Below are positions 1-64,000 of a stretch of DNA of 64,000 bases, piece after piece (position 1 is the stretch's first letter; each line of letters starts with the position of its first letter). Position numbers and translations under genes: made by a program. The DNA comes from Trichlorobacter ammonificans (lineage in GTDB: Bacteria > Desulfobacterota > Desulfuromonadia > Geobacterales > Pseudopelobacteraceae). Location: the NCBI RefSeq assembly GCF_933509905.1, contig NZ_OW150024.1, positions 2,344,001-2,408,000 on the forward strand, given 5' to 3'. Below the pieces are notes generated by a model, which was not told the origin of the DNA, made no database searches, and was given only the letters and a program-made list of their open reading frames with translations.

Positions 1-1
1 T

Positions 2-595
2 GCGGCCAAGGAACTGACCTCCACCTTCCTGGAGGCGGTCATCGCACCCGGTTACGACGAGGAAGCCCTGGCCATCTTCACCGCCAAGAAGAACGTGCGG
101 GTCATGCAGGTGCCGCTTTTGGGCGACCAGCTCCAGACCGGCTACGACCTGAAGCGGGTGGTGGGCGGCCTGCTGCTGCAGGGACGGGACCTGGGCATGG
201 TCAACGCCACGGACTGCAAGGTGGTCACCAGCCGGGCTCCCAGCACCACGGAACTGGAGGCCCTTGATTTTGCCTGGCGGGTCTGCAAGCACGTCAAGTC
301 CAACGCCATTGTCTTCACCAGCAAGGACCAGACCGTCGGTATCGGTGCCGGCCAGATGTCCCGGGTCGACTCCTCCAAGATCGCCGTCCAGAAGGCGCTG
401 CTCCCCACCCAGGGAACGGTGCTGGCCTCCGACGCCTTTTTCCCGTTCCGGGACGGGGTCGATGCCGCGGCTGAAGCCGGTGTCACCGCCATCATCCAGC
501 CGGGCGGCAGCGTGCGGGACGAAGAGGTGATCCAGGCGGCCAATGAGCACGGCATTGCCATGATCTTCACGTCGATGCGACACTTCAGACATTAA
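2..595 (+). CDS. purH: Bifunctional purine biosynthesis protein PurH, C-terminal part (gene starts before the window)
   Basis: The open frame enters from the left edge and ends at a TAA. The encoded about 197 residues match the C-terminal AICAR formyltransferase domain of PurH: a VVTSRAPS stretch, a [10 protein letters not shown] strand followed by [12 protein letters not shown], then [20 protein letters not shown] and a terminal TSMRHFRH. Those last blocks are highly conserved in the family. PurH performs the last two steps of IMP synthesis, formylation of AICAR and ring closure by IMP cyclohydrolase. The cyclohydrolase half lies outside the window. purD follows on the same strand after about 160 bases that hold a large palindrome. 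The 5' end is simply cut off by the window. Confidence 0.96.
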
Positions 596-616
596 CAAAT
601 TCTTGAATGACCCATG

Positions 617-735
617 GGTTGCTCAAAAATAGTCAGATCGTCGCACCCGCAGAAAAGTCCCGCGGAGGCGTAGCAGCGCTACGCCGCACAAGGGGTTTTC
701 GAGGACGGCGGCGAGATGGCTGTTTTTCAGCAACC
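617..735. repeat. Large imperfect intergenic palindrome between purH and purD
   Basis: The outer arms at 617-643 and 709-735 are near reverse complements (GGTTGCTcAAAAAtAG... against ...CTGTTTTTCAGCAACC). The centre carries a perfect 8-bp stem, GGCGTAGC-AGC-GCTACGCC, at 667-685. It fills almost the whole purH-purD spacer and ends a few bases before the purD ribosome-binding site. It could fold as a long RNA hairpin in the purH-purD transcript or be a copy of a dispersed palindromic element. No second copy was found in this window. Confidence 0.7.
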
Positions 736-756
736 TATTCATAAGAGGTGAACAGT

Positions 757-2028
757 ATGAAAGTTCTGGTTGTGGGCGGCGGTGGCCGCGAACATGCCCT
801 GGTCTGGAAAATCGCCCAGTCGCCGCTGGTGACCACGGTGTTCTGTGCGCCGGGCAACCCCGGCACGGCGGGTCTGGCCACCAACCTGCCGATCGCCGTG
901 GATGAGATCGACAAGCTGCTGGGATTTGCCAAAAAGGAAGGGATCGACCTGACCGTGGTGGGTCCCGAACTGCCCCTGTCCCTGGGGATCGTGGACCTGT
1001 TCCAGGAATACGGCCTTACGGTGTTCGGTCCCAGCCGGGCCGCTGCCCGCATCGAGGCCAGCAAGGCGTTCTCCAAGGACCTGATGAAGAAGTACGGCAT
1101 CCCCACCGCGGCCTACGACGTCTTCACCGAAATCGATCCGGCCCTGGCCTTTATCCGCGCGACCGGCGCGCCGATCGTGGTCAAGGCCGACGGTCTGGCC
1201 GCCGGCAAGGGGGTAGTGGTGGCCCGCACCGAGGAGGAGGCTGAGGAGGCCGTTCGGGAGATGCTCTCCGGCAACGCCTTCGGCTCCGCCGGTTCCCGGG
1301 TGGTGATCGAGGAGTTTCTGGAGGGGGAGGAGGCGTCCTTCCTGGCCATCACCGACGGCAAACAGGTCATTCCCCTGGCCTCGGCCCAGGACCACAAGGC
1401 GATCTTCGATAACGACCAGGGCCCCAACACCGGCGGCATGGGGGCCTATTCGCCGGCTCCGGTGGTGACCCCCGACGTGCATGCCGTTGCCATGGCCGAG
1501 GTGGTACAGCGGGCGGTGGACGGCATGGCTGCGGAAGGCTGTCCCTACCGCGGTATTCTTTACGCCGGCCTGATGGTGAAGGACGGCCGGGTCAAGACCC
1601 TGGAGTTCAACGCCCGCTTCGGCGACCCGGAATGCCAGCCGCTTTTGATGCGGATGCAGTCGGACATCGTACCGCTGTTGCTGGCGGTGGCGGAAGGGGA
1701 CCTCTCCGGCAAGGAGATTCAGTGGCATGACCAGGCGGCGGTCTGCGTGGTCATGGCCGCCGAAGGCTACCCCGGCGATTACCCCAAAGGAGACGTGATT
1801 ACCGGAATTGAGGCAGCAAACGCCGGTGAGGGGACCACCGTCTTCCACGCCGGCACCGCCGAAAGGGACGGCGCCATTGTCACCAACGGCGGCAGGGTGC
1901 TGGGGGTCACTGCTCTGGGGGACACCGTTGCCGAAGCCATACAGCGGGCTTACCGGGCGGTGGACCTGATTTCCTGGCGGGGCGAGCAGCACCGCGGCGA
2001 TATCGGCCAAAAGGCGCTCAACCGCTAA
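757..2028 (+). CDS. purD: Phosphoribosylamine-glycine ligase (GAR synthetase)
   Basis: This 423-residue ATP-grasp enzyme joins glycine to phosphoribosylamine in step two of purine synthesis. The N-terminal domain begins MKVLVVGGGGREHAL, the family signature. The ATP-grasp region shows VKADGLAAGKGVVVA near residue 145 and FNARFGDPECQPLL near residue 285, with the metal and ATP ligands in place. Length is normal. I chose ATG 757 rather than the in-frame GTG at 748 because AAGAGGTG (743-750) is correctly spaced from 757 and overlaps the GTG. It follows purH on the same strand, a common purine gene order in Geobacter relatives. Confidence 0.96.
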   Translation: MKVLVVGGGGREHALVWKIAQSPLVTTVFCAPGNPGTAGLATNLPIAVDEIDKLLGFAKKEGIDLTVVGPELPLSLGIVDLFQEYGLTVFGPSRAAARIEASKAFSKDLMKKYGIPTAAYDVFTEIDPALAFIRATGAPIVVKADGLAAGKGVVVARTEEEAEEAVREMLSGNAFGSAGSRVVIEEFLEGEEASFLAITDGKQVIPLASAQDHKAIFDNDQGPNTGGMGAYSPAPVVTPDVHAVAMAEVVQRAVDGMAAEGCPYRGILYAGLMVKDGRVKTLEFNARFGDPECQPLLMRMQSDIVPLLLAVAEGDLSGKEIQWHDQAAVCVVMAAEGYPGDYPKGDVITGIEAANAGEGTTVFHAGTAERDGAIVTNGGRVLGVTALGDTVAEAIQRAYRAVDLISWRGEQHRGDIGQKALNR

Positions 2029-2054
2029 CTCCTTGCCATTGGTACGCAATATGC

Positions 2055-2083
2055 TTGACATGGCGCAACGGGCTGTGATTTAG
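2055..2083 (+). promoter_or_regulatory. Possible sigma-70 promoter for the triheme cytochrome gene
   Basis: A perfect -35 hexamer TTGACA (2055-2060) is followed 17 bases later by ATTTAG, a poor -10. It lies about 45 bases upstream of the cytochrome start in the gap after purD, where a promoter is expected. The strength of the -10 is doubtful. Confidence 0.35.
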
Positions 2084-2126
2084 TTCCAGCATATTTTGTT
2101 TACACTTATTTAAGGAGGTAGTTTCA

Positions 2127-2402
2127 ATGAAAAAGATCGCTCTGACCCTGATCGCCCTGATCGCTTTTTCCGGCGCCGCGTTCGCCGCTGCTCAGGACAG
2201 CTATGAGTACAAAGGCGGCAACATGGGCAAAGTAGCCTTCCCCCACAAGAAGCATATGGCGCTGGGCTGTGCCAAGTGCCATGAAGGCGCCCCCAAGAAG
2301 ATCGAGATCAACAAGGGCGTTGCCCATGACCAGCTCTGCCTCAAGTGCCACAAGGCCGAGAACAAGGGCCCCAAGGGCTGCAAGGACTGTCACAAGAAGT
2401 AA
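2127..2402 (+). CDS. Periplasmic triheme cytochrome c7 of the PpcA family
   Basis: The 91-residue precursor has a Sec signal peptide (KK, hydrophobic core, cleavage near AFA-AAQ) and three heme-binding motifs, CAKCH, CLKCH and CKDCH. Extra distal His ligands appear in FPHKKHM and VAHDQ. Size, heme number and the lysine-rich C-terminus (CKDCHKK) match the PpcA-type cytochromes of Geobacter. These are periplasmic electron carriers between inner-membrane quinol oxidases and outer-membrane conduits during metal or electrode respiration. A strong TAAGGAGG ribosome-binding site lies 7-8 bases before ATG. The gene is monocistronic, closed by a terminator. Which of the several ppc paralogues it corresponds to cannot be decided here. 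Confidence 0.93.
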   Translation: MKKIALTLIALIAFSGAAFAAAQDSYEYKGGNMGKVAFPHKKHMALGCAKCHEGAPKKIEINKGVAHDQLCLKCHKAENKGPKGCKDCHKK

Positions 2403-2424
2403 GGCGCACACCATAGAGGTCGGG

Positions 2425-2454
2425 AAAGGGCGACGGACAACCGTCGCCCTTTTC
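2425..2454 (+). terminator. Rho-independent terminator after the cytochrome gene
   Basis: A stem AAAGGGCGACGG / CCGTCGCCCTTT with an ACAA loop is followed by TTTTC. It lies 23 bases after the cytochrome stop codon and is a canonical strong terminator. The following 170 bases (2455-2623) up to the ResB gene hold no gene I can support. Confidence 0.85.
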
Positions 2455-2653
2455 TTATTGCCGGCAGCTCCGACGAACTTCGCGGCATACTTCCCGCACT
2501 TCCAGCCGTTTCACCGATGGTTCCGGCAGCAGGCCCGGCCAAAAAATGCTACCAATTCACAGGCTGATATTGTATAAAGTTCCCTTGTCTTCAAGACTGA
2601 AAAGGTCGTAAACAAACCGGCCTTTGCCATCTCATTGCCACGGAGTACCCACC

Positions 2654-4024
2654 TTGAGCACGAACAATCAGCGCAGCTTTGTCCAACGCCTCTGGGACTT
2701 TTTCTGTTCCCTCAAACTAACCCTTTTCCTGCTGATCACCCTGGCCGTCACCTCCATCATCGGCACCATCATCCCCCAGTATCCCAACATTGACGAACGG
2801 TACTGGGCCACCATCAGCGCCGGCAAAAAAGCCCTGTACGAAAGCCTCGGCTTTTTCGACATGTACCACTCCTGGTGGTTCCTGGCATTCCTGACCCTGT
2901 TCAGCATCAACCTGATCACCTGCTCGATCCAGCGCCTGCCCCACGTCTTCAAGTTCGTCAGTGAGCCGCTGCTGGTGTTGCCGGAGGCCCAGCAGAAGAT
3001 CTTCCCGAACAGCGACCTCAAACTTTCCACCGGCCTGGAGGAAAGCAAGGAACGCCTGGCTGCCTTCCTGTCCGCCGAGTTTGCTACCCCGGTGATCACC
3101 AAGGTGGAGCATCAGTACCACCTCTTCGCCCAAAAGAACGCCTGGTGCCGCCTGGGGGTCTACATCGTCCATTTCAGCATCCTGGTGATCTTCGTCGGCG
3201 CCATGATCGGCAATCTGTTCGGCTACAAGGGATTCGTCGCCATCGTCGAGGGCGAGACCGTCAACAGCATCCAGCTGCGCAACGGCAAGACCGCCCCCTT
3301 GGGTTTTGAAGTCCGTTGCGACCAGTTCACGGTCAGCTACTACGATGCTCCCGGTGGCGGCGGCCCCAGCAAGATGCCCAAGGAGTTCAAGAGCATTCTG
3401 ACCGTTACGGAGAACGGCGCGGAAGTACCGAACTACAAGCACGTCCGTCTGGTGGTCAACGATCCGATGACCTACAAGGGGATCACCTTCTACCAGTCCA
3501 GCTACGGCCAAGCCAACGACCCCAGCACCTTCTTCTTCACGGTGCGGGACCGCACCAGCGGCAAGACCGAACAGCTGGCCCTGCGCCCCGGCGTCCCCTC
3601 CCGCCTGCCCGACGGCCGCAGCGCCTCCATCGTCGACCTGACCGACAACCCCGGCGAAGGGTTGGCGGCAGTGCTCTCCGTAGGCAGCCAAGGGGGGCAA
3701 CCGAACTTCTTCAAAGTGTTCAGGGAGAACCCCACCCTTGACGACCTGCGCGGCGACCGCCTGATCTTCTCCTTCACCGGCACCGACGCCCGCCAGTACA
3801 CCGGCCTGCAGGTCAACAAGGACCCCGGTGTCTGGGTGGTCTGGACCGGCTGTATCATGATGTGCGCAGGCCTCTGCGTCGCCTTCTTCATGTCCCACAA
3901 GCGGGTCTGGATTGTCCTTTCCAACGGCCATGCCCGGATTTTCGGCAACGCCAGCAAGAACCAGCCTGCCTTCAAAACCGAATTCGAAGCCCTGACCGAT
4001 AAGCTGCACAGCCAGAACATCTAA
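2654..4024 (+). CDS. resB: Cytochrome c biogenesis protein ResB (System II, Ccs1)
   Basis: This about 456-residue membrane protein fits the ResB/Ccs1 family. It has an N-terminal hydrophobic helix ending in the typical SIIGTIIPQ, a second helix around WWFLAFLTLFSINLITCS, a third near YIVHFSILVIFVGAMIGNLFGYKG, a large soluble domain, and a last helix WVVWTGCIMMCAGLCVAFFMSHKR. With CcsA/ResC it forms the System II synthase that exports heme and attaches it to CXXCH motifs. That fits the multiheme cytochrome just upstream. The frame is open from TTG 2624, but TTG 2654 has a better spaced CGGAG, so I use 2654. ccsB follows 14 bases downstream. Confidence 0.9.
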   Translation: MSTNNQRSFVQRLWDFFCSLKLTLFLLITLAVTSIIGTIIPQYPNIDERYWATISAGKKALYESLGFFDMYHSWWFLAFLTLFSINLITCSIQRLPHVFKFVSEPLLVLPEAQQKIFPNSDLKLSTGLEESKERLAAFLSAEFATPVITKVEHQYHLFAQKNAWCRLGVYIVHFSILVIFVGAMIGNLFGYKGFVAIVEGETVNSIQLRNGKTAPLGFEVRCDQFTVSYYDAPGGGGPSKMPKEFKSILTVTENGAEVPNYKHVRLVVNDPMTYKGITFYQSSYGQANDPSTFFFTVRDRTSGKTEQLALRPGVPSRLPDGRSASIVDLTDNPGEGLAAVLSVGSQGGQPNFFKVFRENPTLDDLRGDRLIFSFTGTDARQYTGLQVNKDPGVWVVWTGCIMMCAGLCVAFFMSHKRVWIVLSNGHARIFGNASKNQPAFKTEFEALTDKLHSQNI

Positions 4025-4038
4025 CGAGGGAACCGCCT

Positions 4039-4890
4039 ATGCTGAGTGCAAAACTGTTCAACATCACCACCATTTTCTACATGGCCTCCACCCTGGCCTT
4101 CCTGGGGTACCTGGCCGGTCGCAATAAAAACGTCGGCCTGGGCGGCGTCGTCCTGGCCTGGGGCGGTTTTGCCATCCACACCGCCGCCACCCTGCTGCGC
4201 TGGAAGGAATCCTACGACATCGGCCTGGGACACGCCCCGCTCTCCAACCTCTACGAGTCGGTGGTCTTCTTTGCCTGGAGCACCGTGCTGATTTTCGGGC
4301 TGATCGATGCCAAGTACAAGTACCGGGTCATCGGCGCCTTTGTCATGCCCTTTGCCCTGCTGGCCATGGCCTGGGGCCAGCTGTATCTTCCCACCGACAT
4401 CAACCCGCTGATGCCGGCCCTGCAGAGCAACTGGCTGCTCTACCACGTGCTGACCTGCTTTCTGGGCTATGCCGCCTTTGCGGTGGCCTGCGGCGTCTCC
4501 ATCATGTACCTGATCAAGGCGAAGAACGAGGAGAAGGGGACGGCGGCAGCCGGCAGCGTTGTCTCCCAGTTCCCGCCCACCAAGGTGCTGGATGAGCTGA
4601 ACTACAAGGCGATCATGATCGGCTTTCCGCTCTTGACCCTGGGGATCATCACCGGCGCGGCCTGGGCCAACTACGCCTGGGGCACCTACTGGAGCTGGGA
4701 CCCGAAGGAGACCTGGTCCCTGATCGTCTGGTTCATCTATGCTGCGTTCCTGCACGCCCGCTTCACCAAGGGGTGGGTGGGCAAGCGGGCCGCCTGGCTC
4801 TCCATCATCGGTTTTGCCGCCACCATCTTCTGCTACCTGGGGGTGAACCTGCTGTTGTCCGGTCTGCACAGCTACGGCGGTATGAATTAA
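4039..4890 (+). CDS. ccsB: Cytochrome c biogenesis protein CcsB/CcsA (ResC), heme handling subunit
   Basis: This 283-residue polytopic membrane protein carries the tryptophan-rich heme-binding signature WGTYWSWDPKETW (about residues 214-226) that defines the CcsA/CcmF/ResC superfamily. Conserved His candidates are H42-type IHTAAT, YHVLTCF and LHARF. It is the heme channel partner of ResB in System II cytochrome c maturation. The gene lies directly after resB and the pair forms a two-gene operon ended by a strong terminator. Length is normal for the short bacterial CcsA type. Confidence 0.94.
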   Translation: MLSAKLFNITTIFYMASTLAFLGYLAGRNKNVGLGGVVLAWGGFAIHTAATLLRWKESYDIGLGHAPLSNLYESVVFFAWSTVLIFGLIDAKYKYRVIGAFVMPFALLAMAWGQLYLPTDINPLMPALQSNWLLYHVLTCFLGYAAFAVACGVSIMYLIKAKNEEKGTAAAGSVVSQFPPTKVLDELNYKAIMIGFPLLTLGIITGAAWANYAWGTYWSWDPKETWSLIVWFIYAAFLHARFTKGWVGKRAAWLSIIGFAATIFCYLGVNLLLSGLHSYGGMN

Positions 4891-4940
4891 CGGGAATTAT
4901 CTTTTTCCTCCCCGCCTCACCGAGGAGCGAAACACGTTCA

Positions 4941-4968
4941 GGAAAAACCGGGGTCACCCGGTTTTTCC
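4941..4968 (+). terminator. Strong terminator separating resB-ccsB from the polysaccharide operon
   Basis: There is a perfect 12-bp stem GGAAAAACCGGG / CCCGGTTTTTCC with a GTCA loop. The A/T tracts on both sides allow termination in either direction. It lies 50 bases after ccsB and 15 bases before the first glycosyltransferase. Confidence 0.8.
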
Positions 4969-4983
4969 ATTTGCGGCAGCATC

Positions 4984-6057
4984 ATGATTTCTTTTTCCAT
5001 TGTGATACCGGTTAAACCCGGGGTGGTCCCGCAGGCGGTCAAGCGGCTCTCCCCCCTTGCCCAGTCCCGCGAGGCCCTGGAACTGCTGGTGGCCGAGGGG
5101 ACCTGCCCCAGCCGCCAGCGCAACGAGGCGGTGCGGCAGGCACGAGGCGAGATCGTCTACTTCCTGGATGACGACTCCCTGGTGCCCCCCGACTGCTTGC
5201 AACGGCTGGCCGGTCATTTTGCCGACCCCGCCGTGGCGGCGGTGGGGGGGCCCTCCCTGACTCCGACCGACGACTCCCTGCTGCAGCGGGCCATAGGCGC
5301 GGCGCTGGCCTCACCCCTCGGCGCCGGGGGCGTCTGCAACCGCTACCGCAGCACCGGCACGGTCCGGCGCACCACGGAACGGGAACTGATCCTCTGCAAC
5401 CTGGCGGTACGGCGCGAGGTTTTTCTGGCCTGCGGCGGCTTCGACGAGCGGCTGTACCCCAACGAGGAGAACGAGTTCCTCGACCGGCTGGCGGCCACCG
5501 ACAGCCTGCTGCTGCACGACCCGCTGCTGACCGTGCAGCGCAGCCAGCGGGCAAGCCTGACCGCCTTTTTGTACCAGATGTTCCGCTACGGCCGGGGCCG
5601 GGCCCAGCAGACCCGCATTGCCGGCGTCACGGGAATCATGCCCTTCGCCCCGCTGCTGCTGCTGCTCTACCTGCTGTCGCTGCCCCTGCTGTCGCTGCCC
5701 CTGCTGTCGCTGCCCCTGCTGTCGCTGCCCCTGCTGTCGCTGCCCCTGCTGTCGCTGCCCCTGCTGTCGCTGCCCCTGGTGTCGCTGCCCCTGGTGTCGC
5801 TGCCCCTGGTGTCGCTGCCGTTGTGGCGTATTCCGTTGCTGCTCTACGCCGGCATACTGCTGGCAGCACCGCTCTTTGCCGATCGCAATACCCACGGGAG
5901 ACCGGCGCTCCTGGCGCTGCCGCTGCTGATCCCCCTGCTGCATCTCGCCAACGGCGCGGGGCTTTTGGCCGGGTTTCTGCTCCCCATGCCAAAACGGCCA
6001 TGCTATAAGGAGGGAGCGGTGACCATTCGCCGCATCCCCTGTACCGGAGCCCCCTGA
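4984..6057 (+). CDS. Family 2 glycosyltransferase with a C-terminal membrane segment containing an LLSLP tandem repeat
   Basis: The protein starts FSIVIPVKPG, a GT2 nucleotide-sugar fold. An acidic cluster YFLDDDSLVPP (near residue 60) fits the DXD metal site, and NEENEFLDRL (about residue 160) fits the ED acceptor region. The C-terminal third is hydrophobic and contains ten copies of a 5-residue unit (residues 230-279: seven LLSLP, then three LVSLP) encoded by a 15-bp DNA repeat. A final helix follows. It probably adds a sugar to a lipid-linked or membrane-bound glycan. Substrate cannot be predicted. It opens the polysaccharide operon and overlaps the next gene by one base (TGATG). Confidence 0.85.
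   Translation: MISFSIVIPVKPGVVPQAVKRLSPLAQSREALELLVAEGTCPSRQRNEAVRQARGEIVYFLDDDSLVPPDCLQRLAGHFADPAVAAVGGPSLTPTDDSLLQRAIGAALASPLGAGGVCNRYRSTGTVRRTTERELILCNLAVRREVFLACGGFDERLYPNEENEFLDRLAATDSLLLHDPLLTVQRSQRASLTAFLYQMFRYGRGRAQQTRIAGVTGIMPFAPLLLLLYLLSLPLLSLPLLSLPLLSLPLLSLPLLSLPLLSLPLVSLPLVSLPLVSLPLWRIPLLLYAGILLAAPLFADRNTHGRPALLALPLLIPLLHLANGAGLLAGFLLPMPKRPCYKEGAVTIRRIPCTGAP
5671..5820 (+). repeat. In-frame 15-bp tandem repeat, ten copies, inside the GT2 gene
   Basis: The unit CTGCTGTCGCTGCCC is repeated without change seven times (5671-5775). Three variants with CTGGTG (5776-5820) follow, the last ending CCG. The unit length is a multiple of three, so copy changes keep the frame and only lengthen or shorten a hydrophobic, proline-punctuated membrane stretch. 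Identity of the seven copies at all wobble positions points to recent slippage expansion. Confidence 0.95.
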
Positions 6058-7013
6058 TGGATCTGAGCATCGTCATACCGATCTACTACGAAGAAGAGAA
6101 CATCCGCCCCCTCTACCGCGCCGTGACCGAAACCCTGGACCCCACCGGCCTGAGCTACGAAATCATCGCCGTGGATGACGGCTCCGGCGACGGTTCCTTC
6201 GGCATTCTGAAGGAGCTGGCCCTGCAGGACTCCCGGCTGCGGGTGATCCGCTTCCGCCGCAACTTCGGCCAGACCGCCGCCATGTCGGCGGGGTTCGAGG
6301 CGGCCCGCGGTGCGGTTATCGTGCCGATGGACGGCGACCTGCAGAACGATCCCGCCGATATCCCGCTGTTGCTGGCAAAGATCCGGGAAGGCTACGACGT
6401 GGTCTCCGGCTGGCGCCGGGACCGCCAGGACGCCTTTGTCAGCCGCACTCTCCCCTCCCGCATCGCCAACGGCCTGATCTCCCGCATGACCGGCGTGCAC
6501 CTGCACGACTACGGCTGCACCCTCAAGGCCTACCGCCGGGAGGTGCTGGAGGGGATCGGTCTGTACGGCGAAATGCACCGGTTCGTGCCGGCCCTGGCCT
6601 CGCGGGTGGGAGCACGGGTGACGGAGCTGCCGGTGCGCCACCACCCCCGGCGCTTCGGGCAGAGCAAGTACGGCATTTCCCGCACCATGCGGGTGATCCT
6701 GGATCTGATCACGGTCCGCTTCCTGCTCTCCTACGCCACCAAGCCGATCCAGCTCTTCGGCAAGTGGGGGATCTACTGTTTTCTCATGGCCTGCGGCAGC
6801 GGCGGCGCCACCCTGTACATGAAAATTTTCGGCGGCCACAGCATGAACCGCAACCCGCTGCTGATCCTCACCGCGTTCCTGCTGTTCATGGGGGTGCAGT
6901 TCATCGCGCTGGGACTGCTGGGAGAGCTGAACGCCCGCACCTGGTACGAATCTCAGGGGAAGCCGGTCTACGCGGTGCGCGAACGGCTGAACGAACCGGA
7001 TGACCAAGCCTGA
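6057..7013 (+). CDS. Polyprenyl-phosphate glycosyltransferase, GT2 family (DPM1/ArnC/GtrB type)
   Basis: This 318-residue protein has the GT2 N-terminal fold LSIVIPIYYEEENI, the nucleotide-binding VDDGSGDGS (about residue 39) and the metal motif DGDLQNDP (about residue 91). The acceptor region YGCTLKAYRREV and the GQSKYG segment are typical of polyprenyl-phosphate sugar transferases. Two C-terminal transmembrane helices follow (about residues 233-290). Such enzymes charge undecaprenyl phosphate with a sugar for later transfer in the periplasm. It overlaps its neighbours on both sides, so it is translationally coupled inside the polysaccharide operon. The sugar is unknown. Confidence 0.9.
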   Translation: MDLSIVIPIYYEEENIRPLYRAVTETLDPTGLSYEIIAVDDGSGDGSFGILKELALQDSRLRVIRFRRNFGQTAAMSAGFEAARGAVIVPMDGDLQNDPADIPLLLAKIREGYDVVSGWRRDRQDAFVSRTLPSRIANGLISRMTGVHLHDYGCTLKAYRREVLEGIGLYGEMHRFVPALASRVGARVTELPVRHHPRRFGQSKYGISRTMRVILDLITVRFLLSYATKPIQLFGKWGIYCFLMACGSGGATLYMKIFGGHSMNRNPLLILTAFLLFMGVQFIALGLLGELNARTWYESQGKPVYAVRERLNEPDDQA

Positions 7014-8211
7014 CCGGCCGCTGCACATCCTGATGCTGGCCCCCACCCCCTACTTTTCCGACCGGGGGTGCCATGTCAGGATATACGAGGAGGCCCGGGC
7101 CCTGCTGGCCCTGGGGCACCAAGTGCGGATCGTCGCCTACCACCTGGGCCGAGACCTGCCACCGGTGCCGGTGGACCGCACCCTCGCCGTCCCCTGGTAC
7201 CGCAAACAGGGGGCCGGCCCCTCCTGGCACAAGCCGTACCTTGACTTGCTGCTGCTGCTGACGGCGCTGCGGGTGGCCCGCGACTTCCGCCCGCACCTGA
7301 TCCATGCCCACCTCCATGAAGGGGTGCTGGCGGGCTGGCTCCCGGCCAAGCTCCTGCGGCTCCCGCTGCTCTTCGACTACCAGGGGAGCCTCACCGGCGA
7401 ATCCCTCAACCACGGCTTTTTCCGGCCCGGTTCCCTGCTGCACCGCTGCTTCGGCGCCCTGGAACGGCTCATCACCCGGCTGCCCGACCACACCATCACC
7501 AGTTCCACCCCCGGCCTCCATGAACTGCGCCAACAGTGGGGCGTTGCCGCGGAACGGGTGACGCCGCTGCCCGACGGGGTGGATACGGACGTATTCCGCC
7601 CCTTCCCCAGGGATGAGGCCCGCAGCCGTCTGACCGCACTGCTGGGATCACCGCCCCTGCCGCCGGAGCCGCTCATTGTCTACCTGGGGCTCCTGAACAG
7701 CTACCAGGGGATCGACCTGTTGCTGGAAGCGGCCCTGCTGCTAAAGCAGCGGTCCATTCCGTTTCAGCTGGTACTGATGGGGTTCCCGGACGAAGCGTAC
7801 CGCCTCAGGGTTGAAGAACTGGGACTCGATTCGCAGGTCCGTCTCACCGGCCGGATCGACTACGCCGAGGCAGCGCTGCTCCTTTCCGCCGGTGACCTGG
7901 CGGTCTCCCCCAAGCTTTCCGTCACCGAGGCCAACGGCAAGCTGCTCAACTACATGGCCTGCGGCCTGGCCACGGTCTGCTTCGACACTCAGGTCAACCG
8001 TGAGCTGCTGGGGGAGGACGGCTGCTATGCCGCAACCATCTCGGCCGCGGCCCTGGCGGACCGCCTGGCAGCGGCCCTGGCCGATCCGGCGGCGTTGCGG
8101 GAAACCGGCCAACGGCTGCGGCAGCGGGCCATCGAGCAGCACGCCTGGAGCCGGCGGGGGCAACAGCTGGCTGCCTGCTACCAAAAACTGCTCACCGCTG
8201 TATTTCCATGA
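7000..8211 (+). CDS. Glycosyltransferase family 4 protein
   Basis: This 403-residue GT-B protein has an N-terminal Rossmann half with HVRIYEEARALLALGHQVRIV and HAHLHEGVLAG. The C-terminal half has LPDGVDTDVFRPF, the YLGLLNSYQGIDLLLEA start, and the nucleotide-sugar binding stretch LAVSPKLSVTEANGKLLNYMACGLATVCFD. The usual E-x7-E is represented by E..NGK, a variant seen in some GT4 proteins. It probably adds one sugar of the repeat unit at the cytoplasmic face. It starts 14 bases inside the preceding gene, so the genes are co-translated. Confidence 0.9.
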   Translation: MTKPDRPLHILMLAPTPYFSDRGCHVRIYEEARALLALGHQVRIVAYHLGRDLPPVPVDRTLAVPWYRKQGAGPSWHKPYLDLLLLLTALRVARDFRPHLIHAHLHEGVLAGWLPAKLLRLPLLFDYQGSLTGESLNHGFFRPGSLLHRCFGALERLITRLPDHTITSSTPGLHELRQQWGVAAERVTPLPDGVDTDVFRPFPRDEARSRLTALLGSPPLPPEPLIVYLGLLNSYQGIDLLLEAALLLKQRSIPFQLVLMGFPDEAYRLRVEELGLDSQVRLTGRIDYAEAALLLSAGDLAVSPKLSVTEANGKLLNYMACGLATVCFDTQVNRELLGEDGCYAATISAAALADRLAAALADPAALRETGQRLRQRAIEQHAWSRRGQQLAACYQKLLTAVFP

Positions 8212-8240
8212 TTGCAAAACAGCCCGCACTGCGTTACTGT
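8212..8240 (+). promoter_or_regulatory. Possible internal promoter giving a leaderless message for the winged-helix regulator
   Basis: TTGCAA (8212-8217), a 17-base spacer and TACTGT (8235-8240) lie immediately after the GT4 stop codon. The expected transcription start, about 7 bases after the -10, falls at or next to ATG 8248. No Shine-Dalgarno sequence precedes that ATG. Based on sequence only. Confidence 0.35.
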
Positions 8241-8247
8241 TCACCCC

Positions 8248-8868
8248 ATGAACGAGAAAAGCACCGGATCACTTGACACCTACACCATTTTTCGCCTGCT
8301 CTGCACCCTGGCCGCCGACGGCTCCCTCTCGCAACGGGATCTGGCCCGGCGCCTTGGTTGCGCCCTGGGGTTGGTCAATGCCTACCTGAAAACCGCCGCC
8401 ACCAAGGGATGGATCAAGGCCAGGGAGCTGGGGGGCAACCGCAGCGCCTACCAGGTCACCGCCAAGGGGAACAACGAGCTGCGTCGCCTGGCGCTGCAGC
8501 ATGCCCGTAACCTGGACGACCTGTTCAGCATCGTTGCCGACGAGTACCAGCGCGCCATCCAGCCCCTGCACGACGAGGGGGTGGAACGGGTGGCCCTCTG
8601 CGGCCTGGACGGGGTCAGCATCATCCCCTGGCAGGCACTGCAGGAAGCGGGGATCGACGTCACGGTGGTCATGGACAGCCAGGGGATCGGCCGCCGCTTC
8701 ATGGGCAAGGAGGTGGTATCCCTGGCCCATGCCCTGCTGGGGGGGCGCTACCGGGTGGTGATCGGCTCCCTGAACCGCGCCGAGCAGCTCCACCAGGCCC
8801 TCTGCGACCTGGGGGTCGACGCCGACACCATCGTGGTTCCTCCCTCCTTCCTGGGGAAACGCTCATGA
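8248..8868 (+). CDS. Winged-helix (MarR-like) regulator of the polysaccharide cluster, with a C-terminal Rossmann-like domain
   Basis: Residues 1-75 form a winged helix: [46 protein letters not shown], then AYQVTAKG. This resembles EPS-associated MarR-family regulators. Residues 105-200 look like an alpha/beta nucleotide-binding fold ([47 protein letters not shown]). It could sense a metabolite or nucleotide sugar and control the surrounding operon. ATG 8248 fits homologous starts (MNEKS...) better than the upstream TTG 8212. It lies within the biosynthetic operon and overlaps fcl by 4 bases. Confidence 0.8.
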
Positions 8869-9836
8869 AGCGCGACAGCCGCATCTTCGTGGCCGGACAC
8901 CGGGGCATGGTGGGTGCCGCCATCGTCAGGAAGCTCGGGGCTGCGGGCTTCACCAACCTGATCCTGCGGGACTCCCGGCAGCTTGACCTGCGGGACCAGG
9001 CCGCCGCCACCGCCTTCTTCGCCGCAGAGCGTCCCGAGTACGTCTTCCTGGCCGCGGCCCGGGTGGGGGGCATCATCGCCAACAGCACCCGCAAGGCTGA
9101 GTTCATCTACGACAACCTGATGATCCAGACCAACATCATCCACGCCGCCCGCCAGCACGGCGTCGCCCGCCTGCTCTTCCTGGGCAGCACCTGCATCTAC
9201 CCCAAGTTCGCCCCCCAGCCGATCAAGGAGGAACACCTGCTGACCGGCCCCCTGGAGCCCACCAACGACGCCTACGCCATCGCCAAGATCGCCGGCATCA
9301 GCATGTGCCGCTCCTACAACCAGCAGTACGGCACCCGTTTTCTCTCCGCCATGCCCAACAACCTCTACGGCCCCGGCGATAATTACGATCTGACCGGCTC
9401 CCATGTGCTGCCGGCCCTGCTGCGTAAATTCCATGAGGCCAAGGCAGCCGGCGCCCCCACCGTGACCGTCTGGGGCACCGGCACGCCGTTGCGGGAGTTC
9501 ATGCATGTGGACGATCTGGCCGATGCGTCCCTTTTTCTGATGACCCTGGACGAGGCGCGCTACGACGACCTGCTGGCCCACCCGGAGGCGCCGGCCCTGA
9601 TCAACGTCGGTTCCGGCCAGGAGATCAGCATCGGCGACCTGGCCCGGCTGGTGCAGCAGGTGACCGGCTACACCGGCGAGATCGAGTTCGACCGCTCCAA
9701 GCCGGACGGCACCCCCCGCAAGCTGGCCGATTCCTCCCGGCTGCACGCCCTGGGCTGGCACCACCGCATCTCCCTTGAGGAAGGGGTGCGGGACGCCTAC
9801 GGCTGGTTCCTCGATCATGTCGCAGCCCCCTCCTGA
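8865..9836 (+). CDS. fcl: GDP-L-fucose synthase (GDP-4-keto-6-deoxymannose epimerase-reductase)
   Basis: This 323-residue extended short-chain dehydrogenase has an NADP motif ([13 protein letters not shown]) and the catalytic S..Y..K set in STCIYP and YAIAK. It also has the fucose-synthase specific [12 protein letters not shown] and [14 protein letters not shown]. It converts GDP-4-keto-6-deoxy-D-mannose to GDP-L-fucose, so the polysaccharide made by this cluster probably contains fucose. The partner dehydratase gene gmd is not in the window and must lie elsewhere. It overlaps the regulator upstream and the flippase downstream. Confidence 0.94.
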
Positions 9837-11193
9837 GCCTCGGGGCCTGCCCCGATTTCTGCCTGCCTCCCTCCGCAACCGCATTGCTCCGCTCCTCGCG
9901 GCCCCCGGTTTCAGCAACACCCTCTGGCTGTTCGGCGACCGGCTGCTGCGGATGGGGGTGGGGCTGGTGGTGGGGGTCTGGGTGGCCCGCTACCTGGGAC
10001 CGGAGGGGTACGGCCTGCTCAGCTTTGCCGGCTCCTACGTGATGCTCTTCTCCGCCCTGGCCCTCTTCGGCCTGGAATCCCTGGTGGTGCGGGAACTGGT
10101 GACCCGCCCGGACCAGCGGGAGGCGATCCTGGGCACCACCTGCCTGATCCGCTGCGCCGCCGGTCTGGCCGCCTACCTGCTGGCCCTGCCCCTGCTGCTG
10201 CTGATCCGTCCCGGCGATAGCGCGGCACTGCTGCTGACGGCCCTTCTGGGCAGTTCCCTGCTGTTTCAGTCCCTGGAGGTCATCGATCTCTGGTTCCAGT
10301 CCAAGGTACGCTCCCGCTTCAGCGTCTGCGCCCGTAGCGTCGCCTTCCTGCTTTCTTCCGGCGCCAAGCTGGCCCTGGTGTTGAGCAAGGCGTCACTCAC
10401 CGCCATCGCCGTGGCCACCGCCGCCGAAGCGCTGCTGACCGGCCTGGGGCTGATCGTGGCCTACCGGATGGCCGGGGGATCGTTGCGGGCCTGGCGCTGG
10501 GACCGCGGACAGTTCAGCCGCCTGGTTACCGGTGCCGTGCCGATGCTCCTCTCCGGGGTGGTGCTGATGATCTACCTGCGGGTGGACCAGGTGATGCTGG
10601 GGGCCCTGGCCGATGCCGGTCAAGTGGGGCAGTACGCTGCCGCGGTGCGGATCGCCGAACTCTGGTACTTCGTCCCCGCCGCCATCGTCTCCTCGGTCTT
10701 TCCCGACCTGGTGCGGGTGCGGGAACAGGACCCGGTGCTGTTTCAGGATAAACTGCAGCGTCTTTACAACCTGCTGGCCTTTCTCGGCTACGCCGTGGCC
10801 CTGCCGGTGACCCTGCTGGCCCCCTGGCTGGTGCGCCTGCTGTTCGGCCCCTCCTATCAACCGGCGGCGCCGCTTTTGGCGGTGCTGATCTGGGCCGGCC
10901 TGTTCGCCAATATCACCGTGGTGCGCAACGCCCATTTCATCGCCCTTGAATGGGGCCGGTCCCTGCTCTGGGCCACCACCGCCGGGGCCGCGGCCAACGT
11001 GCTGCTCAACCTGCTGCTGATCCCCCGCTACGGCGCCATGGGGGCCGCGCTGGCCACCTGCCTTTCCTACTGGATCGCGGCCCACGGCGCCTGCTACGCC
11101 GTGCCGGCCCTGCGGCCGGCCGCCGCCATGATCCTGCGGGCCCTGCTGCTGCCCCGTTGGTGGCGGAACCACCCTGTCCACGGAGACTCCTGA
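9817..11193 (+). CDS. Polysaccharide flippase (Wzx / MATE-like oligosaccharide exporter)
   Basis: The protein of about 458 residues is strongly hydrophobic with many membrane helices. Its N-terminal signature [43 protein letters not shown] is the typical start of Wzx/RfbX proteins. It is expected to flip the undecaprenyl-linked repeat unit across the inner membrane. ATG 9817 lies inside the fcl end (20-base overlap). An in-frame ATG at 9775 would add fcl-overlapping residues without homology, so I prefer 9817. No Wzy polymerase or chain-length regulator is recognisable in the window. Confidence 0.9.
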
Positions 11194-11897
11194 TGCGCGC
11201 CCTTCTGCGATTCCTGCGCGGCTACCGCTGCTGCCGGCGGATGCTGGCAACGGTGGACCCGGTCCTGCGGCATGATTACTCCCACCTGAGCAACCGCATT
11301 GTCGAGCGGGAGCCCTACCTGCTGGAACTGGCCCGCGGCAGGCGGGTGCTGCATTTCGGCTTCCTCGACTCCATCTTCCTGGAGCGCAAGCTTGCCGAGG
11401 GGAGCCTGCTGCACAGCCGCCTGGGACAGGTGGCCCACCGGGTCTGCGGCGTGGATATCGAGGCAGCCCTCTTGGAGCGTTACCGGGAACTCACCGGGGA
11501 CCAGGACAACCTGCTCTGGGATATCGCCGACACCACCGTGCCCGAGGGGCTGCGGGAGGGCTTTGATCTGGTGCTCTTCCCCGAAGTGCTGGAACATGTC
11601 CCCAACCCCGGCCTGGTGCTGAGCAACCTGGCAACCCTCTGCCGCCTGAACCGTGCCCGGCTCTGCCTGACCCTGCCCAACGCCTTTGACATGTACGGTT
11701 TCATGGCCGCCATGCAGGGGGTGGAACTGGTGCATCCCGACCACCTCTACACCTTCACCCCCCGCACCCTGACCCGGCTGGTGCAGGCTTCCGGGCTTCG
11801 CCTCAGCGAGCTCTGCTTCTACAACTTCGGCTCCGATCTGGCGCCGGGGCTCACCAAAGCCGGCATGATCGCCCTCTGCGAACCGGTGGAGGGGTGA
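11193..11897 (+). CDS. SAM-dependent methyltransferase of the polysaccharide cluster
   Basis: This 234-residue protein starts at the ATG overlapping the flippase stop (TGATG). It shows a class I methyltransferase core: GRRVLHFGFLDS in place of the usual glycine-rich loop (motif I), VCGVDIEAALLERY (acidic end of strand 2), FDLVLFPEVLEHVPNPGLVLSNL (motif IV region) and LTLPNAF. The loop is degenerate (FGFLDS rather than GCGxG). It may methylate a sugar or a lipid-linked glycan end. The target is unknown. Confidence 0.78.
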   Translation: MRALLRFLRGYRCCRRMLATVDPVLRHDYSHLSNRIVEREPYLLELARGRRVLHFGFLDSIFLERKLAEGSLLHSRLGQVAHRVCGVDIEAALLERYRELTGDQDNLLWDIADTTVPEGLREGFDLVLFPEVLEHVPNPGLVLSNLATLCRLNRARLCLTLPNAFDMYGFMAAMQGVELVHPDHLYTFTPRTLTRLVQASGLRLSELCFYNFGSDLAPGLTKAGMIALCEPVEG

Positions 11898-13033
11898 TGC
11901 ACCGCCACGCCCCGCTCATGGGCCGCCGCATCGTCATCCTGTTCGGTTCCCTGGAGATGGGGGGGGCGGAACGGCAGGGACTGCTGCTGGCCGACCACCT
12001 GCAGCGGATTGAAGGTGCCGCGGTCCAGGTCTGGGGCCTGGGGGCGGGCCACGCTGTTGCGGAACAGTGCGACCGCCTGGGGATTCCCTGGCGCTTACTG
12101 CCGCTGCACTGGGGACCGCGCCGACGCCCGTTGCACCTGCTGCGTCTCGCCCGCGCCCTGCGGCAAGCCCGGCCCGATATCCTGCTCCCCTACACCAAAG
12201 TCCCCAACCTGGCAGCGGCCCTGCTCCGCCCCTTGAGCGGCGCCCGGCTCTGCGTCTGGAACCAGGCCGACGCCGGCCTGCTGCTGCCCCCCACCCTGCT
12301 GCACCGCTTCGCCATCGGCCGGGTGCGCCACTTCATCGCCAATGCCACTGAGGGGCGCGAGTTTCTGCTGAAAACCTTCAACCTGCCGCCGGATGCGGTG
12401 CGACTGATCGAAAACGGCGTGGCCCCGGCCCCGCCGCTGCTGGACCGGGCCGCCTGGCGGCAGCGGCTGGCTATCGATGCCGCAGCGCCGGTGGCGGTGA
12501 TGGTGGCGAATTTGAGCCGCTACAAAGACCACGCCACCCTGCTGGCGGCGTGGCAGGTGCTCCCCCCTGCCGCTGCCGACGCAGTGCTGGTGCTGGCGGG
12601 CCGGCTCGACGACCGGGCCGGGGTGTTGCAGCGTCAGGCCGATGAGCTGGGGATCAGCAGCCGGGTCCGGTTTGCCGGCAGCGTGGCCGATATCAGCGGT
12701 CTGCTGTCTGCTGCAGATCTCTGCGTGCACAGCTCCCGCAGCGAAGGGATACCCAACGGCGTGCTGGAGGCGATGAGCTGCGGCCTGGCGGTGGCGGGCA
12801 GCGACATTCCCGGCCTGCGGGACGCGGTGGGGGAGGACGGACTGGCGTTCCTGGCGCCTCCGGGCAACCCGGCGGCCCTGGCGGACCGCCTGGCACGGCT
12901 TGTGACCGATTCGGACCTGCGCCGCCGCCAGGGGGAGCTGATGCGTGAGCGGGTGCAGCAACGGTTCAGTGCGGAGCGGATGTGCCGGGAAACCGTGGCC
13001 TGTCTGGTGCAGGCCCTGGGGGAGGCACCATGA
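11897..13033 (+). CDS. Glycosyltransferase family 4 protein
   Basis: About 378 residues with a GT-B fold. The N-terminus IVILFGSLEMGGAERQGLLLADHL is the typical GT4 acceptor-side glycine loop. The C-terminal domain has ENGVAP, VMVANLSRYKDHATLLAAW, VRFAGSVADISGLLSAADLCVHSSRSEGIPNGVLEAMSCGLAV with the E-x7-E nucleotide-sugar motif (EGIPNGVLE). It starts at ATG 11897, which overlaps the stop of the methyltransferase gene, with GGAGGGG just before. It is one of three GT4 enzymes in the operon. Confidence 0.9.
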   Translation: MHRHAPLMGRRIVILFGSLEMGGAERQGLLLADHLQRIEGAAVQVWGLGAGHAVAEQCDRLGIPWRLLPLHWGPRRRPLHLLRLARALRQARPDILLPYTKVPNLAAALLRPLSGARLCVWNQADAGLLLPPTLLHRFAIGRVRHFIANATEGREFLLKTFNLPPDAVRLIENGVAPAPPLLDRAAWRQRLAIDAAAPVAVMVANLSRYKDHATLLAAWQVLPPAAADAVLVLAGRLDDRAGVLQRQADELGISSRVRFAGSVADISGLLSAADLCVHSSRSEGIPNGVLEAMSCGLAVAGSDIPGLRDAVGEDGLAFLAPPGNPAALADRLARLVTDSDLRRRQGELMRERVQQRFSAERMCRETVACLVQALGEAP

Positions 13034-14178
13034 TCCGACTCCTCTTGCTGCTGACCCTGCCCCTGGCTGCCCTGGGCAAACTGGTGGGACGACTGCTTCC
13101 CCTGGACAACCCCGGCGGCCTGTTCTTCATCATCCCCTTCTACCACACCGGCGGCGCGGAGAAGGTGCATGCCGACATCGCAGCCTGCTGCGCTCCGGAA
13201 CGCCCGTGGATCTTCTTTGCCCACCGTTCGCGGGACACCGCCTTCCTGGCCCGGTTCAGGGCCGCTGCCCGCTGTTTCGACATCCCGCTTCTTCTTAAGT
13301 ACACCTTCCCCTTCAGTGTCGGGGTCATGGCCGGACTGATCTCCCGCCACCCCGCCCCGCGGCTGTTCGGCTGCAACTCCCTCTTCTTCTACCTGCTGCT
13401 GCCCCATCTGGCGCCCCACGTCCGGGTCATCGACCTGCTGCACGGCCTGGGGGGGGGAGCGGAGCGGTTCGCCCTGCCGGTGCTGGAGCGGATCGACCAG
13501 CGGGTGGTGATTTCCCCCGGCGTCCGGGAGGAACTGCTGGCCTTCTACCGGGCCCATGGGGTCTCCCCGGCCCTGGATGACCGGATTACGGTCATCTCCA
13601 ACCGGGTGAGCGTAGCGCCCGCCCTGCCGGACAAAGCAACAGAGGGGCCGCTTACGGCCCTGTTCGTGGGACGGGGCAGCGAAGAGAAGCGGGTCCACCT
13701 GATCGCCCGGGCGGCCCGGCGCTGCCGGGAACTGGGGGTGGCGGTAGAGGTGACGCTGGTGGGGGATGTTGCGGACCGGTTGACCCGGGAGGAGCGGGCA
13801 GCCTGCCGCCTGACCGGACCGATTGGCGACGAGGCGGCACTGACGCGGCTCTACCGGCAGTCGCACCTGGTGCTGATCAGCTCCAGCCGGGAGGGGTTTC
13901 CCCTCACCCTGATGGAGGGGATGGCCCAGGGGTGCGTACCGGTGGCCACTGCGGTGGGGGGGATTCCGGACCATATCCGGCACCTGGACAACGGCTGGCT
14001 GCTGCCGGCAGAGGATGAGGAATCAGTGGTGGCGGGGCTGGTGGCTGCCCTGCGGCAACTGGCGGAGGAGCGGCAGCTCACGGCCCGACTGGCCGCGGCT
14101 GCCTTCGCCTCTGCCCACGCGCAGTTCGGGGGGGAGCGGTTCTGCGCCGACTACCGGAGACTGCTGCAACTTCCCTGA
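13030..14178 (+). CDS. Glycosyltransferase family 4 protein, last gene of the polysaccharide operon
   Basis: About 382 residues. A hydrophobic N-terminus (MIRLLLLLTLPLAALGKLVG) suggests membrane association. IIPFYHTGGAEKVHAD follows as the GT4 glycine-rich start. The C-terminal half shows LFVGRGSEEKRVHLIARAA, VTLVGDVADRL, and VLISSSREGFPLTLMEGMAQGCVPVATAVGGIPDHI with the E-x7-E motif (EGFPLTLME). ATG 13030 overlaps the preceding TGA and has GGAGG nearby. It closes the run of overlapping plus-strand genes. No clear terminator follows. Confidence 0.9.
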   Translation: MIRLLLLLTLPLAALGKLVGRLLPLDNPGGLFFIIPFYHTGGAEKVHADIAACCAPERPWIFFAHRSRDTAFLARFRAAARCFDIPLLLKYTFPFSVGVMAGLISRHPAPRLFGCNSLFFYLLLPHLAPHVRVIDLLHGLGGGAERFALPVLERIDQRVVISPGVREELLAFYRAHGVSPALDDRITVISNRVSVAPALPDKATEGPLTALFVGRGSEEKRVHLIARAARRCRELGVAVEVTLVGDVADRLTREERAACRLTGPIGDEAALTRLYRQSHLVLISSSREGFPLTLMEGMAQGCVPVATAVGGIPDHIRHLDNGWLLPAEDEESVVAGLVAALRQLAEERQLTARLAAAAFASAHAQFGGERFCADYRRLLQLP

Positions 14179-14201
14179 AGACCGTTCTGCACTGCGATGG
14201 C

Positions 14202-14288
14202 ACCGGGATGACGCGGGTGCGGCGGATGTGCACGGATGTTAACCCTTGTTGTTTGAGGGTATCCGCGCTCAATCCGCGTCATCCGCGG
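14202..14288. repeat. Imperfect palindromic intergenic element (CGGATGACGCGGAT-like)
   Basis: Between the last glycosyltransferase and the convergent rluA-family gene lie two arms, 14202-14236 and 14261-14288, that are loose reverse complements built from GGATG-ACGCGG blocks. ACCCTT/GAGGGT lies near the centre. From memory, similar CGGATGAACACGGAT stretches are scattered between genes in many environmental bacteria. The arms could form a bidirectional hairpin between convergent genes. Confidence 0.5.
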
Positions 14289-14358
14289 CCCATTTCGTGT
14301 TGTTCTGCGTTCTTTCGTGTCCGTGCGGCGAACCACCTTTGCAAACGTTACCGGACCA

Positions 14359-15249
14359 TTACCCTTCTGCACACTGCATCAGCAGCTCCAGCAGCCGCGG
14401 CTCATCCAGGCCGCAGGTGGCCATGATCAGCTCCCGCAGCGGGGCCGGCAGCGGGGCGCAGATGGTAAGCAGCGTCTCGGGCCCCGGATGGTACAGCGCA
14501 GTGCGGAAAGAGTGCAGGGCAATGCCGGGCAGGTTCTCCAGGGGGGCAGCGCCGTAGCGCTTGTCTCCCGCCACCGGGTGTCCCACGGCCGACAGGTGAC
14601 GGCGGATCTGGTGGGTGCGGCCGGTCACCGGTTCCACCAGCAGCAGGGAACAGCCCCCCGAGGCCAGCACCGTGTAGCGGCTCACCGACTCCTTGCCGTC
14701 CAGGGCCAGATCGATCTCCCCCGCCCCTGTCATCGCCCCTTCCGCCAGCGCAAGGTAACGTTTCTCCAGCCCTTCTTCCTTTACCTGCCGTCCCAGCATG
14801 CCGGCATTGCCGGAGCTGGTGGCCAGAAGCACCACGCCGGAGGTGCCCCGGTCCAGCCGGTTCACCGGATAGGCCCGCATCGGACAATTGGCCCGCTTCT
14901 CCAGCCAGGCGCTGGCCAGGTCCGCCAGGTTCTCATCCACCTCGGCGGCCGGGTGCATGGCCAGACCGGCCGGCTTGTTCACCGCCAGCAGCCGGTCATC
15001 CTGCCAGAGCAGGTCGATGGGCGCCGGGGCTCCCTTCAGGTAGCCGGTCACGGAGGCGCTCTCCTTCAGACTGATCCGGTCCCCGACTGTAAGCAGGAGC
15101 GTGGGAGCGGCATCGCCGCCGTTCACCCGGCAGGCCCCGGACTTGACCAGCTTGCGCAGGTAGCCGGGGGTGGCGGTCGGCAGCAGGCGCTGCAGCCAGC
15201 TTTCCAGGGAGCGGCAATGATCGTCGGCAGTGATGACGGCAGAGATCAT
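14359..15249 (-). CDS. RluA-family RNA pseudouridine synthase
   Basis: This 296-residue protein begins with an S4-like RNA-binding region (LPTATPGYLRKLVKSGACRVNG). The catalytic domain follows with VNKPAGLAMHP, the conserved NRLDRGTSGVVLLA motif carrying the catalytic Asp (usual form HRLDRxTSG), EKRYLALAEG and GRTHQIRRHLSAVGHPVAGDKRYG. It isomerises uridines in rRNA or tRNA. Which RluA/C/D subgroup and which target it belongs to cannot be decided by eye. It is transcribed convergently to the polysaccharide operon and lies just downstream of a small Cys-rich gene. Confidence 0.92.
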   Translation of the reverse strand: MISAVITADDHCRSLESWLQRLLPTATPGYLRKLVKSGACRVNGGDAAPTLLLTVGDRISLKESASVTGYLKGAPAPIDLLWQDDRLLAVNKPAGLAMHPAAEVDENLADLASAWLEKRANCPMRAYPVNRLDRGTSGVVLLATSSGNAGMLGRQVKEEGLEKRYLALAEGAMTGAGEIDLALDGKESVSRYTVLASGGCSLLLVEPVTGRTHQIRRHLSAVGHPVAGDKRYGAAPLENLPGIALHSFRTALYHPGPETLLTICAPLPAPLRELIMATCGLDEPRLLELLMQCAEG

Positions 15250-15252
15250 CGC

Positions 15253-15450
15253 CTACGCTCCAATGCCGCGGTCCCGCATCAGGTTGCGCAGGGAACGGTC
15301 GTAGCTCTTCTCTCCGGCAGGGGTGAAGAAACAGGCGGGTGCTTCGCCCCGGCCGCGGTGAAAGGCCACGCACTGGCAGCAGTTGCCGCGACGGGAGCAG
15401 GACGAGTAGGTACAGGCACAGGTGCCGGTGTTGCGATCACAGGCGGGCAT
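15253..15450 (-). CDS. Small cysteine-rich protein (DUF6485-like)
   Basis: The protein is 65 residues with eight Cys: PAC, TCAC, SSC, CCQC and PAC. The arrangement CxCTYxxCxRxGxCCxCxxFHRxRGExPACFF, with a C-terminal KSYDRSL, matches a small family of unknown function found in anaerobes. It probably binds a metal or an iron-sulfur centre. ATG 15450 has GGAGG eight bases upstream. The longer frame beginning near 15720 lacks both a ribosome-binding site and family similarity. It is three bases from the pseudouridine synthase start and is probably co-transcribed with it. Confidence 0.75.
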   Translation of the reverse strand: MPACDRNTGTCACTYSSCSRRGNCCQCVAFHRGRGEAPACFFTPAGEKSYDRSLRNLMRDRGIGA

Positions 15451-15739
15451 GGCGGAATCCTCCGGTACGGATCGGTGTGGTGAGCCGGGATCATACCCCA
15501 TCCCCGCTGCCATGCCAACAGGGGCGTGGGGCAGTAATGCGGCCAAAGCGGAAGGCTTTTTACCGGAGATGCAAAAAACCTGAATTGGTTCGCAGGGGTA
15601 TCGGGAATCATGGCAAACGGCACCTCGTCCGGCCATGGTCAGAGCAGGTATTACAGTCACGCTCCAAACCACCTGCACCAATGCCAGGGCACATTTTGCA
15701 AGGCTTTGCGACAAGATCACCGAAAATTAGAAAAATTAT

Positions 15740-15778
15740 GGACACTTCCAATATTTTTATGAAAACTGGGAAGTGTCC
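15740..15778. repeat. REP-like palindrome with GGACACTTCC arms
   Basis: Perfect 10-bp inverted arms GGACACTTCC (15740-15749) and GGAAGTGTCC (15769-15778) lie inside weaker flanking complementarity (AAATTATG / CTAATTT). The form GGGACACTTCCC is typical of REP sequences mobilised by RAYT-type transposases. No transposase is present nearby. Confidence 0.6.
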
Positions 15779-16107
15779 CTAATTTCCAAACGGGGTGCCC
15801 CCATGACCCGCCCGTCAGATTTTTTCGGGCGGTCGGCGTCCATGGGGCTGGTTATGCGGCTCTCTCTACTTCCTCTGGCAGATTTTCCGATGATCGGGGA
15901 GTAAAGGTCAGTAGGGGTCGTGGCTGGGGTCGGACCAAGCTAACGCACTGATTTCAATAAGAAAATCTCCCAATAACAACCATTTTCCTGCCTTAGAGCC
16001 TCGTTTTCCTGGTCGAAAACGGCATTATAAGAAACTGGTTGTTCTCTGATGATGCAGATATCGCCATCATGCTTTTCAATCTTTCTGCCGACGGCCCGAA
16101 AGCTAGT

Positions 16108-16167
16108 GGGGTCAGGCTTGCATTTTTGCAATTTGGTGAAAATGTCAATAAAGTCAAGCCTGAACCC
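16108..16167. repeat. REPIN-like pair of inverted GGGGTCAGGCTTG arms
   Basis: GGGGTCAGGCTTG (16108-16120) and CAAGCCTGAACCC (16155-16167) are reverse complements with one mismatch around a 34-base AT-rich centre. This two-REP arrangement is typical of REPIN elements. Confidence 0.55.
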
Positions 16168-16221
16168 ATTTACTTGCATCAGCGACGATTTTCTGTCAGC
16201 CGCCCCTCTGGCCCCCAAATT

Positions 16222-16453
16222 GAAAGAAATTTTACACAACTTTTTTCCTGATTAATTCCGACCCGTTACGAGACCATTGAAAGAAACTTTTCACACTCTG
16301 TGGAAAACAAAAGACCCGCCTTTTGGGCGGGTCTTTAAGCAGACAGGTCAATGTCATTCATAAGGGTTCGACGGTGGTGCATGGAGCAGCTCCGTTCATA
16401 TGCATGGCGATGAGGTACTGTGTAGCGCAACCGCGACCCGTTGTCCAGCGGTT
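16222..16453. repeat. Diverged intergenic element, copy A, with an embedded terminator
   Basis: It aligns along its length with 21230-21490: AAAGAAA(T/C)TTTACACA(A/G)CTTTTTT, then GACCATTG, CACACT(C/T)TGTGGAAAAC, the hairpin AAGACCCGCC/GGCGGGTCTT (16309-16336), GGTTCGACGGTGGTGCAT, GTGTAGCGCA and TTGTCCAG. The hairpin has T/A tracts on both sides and would end transcription of the minus-strand regulator gene that stops at 16517. Confidence 0.7.
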
Positions 16454-16516
16454 TCATGCAACAGCGGACCGTCTTGCACCGACGAGCCGTGCAGGGCAGT
16501 TTCTCTGCCGTTTCCC

Positions 16517-17623
16517 TCAAAACCCCGTCGCAGGTGGCGTGTCCTCATCCCGGAGGGTGAAGGCTATCAGCTTGAAGGTATCCCGCAACTCCACAAACGC
16601 CTGCAGCACCGCCGGGTCGAACTGCTCGGGCACGGTGCGGCCATCCCCCGAGGTAAGGATGGTGAAGGCCCGTTCATGGGTAAAGGCCGGCTTGTAGGCC
16701 CGCCGGCTGGTGAGGGCGTCGTACACGTCTGCCAGCGCCATGAGGCGCCCGGCAACCGGGATGGCGTCACCGGCCAGCCCGCTATACCCCTTGCCGTTCC
16801 AGTATTCATGGTGGCTGGCGGCGCAGTCCCCGGCCAGGCTGAGAAACGATGCCGCCGAGTCGTTGTTCATGCCTGCGGCGATCCGGTCGATCACCTCCCG
16901 GCCATAGGTGGTGTGGCGTTTCATCTGGTCGAATTCGTCCGCGGTCAATGGTCCGGGCTTCAGCAGGATGGTGTCCGGCACCCCGACCTTGCCGATGTCG
17001 TGGAGCGGCGCGGATAGATAGAGAAGCCGGATGGTGGTGTCGTCGAAGCAGCCCTGGAAACGGGGGTGATGCTGCAGGTGCGTTGCCAGGATCTTCACGT
17101 AGCGCTGGGTACGCTTGAGGTGCAGCCCGGTTTCCGGGTCCCGGTATTCGGCCAGGATACCAAGGCCATAGATGACGGCATCCTGGGTGAGTTGCACGTC
17201 CCGGGTCCGCTCCTGGACCATCTCTTCCAGGTAGTCCCGATACCGTTTCAGTTCCAGGTGGGCCACCACCCGCGCCAGCACTTCCTGGTGCTGGAACGGC
17301 TTGGTGATGTAATCCACGCCCCCTTCCTCGAAGGCCCGCAGCTTGTCCGCCGTGTCCACGGCGGCGGATATGAAGATGACCGGAATTCCGGCCAGGTTGG
17401 GGTCGGTCTTGAGTATGCGGCAGACGTCGAAGCCGCTCATGTCCGGCATGTTGATGTCCAGCAGGATCAGGTCCGGCGCCTGGGCCTGGGCCGCCTTGAG
17501 GGCCAGCCGGCCGCTGATGGCGGCGCGCACCGCGTAGCCCTGTTCCTGGAGGATCGACTCCAGCAGCTGAAGGTTCGCCGGGGTGTCGTCCACAACGAGA
17601 ATCGTGTTCTTCGGCTCAGGCAT
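16517..17623 (-). CDS. Response regulator with C-terminal HD-GYP-type domain
   Basis: About 368 residues. The N-terminal REC domain has acidic pair VVDDT, phospho-acceptor Asp in LILLDINMPDMSG (about residue 56) and the KPF lysine. The C-terminal HD domain starts near residue 150 and shows HLKRTQRY, the metal-binding PLHDIGKVGVPD, and HHEYWNGKGY, where the family GYP triplet reads GYS. HD-GYP proteins hydrolyse c-di-GMP, and the HD and HHE metal ligands are kept here. It lies downstream of a second REC-HD gene and a hybrid kinase on the same strand, probably one pathway. Confidence 0.88.
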   Translation of the reverse strand: MPEPKNTILVVDDTPANLQLLESILQEQGYAVRAAISGRLALKAAQAQAPDLILLDINMPDMSGFDVCRILKTDPNLAGIPVIFISAAVDTADKLRAFEEGGVDYITKPFQHQEVLARVVAHLELKRYRDYLEEMVQERTRDVQLTQDAVIYGLGILAEYRDPETGLHLKRTQRYVKILATHLQHHPRFQGCFDDTTIRLLYLSAPLHDIGKVGVPDTILLKPGPLTADEFDQMKRHTTYGREVIDRIAAGMNNDSAASFLSLAGDCAASHHEYWNGKGYSGLAGDAIPVAGRLMALADVYDALTSRRAYKPAFTHERAFTILTSGDGRTVPEQFDPAVLQAFVELRDTFKLIAFTLRDEDTPPATGF

Positions 17624-17655
17624 TGCGTTCTCCCGTGTCTGCAGTCAGTGTCCGC

Positions 17656-18945
17656 TTACCCCTGCTCCCCGGTCTGGCCGCTAGCGGGCCTGGTCACCAC
17701 CAGGGTAGTGCATTCGGGGGGATCGATTTCCAGCGCCAGCGAAATCCTCGACAGGGTTGCGGAGGTCACCGCTTCTCCCCGTTCCAGCAGCCGGATGCGG
17801 GTGCCGCTGTAGAGGTCCTCCGCCGCAACGACACCGCTTTGCAGCCCCTTGACCGGAGCGATCTCCTTCTGCCCCTTGTCGGTGGCCGGACGGGCAAGCA
17901 CCCCCGGCGCGACCTCCTCGAAGCAGGCCACCAGGTTCGGGTCGAAGCTCCGTCCCGCCAGGTTGCGCACGCTTTTCATGACCGTGAACAGCGTCGTGCC
18001 CGCCGTGGCGTGGCTCACCAGCCGGTCCATGTAGTCGGCAATGGCAATTATTCGGGCCCCCAGCGGGATTTCGGCACCGATGAGGCGATCGGGAACCCCC
18101 GAACCGTTCATCTGCTCGTGGTGGTGCCGGATCAGGACCCCTGCCTCCTTCAGCCAGTCGATATGGCTGATCAGCAGCTGGCCCCGCACCGCATGGGTCA
18201 GGTAGATCCGCTTCAGGTTGTCGGGCAGCTTTTCCTCCGGTACCGAGGTCACCCCTGCCGGCAGCCCCACCTTGCCGATATCGTGGAGCAGCCCCGCGAT
18301 CCTGATGGTCTCGGTTTCCTGCCGGGTGCACTGCAGCCTTCCGGCGACCGCGGCGGCCAGGGCCGCGACCCGGCTGGCATGGCCCAGCAGCTCCGGGTCC
18401 ATCATGTCGAGAAGCCGCGTGAGAATCTCCAGCCACTCTTCGCGGTGGTAGCGGTGGTTCATATCCATGGCCCCCAGTTTCTGGACGTTGCGGGTAACCA
18501 GCGACGAGAGCCCCTTGACGCGCACCTTGAGGTTGCTGTTCCACTCCTGCAGTTCCTGTTGCGCCCGGTGGAGGGCGATGTGGGTCCTGACCCGGGCCAG
18601 AACCACCGGCGGGCAGACCGGTTTGGTGACGAAGTCCACCCCTCCCGCCGCAAAGCCCCGTTCTTCGTCCACCACATCGTTCAGGGCGGTGACGAAGATC
18701 ACCGGGATTTCCGCGAGCCGGGGATCGCTCTTGAGGATGCTGCAAAGCTCGTAACCGTTCATCTCCGGCATGGTGATATCCAGCAGGATCAGGTCGGGGA
18801 TCCGGGCCTGCACCGCCGTGAGCGCCATCCGCCCGTTGATGGCGGCCCGCACCGCGTACCCCTCCCCCACCAGGATCGACTCCAGCAACTGAAGATTGGC
18901 CGGGGTGTCGTCCACAATCAGAACCGTGCCCATTTCTTCGGCCAT
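17656..18945 (-). CDS. Response regulator with HD-type phosphohydrolase domain
   Basis: About 429 residues. The REC domain is nearly identical in its first 40 residues to that of the following gene (VDDTPANLQLLESIL, GEGYAVRAAINGR), implying duplication. The HD part shows LLHDIGKVGLPAG and HHHEQMNGSGVPD. A C-terminal extra domain (about residues 340-429, GVVAAEDLYSGTRIRLLERGEAVT...) is absent from its paralogue and resembles a small regulatory module. Start at ATG 18945 is backed by GGGGAGG. The frame stays open 27 codons upstream without a better site. It is probably another c-di-GMP phosphodiesterase-like output protein. Confidence 0.88.
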   Translation of the reverse strand: MAEEMGTVLIVDDTPANLQLLESILVGEGYAVRAAINGRMALTAVQARIPDLILLDITMPEMNGYELCSILKSDPRLAEIPVIFVTALNDVVDEERGFAAGGVDFVTKPVCPPVVLARVRTHIALHRAQQELQEWNSNLKVRVKGLSSLVTRNVQKLGAMDMNHRYHREEWLEILTRLLDMMDPELLGHASRVAALAAAVAGRLQCTRQETETIRIAGLLHDIGKVGLPAGVTSVPEEKLPDNLKRIYLTHAVRGQLLISHIDWLKEAGVLIRHHHEQMNGSGVPDRLIGAEIPLGARIIAIADYMDRLVSHATAGTTLFTVMKSVRNLAGRSFDPNLVACFEEVAPGVLARPATDKGQKEIAPVKGLQSGVVAAEDLYSGTRIRLLERGEAVTSATLSRISLALEIDPPECTTLVVTRPASGQTGEQG

Positions 18946-19036
18946 ACACACCTCCCCATAGCTCGGGGCGCAGCAGGGTACCCCGCCCCTCTTCCTTTCC
19001 GGGCAGCACCGGCAGCCGGCCGGCACGGTCCGGCTG

Positions 19037-21088
19037 TTACGATCCGCCGCTGGTCAGCAACTCCTCGATCAGATCGAACCGATACCGGTCGGCCAGGAAG
19101 CGCAGCCGCTCCGCAACCCCCGGCGCCTTGTCCCCGTGGGGCGCCATCAGCTCCAGCAATCGGGCCTTGTCGAGTGTTCTGGCGGCTGAGGGGAGCAGCT
19201 CTTCACGCAGCTCGCGCGGCAGCAACGCCAGCTCCCGACCGAGGTCCTCCGGAGGGGAAGCGGCTGACGCCGCCGGTTCCGCCTCCTCCTCCGCATACTC
19301 GAATTCAAAGGAGAGGCAGGCAGCCACCTTGGCGTACAGTTCCTCCTCCCGCAACGGCTTGCGCAGAAATTCACTGGCCCCGGCTTCCAGCACGTCCTGG
19401 AGCTGGTCTTCGAACACGCTGGCCGACACGGCGATAATCGGCACCTTCCGCCCTTCCGGAAGGGCGCGGATGCGGCGGGTGGCCTCCCGGCCGTCCATGA
19501 CCGGCATGACCACATCCATGAGGACCAGGTGCGGTTTGTGGAGCTGGAACGCCTCGACACCGGCCCGGCCGTTGACCGCCTCGATCAGGACACACCCCAG
19601 GGGGGCGAGCATTTTCACCAGAATTTCCCGATTGGTGTCCCGGTCGTCCACCACCAGAATCCGGCAGGGAGGATGCCCCGGCCTGAGCCGCACGACACGG
19701 CGGCGATACCCCATGGACGCGGCGGCCGGAGCAGCGTCGGTTGTCGCAACCGGCACGACCAGGCGGAAGCAGGCCCCATGCCCCGGATCGCTGGTCACGG
19801 TCAGGTCGCCCCCCATGAGCCGGGCATACTCGCGGCTGATGGTGAGCCCCAGTCCGGTCCCCCCCTGGGTCTGTCTGCCCACCTCGGACTGATTGAAGGC
19901 ATCGAACACCCGCTGGCTATCCTCCGGCCCGACACCGGGGCCGCTGTCCTCCACCTCCACCTCAAGCCACTGGTGGCCGTCCGTTTCCGTGGTGCGGGCC
20001 CGCAGGGATATCCCCCCCGCGTCGGTGAACTTGACGGCGTTTCCCAACAGGTTGATCACGATTTGACGCAGCTTTCCGGCATCCCCCTCCACATGGTGCG
20101 GCATCTCCGGTTCCAGGTGCCGGACAAGCTGCAGATTCTTGGCGGAGGCCCGCAGGCTGAACATGTCGGCAATGTCCGCCAGCAGGGCAGGCAGGTCGAA
20201 GGGCGCCTGTTTCAGGGTCATGCGCCCTGATTCGATCTTGGCCATGTCGAGCACGTCGTTGATCAGGGTCAGCAGGTGTTCGCCGGAACGGTTGACGGTC
20301 TGCAGGTTGCGGCGGCTCTCCGCTGACAGGTTCGGGTCCCGTAGGACAATCTGGCTGAATCCCAGGACCGCGTTCAGCGGGGTGCGGATTTCGTGACTCA
20401 TGTTTGCCAGAAAAATGCTCTTGGACTGGTTCGCCCGCTCGGCCTGTTCTTTGGCCTGCCGGAGTTCCGCGGTACGCTCCGTCACCAGTTGTTCGAGTTC
20501 ATCGTTGATGGCGCGGACCTCTTCTTCGACCCGTTTTCGCTCCTCCATCTCCCGGGCGAGCCGAAGGTTCTTCAGGCCGGAGCCGGCCAGAACCTGAACC
20601 ATGGTATGGAGAAATTCGACGTTATGCCGGATACGTTCGCGGCTGAGCAACGGAACCCGGTCCAGGGCCTGAAGATACTCTTCCGTATCGAACCCGAAGG
20701 TTTCAGCTTGTTTCAGGAAAAAGGCACGGTCCGGGGGAGAGTCGATGTAGAAGAACTGTCCGGCAAAGAAGGTGGCCAGGTGCCTGCCGTCGATAATTAC
20801 CGGCATGGCGATGTCGATCATGTTGTTTTTGCAGCGGTACTCCAGAAAGGTTTCCGGGCAGTCGCACAGATGCTCTTTGATGTAGGCATCGCTTTCCTGG
20901 CAGCAGACAGCGGTGCCGGGATGTACCCGATGGAAGCGGGTGCAGATATCCTGCCATCCCACGGCGATAAGATTGGTCTCGTTGGCGTCGAACAGGCCGT
21001 AGGCCATGCCCGACAGCCGGTTGTGGGATTCGAGCAGCTGACGCACCTGCTCCAGGTCGACAAGTTCACTGAATGTCAGATTGATCAT
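19037..21088 (-). CDS. PocR-domain hybrid sensor histidine kinase with receiver domain
   Basis: 683 residues. Residues 1-170 form a PocR-type sensory domain with clustered Cys (CCQ, CDC, RC) that could bind a metal or small ligand. A coiled coil (170-225) leads to HisKA ([21 protein letters not shown]). The ATPase domain has [15 protein letters not shown] and [14 protein letters not shown] domain (about 475-590) has [14 protein letters not shown] and K. A helical C-terminal tail may serve as an HPt-like or output region but shows no obvious His site. No membrane segments are present, so it senses in the cytoplasm. Two REC-HD genes follow on the same strand as likely targets. Confidence 0.9.
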
Positions 21089-21229
21089 GCGTCCTCCCCT
21101 GCGTGACCTTCATGACAGCCCGCTGCCCCAGCAGAGCACGTCGATCACGGCCTCCACACCTTCAAAAACACATAACATTCCTAAATAATTATAAAAACAA
21201 CAAAATAAAACACGGTATCAAAAAACCAC

Positions 21230-21490
21230 AAAGAAACTTTACACAGCTTTTTTACGAATTGATTCCAGCGCCTTACACGACCATTGCAAAAATGTTTGCA
21301 CACTTTGTGGAAAACAAAAAAGACCCGCCTTTGGGGCGGGTCTTTTGGCAAGACGTCGGATATGTCGCGTCTCAGAGTTCGATGGCGGTACATAATGTCA
21401 ATCTCGCTGCGATAGTTTTACGCAATAGGTTCGATAGGTTTATCTGATGGAGGTATGTAGCGCATTCATAGCCTGCTGTCCAGTGTTTTT
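21230..21490. repeat. Diverged intergenic element, copy B, with an embedded terminator
   Basis: Partner of the element at 16222-16453. It keeps the same order of blocks and the terminator hairpin AAAAGACCCGCC/GGCGGGTCTTTT (21318-21346). It lies between hisG, whose transcript it would end, and the PocR kinase gene. On the minus strand it contains a short frame starting MYRHRTLRRDISDVLP, and copy A has a related, interrupted one (HHRRTLMNDIDLSA). It may be a decayed mobile element rather than just a terminator. Confidence 0.7.
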
Positions 21491-21533
21491 ACCGGCGAAA
21501 ACCGCTGTTCCGCCGCCGCCGGCCACCGTTGGT

Positions 21534-22409
21534 TCAGATGATCTTGTTCAGCGGGTACTCGATGATCCCCTCGGCGCCCAGCCGCAGCAGTTCCGGCACG
21601 ATCCGGCGGACTTCCTTTTCCGGCAGGATGCTTTCGATGGAGACCCAGTCGGACTTGTAGAGGTGGGCCACCGTGGGGGCCTTCTGGCTGGGCAGGATGC
21701 CGGTAATGGCGTCCACCCTGTCGGCCGGGGCGTTGAGCTTGAGCCCCACCATCCCCTCGGCCCGCAGGGTTGATTGCATCAGGGTGGCCACCTGCTCGAT
21801 CTTGGCCCGTTTCCAGGGGTCTTCCCAGGAGGCGCGGTTGGCCACCATGACCGGCACCGATTCCATCAGGTCGCAGACGATCCGCAGGTTGTTGGCCCGG
21901 ATGGTGGAGCCGGTTTCCGTGACCTCCACGATGGCGTCGCAGAGGCCGTCCACCACCTTGGCTTCGGTGGCGCCCCAGGAGAATTCCACGTTAACCGGGA
22001 TGTTGCGCTCGGCGAAGTAGCGCCTGGTGAAGCCCACCAGCTCGGTGGAGATGGTGGCGCCGTGCAGGTCTTCCGGCTTCTGTACGGGCGAATCCTGGGC
22101 CACCACCAGCACCCAGCGTACCGGACGGCGGGAGACCTTGGAGTAGACCATTTCACAGACTTCCACCACGTCGGAGTCGTTTTCCCTGATCCAGTCCCGG
22201 CCGGCGATGCCGACGTCGATGGTGCCCCGCTCCACATATTTGCCCATTTCCTGGGGCCGGATCAGGTGGCATTTCATTTCGCTGTCGTCCACCGTGGGAA
22301 AGTAGCTGCGGGAAGAGATGCCCACTTTCCAGCCGGCCTGCCTGAACAGGTCCACCGTTGCTTCTTCAAGGCTCCCCTTGGGGATGCCGAATCGCAGAAC
22401 CGTACTCAT
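21534..22409 (-). CDS. hisG: ATP phosphoribosyltransferase, long form
   Basis: 291 residues. It shows [33 protein letters not shown], the PRPP-binding [17 protein letters not shown] and a C-terminal regulatory domain of about 75 residues ([30 protein letters not shown]) that identifies the long, histidine-inhibited HisG form. It catalyses the first step of histidine synthesis. Start at ATG 22409 overlaps the end of hisI by four bases. The longer frame would only run back into hisI. Transcript end is probably the hairpin in element B. Confidence 0.96.
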
Positions 22410-22783
22410 TTCTTGTACACCTCCTCGGGATTGAACAGGGGGTTGGAGTGCTCGATCCACTGGCCGTTCTCCCACTTGACGTAGAAACAGCTGCGGTTGC
22501 CGGTGTGGCAGGCGGCGGGGCCGTTCTGCCTGACCTTGATCACCACGGCGTCGGCGTCGCAGTCGGTGAGCACTTCCATCACCTCCTGGGTGTTGCCGGA
22601 CTCCTCCCCCTTCATCCAGTATTTGTTGCGGGTGCGGCTGAAAAACCAGGTCTTGCCGGTCTCAAGGGTCAGGTCCAGGGTCTTGCGGTCCATGAAGGCC
22701 ACCATGAGCACTTCGCCGTTCTTGTAGTCCTGGATGATGGCCGGAATCAGGCCGCCCATCTTGTCGAAATCAATATGGATCAT
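22406..22783 (-). CDS. hisI: Phosphoribosyl-AMP cyclohydrolase
   Basis: 125 residues. The sequence contains [38 protein letters not shown] and the zinc/magnesium ligands in [28 protein letters not shown]. It opens the ring of phosphoribosyl-AMP in the third step of histidine synthesis. It is the single-domain form without the HisE pyrophosphatase. I use ATG 22783, which has GGAGGG seven bases upstream. ATG 22789 is too close to it. It is upstream of hisG and divergent from the chemoreceptor gene. Confidence 0.95.
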
Positions 22784-22965
22784 CTGCATACCCTCCGGAA
22801 AAATGGTGCGGGCAGTATAGAGAGCGGCCGGACAAAATGCAAGGCCGGACAACCGCCGGGCAGCAGGTGTGGAAGGTATTTGTTTTTAGCGATTTTTCAG
22901 GTATAAGCGAAAACGTTGTCGCTGGACCGATCATGCATCAACCACGCCGTTGCGGAGTCGTTCAC

Positions 22966-24645
22966 ATGGCAAAAAACTTAGGGTTCGGATCAAAACTGAT
23001 CAGACTGCTGCTGGCTACCGGTGCCGTGCTGTCCGTTGCAAGCCTGCTGGGAGTCGGCTTCACCGGCGAGGGCCTGCGGATGCTCGCCGGCATCAACGCC
23101 CTGCTCTTCCTGTCGGTACTGGTGATGTTCGCCCGCCGGAAGCTGGCCAGCCGGGTCCGCCGGCTGGCAGCGGTCATGGACCAGGCGGCCGAAGGGGAGC
23201 TGGCGGTGCGGGGCGAGGATCTGGCCCAGGATGAAGTGGGGATGTTGAACAGCAACTTCAACGATATGCTGGAGCGGCTGGAGGGTATCGTGCGCAGCAT
23301 CCGCGGCGCGGCGGCCGAACTTGGTTCCATCGGCGAGATCATCGGCAACGTGGCGGCCCAGGAGGTCTTGAGTGCCGAAAATCAGTTCCATGCCACCGCC
23401 GGCCTGAAGGAGGTGGTGCTGCAGATCCGGGAGTCGGTGGGTGAGGTCAGCACGGCGGTGGAAGGGCTGTCCCGCATGGCCACCCACAACGCCACCTTTG
23501 TCACCGAAATGGCGACCAGCACCACCGAAATCGACACCCTGGTGGAGCAACTGCTCCGCTCGGTGGAACTGGTCAGCGATTCCATCAACCGGATGTCCGC
23601 AGGACAACTGCAGGTAAGCGAGAGTGTGAACCGGCTGCTGGAGACCTCCAACGGCACGGTGATCCTGGTGGCCGAAATGGAACAGTCCGTGCGCCAGATC
23701 GAGCAGAGTGCCCAGACCACGGCCCACATTTCAGCCGACGTGCTGCACGATGCCGAGCAGGGCAACGCCTCGGTGGAAAGCACCATCAGCGGCATCGACC
23801 AGATCCGCACCGCTTCCCGGACCGTGCAGCAGGCCATTGAGAAGCTGTCGGTCCACGCCGCCAGCATCGGCACCATCCTGCAGGTGATCGACGAGGTGAC
23901 CGAGCAGACCAAGCTTTTGGCCCTGAACGCTTCCATCATCGCAGCCCAAGCCGGCGAGCACGGCAAAGGGTTCGGCGTGGTGGCCCACGAAATCAAGGAA
24001 CTGGCCCGCCGCACCACCGCCTCCACCCGCCAGATCGCCGAGATCGTCAACGGCGTCACCGAGGAAACCGAACGGGCGGTGGTGGCCATCAACCTTTCCG
24101 AGCAGGCGGTGACGGAGGGGGAAACCCTCTCCCGCCGTTCCGGCGAAGCACTGCAGAAGATCGTCAACGGCGTCAAGATCGCCACCGAACTGGTGAACGA
24201 AATCGCCAACGCCACCGAGCAGCATGCCCACCAGGGAGAAAAGATGCGGCTGGCCACCGACGAGGTGCGCTCCATGGTGGAACAGATCGTGCGGGCCACG
24301 GGCGACCAGACCCGCAACGCCCAGGTGATCGGTCAGGCATCGGACAGCATGCGCCAGCTGGCCACCAGGGTACATGGCCACGCCCGGGCCCACAGCGATG
24401 CCGGCACCGCCGTGGCCGCCTCGGGTGAGGCCATTGTCAGAATGATCGAGGAGATCCGGCACGCCTGCCAGATCCAGTCCGAAGGCAGCGACCGGATCGT
24501 CAGCTCCGCGGAACAGGTGGAGGCCAGCGCCACCAGCAACCTGGAAACCACCAAGATCATGGATGAAATGGCCACCCGGCTGTCGAGCCAGATCGGCAAT
24601 CTCGAACAGGCGCTGGCCGGCTTCAAGGGGGCATCGGCCTCCTGA
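22966..24645 (+). CDS. Methyl-accepting chemotaxis protein with minimal periplasmic loop
   Basis: About 559 residues. The N-terminus has two adjacent helices ([22 protein letters not shown] and [14 protein letters not shown]) separated by about ten residues, so there is almost no periplasmic sensor. A HAMP-like segment ([21 protein letters not shown]) follows, then a long coiled-coil signalling domain with the hairpin tip [21 protein letters not shown]. No C-terminal CheR/CheB pentapeptide is seen. It may sense a membrane or cytoplasmic signal. Start chosen at ATG 22966 ([10 protein letters not shown]). The reading frame is open further up but overlaps the histidine promoter region. Confidence 0.88.
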
Positions 24646-24766
24646 GCCGCGGCACCTGCAACGGCCCGGTTTACATTCGGCCAATTGGTGGTATCATGCT
24701 TCACCAGTATGTCAACAACGCCTGACGGCACATACACAAACCTACACAGACGAGGGAGGATACGGC

Positions 24767-25678
24767 ATGAAAACCAGGCTCTTACTGGCGGCACTGGCTC
24801 TGGCGGGAATCGCGGGCGTGGCCCAGGCGGACGAAGCGGTAGATCTGAAAAACTACAAGATGGCCCGGGAATACATCAAGAAGGAAAAGGTCACCGTCAC
24901 CGTCACCGTTGAGCAGGCATTCGCCCAGGATGCCATTTTAGTGGTGGGCGAAGGGGTCCCCAAGAAGGGAACCACCGGTGCCCAGCGGCGGCTCACCGCC
25001 CTGCGGGCTGCCGAGGTTTCTGCGCAGCGTGCCCTGGCGGAACTGCTGAAAGGTGTCTCCATCGTCGGCGAGACCACGGTACGGGATGCCGAAGTGGAGT
25101 CGGACGTGATCAAATCCTCGGTCAGCGCCTTCATCAAGGGATTCAGCCCGGTGGTCAAGGACTGGAACGAGCGTGAGGAGAGCGCCCTGGTCATCCTCAA
25201 GGTGGGCATGAGCGGCCCGCGCAGCTTCGGCGCCATGATGTACGAGAAGATTCTCAACGAACCCAAGATCAAGCAGGAAGTTGAAAAACCGGCCTACGTT
25301 CCCCCTGCCGACGTGCCGCCGCCTCCGGCAGCTCCCCAGGCCTACGACGGCCTGATCATCGACGCCACGGCCCAGTCCTTCCGCCCGGCGCTGATCAACC
25401 GTATTTTCAGCCCCAACGGCCAGGTGCTCTACGACCCGGCCAAGATCAGCCAGAAGGTGCTGGTGGAGCAGGGCTGCGGCGAGTACACCAACAGCGTTGA
25501 CAAGGCCCGTGCCGCCCTGGGCAAGCGTGGCGTGAAAAATCCGCTGGTGGTCACGGCATCCGGCACTGTGAGCCCCTCCGACCTCCAGGTGGCTGCCGCG
25601 ACCGCCAACCAGATCCATGCCGCCAACCTGACCAGCGGCTTCATGGCCGATGCCCGGGTGGCCTTCGTGCTCAAGTAG
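24767..25678 (+). CDS. Secreted LPP20-family-like protein
   Basis: 303 residues with a Sec signal peptide (MKTRLLLAALALAGIAGVAQA-DE). The central region GAQRRLTALRAAEVSAQRALAELLKGVSIVGETTVRDAEVESDVIKSSVSAFIKGFSPV is the conserved LPP20-type fold seen in lipoproteins and flagellar assembly proteins of epsilon- and delta-proteobacteria. No lipobox Cys is present, so it is probably periplasmic. A PPADVPPPPAAP linker leads to a second domain with one Cys pair candidate only (QGCGEY). Function unknown. GGGAGGA lies seven bases before ATG, and a stem-loop follows the gene. Confidence 0.75.
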   Translation: MKTRLLLAALALAGIAGVAQADEAVDLKNYKMAREYIKKEKVTVTVTVEQAFAQDAILVVGEGVPKKGTTGAQRRLTALRAAEVSAQRALAELLKGVSIVGETTVRDAEVESDVIKSSVSAFIKGFSPVVKDWNEREESALVILKVGMSGPRSFGAMMYEKILNEPKIKQEVEKPAYVPPADVPPPPAAPQAYDGLIIDATAQSFRPALINRIFSPNGQVLYDPAKISQKVLVEQGCGEYTNSVDKARAALGKRGVKNPLVVTASGTVSPSDLQVAAATANQIHAANLTSGFMADARVAFVLK

Positions 25679-25723
25679 CCGTCCCGGACCAGCGTTTCCC
25701 CCGGACATTCCGGAGGTTACCCC

Positions 25724-25755
25724 GAGGCCCTGCCGGTCGATCCCGGCAGGGCCTC
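25724..25755 (+). terminator. Stem-loop after the LPP20-like gene
   Basis: A perfect 13-bp stem GAGGCCCTGCCGG / CCGGCAGGGCCTC with loop TCGATC is present. No strong T-run follows, so termination may be weak or Rho-assisted. The rest of the 25679-25885 gap shows nothing else. Confidence 0.5.
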
Positions 25756-25885
25756 GACAGTTTCGGCGGTGGCATGGCGAGGTTGCCCCACGACCACCCT
25801 ATCTCGCTGCCACGCCAATGCGCGGGAGCCGTCTGCCGGGGAACCGGCGGAAGTCTCGTTGCCAGGATCACAACAGGAGCGAACC

Positions 25886-26341
25886 ATGGAGTACCGCGTA
25901 GGAACGCCGGGACGGGTCATCATTGCCCGCTTCGGCGATAATGAGGATCTGCTGGCCGGTCTGGCCGCCATCGCCCGCCGCGAAAACCTGAAAGCCGCCT
26001 GCTTTTCCCTGGTGGGCGGGATGAAGGGGGGACGCTACGTGGTGGGGCCGGAAGGGGACGAAATGCCTCCCCGGCCGGTCTGGCGGGAGCTGCGGAACAA
26101 TCACGAGGCGTTCGGGTTCGGCACCATCTTCTGGTGCGGCGACGAGCCGAAGGTACATTTTCACGGCGCCTACGGCCGCGGCGACGAGGTGCGCGCCGGC
26201 TGTCTTCGGGAAGCGAGCAGGACCTTTCTGGTGGTGGAGGCGGTGATCACGGAACTGCTCGGCACCGATGCCGTGCGGAGCCTTGACCCGGCATCGGGCT
26301 TTGCCCTGCTTGCCTTCGGCAGCGGCGGCCGCACGCCGTGA
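25886..26341 (+). CDS. PPC/DUF296 domain protein
   Basis: 151 residues forming a single PPC (plants and prokaryotes conserved, DUF296) domain: VIIARFGDNEDLLAGLAAIARRENLKAACFSLVGGMKGGRYVVGP, then the metal-site region EVHxHG-like PKVHFHGAYGRGD, and a C-terminal FLVVEAVITEL strand. Bacterial PPC proteins are small trimeric proteins of unclear function, some with a metal bound by the His residues. Start ATG 25886 follows CAGGAGC. The exporter gene downstream starts within or just after its stop codon, so they are co-translated. Confidence 0.85.
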   Translation: MEYRVGTPGRVIIARFGDNEDLLAGLAAIARRENLKAACFSLVGGMKGGRYVVGPEGDEMPPRPVWRELRNNHEAFGFGTIFWCGDEPKVHFHGAYGRGDEVRAGCLREASRTFLVVEAVITELLGTDAVRSLDPASGFALLAFGSGGRTP

Positions 26342-26343
26342 CC

Positions 26344-27246
26344 ATGCCCCCCTCCCCCTCCCGGGGGCGCATTATCTTTTTTCTGATCCTGACCACCGTT
26401 TTCTGGGGCGGCAGCTTTCTCTTCACCAAGATCGGCGCCCGGGACCTGCCGCCGGCGATCTTCGTGCTGCTGCGTTTCAGCCTGGCCAGCCTGCTGATGC
26501 TGGCGCTCTGCCTGCCCCGCCTGGGACGGCTGGACCGGACCACCATCCTGCGCGGCGCCATCGTCGGTACGGCCCTGGGGGTCACCAACCTGACCTTCGT
26601 GGTGGGGATCAAGGGGACCAGCATTTCCCGGGCAGGAGTCCTGAACAACCTGTTCGTCCTGTTCATTCCCCTGATTGCCCGCATCCTCTGGAAAGAGCGG
26701 ATCGGCCCCTCCCACCTGGCCGGCATCCTGATGGCCTCCGGCGGCATCGCCCTGCTGGCGGCGGGCGGCGGCCAGGGATTCAACCGGGGAGACCTGATCT
26801 CCACCCTCTGCGCCTTTTTCATTGCCGTGCACATCATCACCGTTTCCAAAGTACTGAAAGACGACGATGTCTGGCTGATCTCCCTGGTGCAGTTCTCGGT
26901 GGTGGCCCTCATGGCCGGTAGCACGGTGGCGCTGCAACAACCCGCCGCTATCAAGGTCAGCAGGGAGGCACTGTTCGCCATCGCCTACTGCGCCGTCTTT
27001 TCCACCGTGATCTGCTTCACCCTGCAGAACACCTATCAGCGCTACGTTACCCCGACCCAGGCCGGCCTGATCTACACCCTCGATCCGGTCTGGAGCCTTT
27101 TGGCAGGTTTTGGTGTACTGGGGGAGCGGCTGGCGCCCCGGGAGTGGCTCGGCTGCGGCCTGATCTTCCTGGCCGTGGTGGTGCCGCTGGCGATCCGCTA
27201 CCTGCAGGAGCGACGCCTGCTGCAACGCTACCGCCCTGCGGGATGA
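26344..27246 (+). CDS. EamA/DMT-superfamily exporter
   Basis: About 300 residues with ten predicted membrane helices in two EamA halves. The first repeat begins TTVFWGGSFLFTKIGARDLPPAIFVLLRFSLASLLML. The second ends with TPTQAGLIYTLDPVWSLLAGFGVLGERLAPREWLGCGLIFLAVVV. Members export amino acids or other small metabolites. Substrate cannot be predicted. A GTG at 26338 overlapping the PPC stop is an alternative start. ATG 26344 is used. Confidence 0.88.
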   Translation: MPPSPSRGRIIFFLILTTVFWGGSFLFTKIGARDLPPAIFVLLRFSLASLLMLALCLPRLGRLDRTTILRGAIVGTALGVTNLTFVVGIKGTSISRAGVLNNLFVLFIPLIARILWKERIGPSHLAGILMASGGIALLAAGGGQGFNRGDLISTLCAFFIAVHIITVSKVLKDDDVWLISLVQFSVVALMAGSTVALQQPAAIKVSREALFAIAYCAVFSTVICFTLQNTYQRYVTPTQAGLIYTLDPVWSLLAGFGVLGERLAPREWLGCGLIFLAVVVPLAIRYLQERRLLQRYRPAG

Positions 27247-27276
27247 GCCGCACGCCGTCCCGCCCGGATTTGCCGT

Positions 27277-27305
27277 TTGACTTTGCGCGGCACATTTTCT
27301 AGTAT
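27277..27305 (+). promoter_or_regulatory. Sigma-70-like promoter before the HDOD gene group
   Basis: TTGACT (27277-27282), a 17-base spacer and TAGTAT (27300-27305) lie 25 bases before the first start codon of the HDOD operon. The position and spacing are good. Confidence 0.55.
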
Positions 27306-27330
27306 CGCGGCACAGTTCGCCACGAAAGCG

Positions 27331-27678
27331 ATGTGGTCCATGCAAAAGATCCCCATCAACCTTGCAGCTCCCGACATGGTCCTGGCCCGGGACATCTTCC
27401 GCAGCGGCAGCCCCGCCGGTATTCCGATCTGCGGCAGGGGAACCGTCCTGACGGCGAGCCTGCTGGCTCGCCTGCAACAACTGGGGGTCCAGTCGCTCTA
27501 TGTGGAAGGGCATCCGGTACGCCTGGAGGGGGACTTAAGCCCGGAGCAGCAGCTTCAGGAATTGGAACGCCGCTTTGCCAAAACCCTGGACAACAGGTAC
27601 AATCTGATACTGAGAAACATCTACCGCAGACAGATCAGCGACATGATGGGAGAACAGGGTGGACGACCGGCGGAGTGA
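27331..27678 (+). CDS. Small protein with the N-terminal domain found before HD-GYP/HDOD proteins
   Basis: About 115 residues. INLAAPDMVLARDIFRSGSPAGIPICGRGTVLTASLLARLQQLGVQSLYVEG matches the GMVLAxDV...G..LT...I..L...GI..v.VEG domain usually fused in front of HD-type domains. A helical tail follows. Here it is a separate protein that ends 20 bases inside the HDOD gene, so it may dock onto it. The start is ATG 27331 or 27340. Upstream codons are inside the promoter. Confidence 0.65.
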   Translation: MWSMQKIPINLAAPDMVLARDIFRSGSPAGIPICGRGTVLTASLLARLQQLGVQSLYVEGHPVRLEGDLSPEQQLQELERRFAKTLDNRYNLILRNIYRRQISDMMGEQGGRPAE

Positions 27679-28519
27679 GCTGAAAAAAATCATCATGGAC
27701 ACCAAGACGCTGCCGACGCTGCCCGGTGTCATCAACAAGCTGAATGCCCTCTCCAACGACGACCGCTCATCGGTGCAGGAGATGGCCCGCATTGTCTCCA
27801 CCGACCAAGTTCTCTCCGCCCGCATTCTCCGTCTGGCCAACTCGCCCTCCTACGGCTTCTACCGCGTTTCCACCATCAGCAACGCCATGATCCTGCTGGG
27901 GGTTAATGTGGTCAAATCCCTGGCGCTCTCCTCTTCCATCTTCGAGATCATGGAAAAGAACAGCGTGGGGCTGTGGGAGCACTCCCTGGGCACGGCCACG
28001 GCGGCCAACATCATCGCCCGCAAGCTCTCCCTGCCGGAGGTGGAGGAGATCGCCACCGCCGGGCTGCTCCACGACATCGGCAAAGTAATCATCGGCCTCA
28101 AGTGCGCCGACCAGACACAGCGCATCCGCAGCCTGGTGCAGACGGACGAACTCTACGTCAGTGAAGCGGAGCGCGCGGTGCTGGATACGGACCACGCCGA
28201 GGTGGGGGGATGGCTCTCCAAGAGCTGGTACCTGCCGGACAAGCTCTGCGAGCCGATCTCCTGTCATCACAACGTTGCCGCTTCGGGCGACCACCGCATC
28301 AAGACCTCGGTGGTGCATCTGGCCGACGTGTTGGTCAAGGCGGCCGGCTTCGGCCACAGCGGGGACCAGTACATTCCCGCCATCCAGCCCCTTGCCTGGG
28401 AAACACTGCGGCTGAATGAAAAGCTGCTGGAGGAGATCGTCCTCGACTTCGAAGACAAGCTGGTGGAAGTGCGGAACTTCAGCATGGAACTGCAAGGCGC
28501 CAATGTCTCCCCGGCCTAG
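27659..28519 (+). CDS. HDOD domain signalling protein
   Basis: 286 residues. An HDOD domain covers about residues 10-210: LPTLPGVINKLNALSNDDRSSVQEMARIVSTDQVLSARILRLANSPSYGF, then ISNAMILLGVNVVKSLALSSSIFE, and LLHDIGKVIIGLKCA. It keeps the HD pair and a second His set (ISCHHN), unlike many HDOD proteins that lost catalytic residues, so phosphohydrolase activity is possible. The start is GTG 27659 inside the previous gene. A diguanylate-cyclase-like gene overlaps its end, suggesting one nucleotide-signalling unit. Confidence 0.88.
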   Translation: MDDRRSELKKIIMDTKTLPTLPGVINKLNALSNDDRSSVQEMARIVSTDQVLSARILRLANSPSYGFYRVSTISNAMILLGVNVVKSLALSSSIFEIMEKNSVGLWEHSLGTATAANIIARKLSLPEVEEIATAGLLHDIGKVIIGLKCADQTQRIRSLVQTDELYVSEAERAVLDTDHAEVGGWLSKSWYLPDKLCEPISCHHNVAASGDHRIKTSVVHLADVLVKAAGFGHSGDQYIPAIQPLAWETLRLNEKLLEEIVLDFEDKLVEVRNFSMELQGANVSPA

Positions 28520-29426
28520 GATCGCGCTCATCTCCAGTGAGGCGAGCCTGACCACCCTGCTGCAGTTGCGCCTGCAGAGCAAGGGGTACCAGGTCACCGT
28601 GGTCACCAATTCCACCGCCGCCCTGGGGACCTTCTACTCCGACCCGCCGGACCTGATCATCGTCGATTTTTCCTCCCCCTGCATCGGCTGCCGCGACATG
28701 CTCTTCATGGTGCGCAGCGACAGCTTCTTCAGCACCATCCCGATTCTGGGGATCTTCCCGGCCCACGATGAACAGGAGTCCTGGGACGACTTCCCCCTGG
28801 ACGATTTCGTTACCACGCCGCTCAACTTTTCCGAGCTGTTCAGCCGGATCACCCTGTCCCTCTCCCGCATCAAGCGAATTTTCGACAACAACCCCCTGAC
28901 CCGTCTGCCGGGCAACACCTCCATCCACCGGGCCATCGACGAGTCCATGGGATTGCCGCTGGCGGTCTGCTACGTGGATATCGACCATTTCAAGCCCTAC
29001 AACGATGTCTTCGGCTTTTCCCACGGCGACGAGGTGATCCGGATGCTGGCCCGGATCATGTCCAACGCGGTGCGGGAAACCGGCGGCGGCTTCTGCGGCC
29101 ACGTGGGAGGCGACGACTTCGTCTTCATCGTCCCCCGGGAGCGGGCCGAGCAGGTCTGCGAGATCATCATCCGCCACTTCGACCAGATCGTGCAGGCACT
29201 CTTTGACGAGCAGACCCGCGCCTCCGGCGTTTACCAGGCGTTCAACCGCAAGGGAGAACCGGAAGAGGTGCCGATCCTGGGGGTCTCCATCGCCGTGGTG
29301 CTGGCGGACTCTCCCAGCATCACCCACGCGGCGCGGGTGGCCGAGGTGGCGGCGGAACTGAAGAAAAAGGCCAAGCAGGACCCGGGCAGCAGTTTTGTCA
29401 TGGACAAGCGCACCACGCCGGCGTAA
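28503..29426 (+). CDS. Receiver-like plus degenerate GGDEF protein
   Basis: 307 residues. The N-terminal 125 residues resemble a REC fold (RIALISSEASLTTLLQLRLQSKGYQVTVV, then LIIVDFSSPC with the Asp near residue 50) but the acidic pair of strand 1 is missing. The C-terminal GGDEF domain has VDIDHFKPYNDVFGFSHGDEVI. The active loop reads GGDDF instead of GG(D/E)EF, and no RxxD inhibitory site precedes it. It may be a weak cyclase or a GTP/c-di-GMP binding effector. It starts 17 bases inside the HDOD gene. Confidence 0.85.
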   Translation: MSPRPRIALISSEASLTTLLQLRLQSKGYQVTVVTNSTAALGTFYSDPPDLIIVDFSSPCIGCRDMLFMVRSDSFFSTIPILGIFPAHDEQESWDDFPLDDFVTTPLNFSELFSRITLSLSRIKRIFDNNPLTRLPGNTSIHRAIDESMGLPLAVCYVDIDHFKPYNDVFGFSHGDEVIRMLARIMSNAVRETGGGFCGHVGGDDFVFIVPRERAEQVCEIIIRHFDQIVQALFDEQTRASGVYQAFNRKGEPEEVPILGVSIAVVLADSPSITHAARVAEVAAELKKKAKQDPGSSFVMDKRTTPA

Positions 29427-29441
29427 AAAGGCACACACGAC

Positions 29442-29517
29442 GGGGATGTAGCTCAGTTGGGAGAGCACTGCCTTCGCAAGGCAGGGGTCGAGGGTTCGAA
29501 TCCCTTCATCTCCACCA
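29442..29517 (+). tRNA. tRNA-Ala (anticodon CGC)
   Basis: A complete 76-base cloverleaf. The acceptor GGGGATG/CATCTCC contains the G3:U70 wobble that identifies alanine tRNAs. The D arm is GTAGCTCAGTTGGGAGAGC, the anticodon stem CTGCC/GGCAG has loop TTCGCAA (anticodon CGC, reads GCG), the T loop is TTCGAAT, and the CCA end is encoded. It lies 15 bases after the GGDEF gene. Confidence 0.97.
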
Positions 29518-29615
29518 CAGCTACCAGGCGGGCGTCGCATGACCGGCATGCAGACGCCTGTTTTCGCATTTACCGGCAGTTTTGTCTTAACCGCTCCAAA
29601 GAAAGGTCCGCTTCC

Positions 29616-29999
29616 ATGGCAAAAGGGTACAACGCACACCAGGAACGGCTGGCGGAGATTGCCCGTCTGGGCAAGGAACTGGCCAAACGGGCCGGGTTCC
29701 GCTGCGAATGGTGCGAGGACAAGGAAGAGCTGCGCCCCTGGGACCAGCAGCCGGACCGGGAGGTGGCAATGGAGCGCCTGGCATTGCTCTGCCGCCGCTG
29801 CCGGGAGCTGGCCGACGGCGCACCGGCCGATCCCGATGAACTGCACACCCTGCGCACGGCCCTCTGGTCCGATATCCCCGCCGTTGCCGAAGGGGTGGCC
29901 GCGGTGCTGGTCCGCTCCCGGCAACCCTGGGTCAGGGAGGCGATCGAGGAAAGCCTGCTGGACGATGCCGTCAAGGAACGGCTGCTTGCCGGACGGTAG
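29616..29999 (+). CDS. Small protein with a PhnA-like zinc-ribbon region
   Basis: About 127 residues. The N-terminal half NAHQERLAEIARLGKELAKRAGFRCEWCEDKEELRPW, followed by LLCRRCRELADG, has two CxxC pairs and resembles the proteobacterial PhnA zinc-ribbon region. The C-terminal half (LHTLRTALWSDIPAVAEGVAAVLVRS...) is helical. Despite the historic name, PhnA-type proteins are not established phosphonate enzymes. Start ATG 29616 (MAKGYN) is chosen because the frame upstream runs through the tRNA gene. Confidence 0.75.
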   Translation: MAKGYNAHQERLAEIARLGKELAKRAGFRCEWCEDKEELRPWDQQPDREVAMERLALLCRRCRELADGAPADPDELHTLRTALWSDIPAVAEGVAAVLVRSRQPWVREAIEESLLDDAVKERLLAGR

Positions 30000-30109
30000 C
30001 TGCTCCGCCGTCTGCGGACCGCCCGTGGCCGAATCAACCCTTGACAGCCGTTTTTCCCGCCATGATAATGCCCCCGCTTGTTCGTACTTCACCTGCAAAG
30101 AAGGACACC

Positions 30110-30478
30110 ATGGCACGTGTTCTGCTGATTGATGACTCGGGATTTGCACGTAACCTTACCGGCAAGATTTTGAAACAGGCCGGTCACGAAGTGGTGGAAG
30201 CCGAAGATGGATTAAAGGGCCTGAAGGTGGTGACCACCGAGTCGCCGGACTGTATCGTCGCCGACATGCTCATGCCCGAAATGGACGGCCTGAAGTTCCT
30301 GCTGGCGCTGCGCAACAACGCACTGCAGATCCCGGTGATCATCCTGACCGCCGATGTGCAGGACAAGACCCGTAGCGACTGCCTGGAGTACGGTGCCGTT
30401 GAGGTGCTCCACAAACCTCCCCGGGCGGAAACGCTCCTGGCTGCCGTCACCTCGGCTCTGGAAAGGGGTACGCCGTGA
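30110..30478 (+). CDS. Stand-alone CheY-like response regulator
   Basis: 122 residues, a single REC domain: ARVLLIDDSGFARNLTGKIL (acidic pair), CIVADMLMPEMDGL (phospho-Asp near residue 51), VIILTADVQ (Thr) and LHKPPRAE (Lys). No output domain. The next gene, a CheC-type phosphatase, overlaps its stop codon (GTGA), so the pair is probably a regulator and its own phosphatase. AAGAAGGA precedes the ATG at suitable spacing. Confidence 0.92.
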   Translation: MARVLLIDDSGFARNLTGKILKQAGHEVVEAEDGLKGLKVVTTESPDCIVADMLMPEMDGLKFLLALRNNALQIPVIILTADVQDKTRSDCLEYGAVEVLHKPPRAETLLAAVTSALERGTP

Positions 30479-31077
30479 TCGTCACCTCCCCCGAACTGAA
30501 GGATGCCCTTAAAGAGATCATCAACATCGGTGTCGGCAAGGCTGCCGGCATGCTCAACGACCTGCTCAACAATCACATCACCCTGGAAGTGCCTCACGTT
30601 GATGTGATTTCCTTCAGTGATATCGACAACAGCCTCGGGGTGATGCGCACCACACCGGTGTCGGCGGTGCGGCTGAGTTTCAGGGGGCCGATCAACGGGG
30701 TTTCCTCCCTGGTCTTTCCGCCGGACAGCGCCTCCAAGCTGGTGGATGTGCTGATCGGCGAAGAGTCGTTTTCCGACGATCTGGACGCGCTCAAGATCGG
30801 CACCCTGAGTGAGGTGGGCAACATCATCCTCAACGCGGTGATGGCCGCCTTCGGCAACCTGCTGGAAACGCGGCTCACCTACTCCATCCCGGCCTACGTG
30901 GAAGGAAGTATCGCCTCGGTGCTGCACCTGGAGATGGAGCGCTCGGCACCGGTGCTCTCCGCCACCACCCGCTTTACCGTGGAAAGCTACCGGGTCGAGG
31001 GGGAAATTATCCTGCTGTTCGAGATCGGCTCCTTCGATTACCTCAAGCACGCGGTCGACGCCGCCCTGAGCGCCTGA
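30475..31077 (+). CDS. CheC-type CheY-phosphate phosphatase
   Basis: 200 residues. Two copies of the CheC active-site pattern are visible. The first is DALKEIIN followed, exactly 22 residues after the Asn, by Pro (ITLEVP). The second is GTLSEVGN, again 22 residues before Pro (TYSIP), with Gly replacing the usual D/S at its first position. E and N, which dephosphorylate CheY-type receivers, are kept in both. The start is GTG 30475, overlapping the CheY-like gene. It probably resets that receiver. CheD is not nearby. Confidence 0.85.
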   Translation: MIVTSPELKDALKEIINIGVGKAAGMLNDLLNNHITLEVPHVDVISFSDIDNSLGVMRTTPVSAVRLSFRGPINGVSSLVFPPDSASKLVDVLIGEESFSDDLDALKIGTLSEVGNIILNAVMAAFGNLLETRLTYSIPAYVEGSIASVLHLEMERSAPVLSATTRFTVESYRVEGEIILLFEIGSFDYLKHAVDAALSA

Positions 31078-31085
31078 ACAACGCC

Positions 31086-32435
31086 ATGTCCTGCCAGCCC
31101 GCACCCGATACCTGCTTTGCCATTCTCGACAACCTCCCTCTGGGAGCGTTCGTCCTGCGTCGCGATTTTTCGGTGCTCTGCTGGAACACCCTGATGGAGG
31201 ACTGGACCGGCATCCAGCGCCTGGAGATCATCGGCCGCTCCGTTGCCGATTTTTACCCCCACCTGGCGGAGAGTCGCTACGCCGACCGGATCAGGCCGTT
31301 GTTCGACGGCGGGCCGTCGGTGGTCTTTTCCTCCCAGCTCCACCACCGCTTCATCCCCACCAGCTTTCCCAACGGCCGGGAACGGACCCAGCATACGACC
31401 GTCACGCCGCTCCACGCCGGTGACGAGATTCACGCCCTGGTCTCCATTCAGGACGTGACCGACCTGACCCGGCTTGCCAAGAACGCCCGCGAACTGCATG
31501 CACAGGCGCTACGGGAGATCGAGGAACGCAGAAAAGCCGAGGCCCAGCTCAAGCTGGCGGCCTCGGTCTTCGCCAGTACCAGCGAGGGAATTTTCGTCAC
31601 CGATGCCAACGGCCTGATTCTTTCGGTGAACCCTGCCTTTGAACAGATCACCGGCTACAGCGCCGCCGAGGCAGTGGGCAACACTCCGCGCATCCTCAAG
31701 TCGGGCAAACACGATCAGGCGTTCTACGCCCATATCTGGAACAGCATCCTGAAAGAGGGGGTCTGGCAAGGGGAAATCTGGGACCGGCGCAAAAATGGCG
31801 AGATATATCCCCAGGACATGACCATCAGCGCCATCCGGGACGAGAACGGCTTCATCCGCAAATTTGCCGCTATTTTCAGCGACATCACCGAGCGGAAAAA
31901 GATCGAGGAGCAGCTGCGCTACCTTTCCATGCGTGACGGCCTGACCGCCCTGTTCAACCGCCGCACCTTCGACGAAGAGCTTGAGAATGAATGGCGCCGG
32001 GCAGTGCGGTCGCCGGTACCGCTCTCGCTCATCATCCTCGACATCGACTACTTCAAGTTCTTCAACGACACCTACGGCCACCAGGACGGCGACCGCTGTC
32101 TCAGGGCCGTGGCCAACGTGGTGGGCACCTCGGTGCGCCGTACCGGCGACCTGACCGCCCGTTACGGCGGCGAAGAGTTCGTGGTACTGCTGCCGATGAC
32201 CGCCGCGGCCGATGCCGCCGGCATCGCTGAAAAGATCCGGAACAACGTGATGTCCCTGGATATCGAGCATGAATCATCAAAAGTAAGCTCCGTGGTCACC
32301 GTCAGCATCGGTGTCGGCACCATTGTGCCGAGCCGCGAGAAATCCCCCGCTGATCTTTTCAGGATGGCGGATTACGCCCTCTACACCGCCAAATCGGAAG
32401 GAAGAAACCGTGTCGTCAGCCGCCATGAGGACTGA
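31086..32435 (+). CDS. PAS-PAS-GGDEF diguanylate cyclase
   Basis: 449 residues, no membrane segments. The first PAS domain spans about residues 8-130 (FAILDNLPLGAFVLRRDFSVLCWN). A coiled coil follows, then a second PAS/PAC (SVFASTSEGIFVTDANGLILSVNPAFEQITGYS... ISDITERKKIEEQ). GGDEF follows: DGLTALFNRRTFDEEL, ILDIDYFKFFNDTYGHQDGDRCLR and catalytic YGGEEFVVLLP. The inhibitory site RTGD sits exactly five residues before GGEEF, so product inhibition is likely. It follows the CheY/CheC pair by eight bases, suggesting common control. Confidence 0.94.
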   Translation: MSCQPAPDTCFAILDNLPLGAFVLRRDFSVLCWNTLMEDWTGIQRLEIIGRSVADFYPHLAESRYADRIRPLFDGGPSVVFSSQLHHRFIPTSFPNGRERTQHTTVTPLHAGDEIHALVSIQDVTDLTRLAKNARELHAQALREIEERRKAEAQLKLAASVFASTSEGIFVTDANGLILSVNPAFEQITGYSAAEAVGNTPRILKSGKHDQAFYAHIWNSILKEGVWQGEIWDRRKNGEIYPQDMTISAIRDENGFIRKFAAIFSDITERKKIEEQLRYLSMRDGLTALFNRRTFDEELENEWRRAVRSPVPLSLIILDIDYFKFFNDTYGHQDGDRCLRAVANVVGTSVRRTGDLTARYGGEEFVVLLPMTAAADAAGIAEKIRNNVMSLDIEHESSKVSSVVTVSIGVGTIVPSREKSPADLFRMADYALYTAKSEGRNRVVSRHED

Positions 32436-32465
32436 GACGGTACCACTCCCCACGCTGGCCGCACC

Positions 32466-33554
32466 ATGCTGAAACCGCTCCGCTCCGGCTACACCACCGG
32501 CGCCTGCGCCGCCGCCGCCGCCAAGGGGGCGGCCCTGCTGCTGCGGGACGGCACGGTGCCTGACGCGGTCACCATCACCCTCCCCACCGGCGACAGCGCC
32601 TCCTTCACCCTGCACAGCAGCTGTCTCGCCGCCGCTACCGCCACCTGCTCGGTGATCAAGGATGCCGGCGACGACCCGGACATCACCAACCACGCCGAGG
32701 TAAGGGCCACCGTGACCGCCAGCGGCGGGGAGAGCGGGATTGTCATCGAAGGAGGCTGCGGCATCGGCCGGGTGACCAAGCCGGGGCTGGCGGTGCCGCC
32801 GGGGGAATGGGCCATCAACCCGGTGCCCCGGCACATGATCGGGCAGGCGGTGCGGGAGGCACTGCCGGTCGGCAGCTACCGGGTCGTGATCAGCATCCCC
32901 GATGGCGAGGAGCGGGCGAACAAAACCTTGAACGCCCGCCTCGGCATCATCGGCGGCCTTTCCATCCTGGGCACCACCGGCATTGTCCGCCCCCTCTCCA
33001 CCCAGGCCTGGACCGACACCATCGATGCCGCCCTGGGCGTGGCCCGCGCCTGCGGTTGCCCCACCGTGGTGCTCTGCACCGGCCGCACCAGCGAACTGGC
33101 GGCCATGCGCCATCTGCAGAGCGAAAATCCGACTTCATTTCCCGAAGAAGCGTTCATCATGATGGGTGACCATGTGGCCCACGCCCTCCGTTCCTGCGTG
33201 CGGCACGGTTTTCCGCAGCCGCTCTTGGCCTGCCAGTTCGGCAAGCTGCTCAAGATCGCCTGCGGTCACCCCAACACCCATGCCGCCGCCTCGGAAATGG
33301 ACCTCTCCCGCCTGCTGCAGTGGGCCGAAGCGGCCGCTCTTCCCGCCACCGTCACCTCCCTGATTGCAGGAGCCAACACGGCCCGTGAAATCATCACCGC
33401 CTCCGGCAACGATCCCGCCCTGCTGGAGCTGGTCTGCGGCAAGGCGGCCGAAGCGGTCGCCCTGCATGCCCCCTCCCTCGTGCCCGGCCTGCTGGTCTGC
33501 GGCTACGACGGCAGCACCATTCTCGCAAAACCGCCCGTCCCCTCTGAAAAGTAG
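32466..33554 (+). CDS. cbiD: Cobalt-precorrin-5B C1-methyltransferase
   Basis: 362 residues. It begins [22 protein letters not shown], the CbiD signature, then [44 protein letters not shown] and [11 protein letters not shown], all typical. It methylates C1 during anaerobic cobalamin (corrin) ring synthesis with SAM. No other cobalamin gene and no cobalamin riboswitch is seen here, so it is separated from the main cbi cluster. It precedes ribH by 68 bases. Confidence 0.95.
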
Positions 33555-33622
33555 TTCAAACCGCCTGCCCGGTGTGGTATAAGAAAGGCTTTCGAGTTCA
33601 TCCCTCAGGGAGGGTAGGTTTC

Positions 33623-34087
33623 ATGCCAACATTCATCGAAGGCAATCTGGATGCCAAGGGACTTAAATTCGGCATCGTGGTCAGCCGCTTCAACAGCTTC
33701 ATCTGCGAGCGCCTGCTGGAAGGGGCGCTGGACGCCATCATCCGTCACGGCGGCAGCGATGCCGACATCAACGTGGCACGGGTACCCGGCGCCTACGAGA
33801 TTCCGCTGACCGCCCAGAAGATGGCGGAAAGCCGCAAGTACGACGCCGTGATCTGCCTGGGCGCCGTCATCCGCGGCTCAACCCCCCATTTCGACTACGT
33901 GGCCGCCGAGGTTTCCAAGGGAGTTGCCTCCGTCTCGCTGGCAACCGGGCTGCCCATCGCCTTCGGCGTCCTCACCACCGACACCATCGAGCAGGCGGTG
34001 GAGCGGGCCGGCACCAAGGCCGGCAACAAGGGTTTCGAGGCAGCGGTCACCGCCATCGAAACCGCCAACCTCTTCAAGGCGCTCTGA
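33623..34087 (+). CDS. ribH: 6,7-dimethyl-8-ribityllumazine synthase
   Basis: 154 residues. It shows [62 protein letters not shown] and [23 protein letters not shown], the full set of lumazine synthase motifs including the phosphate-binding and catalytic His (PHFDYV). It forms the riboflavin precursor from ribityl-uracil and dihydroxybutanone phosphate. AGGGAGGG precedes ATG 33623. The other riboflavin genes usually found upstream are missing here. No FMN riboswitch is seen. nusB follows after one base. Confidence 0.96.
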
Positions 34088-34088
34088 T

Positions 34089-34517
34089 ATGGGACAACGC
34101 CGCGCGGGCCGTGAACTGGCCCTGCAGATACTGTACGCCCGTGACGCGGGAAAGCAGGAGTTGCGGGAGACCCTCCGGGGATTCCGGGAGGGGGTGGAGG
34201 CTGACCAGCGGACCCGCGAGTTCGCCGAAGCGCTGGTCCAGGGAGTGGAGGAGCACCGCGACGCCATCGATGCCGCCATCACGGCCCGTTCCAAGAACTG
34301 GTCCCTTTCCCGCATGCCCCGGGTTGACCTGAACGTGATGCGGCTGGCCGCCTTTGAGCTGCTGTTCCGCTCCGACATTCCCAAGAAGGTCAGCATCAAC
34401 GAGGCGATCGAAATCGCCAAAAAATATGGAGACAAGGAATCTCCCGCCTTTGTGAACGGCATCCTGGACGAGCTTGACGCCTGCCCGAAGGACGAAGAGC
34501 GGAGCACACCTGAATGA
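34089..34517 (+). CDS. nusB: Transcription antitermination factor NusB
   Basis: 142 residues. [19 protein letters not shown] is the Arg-rich N-terminus that binds box[34 protein letters not shown] and [30 protein letters not shown] are the core signature. NusB with NusE binds boxA in rRNA operons for antitermination. The ribH-nusB order is common in bacteria. The next gene hom begins in its last four bases (ATGA). Confidence 0.96.
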
Positions 34518-35833
34518 ACGACATCAAGGCAGGGCTGATCGGTTTCGGCAACATCGGCGCCGGGGTGGTGAAACTGCTCCGGGACAACAGCACCGTTATC
34601 CGCGACAAGGTGGGCACCGGCATCACGCTCAGCCGCATCGCCGACCTGGATATCACCAGCGACCGGGGAGTGGCGGTTGATCCGGCCATCCTCACCACCC
34701 GTGCGGACGACATCTTCAACGACCCGGAGATCGACATCGTCATCGAGCTGATCGGCGGCTACGAGCCGGCCCGCACCTTTGTGCTGAAGGCCATTGCCGC
34801 GGGCAAGCATGTGGTCACCGCCAACAAGGCACTCCTGGCCCTGCACGGCGCCGAGATTTACGCCGCTGCCGCGGCAAAGGGGGTGGAGGTGCAGTACGAG
34901 GCCGCCGTGGGGGGCGGCATTCCGGTGCTCTCCGCCATCAAGGGAAACCTGGCCGCCAACCGCTTCGGCTCGGTCTTCGGCATCATGAACGGCACCTGCA
35001 ACTACATCCTGACCCGCATGACCCAGGAGGGTGCCGATTTCGGCGACGTCCTGAAAAGCGCCCAAGAGTTGGGCTACGCCGAGCCGGACCCCACCTTCGA
35101 CATCGAAGGGACCGACACCACCCACAAGCTGGCGGTGCTGGCCTCCCTCTGCTTCGGCACCAGTATCGACTTCAATGCCATCTACACCGAGGGGATCACC
35201 GGTATTTCCGGCATCGACATCCGCTTTGCCGAACAGTTCGGCTACCGGATCAAACTGCTGGCCATCGGCAAGCGGACCGACGACGGCCAGCTTGAGGTAC
35301 GGGTGCATCCCACCATGATCCCGCTGCACAACCCCCTGGCCGACGTGGGAGGGGCCTTCAACGCCATCCGGCTCACCGGCGATTTCGTGGGGCCGGTGAT
35401 GTTCTACGGCCGCGGCGCCGGTCAGAACCCCACCGCCAGCGCCATCGTGGGGGACCTGATCGAGATCTCCCGCAGCATCGTGGCCGGCGGCGGCAGCCGC
35501 CGGGCCGCTCCCCTGGGATTCCTGGACAGTGCCATCACCACCCTGCCCCTCAAGCCGATGGCGGATATCGTCACCAAGTTCATGCTGCGCTTCGCCGCCC
35601 TGGACCGTCCCGGCGTTTTGGCCGGTATTGCCGGTAAGCTGGGGGAGAAGGGGATCAGCATCGAATCCATGGTGCAGACCGCCCGGGACAACGGTGGCGA
35701 GGCGGTGCCGATCGTGATCATGACCCACGAGGCACGGGAAGGGTCGATCCGGGCCGCCCTGGACGAGATCGACGCCTTTGAGTATATCTGCGAAAAAAGC
35801 CGGTTTATCCGCATAGAAGACAACCTGGAGTGA
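34514..35833 (+). CDS. hom: Homoserine dehydrogenase with ACT domain
   Basis: 439 residues. NAD(P)-binding [50 protein letters not shown] and [18 protein letters not shown] are family signatures. The catalytic region includes [19 protein letters not shown]-terminal ACT domain ([24 protein letters not shown]) suggests feedback control by threonine. It makes homoserine for threonine and methionine. It is coupled to nusB upstream. trpB2 follows after five bases. Confidence 0.96.
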
Positions 35834-35838
35834 CCTGC

Positions 35839-37194
35839 ATGCAAACCAAGATTCTGCTGCCTGAAGACAAGATCCCCACCCGGTGGTACAACATCATCCC
35901 GGACCTGCCCGGTCCGCTGCAACCGGTGATCTCCCCCCGCACCGGTCAGCCGGTGACCCCGGAGGAGATGCTGGCCATCTTCCCGCCGTCGATCCTGGAG
36001 CAGGAGATGTCCAACCAGCGCTGGATCGACATCCCCGAACCGGTACGGGAGATCTACAAGCTCTGGCGCCCCGCCCCCCTGTTCCGCGCCCACCGGCTGG
36101 AGCAGGCCCTGGGAACACCGGCGAAAATCTACTACAAGTACGAAGGGGTTTCCCCTGCCGGCTCCCACAAGCCGAACAGCGCCATTCCGCAGGCCTACTA
36201 CAATAAAGTGCACGGCATCAAGCGCCTGGCAACCGAGACCGGTGCCGGCCAGTGGGGCAGCTCCCTGGCTTTAGCCTGCAGCATGTTCGGCCTGGAATGC
36301 ACCATCTACATGGTCAAGGTTTCCTACTTCCAGAAGCCGTACCGCAAATCCCTGATGCAGCTCTGGGGCGCCACGGTGCATCCGTCCCCCTCCCCTCATA
36401 CCGAGGCCGGCCGGGCCCTCCTGGCCCAGGACCCGGAAAACAGCGGCTCTTTGGGAATCGCCATTTCGGAAGCGGTGGAGGATGCCGCCACCCACGGCGA
36501 CACCAACTACGCCCTGGGCAGCGTGCTGAACCATGTCTGCCTGCACCAGACGGTCATCGGCCTGGAAGCCAAGGAGCAGTTGCAACTGGTGGGGGACTAC
36601 CCGGACGTGGTGATCGCCTGCTGCGGCGGCGGCTCCAACTTCGCCGGCATCGCCTTCCCCTTCCTGGCGGACCGGGCCGCGGGGAAGAACGTCCGCTGCC
36701 TGGCGGTGGAACCGGCCTCCTGCCCCACCCTGACCAAGGGGGTCTATGCCTTCGACTACGGTGACACCGCCAAGATGGCCCCCATTGCCAAGATGTACAC
36801 CCTGGGACACGATTTCATGCCACCGGGCATCCATGCCGGCGGCCTGCGCTACCACGGCGAGTCACCGCTGGTGTCGCAACTGTACGAGGCCGGCCAGATC
36901 GAGGCCCGTTCCCTGATGCAGACCGCCTGTTTCGAGGGGGCACTGTTGTTCGCCAAACAGGAGGGGATCGTGCCGGCGCCGGAATCGTCCCACGCCGTGC
37001 GGGCCGCCATCGACGAGGCGCTGCTGGCCAAGGAGGAGGGTAAGGAGAAGACCATTCTCTTCAGCCTCTCCGGCCATGGGTTCATGGATATGGCAGCCTA
37101 CGACAGTTATCTCTCCGGCGCCCTGGAGGATTACGAATATCCGGCGGAGCTGGTGCAGGAATCACTGAAAAGCCTGCCCAAGGTGGTGATGTAG
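35839..37194 (+). CDS. trpB2: TrpB2-type tryptophan synthase beta-like PLP enzyme
   Basis: 451 residues. The long N-terminal part ([25 protein letters not shown]) and the PLP lysine in [11 protein letters not shown] identify the TrpB2 group. The phosphate loop is CGGGSNFAG, and [11 protein letters not shown] replaces the GAGQHG of TrpB1. TrpB2 proteins condense indole with serine but generally do not bind TrpA the classical way. They are thought to salvage indole. A classical trpB lies 700 bases downstream. It follows hom by five bases, which puts it under amino-acid operon control. ATG 35839 is preceded by CTGGAG. Confidence 0.93.
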
Positions 37195-37251
37195 GGGCGC
37201 TGCGTGCCGCGCCCTTTGCGTATACGAAAAGGGCGGAGCAAGCGCCGCCCC
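37194..37251. repeat. REP-like palindrome overlapping the trpB2 stop
   Basis: The arms GGGGCGctgcgtgCCGCGCC...CGTATACG and its near reverse complement form a 58-base imperfect palindrome filling the trpB2-trpF gap. The centre is CGTATACG. It could be a dispersed repeat and may act as an attenuating hairpin. Confidence 0.6.
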
Positions 37252-37262
37252 TGCGGTGGCCC

Positions 37263-37883
37263 ATGACCCGAGTGAAAATCTGCGGCATAACCGATCCCGA
37301 GGATGCCCTGGCCGCGGTAGCGGCCGGGGCCGACGCCCTGGGATTCGTTTTTTACCGGGAATCTCCCCGTCACATCTTCCCGGAGGAGGCGGTGCGGATC
37401 ATCGCCCAGCTCCCCCCCTTCGTGCAGGCCGTCGGCCTGTTCGTCAACGAAGATCCGGCCACGGTCAACGGCATCGCCGATCTCTGCCGTCTCGACCTGG
37501 TACAGTTGCACGGCGACGAACCCGCCGACTACTGCCCCCTGATCCGGCGCCGGGTGCTCAAGGCGTTCCGGGTACGCAGCCTCACCTGTCTGGAGCCGAT
37601 GGCCGCCTACCGGACCGCCGGCTTCCTGCTGGACGCCTACTCCCCTTCCTGCTACGGCGGCAGCGGCACCACCTTCAACTGGGAGATCGCCCGGGAGGCG
37701 GTGAACCGTCACCAGCGGATCGTGCTGGCCGGCGGGCTCGCCCCGGACAACGTGGCCGAAGCAATCCGGCAGGTGAAGCCCTCTGCCGTGGATGTCTCCA
37801 GCGGTGTTGAGCGTGGGCCGGGCAAAAAAGATCATCAGAAGGTGCGGGAGTTCATCCGCGCTGCAAAGGAAGCACTACCATGA
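37263..37883 (+). CDS. trpF: Phosphoribosylanthranilate isomerase
   Basis: 206 residues forming a TIM barrel. [35 protein letters not shown] carries the catalytic Cys. [27 protein letters not shown] with the catalytic Asp, [10 protein letters not shown] and [15 protein letters not shown] follow. It performs the Amadori rearrangement of PRA to CdRP in tryptophan synthesis. Its last four bases overlap trpB. Confidence 0.96.
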
Positions 37884-39070
37884 GTCAACCGGACAAGCGC
37901 GGCCACTTCGGCATCTACGGCGGGCGGTACGTTCCCGAGACCCTGATGCCGGCTCTGAAAGAGCTGGAGGAGGCCTACGCCCACTACAAGAACGACCGCG
38001 AATTCCAGCAGGAGTTCCGCTTCTACCTGGAGCAGTACGTGGGACGCCCTTCGCCTCTCTACTTTGCCGAAAAGCTGACTCAAAAGCTGGGTGGGGCCAA
38101 GATCTACCTGAAGCGGGAAGACCTGAACCATACCGGGGCCCACAAGGTGAACAACACCATCGGCCAGGGGCTGCTGGCCCGGCGGATGGGCAAGAAGCGG
38201 GTCATCGCCGAGACCGGCGCCGGTCAGCACGGCGTGGCCACTGCCACCGTGGCGGCCCTGTTCGGCATGGCGTGCGAAGTGTTCATGGGGGCCGAGGATA
38301 TCCGTCGTCAGGCACTGAACGTTTTCCGGATGAAACTGCTGGGGGCGGCGGTGAACCCGGTGACCGCCGGCACCGCCACCCTGAAGGATGCCATGAACGA
38401 GGCACTGCGGGACTGGGTCACCAACATCCAGACCACCTTCTACGTCATCGGCACCGTGGCCGGACCCCACCCCTACCCGATGATGGTGCGGGACTTTCAG
38501 GCCGTAATCGGCCGGGAGGCCAAGAAGCAGCACGCCAAGGCGGAAGGACGGCTGCCGGACCTGCTGGTGGCCTGCGTCGGCGGCGGCAGTAACGCCATGG
38601 GGCTCTTTTACCCCTTCCTGAAAGACCGTTCGGTCCGCCTGATCGGCGTTGAAGCCGCCGGTCACGGCATTGCCAGCGGTGCCCATGCCGCGCCGCTCTG
38701 CGCCGGCTCCCCCGGCATCCTCCACGGCCAGCGCAGCTACCTGCTGCAGGACGCCGACGGCCAGGTGGCCCACGCCCACTCCATCTCCGCCGGGCTGGAC
38801 TACCCCGGTGTGGGGCCGGAACACGCTTGGCTGAAGGATACCGGCCGGGCCGAATATGTCTCCATCACCGACGACGAGGCACTGGCCGCTTTCCAGACCC
38901 TCACCCGCGAAGAGGGGATCATGCCGGCCCTGGAGTCGTCCCACGCCGTTGCCCACGCCCTGAAACTGGCCCCCACCCTGCCGCCGGACCAGACCATGGT
39001 GGTCTGCCTCTCCGGCCGGGGGGACAAGGATATCCACACCGTGGCCGATGCACTGGGGGTCAGGTTCTGA
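37880..39070 (+). CDS. trpB: Tryptophan synthase beta chain (classical TrpB1)
   Basis: 396 residues. [21 protein letters not shown], the PLP lysine in [34 protein letters not shown] and the phosphate loop GGGSNAMG are the TrpB1 signatures. It condenses indole, passed from TrpA, with serine. trpA, usually next, is not found. The gene ends at a terminator and is followed by pta, so trpA must lie elsewhere or be missing. It is coupled to trpF by overlap. Confidence 0.97.
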
Positions 39071-39125
39071 GACTACTGGTACCGGGATGCTTTCCACAAC
39101 TGCTTTCCACTTCGTTTAGTCTCAC

Positions 39126-39152
39126 TAAAAGCCGCGTTTTCGCGGCTTTTTC
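39126..39152 (+). terminator. Rho-independent terminator after trpB
   Basis: TAAAAGCCGCG-TTTT-CGCGGCTTTTTCT is a compact stem with flanking A and T tracts. It ends the trpFB transcript 57 bases after the stop codon. Confidence 0.88.
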
Positions 39153-39154
39153 TA

Positions 39155-39184
39155 TTGACGGCCCCAACCCTGTTCAGGTATCTA
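39155..39184 (+). promoter_or_regulatory. Sigma-70-like promoter for pta
   Basis: TTGACG (39155-39160), an 18-base spacer and TATCTA (39179-39184) start right after the trpB terminator. A strong GGGGAGGT ribosome-binding site and ATG 39222 follow. Confidence 0.55.
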
Positions 39185-39221
39185 GCAAAAACTTGTTTTA
39201 TTTTTCAGGGGAGGTAGAGCG

Positions 39222-40223
39222 ATGCATCTGGTGGATCAAATCAAGGAAAAAGCCCGCAAGAATCTGAAGACCGTGGTACTGCCGGAAAGCTACGACGAGC
39301 GGATGCTGTACGCCGCCGAAAAAATCGTGAAGGAAGGGCTGGCCAGACTGGTGATCCTGGGGGACCCGGCCAAGATTCAGGCCGCGGCAGCCGCCAAGGG
39401 GGTCAGCCTGGACGGCGTTGAACTGCTCAACCCGGCCACGTCACCCAAGCTGGAGCAGTACGTGGCCGATTTCACTGAGTTGCGCAAGTCGAAGGGGATG
39501 ACCCCGGAGGAAGCCCGTAAACTGCTTACCGCCGAGGACAACCTCTACTACGCCGGCATGATGGTGCGAAACGGCGATGCGGGCGGCGAAGTGGCCGGCG
39601 CCACCGGCACCACCGGCAACGTGCTGAAAGCCGCCTTCCAGACCGTGGGTCCGGCACCCGGCATCAAAACCGTTTCCTCCTACTTCTTCATGGTCACCAA
39701 GACCCCGTCCTTCGGCGAAAACGGCATCATCCTCTTTGCCGACTGCGCCGTGAATCCGAACCCCGACGCCCAGGCCCTGGCGGAGATCGCCGTGGCAACC
39801 GCCGGCAACTGCAAGGCGTTCCTGGATGTTGACGCCCGGGTGGCCATGCTCTCCTTCTCCACCAAGGGCAGCGCCTCCCACGCCGACGTGGACAAGGTGA
39901 CCAAGGCGATGGAGATCGCCAAAACCATCAAGCCCGATATCAAGATCGACGGCGAGTTGCAGGCCGATGCGGCGCTGTTGCCCAAGGTGGGCGAAAAGAA
40001 AGCCCCCGGCAGCCCGGTGGCAGGCAAGGCCAACGTCCTGATCTTCCCCGACCTGGATGCCGGCAACATCGCCTACAAGCTGGTGGAGCGGGTGGCCGGT
40101 GCCGAGGCGGTGGGGCCGATCATCCAGGGCCTGGCCAAGCCGGTCAACGATCTCTCCCGCGGCTGTTCGGTGGAGGACATTGTGAACGTCGTCGCCATCA
40201 CCGCGGTGCAGGCCGGCGCCTAA
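39222..40223 (+). CDS. pta: Phosphate acetyltransferase
   Basis: 333 residues, the short form without an N-terminal DRTGG domain. TVVLPESYDERMLYAAEKIVKEGLA, the central VAGATGTTGNVLKAAFQTVG and SSYFFMV, then DCAVNPNPDAQALAEIAV, SFSTKGSASH and DGELQADAAL are the classic blocks. It interconverts acetyl-CoA and acetyl phosphate, important for acetate activation in Geobacter-type metabolism. ackA is not adjacent in the window. The gene is monocistronic, flanked by its own promoter and a stem-loop. Confidence 0.96.
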   Translation: MHLVDQIKEKARKNLKTVVLPESYDERMLYAAEKIVKEGLARLVILGDPAKIQAAAAAKGVSLDGVELLNPATSPKLEQYVADFTELRKSKGMTPEEARKLLTAEDNLYYAGMMVRNGDAGGEVAGATGTTGNVLKAAFQTVGPAPGIKTVSSYFFMVTKTPSFGENGIILFADCAVNPNPDAQALAEIAVATAGNCKAFLDVDARVAMLSFSTKGSASHADVDKVTKAMEIAKTIKPDIKIDGELQADAALLPKVGEKKAPGSPVAGKANVLIFPDLDAGNIAYKLVERVAGAEAVGPIIQGLAKPVNDLSRGCSVEDIVNVVAITAVQAGA

Positions 40224-40240
40224 CGGCACGTCCGAGTTCG

Positions 40241-40273
40241 ACGCTCCCCGTTCCCGGCGGGAACGGGGAGCGT
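40241..40273 (+). terminator. Long perfect stem-loop after pta
   Basis: ACGCTCCCCGTTCCC and GGGAACGGGGAGCGT form a 15-bp perfect stem with a 3-base loop. The T-run after it is weak (GTTCTCC). It is probably the pta transcript end. Confidence 0.65.
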
Positions 40274-40312
40274 GTTCTCCTGCAATTCTTGTCTGCCATC
40301 CCCTTCCCCCGC

Positions 40313-40340
40313 TTGACAACGGCGAAATTCGGAGTACCTA
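40313..40340 (+). promoter_or_regulatory. Possible promoter for the pqi operon
   Basis: A consensus TTGACA (40313-40318) is followed 16 bases later by TACCTA (40335-40340). The distance to the pqiA start is about 57 bases. Confidence 0.45.
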
Positions 40341-40396
40341 TAGAGAGCATCTGATCCTGCCCACCCGGCGCGGGAAACTCCACCGCGGATATACCG

Positions 40397-41029
40397 ATGA
40401 ATCATACCGCTGCCCACCTGGTTGCCTGTCACGAATGCGGTCTGCTGCTGCGGGAGATAGCGCTCCCTCCCGGCAGTGCCGCGGTCTGTTGCTGTTGCGG
40501 CGCCACACTCTACCGCAACAGCCCCGACAGCATCAGACGCACCCTTGCCCTGACCCTGGCGGCGGCCGTTTTCTTCATCGTCGCCAACAGCTACCCAATC
40601 CTGGGGATTGAAATCCAGGGAAACCGCAACGCCGCCACGCTGGCCGGTGCCGTGCAGGCACTTTGGCACCAGCAGATGTACAGCATCTCATCGCTGGTCT
40701 GCATCACCGCCATCCTGGTGCCGGCCCTGGAGCTCTCCCTGCTGCTCTATCTGCTGGTGCCGCTTCAGTTGCAACGGCAACCTCCCGGCATTCCGCTCAT
40801 CCTGCGTCTCATAACGGCCATCAAGCCCTGGGGGATGGTGGAGGTGTTCATGCTGGGCCTGCTGGTTTCCCTGGTAAAGCTGCAAAGCGACTTCTCCATA
40901 CTGCCCGGCGTGGCTCTCTGGTCCTTCGCGGTACTGACCCTGCTCCTGGCCGCCGTGGCGGCATCGTTCAATCCCCGTGAAATCTGGATGCGCCTTGACT
41001 ACCGCTCAACGAGGCAGGCCGCGGCATGA
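40397..41029 (+). CDS. PqiA-like membrane protein, first half
   Basis: 210 residues. An N-terminal zinc-ribbon-like part has Cys pairs (LVACHECGLLL, VCCCCGATLYR). Four membrane helices follow (LALTLAAAVFFIVANSYPIL, ISSLVCITAILVPALELSLLLYLL, PWGMVEVFMLGLLVSLVKL, LWSFAVLTLLLAAVAAS). This is one PqiA domain of the two that E. coli PqiA has in a single chain. PqiABC moves lipids between inner and outer membrane. It overlaps the second half-gene by four bases. Confidence 0.88.
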   Translation: MNHTAAHLVACHECGLLLREIALPPGSAAVCCCCGATLYRNSPDSIRRTLALTLAAAVFFIVANSYPILGIEIQGNRNAATLAGAVQALWHQQMYSISSLVCITAILVPALELSLLLYLLVPLQLQRQPPGIPLILRLITAIKPWGMVEVFMLGLLVSLVKLQSDFSILPGVALWSFAVLTLLLAAVAASFNPREIWMRLDYRSTRQAAA

Positions 41030-41664
41030 AACGGCGGATGCATCCAACTCCCGACGAGCTGGGGCTTGACAGCTGTGTCGTCTGCACGCTGGTTTCGCGT
41101 CCGGAGGAACGGAGGGATGCCGGACGGTGTCCACGCTGCAACGCCAGACTGCACCGCCGCAAACCGTACAGCATCGAGCAGTGCTGGGCTCTGACCATTG
41201 CGGCCTCCATCCTGTACATACCGGCAAACGTGATGACCATGATGGAAACCGGCTCTCTGGTCAGCTACCGCAAGGACACCATCATGAGCGGCATCATCTA
41301 TCTCTGGAAAACCGGCTTCGAGGGGGTCGCCGTCATTGTCTTCATCGCCAGCATCCTGGTGCCGCTCTTCAAGCTGCTGGCCCTGACCCTGCTGCTGGTG
41401 ACGGCCCAGCGCGGCTCCACCTGGTGGCCGATGCAGCGGATGCGCCTGTACCGTCTGGTGGAGCTGGTGGGGCGCTGGTCCATGCTGGATATTTTCGTGG
41501 TCACCTTTCTTGCCGCCGTGGTCCAGATCAGCTCCCTGGCCACGGTCAGGGCCGGCGATGGTGCCGTGGCCTTTGGCGCCGTGGTGGTGCTCACCATGCT
41601 CGCTGCCATGAAATTCGATCCCCGCCTGATCTGGGATCCGCTCCGGAAAGAGACGCTCCAATGA
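41026..41664 (+). CDS. PqiA-like membrane protein, second half
   Basis: 212 residues. Rubredoxin-like Cys pairs (DSCVVCTLV, RCPRCNARLH) are followed by four helices beginning QCWALTIAASILYIPANVMTMM, the best-conserved PqiA motif. It continues with MSGIIYLWKTGFEGVAVIVFIASILVPLFKLLALTLLL and LVELVGRWSMLDIFVVTFLAAVVQ. Together with the preceding gene it makes a split PqiA. pqiB starts in its last four bases. Confidence 0.9.
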   Translation: MKRRMHPTPDELGLDSCVVCTLVSRPEERRDAGRCPRCNARLHRRKPYSIEQCWALTIAASILYIPANVMTMMETGSLVSYRKDTIMSGIIYLWKTGFEGVAVIVFIASILVPLFKLLALTLLLVTAQRGSTWWPMQRMRLYRLVELVGRWSMLDIFVVTFLAAVVQISSLATVRAGDGAVAFGAVVVLTMLAAMKFDPRLIWDPLRKETLQ

Positions 41665-43325
41665 CCGATACGACCGCTTCCGTACCGCCCCCCGAAGGTG
41701 ACATCCCCGAGGCCGCAATCGAACGCCGGCGCTACCGCTCCTCCCAGCTGATCTGGCTGGTCCCGATCATCGCCGCCATCGTCGGCCTCTCTCTGGCGGT
41801 CAAATTCTATCTGGAACAGGGGCCGGTCATCACCATCACCTTCAAGAGCGGCGAAGGGATCGAGGCGGGCAAGACCAGGATCAAGTTCAAGGATGTCCAG
41901 GTGGGCCTCGTCAAGAGCATCACCATCTCCCGGGACCGCAGCAGCGTGAAGGTGGTTGCCCAGCTGAACAAGGAGGCGGAAAATCTGCTGGTGGCCGACA
42001 CCCGCTTCTGGGTGGTCAGCCCGCGCATTTCGGGGGGCGGCATCTCGGGGCTCAACACCCTGATGGGCGGTTCCTACATCGCCATGGATGCCGGGGTATC
42101 CACCGCCGAGCAGGTTGAGTTCACCGGCCTGGACGGTCCGCCGGCGGTCAAGATGGACGAGCCGGGGCGACAGTTCGTCCTGCAGGCGCAGGACATCGGT
42201 TCGCTGAACGTGGCCTCGCCGATCTATTATCGCAGAATCCAGGCGGGGGAGGTGATCAGCTATCAGTTGAACAAGGAAGGCAGCGGCGTCACCATCACCA
42301 TCTTCATCCGGGCTCCCTTTGATCAGTACGTCAAGGCCAACACCCTGTTCTGGCATGCCAGCGGCGTGGAGTTCTCCCTCGATGCCGGCGGCGTCAAGGT
42401 CAATACCCAGTCCGTGTCGTCGATACTGCTGGGAGGTATCGCCTTTCAGACCCCGGAGGACAACCGCGAAAACAAGCCGGCCCCAAGCAACAGCATCTTC
42501 ACCCTGTTTGCCGACCGGGACGAAGCCCTTAAACGGAGCGATACAATTGTCGAGCGTTACCTGCTGGTATTCCACGAATCGGTACGCGGCCTGTCGGTGG
42601 GTGCTCCGGTGGATTTACGGGGAGTAGCGGTGGGAGAGGTCAGCAAGATCGGCGTGGAGCTGGGCGCAGGCCGCAAAAACGTGGTGATGCCGGTGGAGAT
42701 CAACTTCTACCCGGAACGGCTGCGTGCCCGCTACCGGACCACGACGCAGCAGCGGGCGCCGACGGACACCCGCAAGCTGCTGGCAACGCTGGTCGAGCAG
42801 GGGCTGCGCGCCCAGTTGCGTAACGGCAACCTGCTCACCGGCCAGTTGTACATTGCTCTGGACTTTTTCCCCAAGGAGACGGCAACACGGATCGACTGGA
42901 CCCGGAATCCTCCGCTGCTGCCCACCACAACCGGCAGCCTGGAGCAGTTCCAGACCTCCCTGATGCAGGTGGTGCAGAAACTTGAACGGCTGCCGCTGGA
43001 GGAACTGGCCGGGGATGCCCGGACCACCCTGAAGCGTCTCGACAGCACCCTTGCCAGTGCCGACCACTTGCTGAAGGGAGTTGACGCCTCGCTGCTGCCG
43101 GAAGCGCGCGGCATGGTGCATGACGTGCGTACTACCCTGGATGAACTGCGCACGACCCTGACCAGCGCCCGCCAGGCCCTGGCGGCGGACGCCCCCCTGC
43201 AGCACGACCTGCGCGAAGCCCTGCGGGAAATGAACCGGGCCGCCCAATCCCTGCGGACCCTGGGGGACTACCTGGAACGGCACCCGGAAGCGCTGCTGCA
43301 GGGAAAGAAGGAGGAGACCCGATGA
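41661..43325 (+). CDS. pqiB: Intermembrane lipid transport protein PqiB with three MCE domains
   Basis: About 554 residues. One N-terminal membrane anchor (QLIWLVPIIAAIVGLSLAVKFYLEQ) is followed by three MCE domains: ITITFKSGEGIEAGKTRIKFKDVQVGLVKSI, FVLQAQDIGSLNVASPIYYRRIQAGEVISY and LLVFHESVRGLSVGAPVDLRGVAVGEVSKI. A long C-terminal coiled coil rich in LxxLxxT repeats follows (RTTLKRLDSTLASADHLLKG). PqiB forms a periplasm-spanning needle for lipid transfer. The frame is open further upstream but inside pqiA. ATG 41661 overlaps the pqiA stop. Confidence 0.93.
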   Translation: MTDTTASVPPPEGDIPEAAIERRRYRSSQLIWLVPIIAAIVGLSLAVKFYLEQGPVITITFKSGEGIEAGKTRIKFKDVQVGLVKSITISRDRSSVKVVAQLNKEAENLLVADTRFWVVSPRISGGGISGLNTLMGGSYIAMDAGVSTAEQVEFTGLDGPPAVKMDEPGRQFVLQAQDIGSLNVASPIYYRRIQAGEVISYQLNKEGSGVTITIFIRAPFDQYVKANTLFWHASGVEFSLDAGGVKVNTQSVSSILLGGIAFQTPEDNRENKPAPSNSIFTLFADRDEALKRSDTIVERYLLVFHESVRGLSVGAPVDLRGVAVGEVSKIGVELGAGRKNVVMPVEINFYPERLRARYRTTTQQRAPTDTRKLLATLVEQGLRAQLRNGNLLTGQLYIALDFFPKETATRIDWTRNPPLLPTTTGSLEQFQTSLMQVVQKLERLPLEELAGDARTTLKRLDSTLASADHLLKGVDASLLPEARGMVHDVRTTLDELRTTLTSARQALAADAPLQHDLREALREMNRAAQSLRTLGDYLERHPEALLQGKKEETR

Positions 43326-43942
43326 GATCATCTGCACGAAACACCGTCGCCTGCTGGCTGTCGGCACTGCTCCTCGCCGGTTGTGCCGCGTCGCCGGAGG
43401 CGCAGTTCTATACGCTTGCCCCACTGCCGTCCACCGACAACAATCCGGGCATCCCCTTTCCCCACTCGCTGGAGGTCAGGCCGGTGACCCTGCCCGAGCT
43501 GGTGGACCGTCCCCAGCTGGTCGTCGGCATCGACGCCCACCAGGTGCGCCTGCTGGAAAACCACCGCTGGGCGGAACCGCTGAAAAGCGCCATTCCCCGG
43601 ATCATGGCGGACAACCTGTCCCGTATCCTGGGCACCGACCGCGTCTCCTGGTACCCCCGTGCCGCCCCCGCTCCCGCCGACTACCGCATCACGGTGGATT
43701 TCCAGCGCTTCGAATCCTCGGGCAGCCTGGTGATTCTCGATGCGCTCTGGACGGTCAGGAGCGCTGCCGGAGGAGCGCCGCAGACCGGGCGCAGCCTGGT
43801 GCGGGAAACCAGCGTCTCTGCCGACCACGGGGCAATTGCTTCGGCCTACAGCCGCGCCCTTGCCGCCGTCAGCCGGGATATTGCCGTGCACCTCAGGCGT
43901 AACGCAGGGGGTCCACCAGCCCCGCCTCGGCAAACCCTTTGA
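43322..43942 (+). CDS. pqiC: PqiC-type outer-membrane lipoprotein
   Basis: 206 residues. A lipoprotein signal peptide with lipobox LLAGC (Cys about residue 21) is followed by a DUF330/ABC-transport auxiliary domain: [62 protein letters not shown]. PqiC docks the PqiB needle at the outer membrane. It closes the pqi operon by a four-base overlap. Its last 50 bases run under the convergent end of queC. Confidence 0.92.
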
Positions 43943-44567
43943 GACGCAGCCGGCAGGAATCGCAGCTACCGCAGGAGAGGCCCTCCGGGGTGGGATCGTA
44001 GCAGGAATGGGTCAGGCCGTAGTCCACCCCCAGGGCGGTGCCGGCCAGGATGATCTCCGCCTTGGTCAGGCTGATCAGCGGAGTATGGATGCGGAACTGC
44101 CCGCTCCCCTCCACTCCCGCCTTCGTGGCCAGGTTGGCGGTCTGTTCGAAGGACTCGATAAAGGCGGGACGGCAGTCGGGGTAGCCGGAATAGTCCAGGG
44201 CGTTCACCCCGATGAAGATGTCGAAGGCCCCCAGTACCTCGGCCCATCCCAGGGCGAAGGAGAGAAAGATGGTGTTGCGGGCCGGCACGTAGGTTACCGG
44301 GATCTCCGCCCCCACCCCCTCCTTGGGTACCGCGATATCCGCGGTCAGCGCACTTCCCCCCATCATGCGCAGGTCGAAGCCGACTACCAGGTGTTCCCGT
44401 GCGCCCAGCCGCACGGCGTTGGCCTTGGCAACGTCCAGCTCATGGCGGTGACGCTGGCCGTAGTCAAAACTGATGGCATAGGGTTCGAACCCCTGGTGAG
44501 CCGCCATGGCCAGACAGGTGGTGGAGTCCAGGCCGGCGCTGTACAGTACGACCGCTTTGTTGTGCAT
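43893..44567 (-). CDS. queC: 7-cyano-7-deazaguanine synthase (preQ0 synthase)
   Basis: 224 residues. The PP-loop is [12 protein letters not shown] (Ala replacing the usual second Gly of SGGxDS). [57 protein letters not shown] and the zinc site [20 protein letters not shown] are all family motifs. It makes preQ0 from CDG with ATP and ammonia for queuosine tRNA modification. It is convergent with and overlaps pqiC by 50 bases, and diverges from the methyltransferase gene. Confidence 0.96.
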
Positions 44568-44637
44568 GGTGCTAACCTCGGTACCGTGATGATGCCGTCA
44601 CCTTAAAGCGTCAGCGGACCCCGGTCAAGGGGTTCCC

Positions 44638-44664
44638 GCCACCGGCCGTTCATGGTACGGTGGC
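44638..44664 (+). promoter_or_regulatory. Hairpin just before the methyltransferase start
   Basis: GCCACCG (44638-44644) and CGGTGGC (44658-44664) form a perfect 7-bp stem ending three bases before ATG 44668. There is no purine-rich ribosome-binding site. It may affect initiation or mark a short leader. Confidence 0.3.
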
Positions 44665-44667
44665 ACC

Positions 44668-45780
44668 ATGAATTCCGTGCAACGGCATTATGAAACCCAT
44701 CCCTACCCCCACTACCCCCTGCTTGCCCGCATTCGCCGCTGCGATACCTACGCCATCTCCCTGGAAGCGCTCTGGTGCAGGTTCAACGGCGCCATGCCGC
44801 CGCCGACGGCCCGGACTGTGCTGGTGGCCGGCTGCGGCAGTTTTTCCCCCTACCCCTTCAGCCTGGCCAATCCGGGCTGCCGGGTCACGGCCCTGGACCT
44901 CTCCGCCGCCAGTCTGCGGCGGGCCCGGCTGCACTGCCTGCTCAATCTGCGGCGCAACGTCAACTTTCTCCGGGGAGACCTGCTCGATGGACAGCTGGCT
45001 CCCGGGCCGTTCGGCCTGATCGACGCCTTCGGCGTACTGCACCACCTGCCCGATCCGGGTGCGGGACTGCGCGCCCTGGCCACCCGCCTGGCACCGGGAG
45101 GAATCATGCGGGTCATGCTCTACAGCCACGGTGCCCGCACACGGACCGAGGCTGCCCGCCGCGCCCTGCGTCGTCTCGGCGTGCAGTCCCTCACCGACCT
45201 GAAGCGGCTGCTCAAAGGACTGCCGGAGGGATCGTCCCTGGCAACGGCGGTGGCGGAGGCCCCCGATGCCGCCTTCGACAGCGGCCTGGCCGATGCGTTT
45301 CTGCATCCGCTGGTTCAGACCTTCACGGTTGCGCAGCTGGAAACGCTGCTTGCTGCAACGGGTCTGCGGCCGCTCCTGTTCGCCCACGCCGGCGCCCTGT
45401 CCGACCCGTCCGACGAACTGGCCCGGCTGCGCACCCTCGAACGGACCAGGGAGCTGGACAGCAACTACCTGCTCTTCCTGGGCAGGGACACCTGCGGCCC
45501 GGCCCAGCCGGAAGCCGGGGCCCTCGTCAGCCTCAACCCCTGCCTTTCCGGCATCCTGCCCCGCATTCCCCAGCCAGTCGGACGACTGGGCCATCCCCTC
45601 CCCCCCCTGAACCGGGCAACCCGGAAGCTGCTGCGGCGCTGCCGCACCCCGCAGCCCTGGGAAACCCTGTCCGTTGCGGAGCGGCAGCTCGCCCGGCAGC
45701 TGGCGGAACACCTGCTGCTGCTGATCACCGGTACCCGCCAGGCCGGCGGGGAGGTTGACCGTAGCCCCGCGAAATGCTAG
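44668..45780 (+). CDS. SAM-dependent methyltransferase, unknown substrate
   Basis: 370 residues. A class I methyltransferase core is preceded by YETHPYPHYPLL, a motif seen in methyltransferases sometimes fused to TPR regions. Motif I is VLVAGCGSFSPYPFSLANPGCRVTALDLS. Then LIDAFGVLHHLPDPGAGLRALATRLAPGGIMRVMLYS. The C-terminal 170 residues add a helical region of unknown role (DAFLHPLVQTFTVAQLETLL, DSNYLLFLGRDTC). The stop lies 10 bases before the transglycosylase start. Confidence 0.85.
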   Translation: MNSVQRHYETHPYPHYPLLARIRRCDTYAISLEALWCRFNGAMPPPTARTVLVAGCGSFSPYPFSLANPGCRVTALDLSAASLRRARLHCLLNLRRNVNFLRGDLLDGQLAPGPFGLIDAFGVLHHLPDPGAGLRALATRLAPGGIMRVMLYSHGARTRTEAARRALRRLGVQSLTDLKRLLKGLPEGSSLATAVAEAPDAAFDSGLADAFLHPLVQTFTVAQLETLLAATGLRPLLFAHAGALSDPSDELARLRTLERTRELDSNYLLFLGRDTCGPAQPEAGALVSLNPCLSGILPRIPQPVGRLGHPLPPLNRATRKLLRRCRTPQPWETLSVAERQLARQLAEHLLLLITGTRQAGGEVDRSPAKC

Positions 45781-45790
45781 ATACCATCCC

Positions 45791-47911
45791 ATGAACCAGC
45801 GTCCATTTTTCCGACTGTTCCGCTCCGTCCTTTTCCTGGTCTTCCTGTTCCTTCCCACCGTGCTGGTGCTCAGGGCCGACAGCTCCGTCGCCACGGTAGC
45901 GGACCCGCAGCTTGCGCGCGCCGCGGAACACCTGCGTGCCAACCGCAACCAGGAAGCGTTGCAGGCACTGCAGACCGCCCAGCCGTCGGGGCAGAGAAGC
46001 CTGATGGCCGGGGAAGCCTGCCTGCGTCTGAAACGCTACGAGGAGGCCCTGCCCCACCTGAGCGATGCGGAGCGGAGCTATCCGCTGCTGGCCGATCTCG
46101 CCCGGGGGCTGAAAGCCGAAGCCCTCTTCAATCTGAAGCGCTTTTCCGAGGCGTTCCGCGATGCCGAAGCAGCCGCCCGCACCACACCGCTCCCCTCCCG
46201 CAGCCGCCGGATGGAGAAACTGGCCGCAGATGCCCTGTTTGCCGACGGCGACCTCAAGGGGGCCCTGGCCGCCTACCGCCGCTTCACCACCCGCTATCCC
46301 CTGGGCAGCGACCATGTGGACGCACTGCTGCAGAGCGCCCAGTGTTTCAAACAGCTCGGCGACCGAACCGCAGCAGTGCAGCTCTGCCGTACCATCTGGC
46401 TGACCCATCCGGCTGCTCCCCAAGCGGAGGCAGCCTGGAAGCTGCTCAAGGAACTGGCTGCCCAGGGGGTTGCCGGTGCCGCCGACGTGACCCCTGAAGA
46501 GCAGTACAGCCGCGGCCGGCTGCTTCTGGCCAACAATCAGCCGGCTACGGCGGCCTGGGCTTTCTCCGCCCTGCAGCGCGAAGGCATGAGTGACGAATTT
46601 GCCGCCCGCGTCGACCTGGCCGCCGGACAGGCCGCACTGCGGCAGCGCCACTACGCGCTGGCCGAACCGCTGCTCAAGCGGGCAGCCGGCAGCCAGGCTG
46701 CCGCTGTCCGCGATGAGGCGCTCCTGTTGCTGGCCCGCCTGGAAGAACGCCAGGGAGCGGCGGACAAGGCTCTGGCCCGGTACCTCACCCTGGGAGCGGA
46801 GCGTGGTCCCCTGGCTGACGATGCCCTGCTGGGAGCCGCCCTGGTGCACAAACATGCCGGACGTTTTGCCGAAGCCTCACTGCTGCTGGAGCGGCTACTC
46901 CGGGAGCTTCCGACCTCCGACCAGGCCGGGCGCGCCGGCTGGGAACTGGCCTGGGGGCGGTATCTCTCCGGCAACCTGGAGGGAGCCGACGGGCAGTTCC
47001 GCGCGTTGCTGAAGCAGGATGCCTACCGTGAACGCTCCCTGTACTGGCTGGCCAGAATCAATGAGCGCCGCAATCGTCCGCAGGATGCCGGCGGCTTCTA
47101 CGCAACCCTGCTGCAGGAGTATCCCTTCGGGTTTTATGCCGCCTGGCACCGCGGCAAAAGCGGCACGCCGGCGCCATGGGAGCCGCTGCCGGCAGGACTG
47201 CCGGAGCCGGAGCTGCCCTCCGGCAGCCAGCGGATACAGGCCCTGGCCGAGCTGGGAATTCTGGACGAGGCCCGTGCGGAACTGGCACCCCTGAAAACGC
47301 CGGGTGTGCTGTCGGCGGCCCAGCTGCCCGGCTTGGCACGCCTCCAGCAGCTCGCGGGGGACTTTCACGGTTCCATCCTGACCTTCCACCAGAACCGGCC
47401 CGCCACCTGGGAACGCAGCACCCTTCCCTTCTGGCGGCTCGGCTATCCCCGTCATTATGCCGACCTGATCCGCACGTACAGCACCACCTACAAGCTGCCG
47501 GAGTCGCTGGTGCTGGCTCTGACCAAGGCGGAAAGCAGTTTCCGGGCCGACGTCAAATCCCACGCCGGCGCCATCGGCCTGATGCAGTTGATGCCGGCAA
47601 CCGCCCGGCTCACCGCCGGTTACAAGGGGAAAGAACCCTACAACCCGTTACGGCTGATTGATCCCGAACACAATATCAGCCTGGGGACCAAACACCTGCG
47701 TGAGCTGCTCGACCAGTACCGCCAGGACACGGTTTTCGCCCTGGCGGCCTACAATGCCGGCGGCGGCGCGGTCAAGCGCTGGCGCACCGCCTTTGGCCAT
47801 CTGGAACGGGACGAGTTCATCGAGAACATTCCCTACCAGGAGACCCGCGACTACGTGAAGAAAATCGTCGCAGCCGGCGCCATCTACCAGGCGCTGTACA
47901 AAATCCCGTAG
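45791..47911 (+). CDS. slt: Soluble lytic murein transglycosylase (Slt type) with TPR-like arm
   Basis: About 706 residues. The N-terminus is an uncleaved or signal helix (LFRSVLFLVFLFLPTVLVL). A long alpha-superhelical TPR-like region follows (ARAAEHLRANRNQEALQALQTA, LKGALAAYRRFTTRYPLG, FAEASLLLERLLRELP). The C-terminal SLT domain starts about residue 555: LPESLVLALTKAESSFRADVKSHAGAIGLMQLMPATA, with the catalytic Glu in KAESSF, then NPLRLIDPEHNISLGTKHLRELL and AAYNAGGGAVKRW. It cleaves peptidoglycan strands in the periplasm. The polysaccharide deacetylase gene follows eight bases later. Confidence 0.93.
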   Translation: MNQRPFFRLFRSVLFLVFLFLPTVLVLRADSSVATVADPQLARAAEHLRANRNQEALQALQTAQPSGQRSLMAGEACLRLKRYEEALPHLSDAERSYPLLADLARGLKAEALFNLKRFSEAFRDAEAAARTTPLPSRSRRMEKLAADALFADGDLKGALAAYRRFTTRYPLGSDHVDALLQSAQCFKQLGDRTAAVQLCRTIWLTHPAAPQAEAAWKLLKELAAQGVAGAADVTPEEQYSRGRLLLANNQPATAAWAFSALQREGMSDEFAARVDLAAGQAALRQRHYALAEPLLKRAAGSQAAAVRDEALLLLARLEERQGAADKALARYLTLGAERGPLADDALLGAALVHKHAGRFAEASLLLERLLRELPTSDQAGRAGWELAWGRYLSGNLEGADGQFRALLKQDAYRERSLYWLARINERRNRPQDAGGFYATLLQEYPFGFYAAWHRGKSGTPAPWEPLPAGLPEPELPSGSQRIQALAELGILDEARAELAPLKTPGVLSAAQLPGLARLQQLAGDFHGSILTFHQNRPATWERSTLPFWRLGYPRHYADLIRTYSTTYKLPESLVLALTKAESSFRADVKSHAGAIGLMQLMPATARLTAGYKGKEPYNPLRLIDPEHNISLGTKHLRELLDQYRQDTVFALAAYNAGGGAVKRWRTAFGHLERDEFIENIPYQETRDYVKKIVAAGAIYQALYKIP

Positions 47912-47919
47912 GAGGCCCC

Positions 47920-48720
47920 ATGCTTCGTCGCGTCACCGTCCTGGCGGCTCTGCTGCTGCTCGCCGCTCTTCCCGCCCCCGTCCGGGCCGCCGATCCCGCC
48001 GAGGATATCGACCGTCTGGCCGCCCGTGTCGCCGCAACCTATGCCGGCATGACGCCGACCCAGTGGGGTGAGAATGTCCCCGGCGTCCGCACCCGGCTGG
48101 CCACCACCGAACGGGTCCTGGCCCTGACCCTGGATGCCTGCGGTTCGCCAAAGGGCAAGGGGGTTGACCGCGCCCTGGTGGACTTCCTGGTGCGTGAGCA
48201 GATTCCTGCCACACTTTTCATCAACGACCGCTGGCTGGAGGCAAATCCCGAGCTGTTCCGGGAGCTGGCCGCCCAGCCGCTGTTCGAGATCGCCAACCAC
48301 GGCTACCGCCACCGGCCGGCCTCGGTGAACGGCCGTTCCGTCTACGGCATCGACGGCACGAAGGATGTTGGGGAACTGGTACGGGAGATCGAGCTGAATG
48401 CCCGGAAAATCCAGGCCATCACCGGCACGCGTCCCCGGCTTTACCGTTCCGGCACCGCCTACTACGACGAGGTGGCGGTGAAGATCAGCAACGAGCTGGG
48501 ACACGAGGTGGCCGGCTTCTCGGTACTGGGGGATGCGGGAGCGACCCTGCCGGCCGACAAGGTCAAGGCGGCCCTGCTCTCCGCACGGCCGGGGGATATC
48601 ATCATCGCCCACATGAACCATCCGGAGGCCGGCACCGGCCCGGGCATCATGGCGGCGGTGCCGGAGTTGCGGAAACGGGGATTCCGCTTCGTGCGGATGT
48701 CGGACTATCCGCTGAAGTAA
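47920..48720 (+). CDS. Secreted polysaccharide deacetylase (CE4)
   Basis: 266 residues with a signal peptide (VTVLAALLLLAALPAPVRA). The CE4 motif 1 reads LTLDACGSPKG, with D-A instead of the D-D of classical TFDD. Motif 2 is IANHGYRHRPA (His ligands), motif 3 is PRLYRSGTAYYDE (R-x-P changed), and the last motif is GDIIIAHMNHPEAGTGPGI. The variant motifs define a subgroup and leave activity on peptidoglycan or exopolysaccharide N-acetyl groups likely but unproven. It forms an operon with slt, so murein is the plausible substrate. Confidence 0.88.
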   Translation: MLRRVTVLAALLLLAALPAPVRAADPAEDIDRLAARVAATYAGMTPTQWGENVPGVRTRLATTERVLALTLDACGSPKGKGVDRALVDFLVREQIPATLFINDRWLEANPELFRELAAQPLFEIANHGYRHRPASVNGRSVYGIDGTKDVGELVREIELNARKIQAITGTRPRLYRSGTAYYDEVAVKISNELGHEVAGFSVLGDAGATLPADKVKAALLSARPGDIIIAHMNHPEAGTGPGIMAAVPELRKRGFRFVRMSDYPLK

Positions 48721-48819
48721 CCGACGGATGCCTGTCGGGGGAATACACCATGGCAGGGACGGGGCAGCATGCCATACAGCACGATCCCCCCGCCCCCCCG
48801 GCATCCCGGCCGACCTGCT

Positions 48820-48840
48820 GACGACGCGCGGAGCGTCGTC
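48820..48840 (-). terminator. Hairpin after the STAS gene
   Basis: GACGACGC-GCGGA-GCGTCGTC is a perfect 8-bp stem two bases after the STAS stop codon. It has no T-run. Confidence 0.4.
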
Positions 48841-48842
48841 GC

Positions 48843-49139
48843 CTACCCCTTCCTGACGCCGAACTGCTCGGTCAGCTGCAGTTCGTCCAGAAGCTCCCGC
48901 AGCCGCTGGTCGCCGGCAATGATGGTCAGATGCACCTTGTCCCGGTTCACCAGCTTCATCATATACCCGATCACGGCCGACGGCATGGCGAAGGAGTCGG
49001 GAATCCGCAACAGGACCGAGGTGGCTCCCCCGTCAACCAGTCCCTGCACCGCTTCCCGCAGGGCCATGCTGTCGTCGATGGTCTTGATGATCCCGCCGAT
49101 GACCAGTTCCGTCGAGCTTTTCTGTTCGATCGTCATCAT
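48843..49139 (-). CDS. STAS domain anti-sigma-factor-antagonist-like protein
   Basis: 98 residues, one STAS fold: IIKTIDDSMALREAVQGLVDGGATSVLLRIPDSFAMPSAVIGYMMKLVNRDKVHLTIIAGDQRLRELLDELQL. The Ser/Thr usually phosphorylated sits in the DSFAMPSAVIG loop, with S at the expected place. It is coupled by a four-base overlap to a protein with both SpoIIE phosphatase and HATPase kinase domains, forming a compact partner-switching pair. Confidence 0.82.
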   Translation of the reverse strand: MMTIEQKSSTELVIGGIIKTIDDSMALREAVQGLVDGGATSVLLRIPDSFAMPSAVIGYMMKLVNRDKVHLTIIAGDQRLRELLDELQLTEQFGVRKG

Positions 49140-50824
49140 ACATCCTCCCTGTCAAGCATCTGCATGAGTAGTATCCGGTTTCCCTGCGGACTGCGCCGCA
49201 GCAGATCCACCGAGCGCTTCATGAGCGCGAATCCCCGACCGTTTGGTGCGGTACGGGATGTTCCCAGGACAAGCTGTCGTTCCTCCATGCCGGGTCCGGG
49301 ATCGCGCACGTCGATCCAGACCTGCAACCGCTCACCCCGCTCCACCAGGGCGACCGCCACCACGATCTCCTCCCCCGGCCGCGGCTGAGCCGCCATGATC
49401 AGATCGTCGTACTCGCCGGCCAGCAGCAGGCGCCGTTTGTCGGTTCCCATCCGCAGGCAGCCGTGCTCAAAGGCGTTCATCAGCGCCTCCCCCAGGGCCA
49501 GGTCCAAGCACTCCAGCCGTTCGCCGACGGCACCGGCCGCCTCCAGGGATTCCCGCACCTGGCGCTGCAGAGCGGCAATGCCGGAGAGCGTGCCGGCCGC
49601 GGAAAACGAACGGACGGCAGGGGCGGCACAACCGCTGCTGCGCATCACACGGATCAGGGTGACGTCGTCATCGTCGTCATCGGGATTGCAATGCCCCTGA
49701 AAGCGATCGAAGAGGTCCCGCGCCGCACCGCTGGCCAGCAAATCCTCCGGCAGGCGGCTGCAGTAGGCTCCGCCCGCCGTCATCGGTGCATCCCCCAGGC
49801 CGTCGGTGGCCAGGAGCAGATCGCTCACCCCGGCCAGAGAAAGCTCCTGAATCTGAACCTGCCCGGTGAAGGCGGTCAGCGGCGGGTTGTTACCCCGCAC
49901 CCGTTCCGGCGCGCCGTGGCGCACCAGATGGAGCGGCGGCATGCCGCAGGAGGCGATCCGTAGCGTTTCGCCCAACGGATCCAGCACGAGCATGACGCAA
50001 CTGAAGACCTCGTCTTCCAGCAGGTTACGCCCGGCGTAGCGGACCGTGTGCTGCACCAGGTCGTCAAAGCAGAGCGGCGCGCAGGTACACCCGTCCACGG
50101 AATGGTTAAAAAAGGAGGTGGCCAGCATGGAGGTAACCGAGGCGGAGAGGCCGTGCCCCATGGCGTCGGCCAGGAAGAAGAGCAGCCGCCCCCCGTCGGT
50201 ACGGCGGACGGAAAAGCTGTCCCCGGACATGATATCCTTGGGACGGTGGGCCAGATCCACCGCCCAGCCGCTGCCGTCACGGTTGGGAAGAAACAGGTCT
50301 TCCATGGTGTTCAGGACGATATGCTGTTCTTTGCGGCGGGCCAGCTCCTCTTGGCGGGAGTGGTAGCGATCGCGGTAGCGAAGCAGTTCAACCTCTTTAC
50401 GACGCGCCTCCCGGGCCATCCGTTCCAGGGACAGCTCGCGGGCCACGGCCAGCAGCGCCCGCTGCACCAGATCGTACATCAGCGGCTTGGCAAGAAACTT
50501 CGAGACGCCGAGGTTGATCGCCTCCACCAGATGCACATGTTCCAGGGAGGCGGTCATCAGCACCACCGGCGTCTTCTGGTCCAGGGCGCGAATCTTGCGC
50601 AGCATCTCGATGCCGTCCATCACCGGCATCATCAGGTCGGTCACCACGATGGAGGGGCGATGCTCCTCGAACAGTCGCAGCCCATCCTCGCCGTTGACGG
50701 CGCCGTAGCGCACCGGGAAGAGCGGCTCCAGCATCTTCTCGATGATGGCCCGCCCCACCAGGTCGTCCTCGACGTAGAGCACGGACAGTCCCTCGGTATA
50801 CTCCCGCAATCCCCACTCAGGCAC
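49136..50824 (-). CDS. REC-SpoIIE phosphatase-HATPase three-domain partner-switch regulator
   Basis: 562 residues. The REC domain is residues 10-130 (VLYVEDDLVGRAII, VTDLMMPVMDGIEML, FLAKPL). A coiled coil (130-175) follows. The SpoIIE/PP2C phosphatase shows MSGDSFSV, LADAMGHGLSASVTSML, LLLATDGLGDAPM and DDDVTLIRV, so all metal Asp are present. The C-terminal HATPase of RsbW type has ALGEALMNAFEHG, DVRDPGPGM and TAPNGRGFALMKRSVD. Phosphatase and kinase of the STAS protein thus sit in one chain under REC control. It lies between the STAS gene and a chemoreceptor. Confidence 0.92.
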   Translation of the reverse strand: MPEWGLREYTEGLSVLYVEDDLVGRAIIEKMLEPLFPVRYGAVNGEDGLRLFEEHRPSIVVTDLMMPVMDGIEMLRKIRALDQKTPVVLMTASLEHVHLVEAINLGVSKFLAKPLMYDLVQRALLAVARELSLERMAREARRKEVELLRYRDRYHSRQEELARRKEQHIVLNTMEDLFLPNRDGSGWAVDLAHRPKDIMSGDSFSVRRTDGGRLLFFLADAMGHGLSASVTSMLATSFFNHSVDGCTCAPLCFDDLVQHTVRYAGRNLLEDEVFSCVMLVLDPLGETLRIASCGMPPLHLVRHGAPERVRGNNPPLTAFTGQVQIQELSLAGVSDLLLATDGLGDAPMTAGGAYCSRLPEDLLASGAARDLFDRFQGHCNPDDDDDDVTLIRVMRSSGCAAPAVRSFSAAGTLSGIAALQRQVRESLEAAGAVGERLECLDLALGEALMNAFEHGCLRMGTDKRRLLLAGEYDDLIMAAQPRPGEEIVVAVALVERGERLQVWIDVRDPGPGMEERQLVLGTSRTAPNGRGFALMKRSVDLLRRSPQGNRILLMQMLDREDV

Positions 50825-50827
50825 GGA

Positions 50828-52438
50828 TCAGCACCGGAAACGGCCCAGGGTGTCCCGCAGATTCTCGGATTTTTTGGCCATGGAGGCCGACACCTCCTCC
50901 ACCTCACCGGCCACCGCCCGGTTCTGGTCGGCGATCCTGGTCATCTTCTCCATCTGGTCCATCAGCTGCTTGGTACGGGTGGCGATGAAGGTGCTCTTCT
51001 TCACCAGGTCGGAGGAGATGGTCACCGCACCGGCCAGACGGTTGCCGGACTCGTCGGCGGCACTGACCAGCCCGCGGGTCGACTCCGAAATTCCCAGCAT
51101 CCGCCGGGAACTTTCCTCGCTTTCCCCGTAAAGCTTCTCCACGCCGGCCACCACACCGGTGACGCTCTGGTTGATCTGGGAAAGGGAACTCTGGGTCTTG
51201 GCAGCCAGCTGCCGCACCTCGTCGGCCACCACGGCAAACCCCCGCCCCATTTCACCGGCCCGGGCCGCCTCGATGGAGGCATTCAACGCCAGCAGGTTGG
51301 TCTGGTCGGCGATGTCGGAGATGATCTCCAGCACCTCCCGGATCGTTCCGGCGTTGGTGGCCAGTTGCTGCATCCGGGTGGCAAGTTCACGCTGGTTGTC
51401 CGCTTCGCCGATGATCACGCCGGCAGCGGCGTTCAAGTCATCAACGAAGCGCTGCATCATGTCGCGGGTGGCTTCGATGGTCTCGGTGGTATTGATGGCC
51501 ATTTCCTCGGTCAGATCGAGGTTCCGGGCCACCTCCTGGGTCAGGGCGTCGCTTTCCTCCACGATAACGTGCTGCTGCTGCACCGTGCTGCTCAGGTTGG
51601 CGGCGATGTGGGAGAGTTCCTGGCTGGCCACGGCGGTTTCCATGGCCGTTTCCTTGGCAGTGATGACACTCTGCTGTACCTTGGCGATGAAACTGTCGAT
51701 GAAATTGGCGGCGTCGCCGATCTCGTCGGCCCGCTGAATATTCAGCCGCTTGGTCAGGTCGCCGTCGCCGTGGGCCAGATCGTCGGCAACCGCAATCATG
51801 GCATCCAGGGGGGTGACGATCATGCGGGATGAAACATAGAACAGGACCAGAAAGCCCAGCGCAATCAGCGTAATGAAGGCCCCCACCACATGCATGCCGG
51901 TTCTGACCGTCTTCAGGGTGGCGGCGGTGCGTTTCTCCAGGTGGGTCTTTTCCCTGGCCAGCTGTTTCTGGGCGCTCTCCTGCACCTGCAGCAGCCCCGG
52001 CAGCACCGATGTCCTGAGCAGCTCGGCCGCTTCAGCGCCTCGTCCTTCCTGGCGGTATTTCACAGCCTGCGTCATGGCGGCGGCACTTGCGCCCCAGAAT
52101 CCGTCCAGGTTCTTCTTCAGGGCCGCCATCTCCGGCTCGTCGAATTTCCCCAGGCGGTTCAGCAGGTCCTCCAACCCCTGACGGGCCGTTTCGGCCGCCG
52201 TCGTGGTCGTCCGGCCGTCCGGTTCCTGCAGCAGGCGGCGTGCCGCCTGCTCCGTGCGGATGCTTGCCGCGTACAGCTCATGCATAAGCTCAAGGGTTGC
52301 CACATCCTGATGCAGCACCGTACGCAGCGAACCGCTGAAATAGTGGTCGGCTCCCAACACGACGCCGATCAGCACCAGCATGATCAGGGTCACGCCGGCG
52401 GCCCCCAGCTTGAACGAGGTCTTGATACGCATGAACAT
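50828..52438 (-). CDS. Methyl-accepting chemotaxis protein with periplasmic four-helix sensor
   Basis: About 536 residues. The first membrane helix is [21 protein letters not shown] periplasmic helical bundle of about 140 residues follows, then a second helix [25 protein letters not shown] ([27 protein letters not shown]) and the signalling domain with [45 protein letters not shown], the canonical CheA/CheW contact tip. The last residues are FRC and no methylation-enzyme pentapeptide is present. GAGGA precedes ATG 52438. It stands three bases before the REC-SpoIIE gene, so it may feed signals into the partner switch. Confidence 0.92.
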
Positions 52439-52522
52439 GGGCAGTTCCTCACAACGGGTACGAGAATGCAAACCGCCCCTTTTTGTATCACAACCTGCGA
52501 AAATAACAACAGCAGACCGCAG

Positions 52523-52762
52523 TTAGCCAACAACGCGCCGGATTTCCTCTGCCAGGGTGCGACGCTGCACCGGATTTTTCAGGTAGCCGTCACATCCTGC
52601 CGCCAGCATGTCGGCCTGCGCATGGCGCATGATATCGGCCGTCAGCACGACAACCGGGATATGTCCGCCGGTGGCTTCCTCCTCCCGCCTGATCGTGCGC
52701 ATCGCCTCGACGCCGTCCCAGCCCGTATGTCCGCCAGGGAGAACGGAAGAGGAGATACGGGA
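52523..52762 (-). pseudogene. Truncated response-regulator receiver domain (C-terminal fragment)
   Basis: The minus strand encodes GWDGVEAMRTIRREEEATGG, then HIPVVVLTADIMRHAQADMLAAGCDGYLKNPVQRRTLAEEIRRVVG and a TAA at 52523. This is the second half of a REC domain with the conserved Thr (LTAD) and Lys (YLKNP). The part with the acidic pair and phospho-Asp is missing. The frame is closed by TAG at 52763 and no start codon or ribosome-binding site fits. It is probably the remains of the receiver of a hybrid kinase deleted here. The 52763-52919 stretch holds nothing recognisable. Confidence 0.75.
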
Positions 52763-52919
52763 CTATCTTTGTCTCTTACCCCTGTGTACCTTCCTATCAC
52801 CTGGGCGCGGCCGGACACAATCGGGTAAAAACCCTAGGCGGAATCGGCACGTCAGGACCTGTCCGGTGCAATCGGACAGACGCTGGGAACGGGCGGGAGG
52901 TAGAAAAACGGGCGAAAAG

Positions 52920-53549
52920 TCAGGGCTGGCTGCTGCCGGGTGCGGAGGAAAGCAGGCCGGTCCGGTAGGCATGGCGGACCAGTTCGGCGGTGGAATGCAG
53001 GTCAAGCTTGCGCATCAGGTTGGTGCGGTGAGTGTCCACGGTCTTGATGCTGATGCCCAGTTGCTGGGCGATCAGGCGGTTGGTCAGCCCCAGGGAGATC
53101 AAGAGCAGGACTTCCCGCTCCCGCTCGGTGATCGGCTCCAGGGGGCCCACGGGATGGTCCGGCAGGTAGTCCTTCAGCAGCGCGGCACCGGCCGCAACCT
53201 GCCGGATGATGTCCAGCAGCATTTCAAAGGCGCGGTCTTTCAGGACATAGCCGCGAACCCCCGCAATCGACGCCCGCTGCATCATCTGAGGATCGTCATG
53301 GGTGGTCAGGATTATCACGGCGGTAGGCAGGCCGTCACGGGCGATTTTGCCGGCAACGCTGATGCCGTCGTCGCCCGGCATGGCAATGTCCAACAGCGCA
53401 ACGTCGGGGCGGTTGCGGCGGATCAGTTCCAGGGCGTCGTCGCCGCGGCCGCATTCGCCGACGATACTGATGTCGGGGTCACGCTCCAGCAGCAGCCGCA
53501 GCCCCTGGCGCAGCATGGTATGGTCATCGGCGAAAACAATGCTGATCAC
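52920..53549 (-). CDS. NarL/FixJ-family response regulator
   Basis: 209 residues. REC shows IVFADDHTMLRQGLRLLLE, VALLDIAMPGDDGISV, VIILTTHDD and YVLKDR. The LuxR-type HTH is ITEREREVLLLISLGLTNRLIAQQLGISIKTVDTHRTNLMRKLDLHSTAEL. It is a DNA-binding transcription factor. A cognate NarX-like kinase is not adjacent. It lies 15 bases after a chemoreceptor gene on the same strand, so the two are probably transcribed together. Confidence 0.93.
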   Translation of the reverse strand: MISIVFADDHTMLRQGLRLLLERDPDISIVGECGRGDDALELIRRNRPDVALLDIAMPGDDGISVAGKIARDGLPTAVIILTTHDDPQMMQRASIAGVRGYVLKDRAFEMLLDIIRQVAAGAALLKDYLPDHPVGPLEPITEREREVLLLISLGLTNRLIAQQLGISIKTVDTHRTNLMRKLDLHSTAELVRHAYRTGLLSSAPGSSQP

Positions 53550-53564
53550 GACGGTCTGCGGGGG

Positions 53565-55553
53565 TCACAACTGGCAGGTGGTGCTTTTCATCGACTCCAG
53601 CTCCTTGATCACCTCCGCACCCTGGGCGCGACGGGCCTCCATGTTGTCGAACATCTCGGCAACCATGGCGTTCACCGACTCAACCGTCCGACGGATACGC
53701 TGGGTATCGTCCACCTGCGAGGAGGTTGAGCGCACCATTTCGTGGGCCATCTCCTTGATGGTCTCGATGGCGCGGGCGATACTGCGGGTGGCCTTGGCCT
53801 GATCCTTGGAGGCGTTGAAGATCTGGGAGGTCATGCTGCTGATATCTTCCATGGAGCGGGCCACCAACTGCACGCTGGTGGACTGTTCCTCGGTGGCCTG
53901 CTTGATTTCCTGGGTCATCTCCATGGAACAGACGGAACGGTCGTAGATGGACTGCAGCGTTTCCCCCATGGCATGGCCCAGCTCCACCCCGCGGCTGACC
54001 AGCCCCTTGGTGGAGGTGATCCGGTCGGCGGCCTGGCGGGATTCGAACATGATTTCATCGATGATGCCGGTGATCTCGCCGGTGGAGTGACCGGTCTGCA
54101 GCGACAGGTTGCGGATTTCATCCGCCACCACGCCGAAGCTCCGGCCGTACTCGCCGGCCTGGGCGGCGATGATGGAAGCGTTTAAGGCCAGCAGGTTGGT
54201 CCGCTTGGTGATGTCGTTGATCACGCTGACGATGTTCTCGATGCGGCCGCTTTTTTCCGCCAGCCGGGTGATGCCGGCGTAGGACTCCTCCACCGAATGC
54301 TGGATATCCGCCAGAAAGCCGATGGTATCGTTGACCGCACGACGTCCCTCGCCGGTCTGATTCTGTACCTGGCTGGACACCTCGTGGGACATGGCGGCGC
54401 TCCGCTCCACGCTGGTGATGGTGGAGGCGATTTCCTCCATGGCCGAAGCCGCCTGGTGCACGATACCGGCCAGGGTGTCCAGGTTGCGGGAGACCTCTTC
54501 AATGGCCACCGATATCTCGTTGACCGCGGTGCTGGTCTCGTCCACCGACGCCATGGCCCCCTCTGCCGCCGAGGCGATCACGGCAGCGCCGTCCGCCACC
54601 GATTCGATGCTCTCCCCCAAGGCGATCTCGTTGCGGGAATACTGGGCGCGGTGGCTGAGCAGGAAGGAGAAGGAGCTTTCCAGCTCGCTGGTCAGGGTGT
54701 CGATGGAGGTGAGCAGGTTGATGCGGGTGATGGCGTTGGACACCTGGTCGGCAAAGAGCATAATGGTGTCCAGGTCGGATTCGTTCAGCGGACGGCGGGA
54801 ACGCTTGTTGTCGATGGCGAAGGCCCCCACGGCCGCTCCCTTGACCACCATGGGACAGATGATGAAGTTACGGGAGCGCAAGGCTTCAATCCGGTCGTGG
54901 GGTGGCTGCAGATGGTAGTCGCTGCCGTAGCGGGTGATGTCGTCGATCAGGTAGGGCTTGGCTTCCGAAATACTCTTGTAGATGACCCCGATGCTCTGGT
55001 CCACCGGCAGCGTGACCCCCTGGGTCGCTTCCGCGTCGCTGCCGCTGGCGGTGACGAAACGGAGCTTCCGGCCGTTCTGGGCCAGCATCAGGATATTGAC
55101 CCGCTCGTAGCCCAGCACGTCGTGCAGCCCCTCGGCGCAGAGCATCAGCACCTCTTCCAGGTTGAGCGAGGTCTGGATGCGGCTGCTGATATGGTGGAAG
55201 TTCTTGATGTTGGTATCCAGCACCAGGAAGCGGTTCTCGAACAGCTCTTTCTGGGCCGCCACTTCCCGGTGCAGCTCGTCCAGCTGCCGTGCGCGGGAGA
55301 GCAGTTCGTCGCCGTTTGTGCCGATCAGAAAGCCGGTGATTCCCAACACCACGGAAGTGCCCAGCCCCATGTACAGGTACAGGGTCAGATGCTTGGCATC
55401 CTTGAAGACGTCGAAAAACACCTGATCGAGGAGCGGCTGATCGGGCTCGGCGTAGAAGATCAGCCGGATCAGAATCCAGCCGACCGGCGCGCCGAGCCCC
55501 ATCAGGACGCCGAGAATCGAATAGCTCCTGCTATGGCTGACGGCACGGCTCAT
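53565..55553 (-). CDS. Membrane-anchored GAF-domain methyl-accepting chemotaxis protein
   Basis: 662 residues. Two N-terminal helices ([22 protein letters not shown] and [23 protein letters not shown]) are followed by a coiled coil. A GAF domain (about 140-290: [43 protein letters not shown] ... [20 protein letters not shown]) comes next. The MCP signalling region has the tip [42 protein letters not shown] cytoplasmic GAF sensor makes a redox, gas or small-molecule ligand likely. The same layout occurs in Geobacter chemoreceptors. It overlaps the PilZ gene by four bases. Confidence 0.9.
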
Positions 55554-55954
55554 GGGCGCTCCGGCGCATCGACCCGGGCCGTGGCTCCCGCCGCGATCTT
55601 TTCATCGATATCGGCAAAGATTTCATCCATCACCTTCTCGGCGTCGGCCATATTGTAGGAGACGATGTTGCGCAGGTGAGTATAGGAATCGAGGTCGATC
55701 ATCTCGAAGCGGAAGGCGATGTCCCCCTCGGTCAGGCGACAGACCCGGCCGGTGAAGGCGACGGTAATTTCCGGTTCCGTACCGGGCAGGCTGATGGTGA
55801 TATCCACCACTTCCCCCATCGGCAGCTGTTCCTCGGTTTCCAGCAGCATGCCGTTCATCGACAAATTGCTGACCCGCCCCTGGAAACTCCGGCCTCCGGA
55901 AGAAACCGTTGCCATGACATGAAAGCCCACCCGCGAGAATTTCCGTGTACTCAT
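55550..55954 (-). CDS. PilZ domain protein (c-di-GMP receptor)
   Basis: 134 residues. The c-di-GMP binding motifs are present as RKFSR (RxxxR, residues 4-8) and NLSMNG ((D/N)xSxxG, about residue 31). The beta barrel [38 protein letters not shown] follows, then a helical tail. It is coupled to the GAF chemoreceptor gene, so it may link c-di-GMP level to that receptor's pathway. Confidence 0.9.
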
Positions 55955-55984
55955 CCTGCACCTCGTCTGTGCGTCGTTGGTTGC

Positions 55985-56962
55985 TTACGCCTTGCCGGCA
56001 GAGCCCAGCACCGCCTCGTTCTTGTGCTTGATCAGCTTCACCAGCTCCTTGCGGGCTTCTCCCAAGTACTTGCGGGGATCGAACTCCTTGGGGTCCTTGC
56101 CGAAATACTCGCGAACCTTGGCCGTAACCGCCAGACGGCCGTCGGAATCGATGTTGATCTTGCAGACCGCCGACGCCGCAGCCTGACGCAGCTGCTCCTC
56201 CGGCACCCCCACGGCCCCTTCCAGCTTGCCGCCGTTTTTGTTGATCAGGTCAACGTACTCCTGCACCACCGATGAGGCGCCGTGCAGCACGATCGGGAAC
56301 CCGGGAATCCGCTTCTCGCACTCCGCCAGGATATCGAAGCGCAGCGGGGGCACCGGCTGGCCCGGCTTGAACTTGTAGGCGCCGTGGCTGGTGCCGATGG
56401 AAATGGCCAGGGAGTCCACGCCGGTCTTCTTCACGAAATCCTCCACCTCTTCCGGCCGGGTGTAGGTGGAATGCTCGGCGGACACCTCGTCCTCGATACC
56501 GGCCAGCACCCCCAGCTCCCCCTCCACCGTCACATCGTACTTGTGGGCGTACTCCACAACCCGCGAGCACAGCTCTACGTTCTCATCATAGGGCAGGTGG
56601 GAGCCGTCGATCATCACCGAGGAGAAGCCGCTGTCCACACAGGACTTGCACAGCTCGAAGGAGTCGCCGTGGTCGAGGTGCAGGCAGATCGGGATGGTGG
56701 AACCCAGCTCGCGGGCCATCTGCACGGCCCCCATGGCCATGTAGCGCAGCATGGTCTCGTTGGCGTAGCTGCGGGCTCCCTTGGACACCTGGATGATCAC
56801 CGGCGAATTCGTCTCCACGCACCCGACCACGATGGCCTGGAGCTGCTCCAGATTATTGAAATTGTAGGCTGGAATCGCGTATTTCCCCGCCATCGCCTTG
56901 GCGAACATCTCCCGGGTGTTGACCAGACCCAACTCGCTGTAATGCACCTGCCGTTTCTCCAT
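55985..56962 (-). CDS. fba: Class II fructose-bisphosphate aldolase
   Basis: 325 residues. It shows KYAIPAYNFNNLEQLQAIV, IPICLHLDHGDSFELC with the zinc His and catalytic Asp, SSVMIDGSHLPYDENVE, VEGELGVLAGIEDE, SIGTSHGAYKF, PIVLHGASSV and CKINIDSDGRLA. It is the zinc-dependent aldolase of glycolysis and gluconeogenesis. ATG 56962 has AGGAGG upstream. The longer frame to 57010 lacks homology. It is divergent from selU. Confidence 0.96.
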   Translation of the reverse strand: MEKRQVHYSELGLVNTREMFAKAMAGKYAIPAYNFNNLEQLQAIVVGCVETNSPVIIQVSKGARSYANETMLRYMAMGAVQMARELGSTIPICLHLDHGDSFELCKSCVDSGFSSVMIDGSHLPYDENVELCSRVVEYAHKYDVTVEGELGVLAGIEDEVSAEHSTYTRPEEVEDFVKKTGVDSLAISIGTSHGAYKFKPGQPVPPLRFDILAECEKRIPGFPIVLHGASSVVQEYVDLINKNGGKLEGAVGVPEEQLRQAAASAVCKINIDSDGRLAVTAKVREYFGKDPKEFDPRKYLGEARKELVKLIKHKNEAVLGSAGKA

Positions 56963-57116
56963 GACTTCCTCCTGGTAGCGGTATGCCGACATGGCGGTGT
57001 TCCCTTGCAAACTACAGGGAAACAGTGTTTATATGTATCATCGAACACCGGTGATGGCAAGGGCGAACCCCTGGGCGCCATCCAAGATTTCATCCCCCTC
57101 CGGAGTCACCGTTCCC

Positions 57117-58136
57117 ATGCCCCGTTCCGTGCCGTTCAGTCCAGACCTGCTTGCCAGCCACTGCATCATCGATGCCCGTACCCCGCTTGAATTCGCCGAG
57201 GACCATCTGCCCGGCGCCTGCAACGTCCCGATCCTCACCAATGCCGAGCGGGTGGAGATCGGCACCCTCTACAAGCAGCAGGGGCCGCAGATCGCCCGCG
57301 AACGGGGGCTGCAACTCACCTGTCACCGCTTTCCGGCCATTGTTGCCACCATCGCCGAGCTGGCTGCCGGGCGACCGGCACTGGTCTACTGCTGGCGGGG
57401 GGGGCTGCGCAGCGAGTCCGTGGCCCTGCTGCTGGAGATGGCCGGCTATCCGGCGGTAAAGCTGTCCGGCGGCTACAAGGCGTTCCGGGGGGCGGTCAAC
57501 GCCTGCTTCGAAAATTTCCAACCACCGGCGCCGCTGGTGGTGCTGCACGGCATGACCGGTTCGGGTAAAACCGAGTTTCTGCTGCGCCTGGCAGCCAGCG
57601 GCTGGAGCACCGTCGACCTGGAGGGGCTGGCCCGCCACCGGGGGTCGGCCTTCGGCTCCCTGGGACTGGGGGCGCAGCCCAGCCAGAAGCGGTTTGAAAC
57701 CCTGCTCTGGCAGGCATTTCAGCGCTGCACGCCGGGACGTCCCATTGTGCTGGAGGGTGAGAGCAAGCGGATCGGCCGGCTCACCCTGCCGGGTAATCTG
57801 TATGACGTGATGGCGGCAAGCTGCAAGGTCTGGTGCGACGTATCGGTGGAGACCCGGATCGGCCGACTGGCTGCCGAGTATGCGCGGAAGGAGTACCGCC
57901 GCCCCATGGCCGACGCCCTGGAACGGATCAGAAAAAAGCTGGACGGCACCGGTTACGCGGCCCTGCGTCAAGCGCTGGATGCCTGGGATGTGCGGGAGCT
58001 GGCCCACGGCCTGGTGGAACAGTATTACGACCGGCTCTACTACCGGGTGAGGCGGTGGGAACCGGCGGCGACCATCAGCCTGGAGGAGTATGATGCCGCG
58101 GAGCGGCAACTGGACGAGCTCTGCCGACGCCTGTAA
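57117..58136 (+). CDS. selU: tRNA 2-selenouridine synthase
   Basis: About 339 residues. The N-terminal rhodanese domain includes IIDARTPLEFAEDHLPGACNVPILTNAERVEIGTLYKQ and catalytic YCWRGGLRSESVA. The C-terminal P-loop domain has VVLHGMTGSGKTEFL and LEGLARHRGSAFGSLG, IVLEGESKRIGR. It replaces sulfur by selenium in wobble 2-thiouridine, using selenophosphate and geranyl-diphosphate. It implies a selD gene elsewhere. ATG 57117 is chosen from alignment to the family start. Upstream frame overlaps the fba promoter. Confidence 0.95.
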   Translation: MPRSVPFSPDLLASHCIIDARTPLEFAEDHLPGACNVPILTNAERVEIGTLYKQQGPQIARERGLQLTCHRFPAIVATIAELAAGRPALVYCWRGGLRSESVALLLEMAGYPAVKLSGGYKAFRGAVNACFENFQPPAPLVVLHGMTGSGKTEFLLRLAASGWSTVDLEGLARHRGSAFGSLGLGAQPSQKRFETLLWQAFQRCTPGRPIVLEGESKRIGRLTLPGNLYDVMAASCKVWCDVSVETRIGRLAAEYARKEYRRPMADALERIRKKLDGTGYAALRQALDAWDVRELAHGLVEQYYDRLYYRVRRWEPAATISLEEYDAAERQLDELCRRL

Positions 58137-58428
58137 CGCGATGTCCGCTTGGCCGCCGCCAAACTGCCGAAGCCTGCCGTCACCCGCCTGCTGCGGAAAC
58201 AGGCGATTGTTCCGGTTAGATTCTAGTTCAAAGCGCACCACTGTAGTGTGGAAGTAAAAGAGGAGAGGCCATAAGGAGCGCCGGGGGCGTTGTTTAGTTG
58301 TTAAGCAAGCACGGAGTTCGTTGAGAACTAAACTGCGTCCCCATCAAGGCAAAAAAACACGCATCACCTGGCAGGCGAAGCATAACCCGGGCCGTACCCT
58401 ACCCCCGCCCTCCCAAAAGTTCCGGCTG
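58137..58428. other. Intergenic region between selU and the lipoprotein gene
   Basis: 292 bases between convergent genes. I see one weak inverted repeat, GTTTAGTT (58292-58299) and AACTAAAC (58326-58333), and no ORF, RNA or promoter that I can support. Confidence 0.5.
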
Positions 58429-58848
58429 CTACCGCCAGCCGATCGGCTGGTACCCTTTCTCGAACAGGCAGAACTCGACAAAGCGCTTGTATATCGGCGT
58501 CGGCTCCGACGCCTTGAACAGCCCCGACAACAGGGCAACGCTCCCCCCGGCCGCCGCCCCCACCAGGCTACCCCTGCCCACGGCGCCGGTGATGGCCCCC
58601 ACCACGGCGCCGGTGGCACCGCCGACCACCACGGCGGTGCCGGTCCGCTTGGCCAGCTCGGCTGCCCGGTCGTCGTCGGTGCCGGCATCATCGGCCAGCT
58701 TCAGGCAGTGGTCGATCTCCTGCTGCGCTTTCTCTTCGCCGACAGCCTTGTACCGATCATTGGGATACAACACCGGCCGCTGGGCGGCGCACCCGGACAT
58801 GATGCAAAACGCAACCAGCAGCCATAGGGTTTTCGCACTGTTCTTCAT
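58429..58848 (-). CDS. Small glycine-zipper outer-membrane lipoprotein
   Basis: About 139 residues. The signal peptide ends in the lipobox IMSGC. A short polar region (ERY-like NDRYKAVGEEKAQQEIDHCLKLADDAG) is followed by a glycine-zipper helix pair (GTAVVVGGATGAVVGAITGAVGRGSLVGAAAGGSVALLSGLF). The C-terminus PIYKRFVEFCLFEKGYQPIGW is common to many small lipoproteins. Its role is unknown, probably envelope. ATG 58848 has AGGAG upstream. It marks the chromosomal side of the integration hot spot. Confidence 0.85.
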   Translation of the reverse strand: MKNSAKTLWLLVAFCIMSGCAAQRPVLYPNDRYKAVGEEKAQQEIDHCLKLADDAGTDDDRAAELAKRTGTAVVVGGATGAVVGAITGAVGRGSLVGAAAGGSVALLSGLFKASEPTPIYKRFVEFCLFEKGYQPIGWR

Positions 58849-58941
58849 CTCGACTTGCTCCTGAATCAACCATGGATGGGGGAGTGGGCACCGTTACCGT
58901 TTTCATTCTATGCGCAATTCGCCGGCACACTACAAACAAAA

Positions 58942-58965
58942 AAGGATCTGCTTTCGCAAGTCCTT
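58942..58965 (-). terminator. tRNA-type terminator at the outer att end
   Basis: On the minus strand AAGGACTTGC-GAAA-GCAGATCCTT is followed by TTTTGTTTG. It is a sequence relative of the terminator at 59837-59862 that follows the tRNA-Arg end, with the same GAAA loop and flank. Confidence 0.7.
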
Positions 58966-58971
58966 GATTTT

Positions 58972-58982
58972 TGGCACGCCCG
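58972..58982 (-). other. Outer remnant of a tRNA-Arg 3' end (relic att site)
   Basis: TGGCACGCCCG is identical to the acceptor/CCA end at 59866-59876 and is followed outward by a homologous terminator. Inward it is fused directly to integrase codons, which marks a deletion junction. Confidence 0.65.
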
Positions 58983-59066
58983 GTTTTCAGATCTTTCTTT
59001 CTTCCATCGGTATAAACACGGACTACCCATACATCCAGGATATTTCGGGTGTGGAGCAACGCTCAC
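58983..59066 (-). pseudogene. Integrase remnant: first codons only, frameshifted
   Basis: On the minus strand from GTG 59066 the sequence reads VSVAPHPKYPG, then, after one extra base, VWVVRVYTDGRKKDLKTGR. The intact integrase at 59951-61078 starts MSVSPHPKYPGVWIISVYAEGRKKDPKTGK. The DNA aligns almost base for base. Everything after codon 29 is gone, replaced by the tRNA-Arg end and terminator. It is the relic of a related element integrated in the same gene. Confidence 0.85.
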
Positions 59067-59087
59067 GGGTACGACCTCGAAACTCGC

Positions 59088-59116
59088 TTGATACAACCAT
59101 AAAAAAGCACTATATT
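59088..59116 (+). promoter_or_regulatory. Promoter of the toxin-antitoxin operon
   Basis: TTGATA (59088-59093), a 17-base spacer and TATATT (59111-59116) are followed by a strong GAAAGGGGGA ribosome-binding site and ATG 59139. It starts just after the integrase remnant. Antitoxin autoregulation is expected in this family, but no clear operator palindrome is seen. Confidence 0.65.
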
Positions 59117-59138
59117 TAGGACTCGAAAGGGGGATGCC

Positions 59139-59384
59139 ATGCAACGTATCTATGCAAGCTCTTCAGCTAGTATCAGCGACCTGAAAAAGAATCCTTCCGG
59201 CATCATCAGCCAGGCTCACGGTGAACCTGTTGCCATACTCAATCACAATCGGCCTACCGCCTATCTTCTTCCGGCAGAAACCTTTGAACTGATCATGGAG
59301 CAGCTTGACGACCTCGAACTTATGCGCCTGGTCCGTGATCGCCAATCTGAAGCAACGGTCAAGGTGAAACTCGATGAGTTATAG
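59139..59384 (+). CDS. RelB/StbD (Phd/YefM-type) antitoxin
   Basis: 81 residues. The N-terminus IYASSSASISDLKKNPSGIISQAHGEPVAILNHNRPTAYLLPAETFELIMEQL is the DNA-binding Phd/YefM fold of StbD/RelB antitoxins. The C-terminal tail (LMRLVRDRQSEATVKVKLDEL) would wrap the toxin. The toxin gene begins 11 bases inside it, the normal coupling for type II systems. Its codon use and lower GC differ from the host genes. It lies between integrase and protease relics of a decayed element. Confidence 0.93.
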   Translation: MQRIYASSSASISDLKKNPSGIISQAHGEPVAILNHNRPTAYLLPAETFELIMEQLDDLELMRLVRDRQSEATVKVKLDEL

Positions 59385-59658
59385 CCTTGAATTCAAGGAG
59401 TCCGCGCTTAAGGAATGGCGCAAGCTTGACAGCAGTATCAGGGAACAGTTCAAGAAACGCCTGGAAGAACGCCTTGAAAACCCTCGTGTAGAATCTGCCC
59501 GCCTTTCCGGCATGCCTGATTGTTACAAGATCAAGCTCCGCAGCTCAAGTTTTCGTCTCGTGTACCAGGTTTTCGACAATCGCTTGGTAGTTACCGTTGT
59601 TGCTCTCAGCAAGCGTGAGAATAATCTTGTCTATCGCTTGGCCAAAGATCGGACATAG
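59374..59658 (+). CDS. RelE/StbE-type toxin
   Basis: 94 residues. YSLEFKESALKEWRKLDSSIREQFKKRLEERLENP, RLSGMPDCYKIKLRSSSFRLVYQVFDNRLVVTVVALSKRENNLVY is the compact RelE fold. The basic residues K52, R56, R61 and the C-terminal R/Y region typical of ribosome-dependent mRNA interferases are kept. The reading frame is intact. It probably cleaves mRNA in the ribosomal A-site when the antitoxin is degraded. Confidence 0.93.
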   Translation: MSYSLEFKESALKEWRKLDSSIREQFKKRLEERLENPRVESARLSGMPDCYKIKLRSSSFRLVYQVFDNRLVVTVVALSKRENNLVYRLAKDRT

Positions 59659-59660
59659 GA

Positions 59661-59712
59661 TCAGTTCCAGCGTATCTCTTTCCTGCTCAGATCAACCGTA
59701 TACTCACCCTTT
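59661..59712 (-). pseudogene. C-terminal remnant of a second retropepsin-like gene
   Basis: The minus strand reads SPVKGEYTVDLSRKEIRWN then TGA at 59661. The intact prophage protease ends FNYTVDLSRKEIRWN, and the DNA (AGTTCCAGCGTAT.TCTTT.CTGCTCAG) matches that at 61081-61115. Upstream codons are diverged or lost. It lies three bases after the toxin stop codon. Confidence 0.85.
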
Positions 59713-59836
59713 ACCGGGGAGGTCACGCTCCCATGACTATCCCCGCTCCTTCTATGAGGTGAATCAGGGACACTATATCTTGTGGTGGCCTGATTTTCGC
59801 CCACCCTCCCAATGCACCAACATGTACCACAAAACA

Positions 59837-59862
59837 AAAGGGCCTACTTTCGTAGACCCTTT
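59837..59862 (-). terminator. Terminator following the tRNA-Arg 3' end
   Basis: On the minus strand AAAGGGTCTAC-GAAA-GTAGGCCCTTTTG is a good stem with T-run directly after the tRNA-Arg CCA end. It matches 58942-58965 in layout. Confidence 0.8.
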
Positions 59863-59865
59863 AAA

Positions 59866-59910
<45 letters not shown>

Positions 59911-59950
59911 TTTCAAGCACTTAATTGCAAAAGCCTGCTATCTCTTGTTT

Positions 59951-61078
59951 TTATCTCTTGTTGCCGTTGCGCAATGCACCTCTGCCTAGCTTTTCAATCT
60001 CTGATCCCAGGAACTCATTTGCAAGCCTGCTGTAAATCTCCGTTGTCGTGATCGAGCTGTGACCCAGCATCAACTGCAGCGCCCTTGGGGAAACCCCTGA
60101 CATGATGCTGTGTGTCCCAAAGGCATGCCGCAGTAGGTGAAGATGCACATTCGGCACCCCTGCTGCTGTTGCCGCTCTCGATAGCGCTTTTTTCACATGA
60201 TCGTATGCCTGTCCCGTCATTGGGTTCGGAAACAGTAGGCCGCCAGCTATCCGCTTCCTCAAATACACCTTCAGCTTGCGGTGTATCGGCACGATACGCT
60301 GCTTATTGCCCTTTCCCCTGACCACCATATACCCCTGATCAACAAAAACGTCCCTGGAAGTCAAATTTAAAACTTCCGACCTCCTCAGGCCCGCGTAATA
60401 GCTTGCTGCGAAAATCGCCCGATACTGCCGCTCTGCCTTCCTCAGAATTCTCACTACGTTGTGCCTGGTTAAAATTACCGGCATCGGCGCTGCTGTGTGC
60501 TTCTGTCCCCATCCCTTGATTTTGAATGGGAGTGGCGCTGCCAAGTTTATTTCTGGCCGTGCCATCCAGGAGCAAAAGGCGGATAGGTACACCAGCTCCT
60601 TCGTGATCGTCCGCTTTTTTACCGGCTTTCTCTTTTTCGACTCCTCCGGCGTATCTGCTTCTGGCCCCTGCCCCGGTTTCCCTGGCAGGTATCTGTCAGA
60701 CAGCCGTTTTGTTTTGTACTGCTCCACCATGGCCGCCGTGATCTGGACGGGGCGCAGCTTCCCAAAGGTTGGCCCCAGGTGCCGCCGCCATATCCTCAGG
60801 AAATCCGTTACCGTCGTGCTTGACGCATGATTCCGGTAGTACTCCAGGAACTTCGGCAATGCCTCATCAAGTGTTGGTGCCAGCAGCCTGGGCGATTCCC
60901 CCCGGTGGCCCTTCTTTATCTCTGCTTCGAAGATCCGGGCACCGGCCTCATCCCCCTCGTGCAGGATCCTCAACCTCTTGTTGCTCGGCTTCCCTGTCTT
61001 GGGATCCTTTTTCCTTCCCTCGGCATAGACGCTGATAATCCATACTCCGGGGTATTTCGGATGTGGCGAAACGCTCAT
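59951..61078 (-). CDS. int: Tyrosine recombinase (prophage integrase)
   Basis: 375 residues. A short N-terminal region (SPHPKYPGVWIISVYAEGRKKDPKTGK) resembles the arm/AP2-like part of phage integrases. A SAM-like core-binding domain covers about residues 70-190. The catalytic domain has R232 (GLRRSE), a Lys near 257 (RGKGNKQR), H314-x-x-R317 (HLLR), H340 (LGHSS) and nucleophile Y349 (EIYSRL), so it should be active. It inserts the element in the tRNA-Arg(TCT) gene whose 3' half lies 41 bases from its stop. The retropepsin gene ends two bases upstream of its start. Confidence 0.95.
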   Translation of the reverse strand: MSVSPHPKYPGVWIISVYAEGRKKDPKTGKPSNKRLRILHEGDEAGARIFEAEIKKGHRGESPRLLAPTLDEALPKFLEYYRNHASSTTVTDFLRIWRRHLGPTFGKLRPVQITAAMVEQYKTKRLSDRYLPGKPGQGPEADTPEESKKRKPVKKRTITKELVYLSAFCSWMARPEINLAAPLPFKIKGWGQKHTAAPMPVILTRHNVVRILRKAERQYRAIFAASYYAGLRRSEVLNLTSRDVFVDQGYMVVRGKGNKQRIVPIHRKLKVYLRKRIAGGLLFPNPMTGQAYDHVKKALSRAATAAGVPNVHLHLLRHAFGTHSIMSGVSPRALQLMLGHSSITTTEIYSRLANEFLGSEIEKLGRGALRNGNKR

Positions 61079-61079
61079 T

Positions 61080-61898
61080 TTAGTTCCAGCGTATTTCTTT
61101 TCTGCTCAGGTCTACCGTGTAATTGAAGTTCTTCAAAAACCTCATGCCGAGTAGTCCGTGGTGTTTTTGCGGCATCACTGTCGGCATTACGCTTATTTCA
61201 AAGTTGTGCACTGCTGCCGGTCCCACTGACAGCTCTTCAACGACACTTCGCAGGTTTGCAACCGTTCTCCCGTCGGCTACTACTGCGTATGATCTGCCTA
61301 TGCCCTGGAGGTTCATCTGTCGCGCTACGTCATAATGTACTGTTACGCCTGTTGCTCCGGTATCCATCAACATCCATAGTTCGTGAATCACGCCCCCGTT
61401 TCGTATTTTTACCGGCACGTACACGTGATCGTTATCGATAACTACTTTTGTCACTGCCTTTTTGTTCTTGTTCCCTTCGCCTCTTTCCTCAACTGATTTC
61501 GCGTCTCTTGGTATGCTCTCCGGATTGTCGGTAAACGACACTACTCCGCGCTTGTCAATGTATTGGTACAGCTTTCCCTTCTCTCCTCTGTACTGCGCTA
61601 TGTTATCTATTGTTGATGGTTGCTTTATAATTGTTTGTGGCTTTCTGTATTCTAATGCTTCCCCTGTTTCGCCTTTTATTTCTTTTTGTATGCCTCTGGT
61701 ATTATCACTTGTACTTTCGATTTTATTTATATTATCTGATGTTTGCTGCACTTGTCTTCTCAGTCTGTCTAACTCTTCATCTGTGAATATTAGTCTCTTT
61801 ATGTCAACAAAGTACAATATCGCTCCCAGCGATACGATTAATACAACCATCAGCGCTGCATTTGCGATTGCGCTTCCTTCATCCTCGCTTCGTCTCAT
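61080..61898 (-). CDS. Membrane-anchored retropepsin-like aspartic protease of the prophage
   Basis: 272 residues. A transmembrane helix (residues 12-31, IANAALMVVLIVSLGAILYF) is followed by a coiled-coil linker (38-85). A DUF4124-like strand pair KLYQYIDKRGVVSFTDNPESIP lies at 110-130. A single-domain clan AA protease covers 155-272: active-site DTGATGVTV (D179), flap region YAVVADG and the psi-loop motif HGLLGMRFL. Such one-domain enzymes work as dimers. The active part would face the periplasm. It lies between integrase and repressor in the same strand. Its role for a filamentous phage is unknown. It could process coat or secretion proteins. Confidence 0.85.
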   Translation of the reverse strand: MRRSEDEGSAIANAALMVVLIVSLGAILYFVDIKRLIFTDEELDRLRRQVQQTSDNINKIESTSDNTRGIQKEIKGETGEALEYRKPQTIIKQPSTIDNIAQYRGEKGKLYQYIDKRGVVSFTDNPESIPRDAKSVEERGEGNKNKKAVTKVVIDNDHVYVPVKIRNGGVIHELWMLMDTGATGVTVHYDVARQMNLQGIGRSYAVVADGRTVANLRSVVEELSVGPAAVHNFEISVMPTVMPQKHHGLLGMRFLKNFNYTVDLSRKEIRWN

Positions 61899-62275
61899 GC
61901 TGCTTCCTTCTCCTGCTTTTCCTTCATCAGCTCCCTGAGCAGTTTCTCTTTCTGAACGCTAAGGCGAATATCCTCCTGCGTGTCAGCGTCCATGCTTTCC
62001 ATCATCTGGATCACCGCTTCGATGGTTGGGGTTTTTGCCTTAACATGACATTCTGTTTCACCCGTCATGACATAATCAAAGTCCCATCCCTTCTCTTTGC
62101 ATAGCCAGTACACTTCTTCTGTCGGCGTGGAATTCCTCTTCTTTCTCTGCGCAAACGTCGATTGCGTGAACCCCAGCATTTCCGCCAGTACGATCTCCCT
62201 CTTTTCTCCAGACACTTCCCTCAACCGCGAAACAACATCCACGAAATCACTTTTTGTCATTTTTAATCTTGACAT
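61895..62275 (-). CDS. CI-type prophage repressor
   Basis: About 126 residues. SDFVDVVSRLREVSGEKREIVLAEMLGFTQSTFAQRKKRNSTPTEEVYWLCKEKGWDFDYVMTG is the helix-turn-helix domain of phage CI repressors (Phage_CI_repr/Bac_CI type). The rest is a helical, Lys/Glu-rich tail, without the LexA-like autocleavage domain. ATG 62275 (MSRLKMTK) is preceded by GGAAG. An earlier frame start at 62308 lacks a ribosome-binding site. It overlaps the protease gene by four bases, and diverges from the plus-strand operon at a promoter it probably controls. Confidence 0.85.
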   Translation of the reverse strand: MSRLKMTKSDFVDVVSRLREVSGEKREIVLAEMLGFTQSTFAQRKKRNSTPTEEVYWLCKEKGWDFDYVMTGETECHVKAKTPTIEAVIQMMESMDADTQEDIRLSVQKEKLLRELMKEKQEKEAA

Positions 62276-62296
62276 TTTGTCATCTTCCTTTATAAC
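62269..62296 (+). promoter_or_regulatory. Rightward prophage promoter overlapping a candidate repressor operator
   Basis: TTGACA (62269-62274), a 16-base spacer and TATAAC (62291-62296) form a near-consensus promoter for the small-gene operon. TGACA-TTT-TGTCA (62270-62282) is a dyad covering the -35 and the repressor start codon. Another TGTCA half-site lies at 62255-62259. This layout would let repressor binding block rightward genes and its own translation region. Confidence 0.6.
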
Positions 62297-62328
62297 CCGC
62301 ATTAACACATCATCTTTGGGCGGTCGCC

Positions 62329-62517
62329 GTGGACGAACTTCTTCGCAACATACTTTCCGAACTCCGGGCTATCCGCTCGGCCCTCGATGCTCAGGCCGCA
62401 CCAGTCCGGACCGAATACTACCGTCAGCTTGCGAGTAGCCCCCTGACGCCTGAATCCGTTCAGCGTCACAACTCGGCCGTTCTCAAGCGTCAGCGTCAGA
62501 AGGTGTCTCGTGCCTAA
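62329..62517 (+). CDS. Small prophage protein of unknown function
   Basis: 62 residues from GTG 62329: VDELLRNILSELRAIRSALDAQ is an amphipathic helix, followed by a basic C-terminus (LKRQRQKVSRA). It is the first gene after the rightward promoter, 32 bases from the -10. No good ribosome-binding site is seen. A minus-strand frame over the same bases is a competing interpretation. The next gene overlaps its end, favouring this reading. Confidence 0.5.
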   Translation: MDELLRNILSELRAIRSALDAQAAPVRTEYYRQLASSPLTPESVQRHNSAVLKRQRQKVSRA

Positions 62518-62719
62518 GATCGCTTTCATGAGGCGCTGCCGTCGGTGTGGCCAGTCTGTCTATGTTTTTGACGTTGACAAGAAAGGTGTCTGTTCAGCCT
62601 GCCGTCGTTTGCCTGTTGTTGCCTTTGCGGCTGGTCTCATTGCTCTCATTACTGGCTTTCGTATCCTCAGGCGTTCTTTTGCACCCTCTGCCCCTGTTTC
62701 TGAGGAGTCGCCGCCATGA
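62510..62719 (+). CDS. Small zinc-ribbon protein with one membrane helix
   Basis: 69 residues. Two CxxC pairs (RRCRRCGQSVYVFD, VCSACRRLP) make a zinc ribbon, then LPVVAFAAGLIALITGFRIL is a transmembrane helix and a Pro/Ser-rich tail follows. GTG 62510 has GAAGGTG before it. ATG 62528 is an alternative. It is four-base coupled to the next gene. It could be a membrane-associated phage morphogenesis or regulatory protein. Function unknown. Confidence 0.6.
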   Translation: MPKIAFMRRCRRCGQSVYVFDVDKKGVCSACRRLPVVAFAAGLIALITGFRILRRSFAPSAPVSEESPP

Positions 62720-62955
62720 CGTCTCAATCTATGCCATCTGGCGAATTTCGCTGTAGCAAAAATCGTGGCCGCCCGAAATCGGCTGATCCGCTCATCTTCA
62801 AAACCGTTGGCCTGACTCAGGCGCAATGGGACTGGCTGTCCCTGTGGGCCTTCACCGGCAACCCGTCTCGCCTGCTCTCCGAACTCCTGGACCGTGCCAT
62901 GAAGTTTTGGCCTGCCGGGCCGTTCCTGTTTGGACACCGGAGGAAATCGCAATGA
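62716..62955 (+). CDS. Small prophage protein, possible DNA-binding
   Basis: 79 residues. Basic N-terminus (FRCSKNRGRPKSADPLIFKTVGLTQAQWDWLSLWA) with an AT-hook-like GRPK. A helix (NPSRLLSELLDRAMKFW) follows. The RPxxxDPLxFKTVGLT... layout suggests a ribbon-helix-helix type regulator but this is weak. The ATG overlaps the stop of the previous gene (ATGA). The stem-loop block begins at its end. Confidence 0.55.
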   Translation: MTSQSMPSGEFRCSKNRGRPKSADPLIFKTVGLTQAQWDWLSLWAFTGNPSRLLSELLDRAMKFWPAGPFLFGHRRKSQ

Positions 62956-62957
62956 AC

Positions 62958-63208
62958 CTTGTCAACAAGTCCACATACCTCGCCGGTCGGCTAGCTCCCC
63001 ACGAGCTAGACCGGCGTGCGTCTGTGGACCCTGTTGACAAGAATGTCTCACCGGCGCCGCCTGCCCTTTCCCCCCGCCTTTTTGCCGTTCGCCTTTTGGT
63101 CCGTCCGGGCGGTTTGACGCCTTCAGGCGTCACCCGTCCGGACGGATCGGTTTGGGGGGTCAGTCGGGGTTATAGTATCACCCCGACTAACTGCAACTTT
63201 TTGCAGTT
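62958..63208 (+). other. Stem-loop block resembling a filamentous-phage intergenic (origin/packaging) region
   Basis: Four hairpins in a row. (1) 62958-63041: outer arms CTTGTCAACA..GTCCACA and TGTGGAC..TGTTGACAAG around inner arms CGCCGGTC..CTAGCTC / GAGCTAG.CCGGCG. (2) 63101-63145: CCGTCCGG..TTTGACGCC-TTCA-GGCGTCA..CCGTCCGGACGG type. (3) 63162-63188: AGTCGGGGT / ACCCCGACT, perfect. (4) 63189-63208: AACTGCAA-cttt-TTGCAGTT then TTGC. A frame (62952-63236) is open through it, but its translation is not protein-like. The block is upstream of the replication initiator, as in Ff-type phages. Confidence 0.65.
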
Positions 63209-63232
63209 TTGCTCCCTGCCGGTGGTGATGTC

Positions 63233-63520
63233 ATGAAGGTCTATCGCCTCGGCTACAACCTTCGTCGTCGTTGGGAACTCTGTTACCTTGTGCATTGCTT
63301 CGAGTGCTACGCTGTCCTGCCACTTAACCCTGATCCCGACGAGTTTCTTGTTTGTCCTGATTGCGGCACCAAGTACGATCTCCTTGACGTTCGCCTGTCT
63401 TCCTCTTCGGACTCTCCTGCTCCTTCTCGCCGCACAATCGTCACTCTTGGCCCTGACGGTCGTCTCCATCGTCGTCAGATTTCGCCTGTTGCTGCCGCTC
63501 AAGGGGAGTTACCGTTTTGA
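63233..63520 (+). CDS. Small zinc-ribbon protein before the replication gene
   Basis: 95 residues. LVHCFECYAVLPLNPDPDEFLVCPDCGTKYDLLDV has two CxxC pairs forming a zinc ribbon. The tail is Ser/Pro-rich with a C-terminal GELPF. It may bind ssDNA or assist the initiator. The initiator start overlaps its stop codon. ATG 63233 follows GGTGGTGATG. Confidence 0.6.
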   Translation: MKVYRLGYNLRRRWELCYLVHCFECYAVLPLNPDPDEFLVCPDCGTKYDLLDVRLSSSSDSPAPSRRTIVTLGPDGRLHRRQISPVAAAQGELPF

Positions 63521-64000
63521 TTGACACTATCAAGCTGGCATATCCTCTGGATAACCGCCTTCTGGCGCTCTTGGACGGTTGCGCCGAGCGCCTGCAAAAG
63601 CTCTCCCCTGACGGCGAAATCCTTTGGGAGAAATCCATCGTCCGTGGCGATGTCATGCCGTCCCACTATTCCGGCCTTCGGATCAGTATACGCCGTGTCA
63701 ATGAACTTTATAGCTTTTTGAACGAAGATCAATCACGGAATATCGGTGATCTCGCCTTCTTCGAATTCAGCCTGCAAAAATGGCAAAGCCCCAGCGCCTA
63801 CAACAACCGCAATACCACCATTGCCACCGACATGCTCGCACTTCACGAGTGGATACTGACACTCTCCCGTGCACTTGAGTACGAATTTGACCCCGAAGGA
63901 TTTCGGCTTTACCGTGTAGACCTCTCGCAAAACTTCCTGCTTAAGCACGGTAAACCTGCCGACTACATACGCTGTCTCGAAATCACGTTCAGTCGTCACC
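63517..64000 (+). CDS. Filamentous-phage replication initiation protein (CRI/gpII type), N-terminal part
   Basis: The frame opens at TTG 63517 with AAGGGGAG eight bases upstream and overlaps the previous stop. It is open to the window edge (at least 161 residues). MIDTIKLAYPLDNRLL, FFEFSLQKWQSPSAYNNRN and FRLYRVDLSQNFL match the conserved blocks of gpII/CRI initiators (Phage_CRI: TIKL, fevSlpKf..gNN, RvDl..n). These nick the plus-strand origin and start rolling-circle replication. The catalytic tyrosines lie outside the window. Confidence 0.85.
   Translation, partial: MIDTIKLAYPLDNRLLALLDGCAERLQKLSPDGEILWEKSIVRGDVMPSHYSGLRISIRRVNELYSFLNEDQSRNIGDLAFFEFSLQKWQSPSAYNNRNTTIATDMLALHEWILTLSRALEYEFDPEGFRLYRVDLSQNFLLKHGKPADYIRCLEITFSRH

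Follow-up and report, generated by a model that had tools for sequence, protein, structure and literature searches.

A predicted membrane glycosyltransferase gene of Trichlorobacter ammonificans, within the 64,000-nucleotide stretch of DNA analysed here (the window), contains ten tandem copies of a 15 bp unit, and this raises the questions of where the array came from and what it means for the enzyme. The first-pass annotation described it as ten in-frame 15 bp copies at 5671-5820 encoding (LLSLP)7(LVSLP)3, and the coordinates, unit, count and translation are all right. The units are arranged head-to-tail in the frame of the ORF at 4984-6057. Copies 1-7 are mutually identical (CTGCTGTCGCTGCCC, encoding LLSLP), copies 8-9 are CTGGTGTCGCTGCCC and copy 10, which ends in CCG, is CTGGTGTCGCTGCCG, these last two sequences both encoding LVSLP. 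TRF scores the array at 279 with 99% matches and 0% indels, its borders (5670-5819) being shifted one base earlier. With units of at least 10 bp, a period divisible by three and a location inside an open gene, the array is an in-frame intragenic minisatellite. Antisense and other-frame ORFs across the array were rejected as genes, as they are open because the unit has no stops in those frames. The gene and its repeat are organized as follows.

4984-6057, + strand: GT2 glycosyltransferase gene with the array, 357 aa (ORF; PF00535 1.7e-10, PF13632 1.5e-8).
5671-5820, + strand: ten-copy in-frame array, (LLSLP)7(LVSLP)3 (TRF and translation).
5671-5775, + strand: seven identical copies, the first probably corresponding to ancestral pentad 1 (alignment with relatives).
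5776-5820, + strand: three LVSLP copies, the last (5806-5820) probably corresponding to ancestral pentad 2 (relatives show, for example, LVSTP at that place).
5821-5835, + strand: third, diverged pentad LWRIP, outside the array, ending in Pro284, which is invariant in the alignment (alignment).

Chance and codon bias are ruled out as sources of the array. Among 500 codon-shuffled copies of the gene the top TRF score was 73 (28/500 reached 50) as against 279 for the real array, and the probability that six further LLSLP copies took identical codons independently is ~1e-11. The serine codon is TCG in all ten copies, and TCG has a local share of 8.1% (16 of 198 Ser codons in 11 local coding stretches); ten TCG codons in step, where this codon is locally rare, argue that the units are identical by descent. 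Together with absence from relatives, this marks the array as a product of unit duplication and not of convergent codons. It is extremely unlikely that the array was collapsed, inflated or spuriously created in assembly: the sequence is known from a single assembly, which leaves room for such an error, but the genome is one contig and 99.99% complete, 150 bp fits ordinary read lengths, the frame and flanks are intact, and the interior variants (the GTG copies and the final CCG) anchor the array, although the count of ten units may not be exact.

The array-bearing protein is a member of the GT2 glycosyltransferases. Its PF00535 match (41.5 bits against a Pfam cut-off of 23.3) covers the later stretch of the profile (66-127 of 168), and it scores far below the cut-offs of the NCBIfam equivalogs MftF (91.3 vs 280 bits) and EpsD (62.9 vs 370). 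Relatives at E 2.3e-69 or better are present in 51 of the 57 genomes searched, its own included, the other six having a weak match or none, and 13 of the 14 other genomes of the genus encode strong relatives. Two genes that recur in the relatives follow it.

6057-7013, + strand: second GT2, ArnC/PgfS-like, below the NCBIfam cut-offs (profile searches).
7000-8211, + strand: GT4 (profile searches).

Beyond the GT4 gene come a regulator-like gene and a GDP-fucose-synthase-like epimerase, which at 480.3 bits falls short of its 500-bit cut-off, and after these a flippase, a methyltransferase and two further GT4s. Of the 36 longer loci of relatives (L033-L068), 31 have a ccsA relative upstream, 35 have the second GT2 downstream and 32 have the GT4, with the one GT2 miss and three of the GT4 misses being loci that end there; five loci show no ccsA in the stretch of up to 6 kb ahead of the gene, and L067 is arranged differently. 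The array-bearing gene is a conserved gene heading a glycan cluster, and it is kept together with its neighbours across much of the order. Upstream of the GT4 gene that adjoins the enzyme's relative in the UBA6151 locus L035, and directly preceding it, there are degenerate 7-bp repeats (7902-8024; CAGGGGC x 4.4 with 91% matches, ACCCTGG x 10.7 with 70% matches) through which the GT4 frame is open. These are more likely intergenic; if GT4 translation began upstream, the 7-bp unit could shift the frame.

An alignment of the array-bearing protein with 75 relatives (76 rows) bears on the origin of the array, which falls between Tyr229 (conserved in at least 90%) and Pro284. The spacing of these two residues is 15-17 in 66 of the 75 relatives as against 55 in the window protein, and 55 is exactly 15 + 8 x 5. 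All 59 rows from L004-L032 (genomes of the window's genus, family or order) and L039-L068 (records labelled Geobacter, Geobacteraceae, Desulfuromonadales, Desulfuromonadaceae, Deltaproteobacteria and one Proteobacteria) have the 15-17 residue spacing; the nine relatives with 19-46 residues are all L069 or above, none is labelled as of the window's order, and they suggest that the site tolerates length. With eight units removed the window protein would read Y-LLSLP-LVSLP-LWRIP, a sequence similar to that of relatives, for example Y-LVTLP-LVSTP-FWRLP in L004. Among the 26 relatives with a spacing of 15, proline is at position 5 in 22, position 10 in 13, position 8 in three and position 15 (the invariant Pro) in all 26, a placement which indicates that a five-residue pattern is often present in this enzyme. 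On this evidence, slippage that began from two neighbouring pentads, LLSLP and LVSLP, is the most likely origin of the array. The earlier suggestion of a recent expansion by unit duplication is borne out by the identical wobble bases (including the rarely used Ser codon), the absence of the array from the relatives examined, and the gain of exactly eight times five residues at a single site.

A general 15-base predisposition across the order of the hairpin in which the array lies is not supported, as its 15-base self-similarity has an ordinary mean rank of 0.413 in 61 relatives. In the genus this self-similarity is within the top 4% of the gene in four of 13 rows (L004, L005, L007 and L008; rank 0.034 or lower), and it ranks from 0.069 to 0.957 in the other nine. 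Two-copy TRF rows of low score, 19 in the 109 ORFs, turn up in other relatives and elsewhere in the gene as well; with self-similarity ordinary and these rows scattered, it is the spacing and the proline pattern that carry the argument for a seed. One such row concerns L005, from a genome of the same genus (G004), where the second and third pentads of the same hairpin, LWREP-LWRLP, form a 15-bp x 2.1 repeat (1089-1119) with 13 of 15 bases alike, a level matched by no other stretch compared in its gene. This may be a separate small unit duplication at the same place with the length kept; low-score rows of this kind also occur elsewhere, as counted above.

Among the genomes compared, sequence searches indicate that the array is private to that of the window. 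At a TRF score of at least 40, none of 109 relative ORFs (at least six of them duplicates) contains three or more 15-bp units in tandem, and BLASTN of the array finds a single place in its own genome, the next match having an E value of 0.018. At E 0.001 or better, five of 76 family genomes have a BLASTN match, these being the own locus and four unlike repeats; the weak matches in G088, G064, G066 and G030 (4/75 other family genomes) were rejected as copies of the array since TRF identifies them as other repeats. Searched as protein against 141 genomes of the order, the array matches its own locus and one other place (1/140 other genomes), which is a different array (15-bp x 8.3), interrupted by five stop codons in the matching frame, and was likewise rejected. 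A 301-base array query gave no match to plasmids. Other 15-bp minisatellites are present in the family, with L141, L145 (G088) and L146 (G061) containing ACACCGGTCGAAGAG x 18, ACACCGGTCGAAGCG x 16.2 and CCTTTGGTTTAGCTG x 8.3.

In the window and a 400-kb sample of its genome (20 pieces of 20 kb, including 5,000 N bases), no other array among the best 25 of 29 TRF rows combines a period below 60 with a copy number above five, and in those same rows longer-period arrays and a CRISPR-like array outscore it. The G+C content of the sample is 61.2% of called bases, and that of T. ammonificans is 61.3% (PMC10811743). The CRISPR-like array (G000:C1 968299-969983, or L127 18299-19983) has repeats of ~37 bases with a period of ~72 and extends nearly to the end of L127. 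Two further tandem repeats in the genome, of 264 bp x 2.3-2.5 (L121 1156-2588) and 90 bp x 5.5 (L122 17348-17846), have periods divisible by three and perhaps represent large repetitive proteins.

Where the additional residues lie in the enzyme is suggested by AlphaFold2 models. The relative L007 (pLDDT 94.5) is predicted to have a GT domain, a helix at 192-213 and then helices at 219-235, 239-263 and 268-292, with the helices 219-235 and 239-263 linked by three residues. The window protein (pLDDT 88.9) has the same order of elements, as compared through element lists and not by superposition, with helices flanking the insert.

5638-5694, + strand: predicted helix 1, residues 219-237, its end including ~1.5 array units (AlphaFold2 model).
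5818-5877, + strand: predicted helix 2, residues 279-298 (AlphaFold2 model).
5917-5979, + strand: predicted helix 3, residues 312-332 (AlphaFold2 model).

Within the insert the ten-residue blocks covering 241-280 have pLDDT values of 52-64 and are almost without regular structure (there is one four-residue helix, 244-247), low confidence in a stretch with no alignment counterpart being no proof of disorder. In the model the array thus adds 40 residues to what is otherwise a short turn joining helix 1 to helix 2, at the end away from the catalytic domain, and the insert is most likely on the periplasmic side. The first-pass annotation had placed the array in a membrane segment of a glycosyltransferase, and this can be refined on two points: the enzyme is of GT2 type, and the array lies mainly in a loop between two predicted helices. 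Its point that a change of length keeps the frame while altering a hydrophobic stretch of a membrane glycosyltransferase is well founded in structural terms. Rough hydrophobicity sums for the window protein, in which an insertion scale was combined with an ad hoc position weight, put the interior of the insert close to the level of its native helices 2 and 3 but make it worse than helix 1, a result that does not discriminate between an insert within the membrane and one outside it. The best Foldseek matches of the L007 model are GT2 enzymes, cellulose synthases and hyaluronan synthases among them, as would suit a protein with its GT domain in the cytoplasm and membrane helices after it. Cellulose synthase BcsA and hyaluronan synthase rank high (best E 1.8e-9 and 4.0e-8), but L007 is much smaller, with three C-terminal helices and 9-16% identity among the matches listed.

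Forty extra hydrophobic residues could damage the enzyme, with the gene in the process of being lost, and we regard this as distinctly unlikely. Consistent with damage, residues 281-340 (the helix 2-3 part) of the window protein show the lowest identity among the 14 genus members, 0.462 as against 0.481-0.618; but the reading frame is open at full length, all 29 columns that are invariant in the 76-row alignment are (by definition) intact, and the catalytic domain (residues 1-215) has a normal mean identity to the 13 genus relatives of 0.700, the range for the others being 0.679-0.746.

The reading we prefer, with a probability of roughly 0.75, is that the array is a young, lineage-specific and tolerated in-frame minisatellite, multiplied from two ancestral units, in an enzyme that most likely still works. 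The ancestral enzyme, a conserved GT2, would have had a hairpin close to Tyr-[LLSLP]-[LVSLP]-[LWRIP] between membrane helices 1 and 2, in which two adjacent 15-bp units became near-identical. Slipped-strand replication or unequal recombination would then have multiplied these to seven and three copies, and 40 hydrophobic residues would have been gained in steps that keep the frame. Because length appears not to be strongly constrained at this end of the helix pair, which lies away from the catalytic domain and is most likely periplasmic, the insert was probably tolerated and activity probably retained. The low conservation of the helix 2-3 part counts against this reading and could reflect altered function, and it is not self-evident that a loop can take up forty very hydrophobic residues without harm.

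As to how the DNA repeat grew, the perfect units and their absence in relatives suggest slippage or unequal recombination. Hairpin-driven slippage is not supported, as single-strand folding of the array is not unusually stable (z 0.29 for the + strand and 4.32 for the - strand, the latter weaker than all 200 shuffles). The minus strand contains nine GGGG tracts spaced 15 bp apart with 11-base loops; the array is the sole place in the window with four GGGG tracts and loops of up to 12 bases, and there is none in the 400-kb sample.

These G-tracts bear on the adaptive explanation suggested in the first-pass annotation, with enzyme tuning and surface-glycan variation as a form of phase or antigenic variation, in which gain and loss of 15-bp units would alter the hydrophobic insert, and through it the activity or placement of the enzyme, giving reversible glycan variation. 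G-rich CEB1 minisatellite alleles are reported to be unstable in yeast lacking Pif1 helicase (PMC2673046), and the same explanation draws on the in-frame units and perfect copies and on the setting in a glycan-synthesis cluster (GT2s, GT4s, a GDP-fucose-synthase-like epimerase, a flippase and a methyltransferase). A Legionella pneumophila study (PMC2639597) bears on it from both sides: polymorphic arrays had higher internal identity, but seven of 26 intragenic arrays were polymorphic whereas 19 were monomorphic, and none of the 26 changed during three months of passage. Since the gene is also conserved with recurring neighbours, the insert is outside the catalytic domain in the AlphaFold2 model and the array strands do not fold with unusual stability, we consider such tuning, and any surface-glycan, phase or antigenic variation through it, unsupported by the present analysis and unlikely. 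A more elaborate version, in which the array would act as a structural rheostat of an inner-membrane glycosyltransferase, is very unlikely; here about four units (20 residues) could form one membrane span, copy number would decide between a loop, a hairpin dipping into the membrane and an additional pair of helices, and the array would be kept unstable by G-tracts in the template strand, yielding graded, frame-neutral glycan variation with no off state. The tolerated minisatellite we favour is itself a fair VNTR candidate by analogy with the polymorphic Legionella arrays and their higher internal identity.

Phase-variable glycan genes with simple repeats typically act by frameshift, as on/off switches. 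The array-bearing gene is not a contingency gene of this frameshift type, as the 15-bp unit is in frame and a change in copy number cannot switch the gene off by frameshift, and the array looks like an ordinary, probably tolerated repeat expansion. It shares a tandem repeat within a glycan-synthesis gene with genes such as those of the Neisseria phasome (PMC5953494), but differs from phase-variable genes of that type in having units that cannot shift the frame. Spontaneous duplications reportedly cause phase variation in the pneumococcal capsule genes cap8E, tts and the type 3 locus (Waite et al. 2001, 2003, cited in PMC8406281), likewise by duplicated sequence inside a polysaccharide-synthesis gene; theirs are reportedly phase-variable, whereas the array here consists of many short units and is known from one genome. 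It resembles the Legionella in-frame arrays in its intragenic location, a unit divisible by three and high internal identity, but it lies in a predicted membrane enzyme and is known from one genome, whereas in the Legionella report 0/23 repeat genes were predicted to be inner membrane as against 18.2% of the proteome (PMC2639597). Within M. tuberculosis cultures, promoter repeats vary in copy number at a rate of 1e-2 to 1e-3 per chromosome (PMC12817950). Among titles and abstract starts of the open-access literature we found no in-frame array in a membrane glycosyltransferase, and the sole match joining Geobacter, tandem repeat and phase variation concerns Akkermansia.

As an event the array belongs to an ordinary class, and it is the place that is unusual. 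It offers a clean case of a minisatellite born within a membrane protein, in which the relatives still show the shorter stretch and the pentad pattern, the step size is exact and the conserved core of the enzyme is untouched. If the copy number proves variable, the array would provide a strain-typing marker and a natural series for testing how the loop between two helices affects a polysaccharide enzyme.
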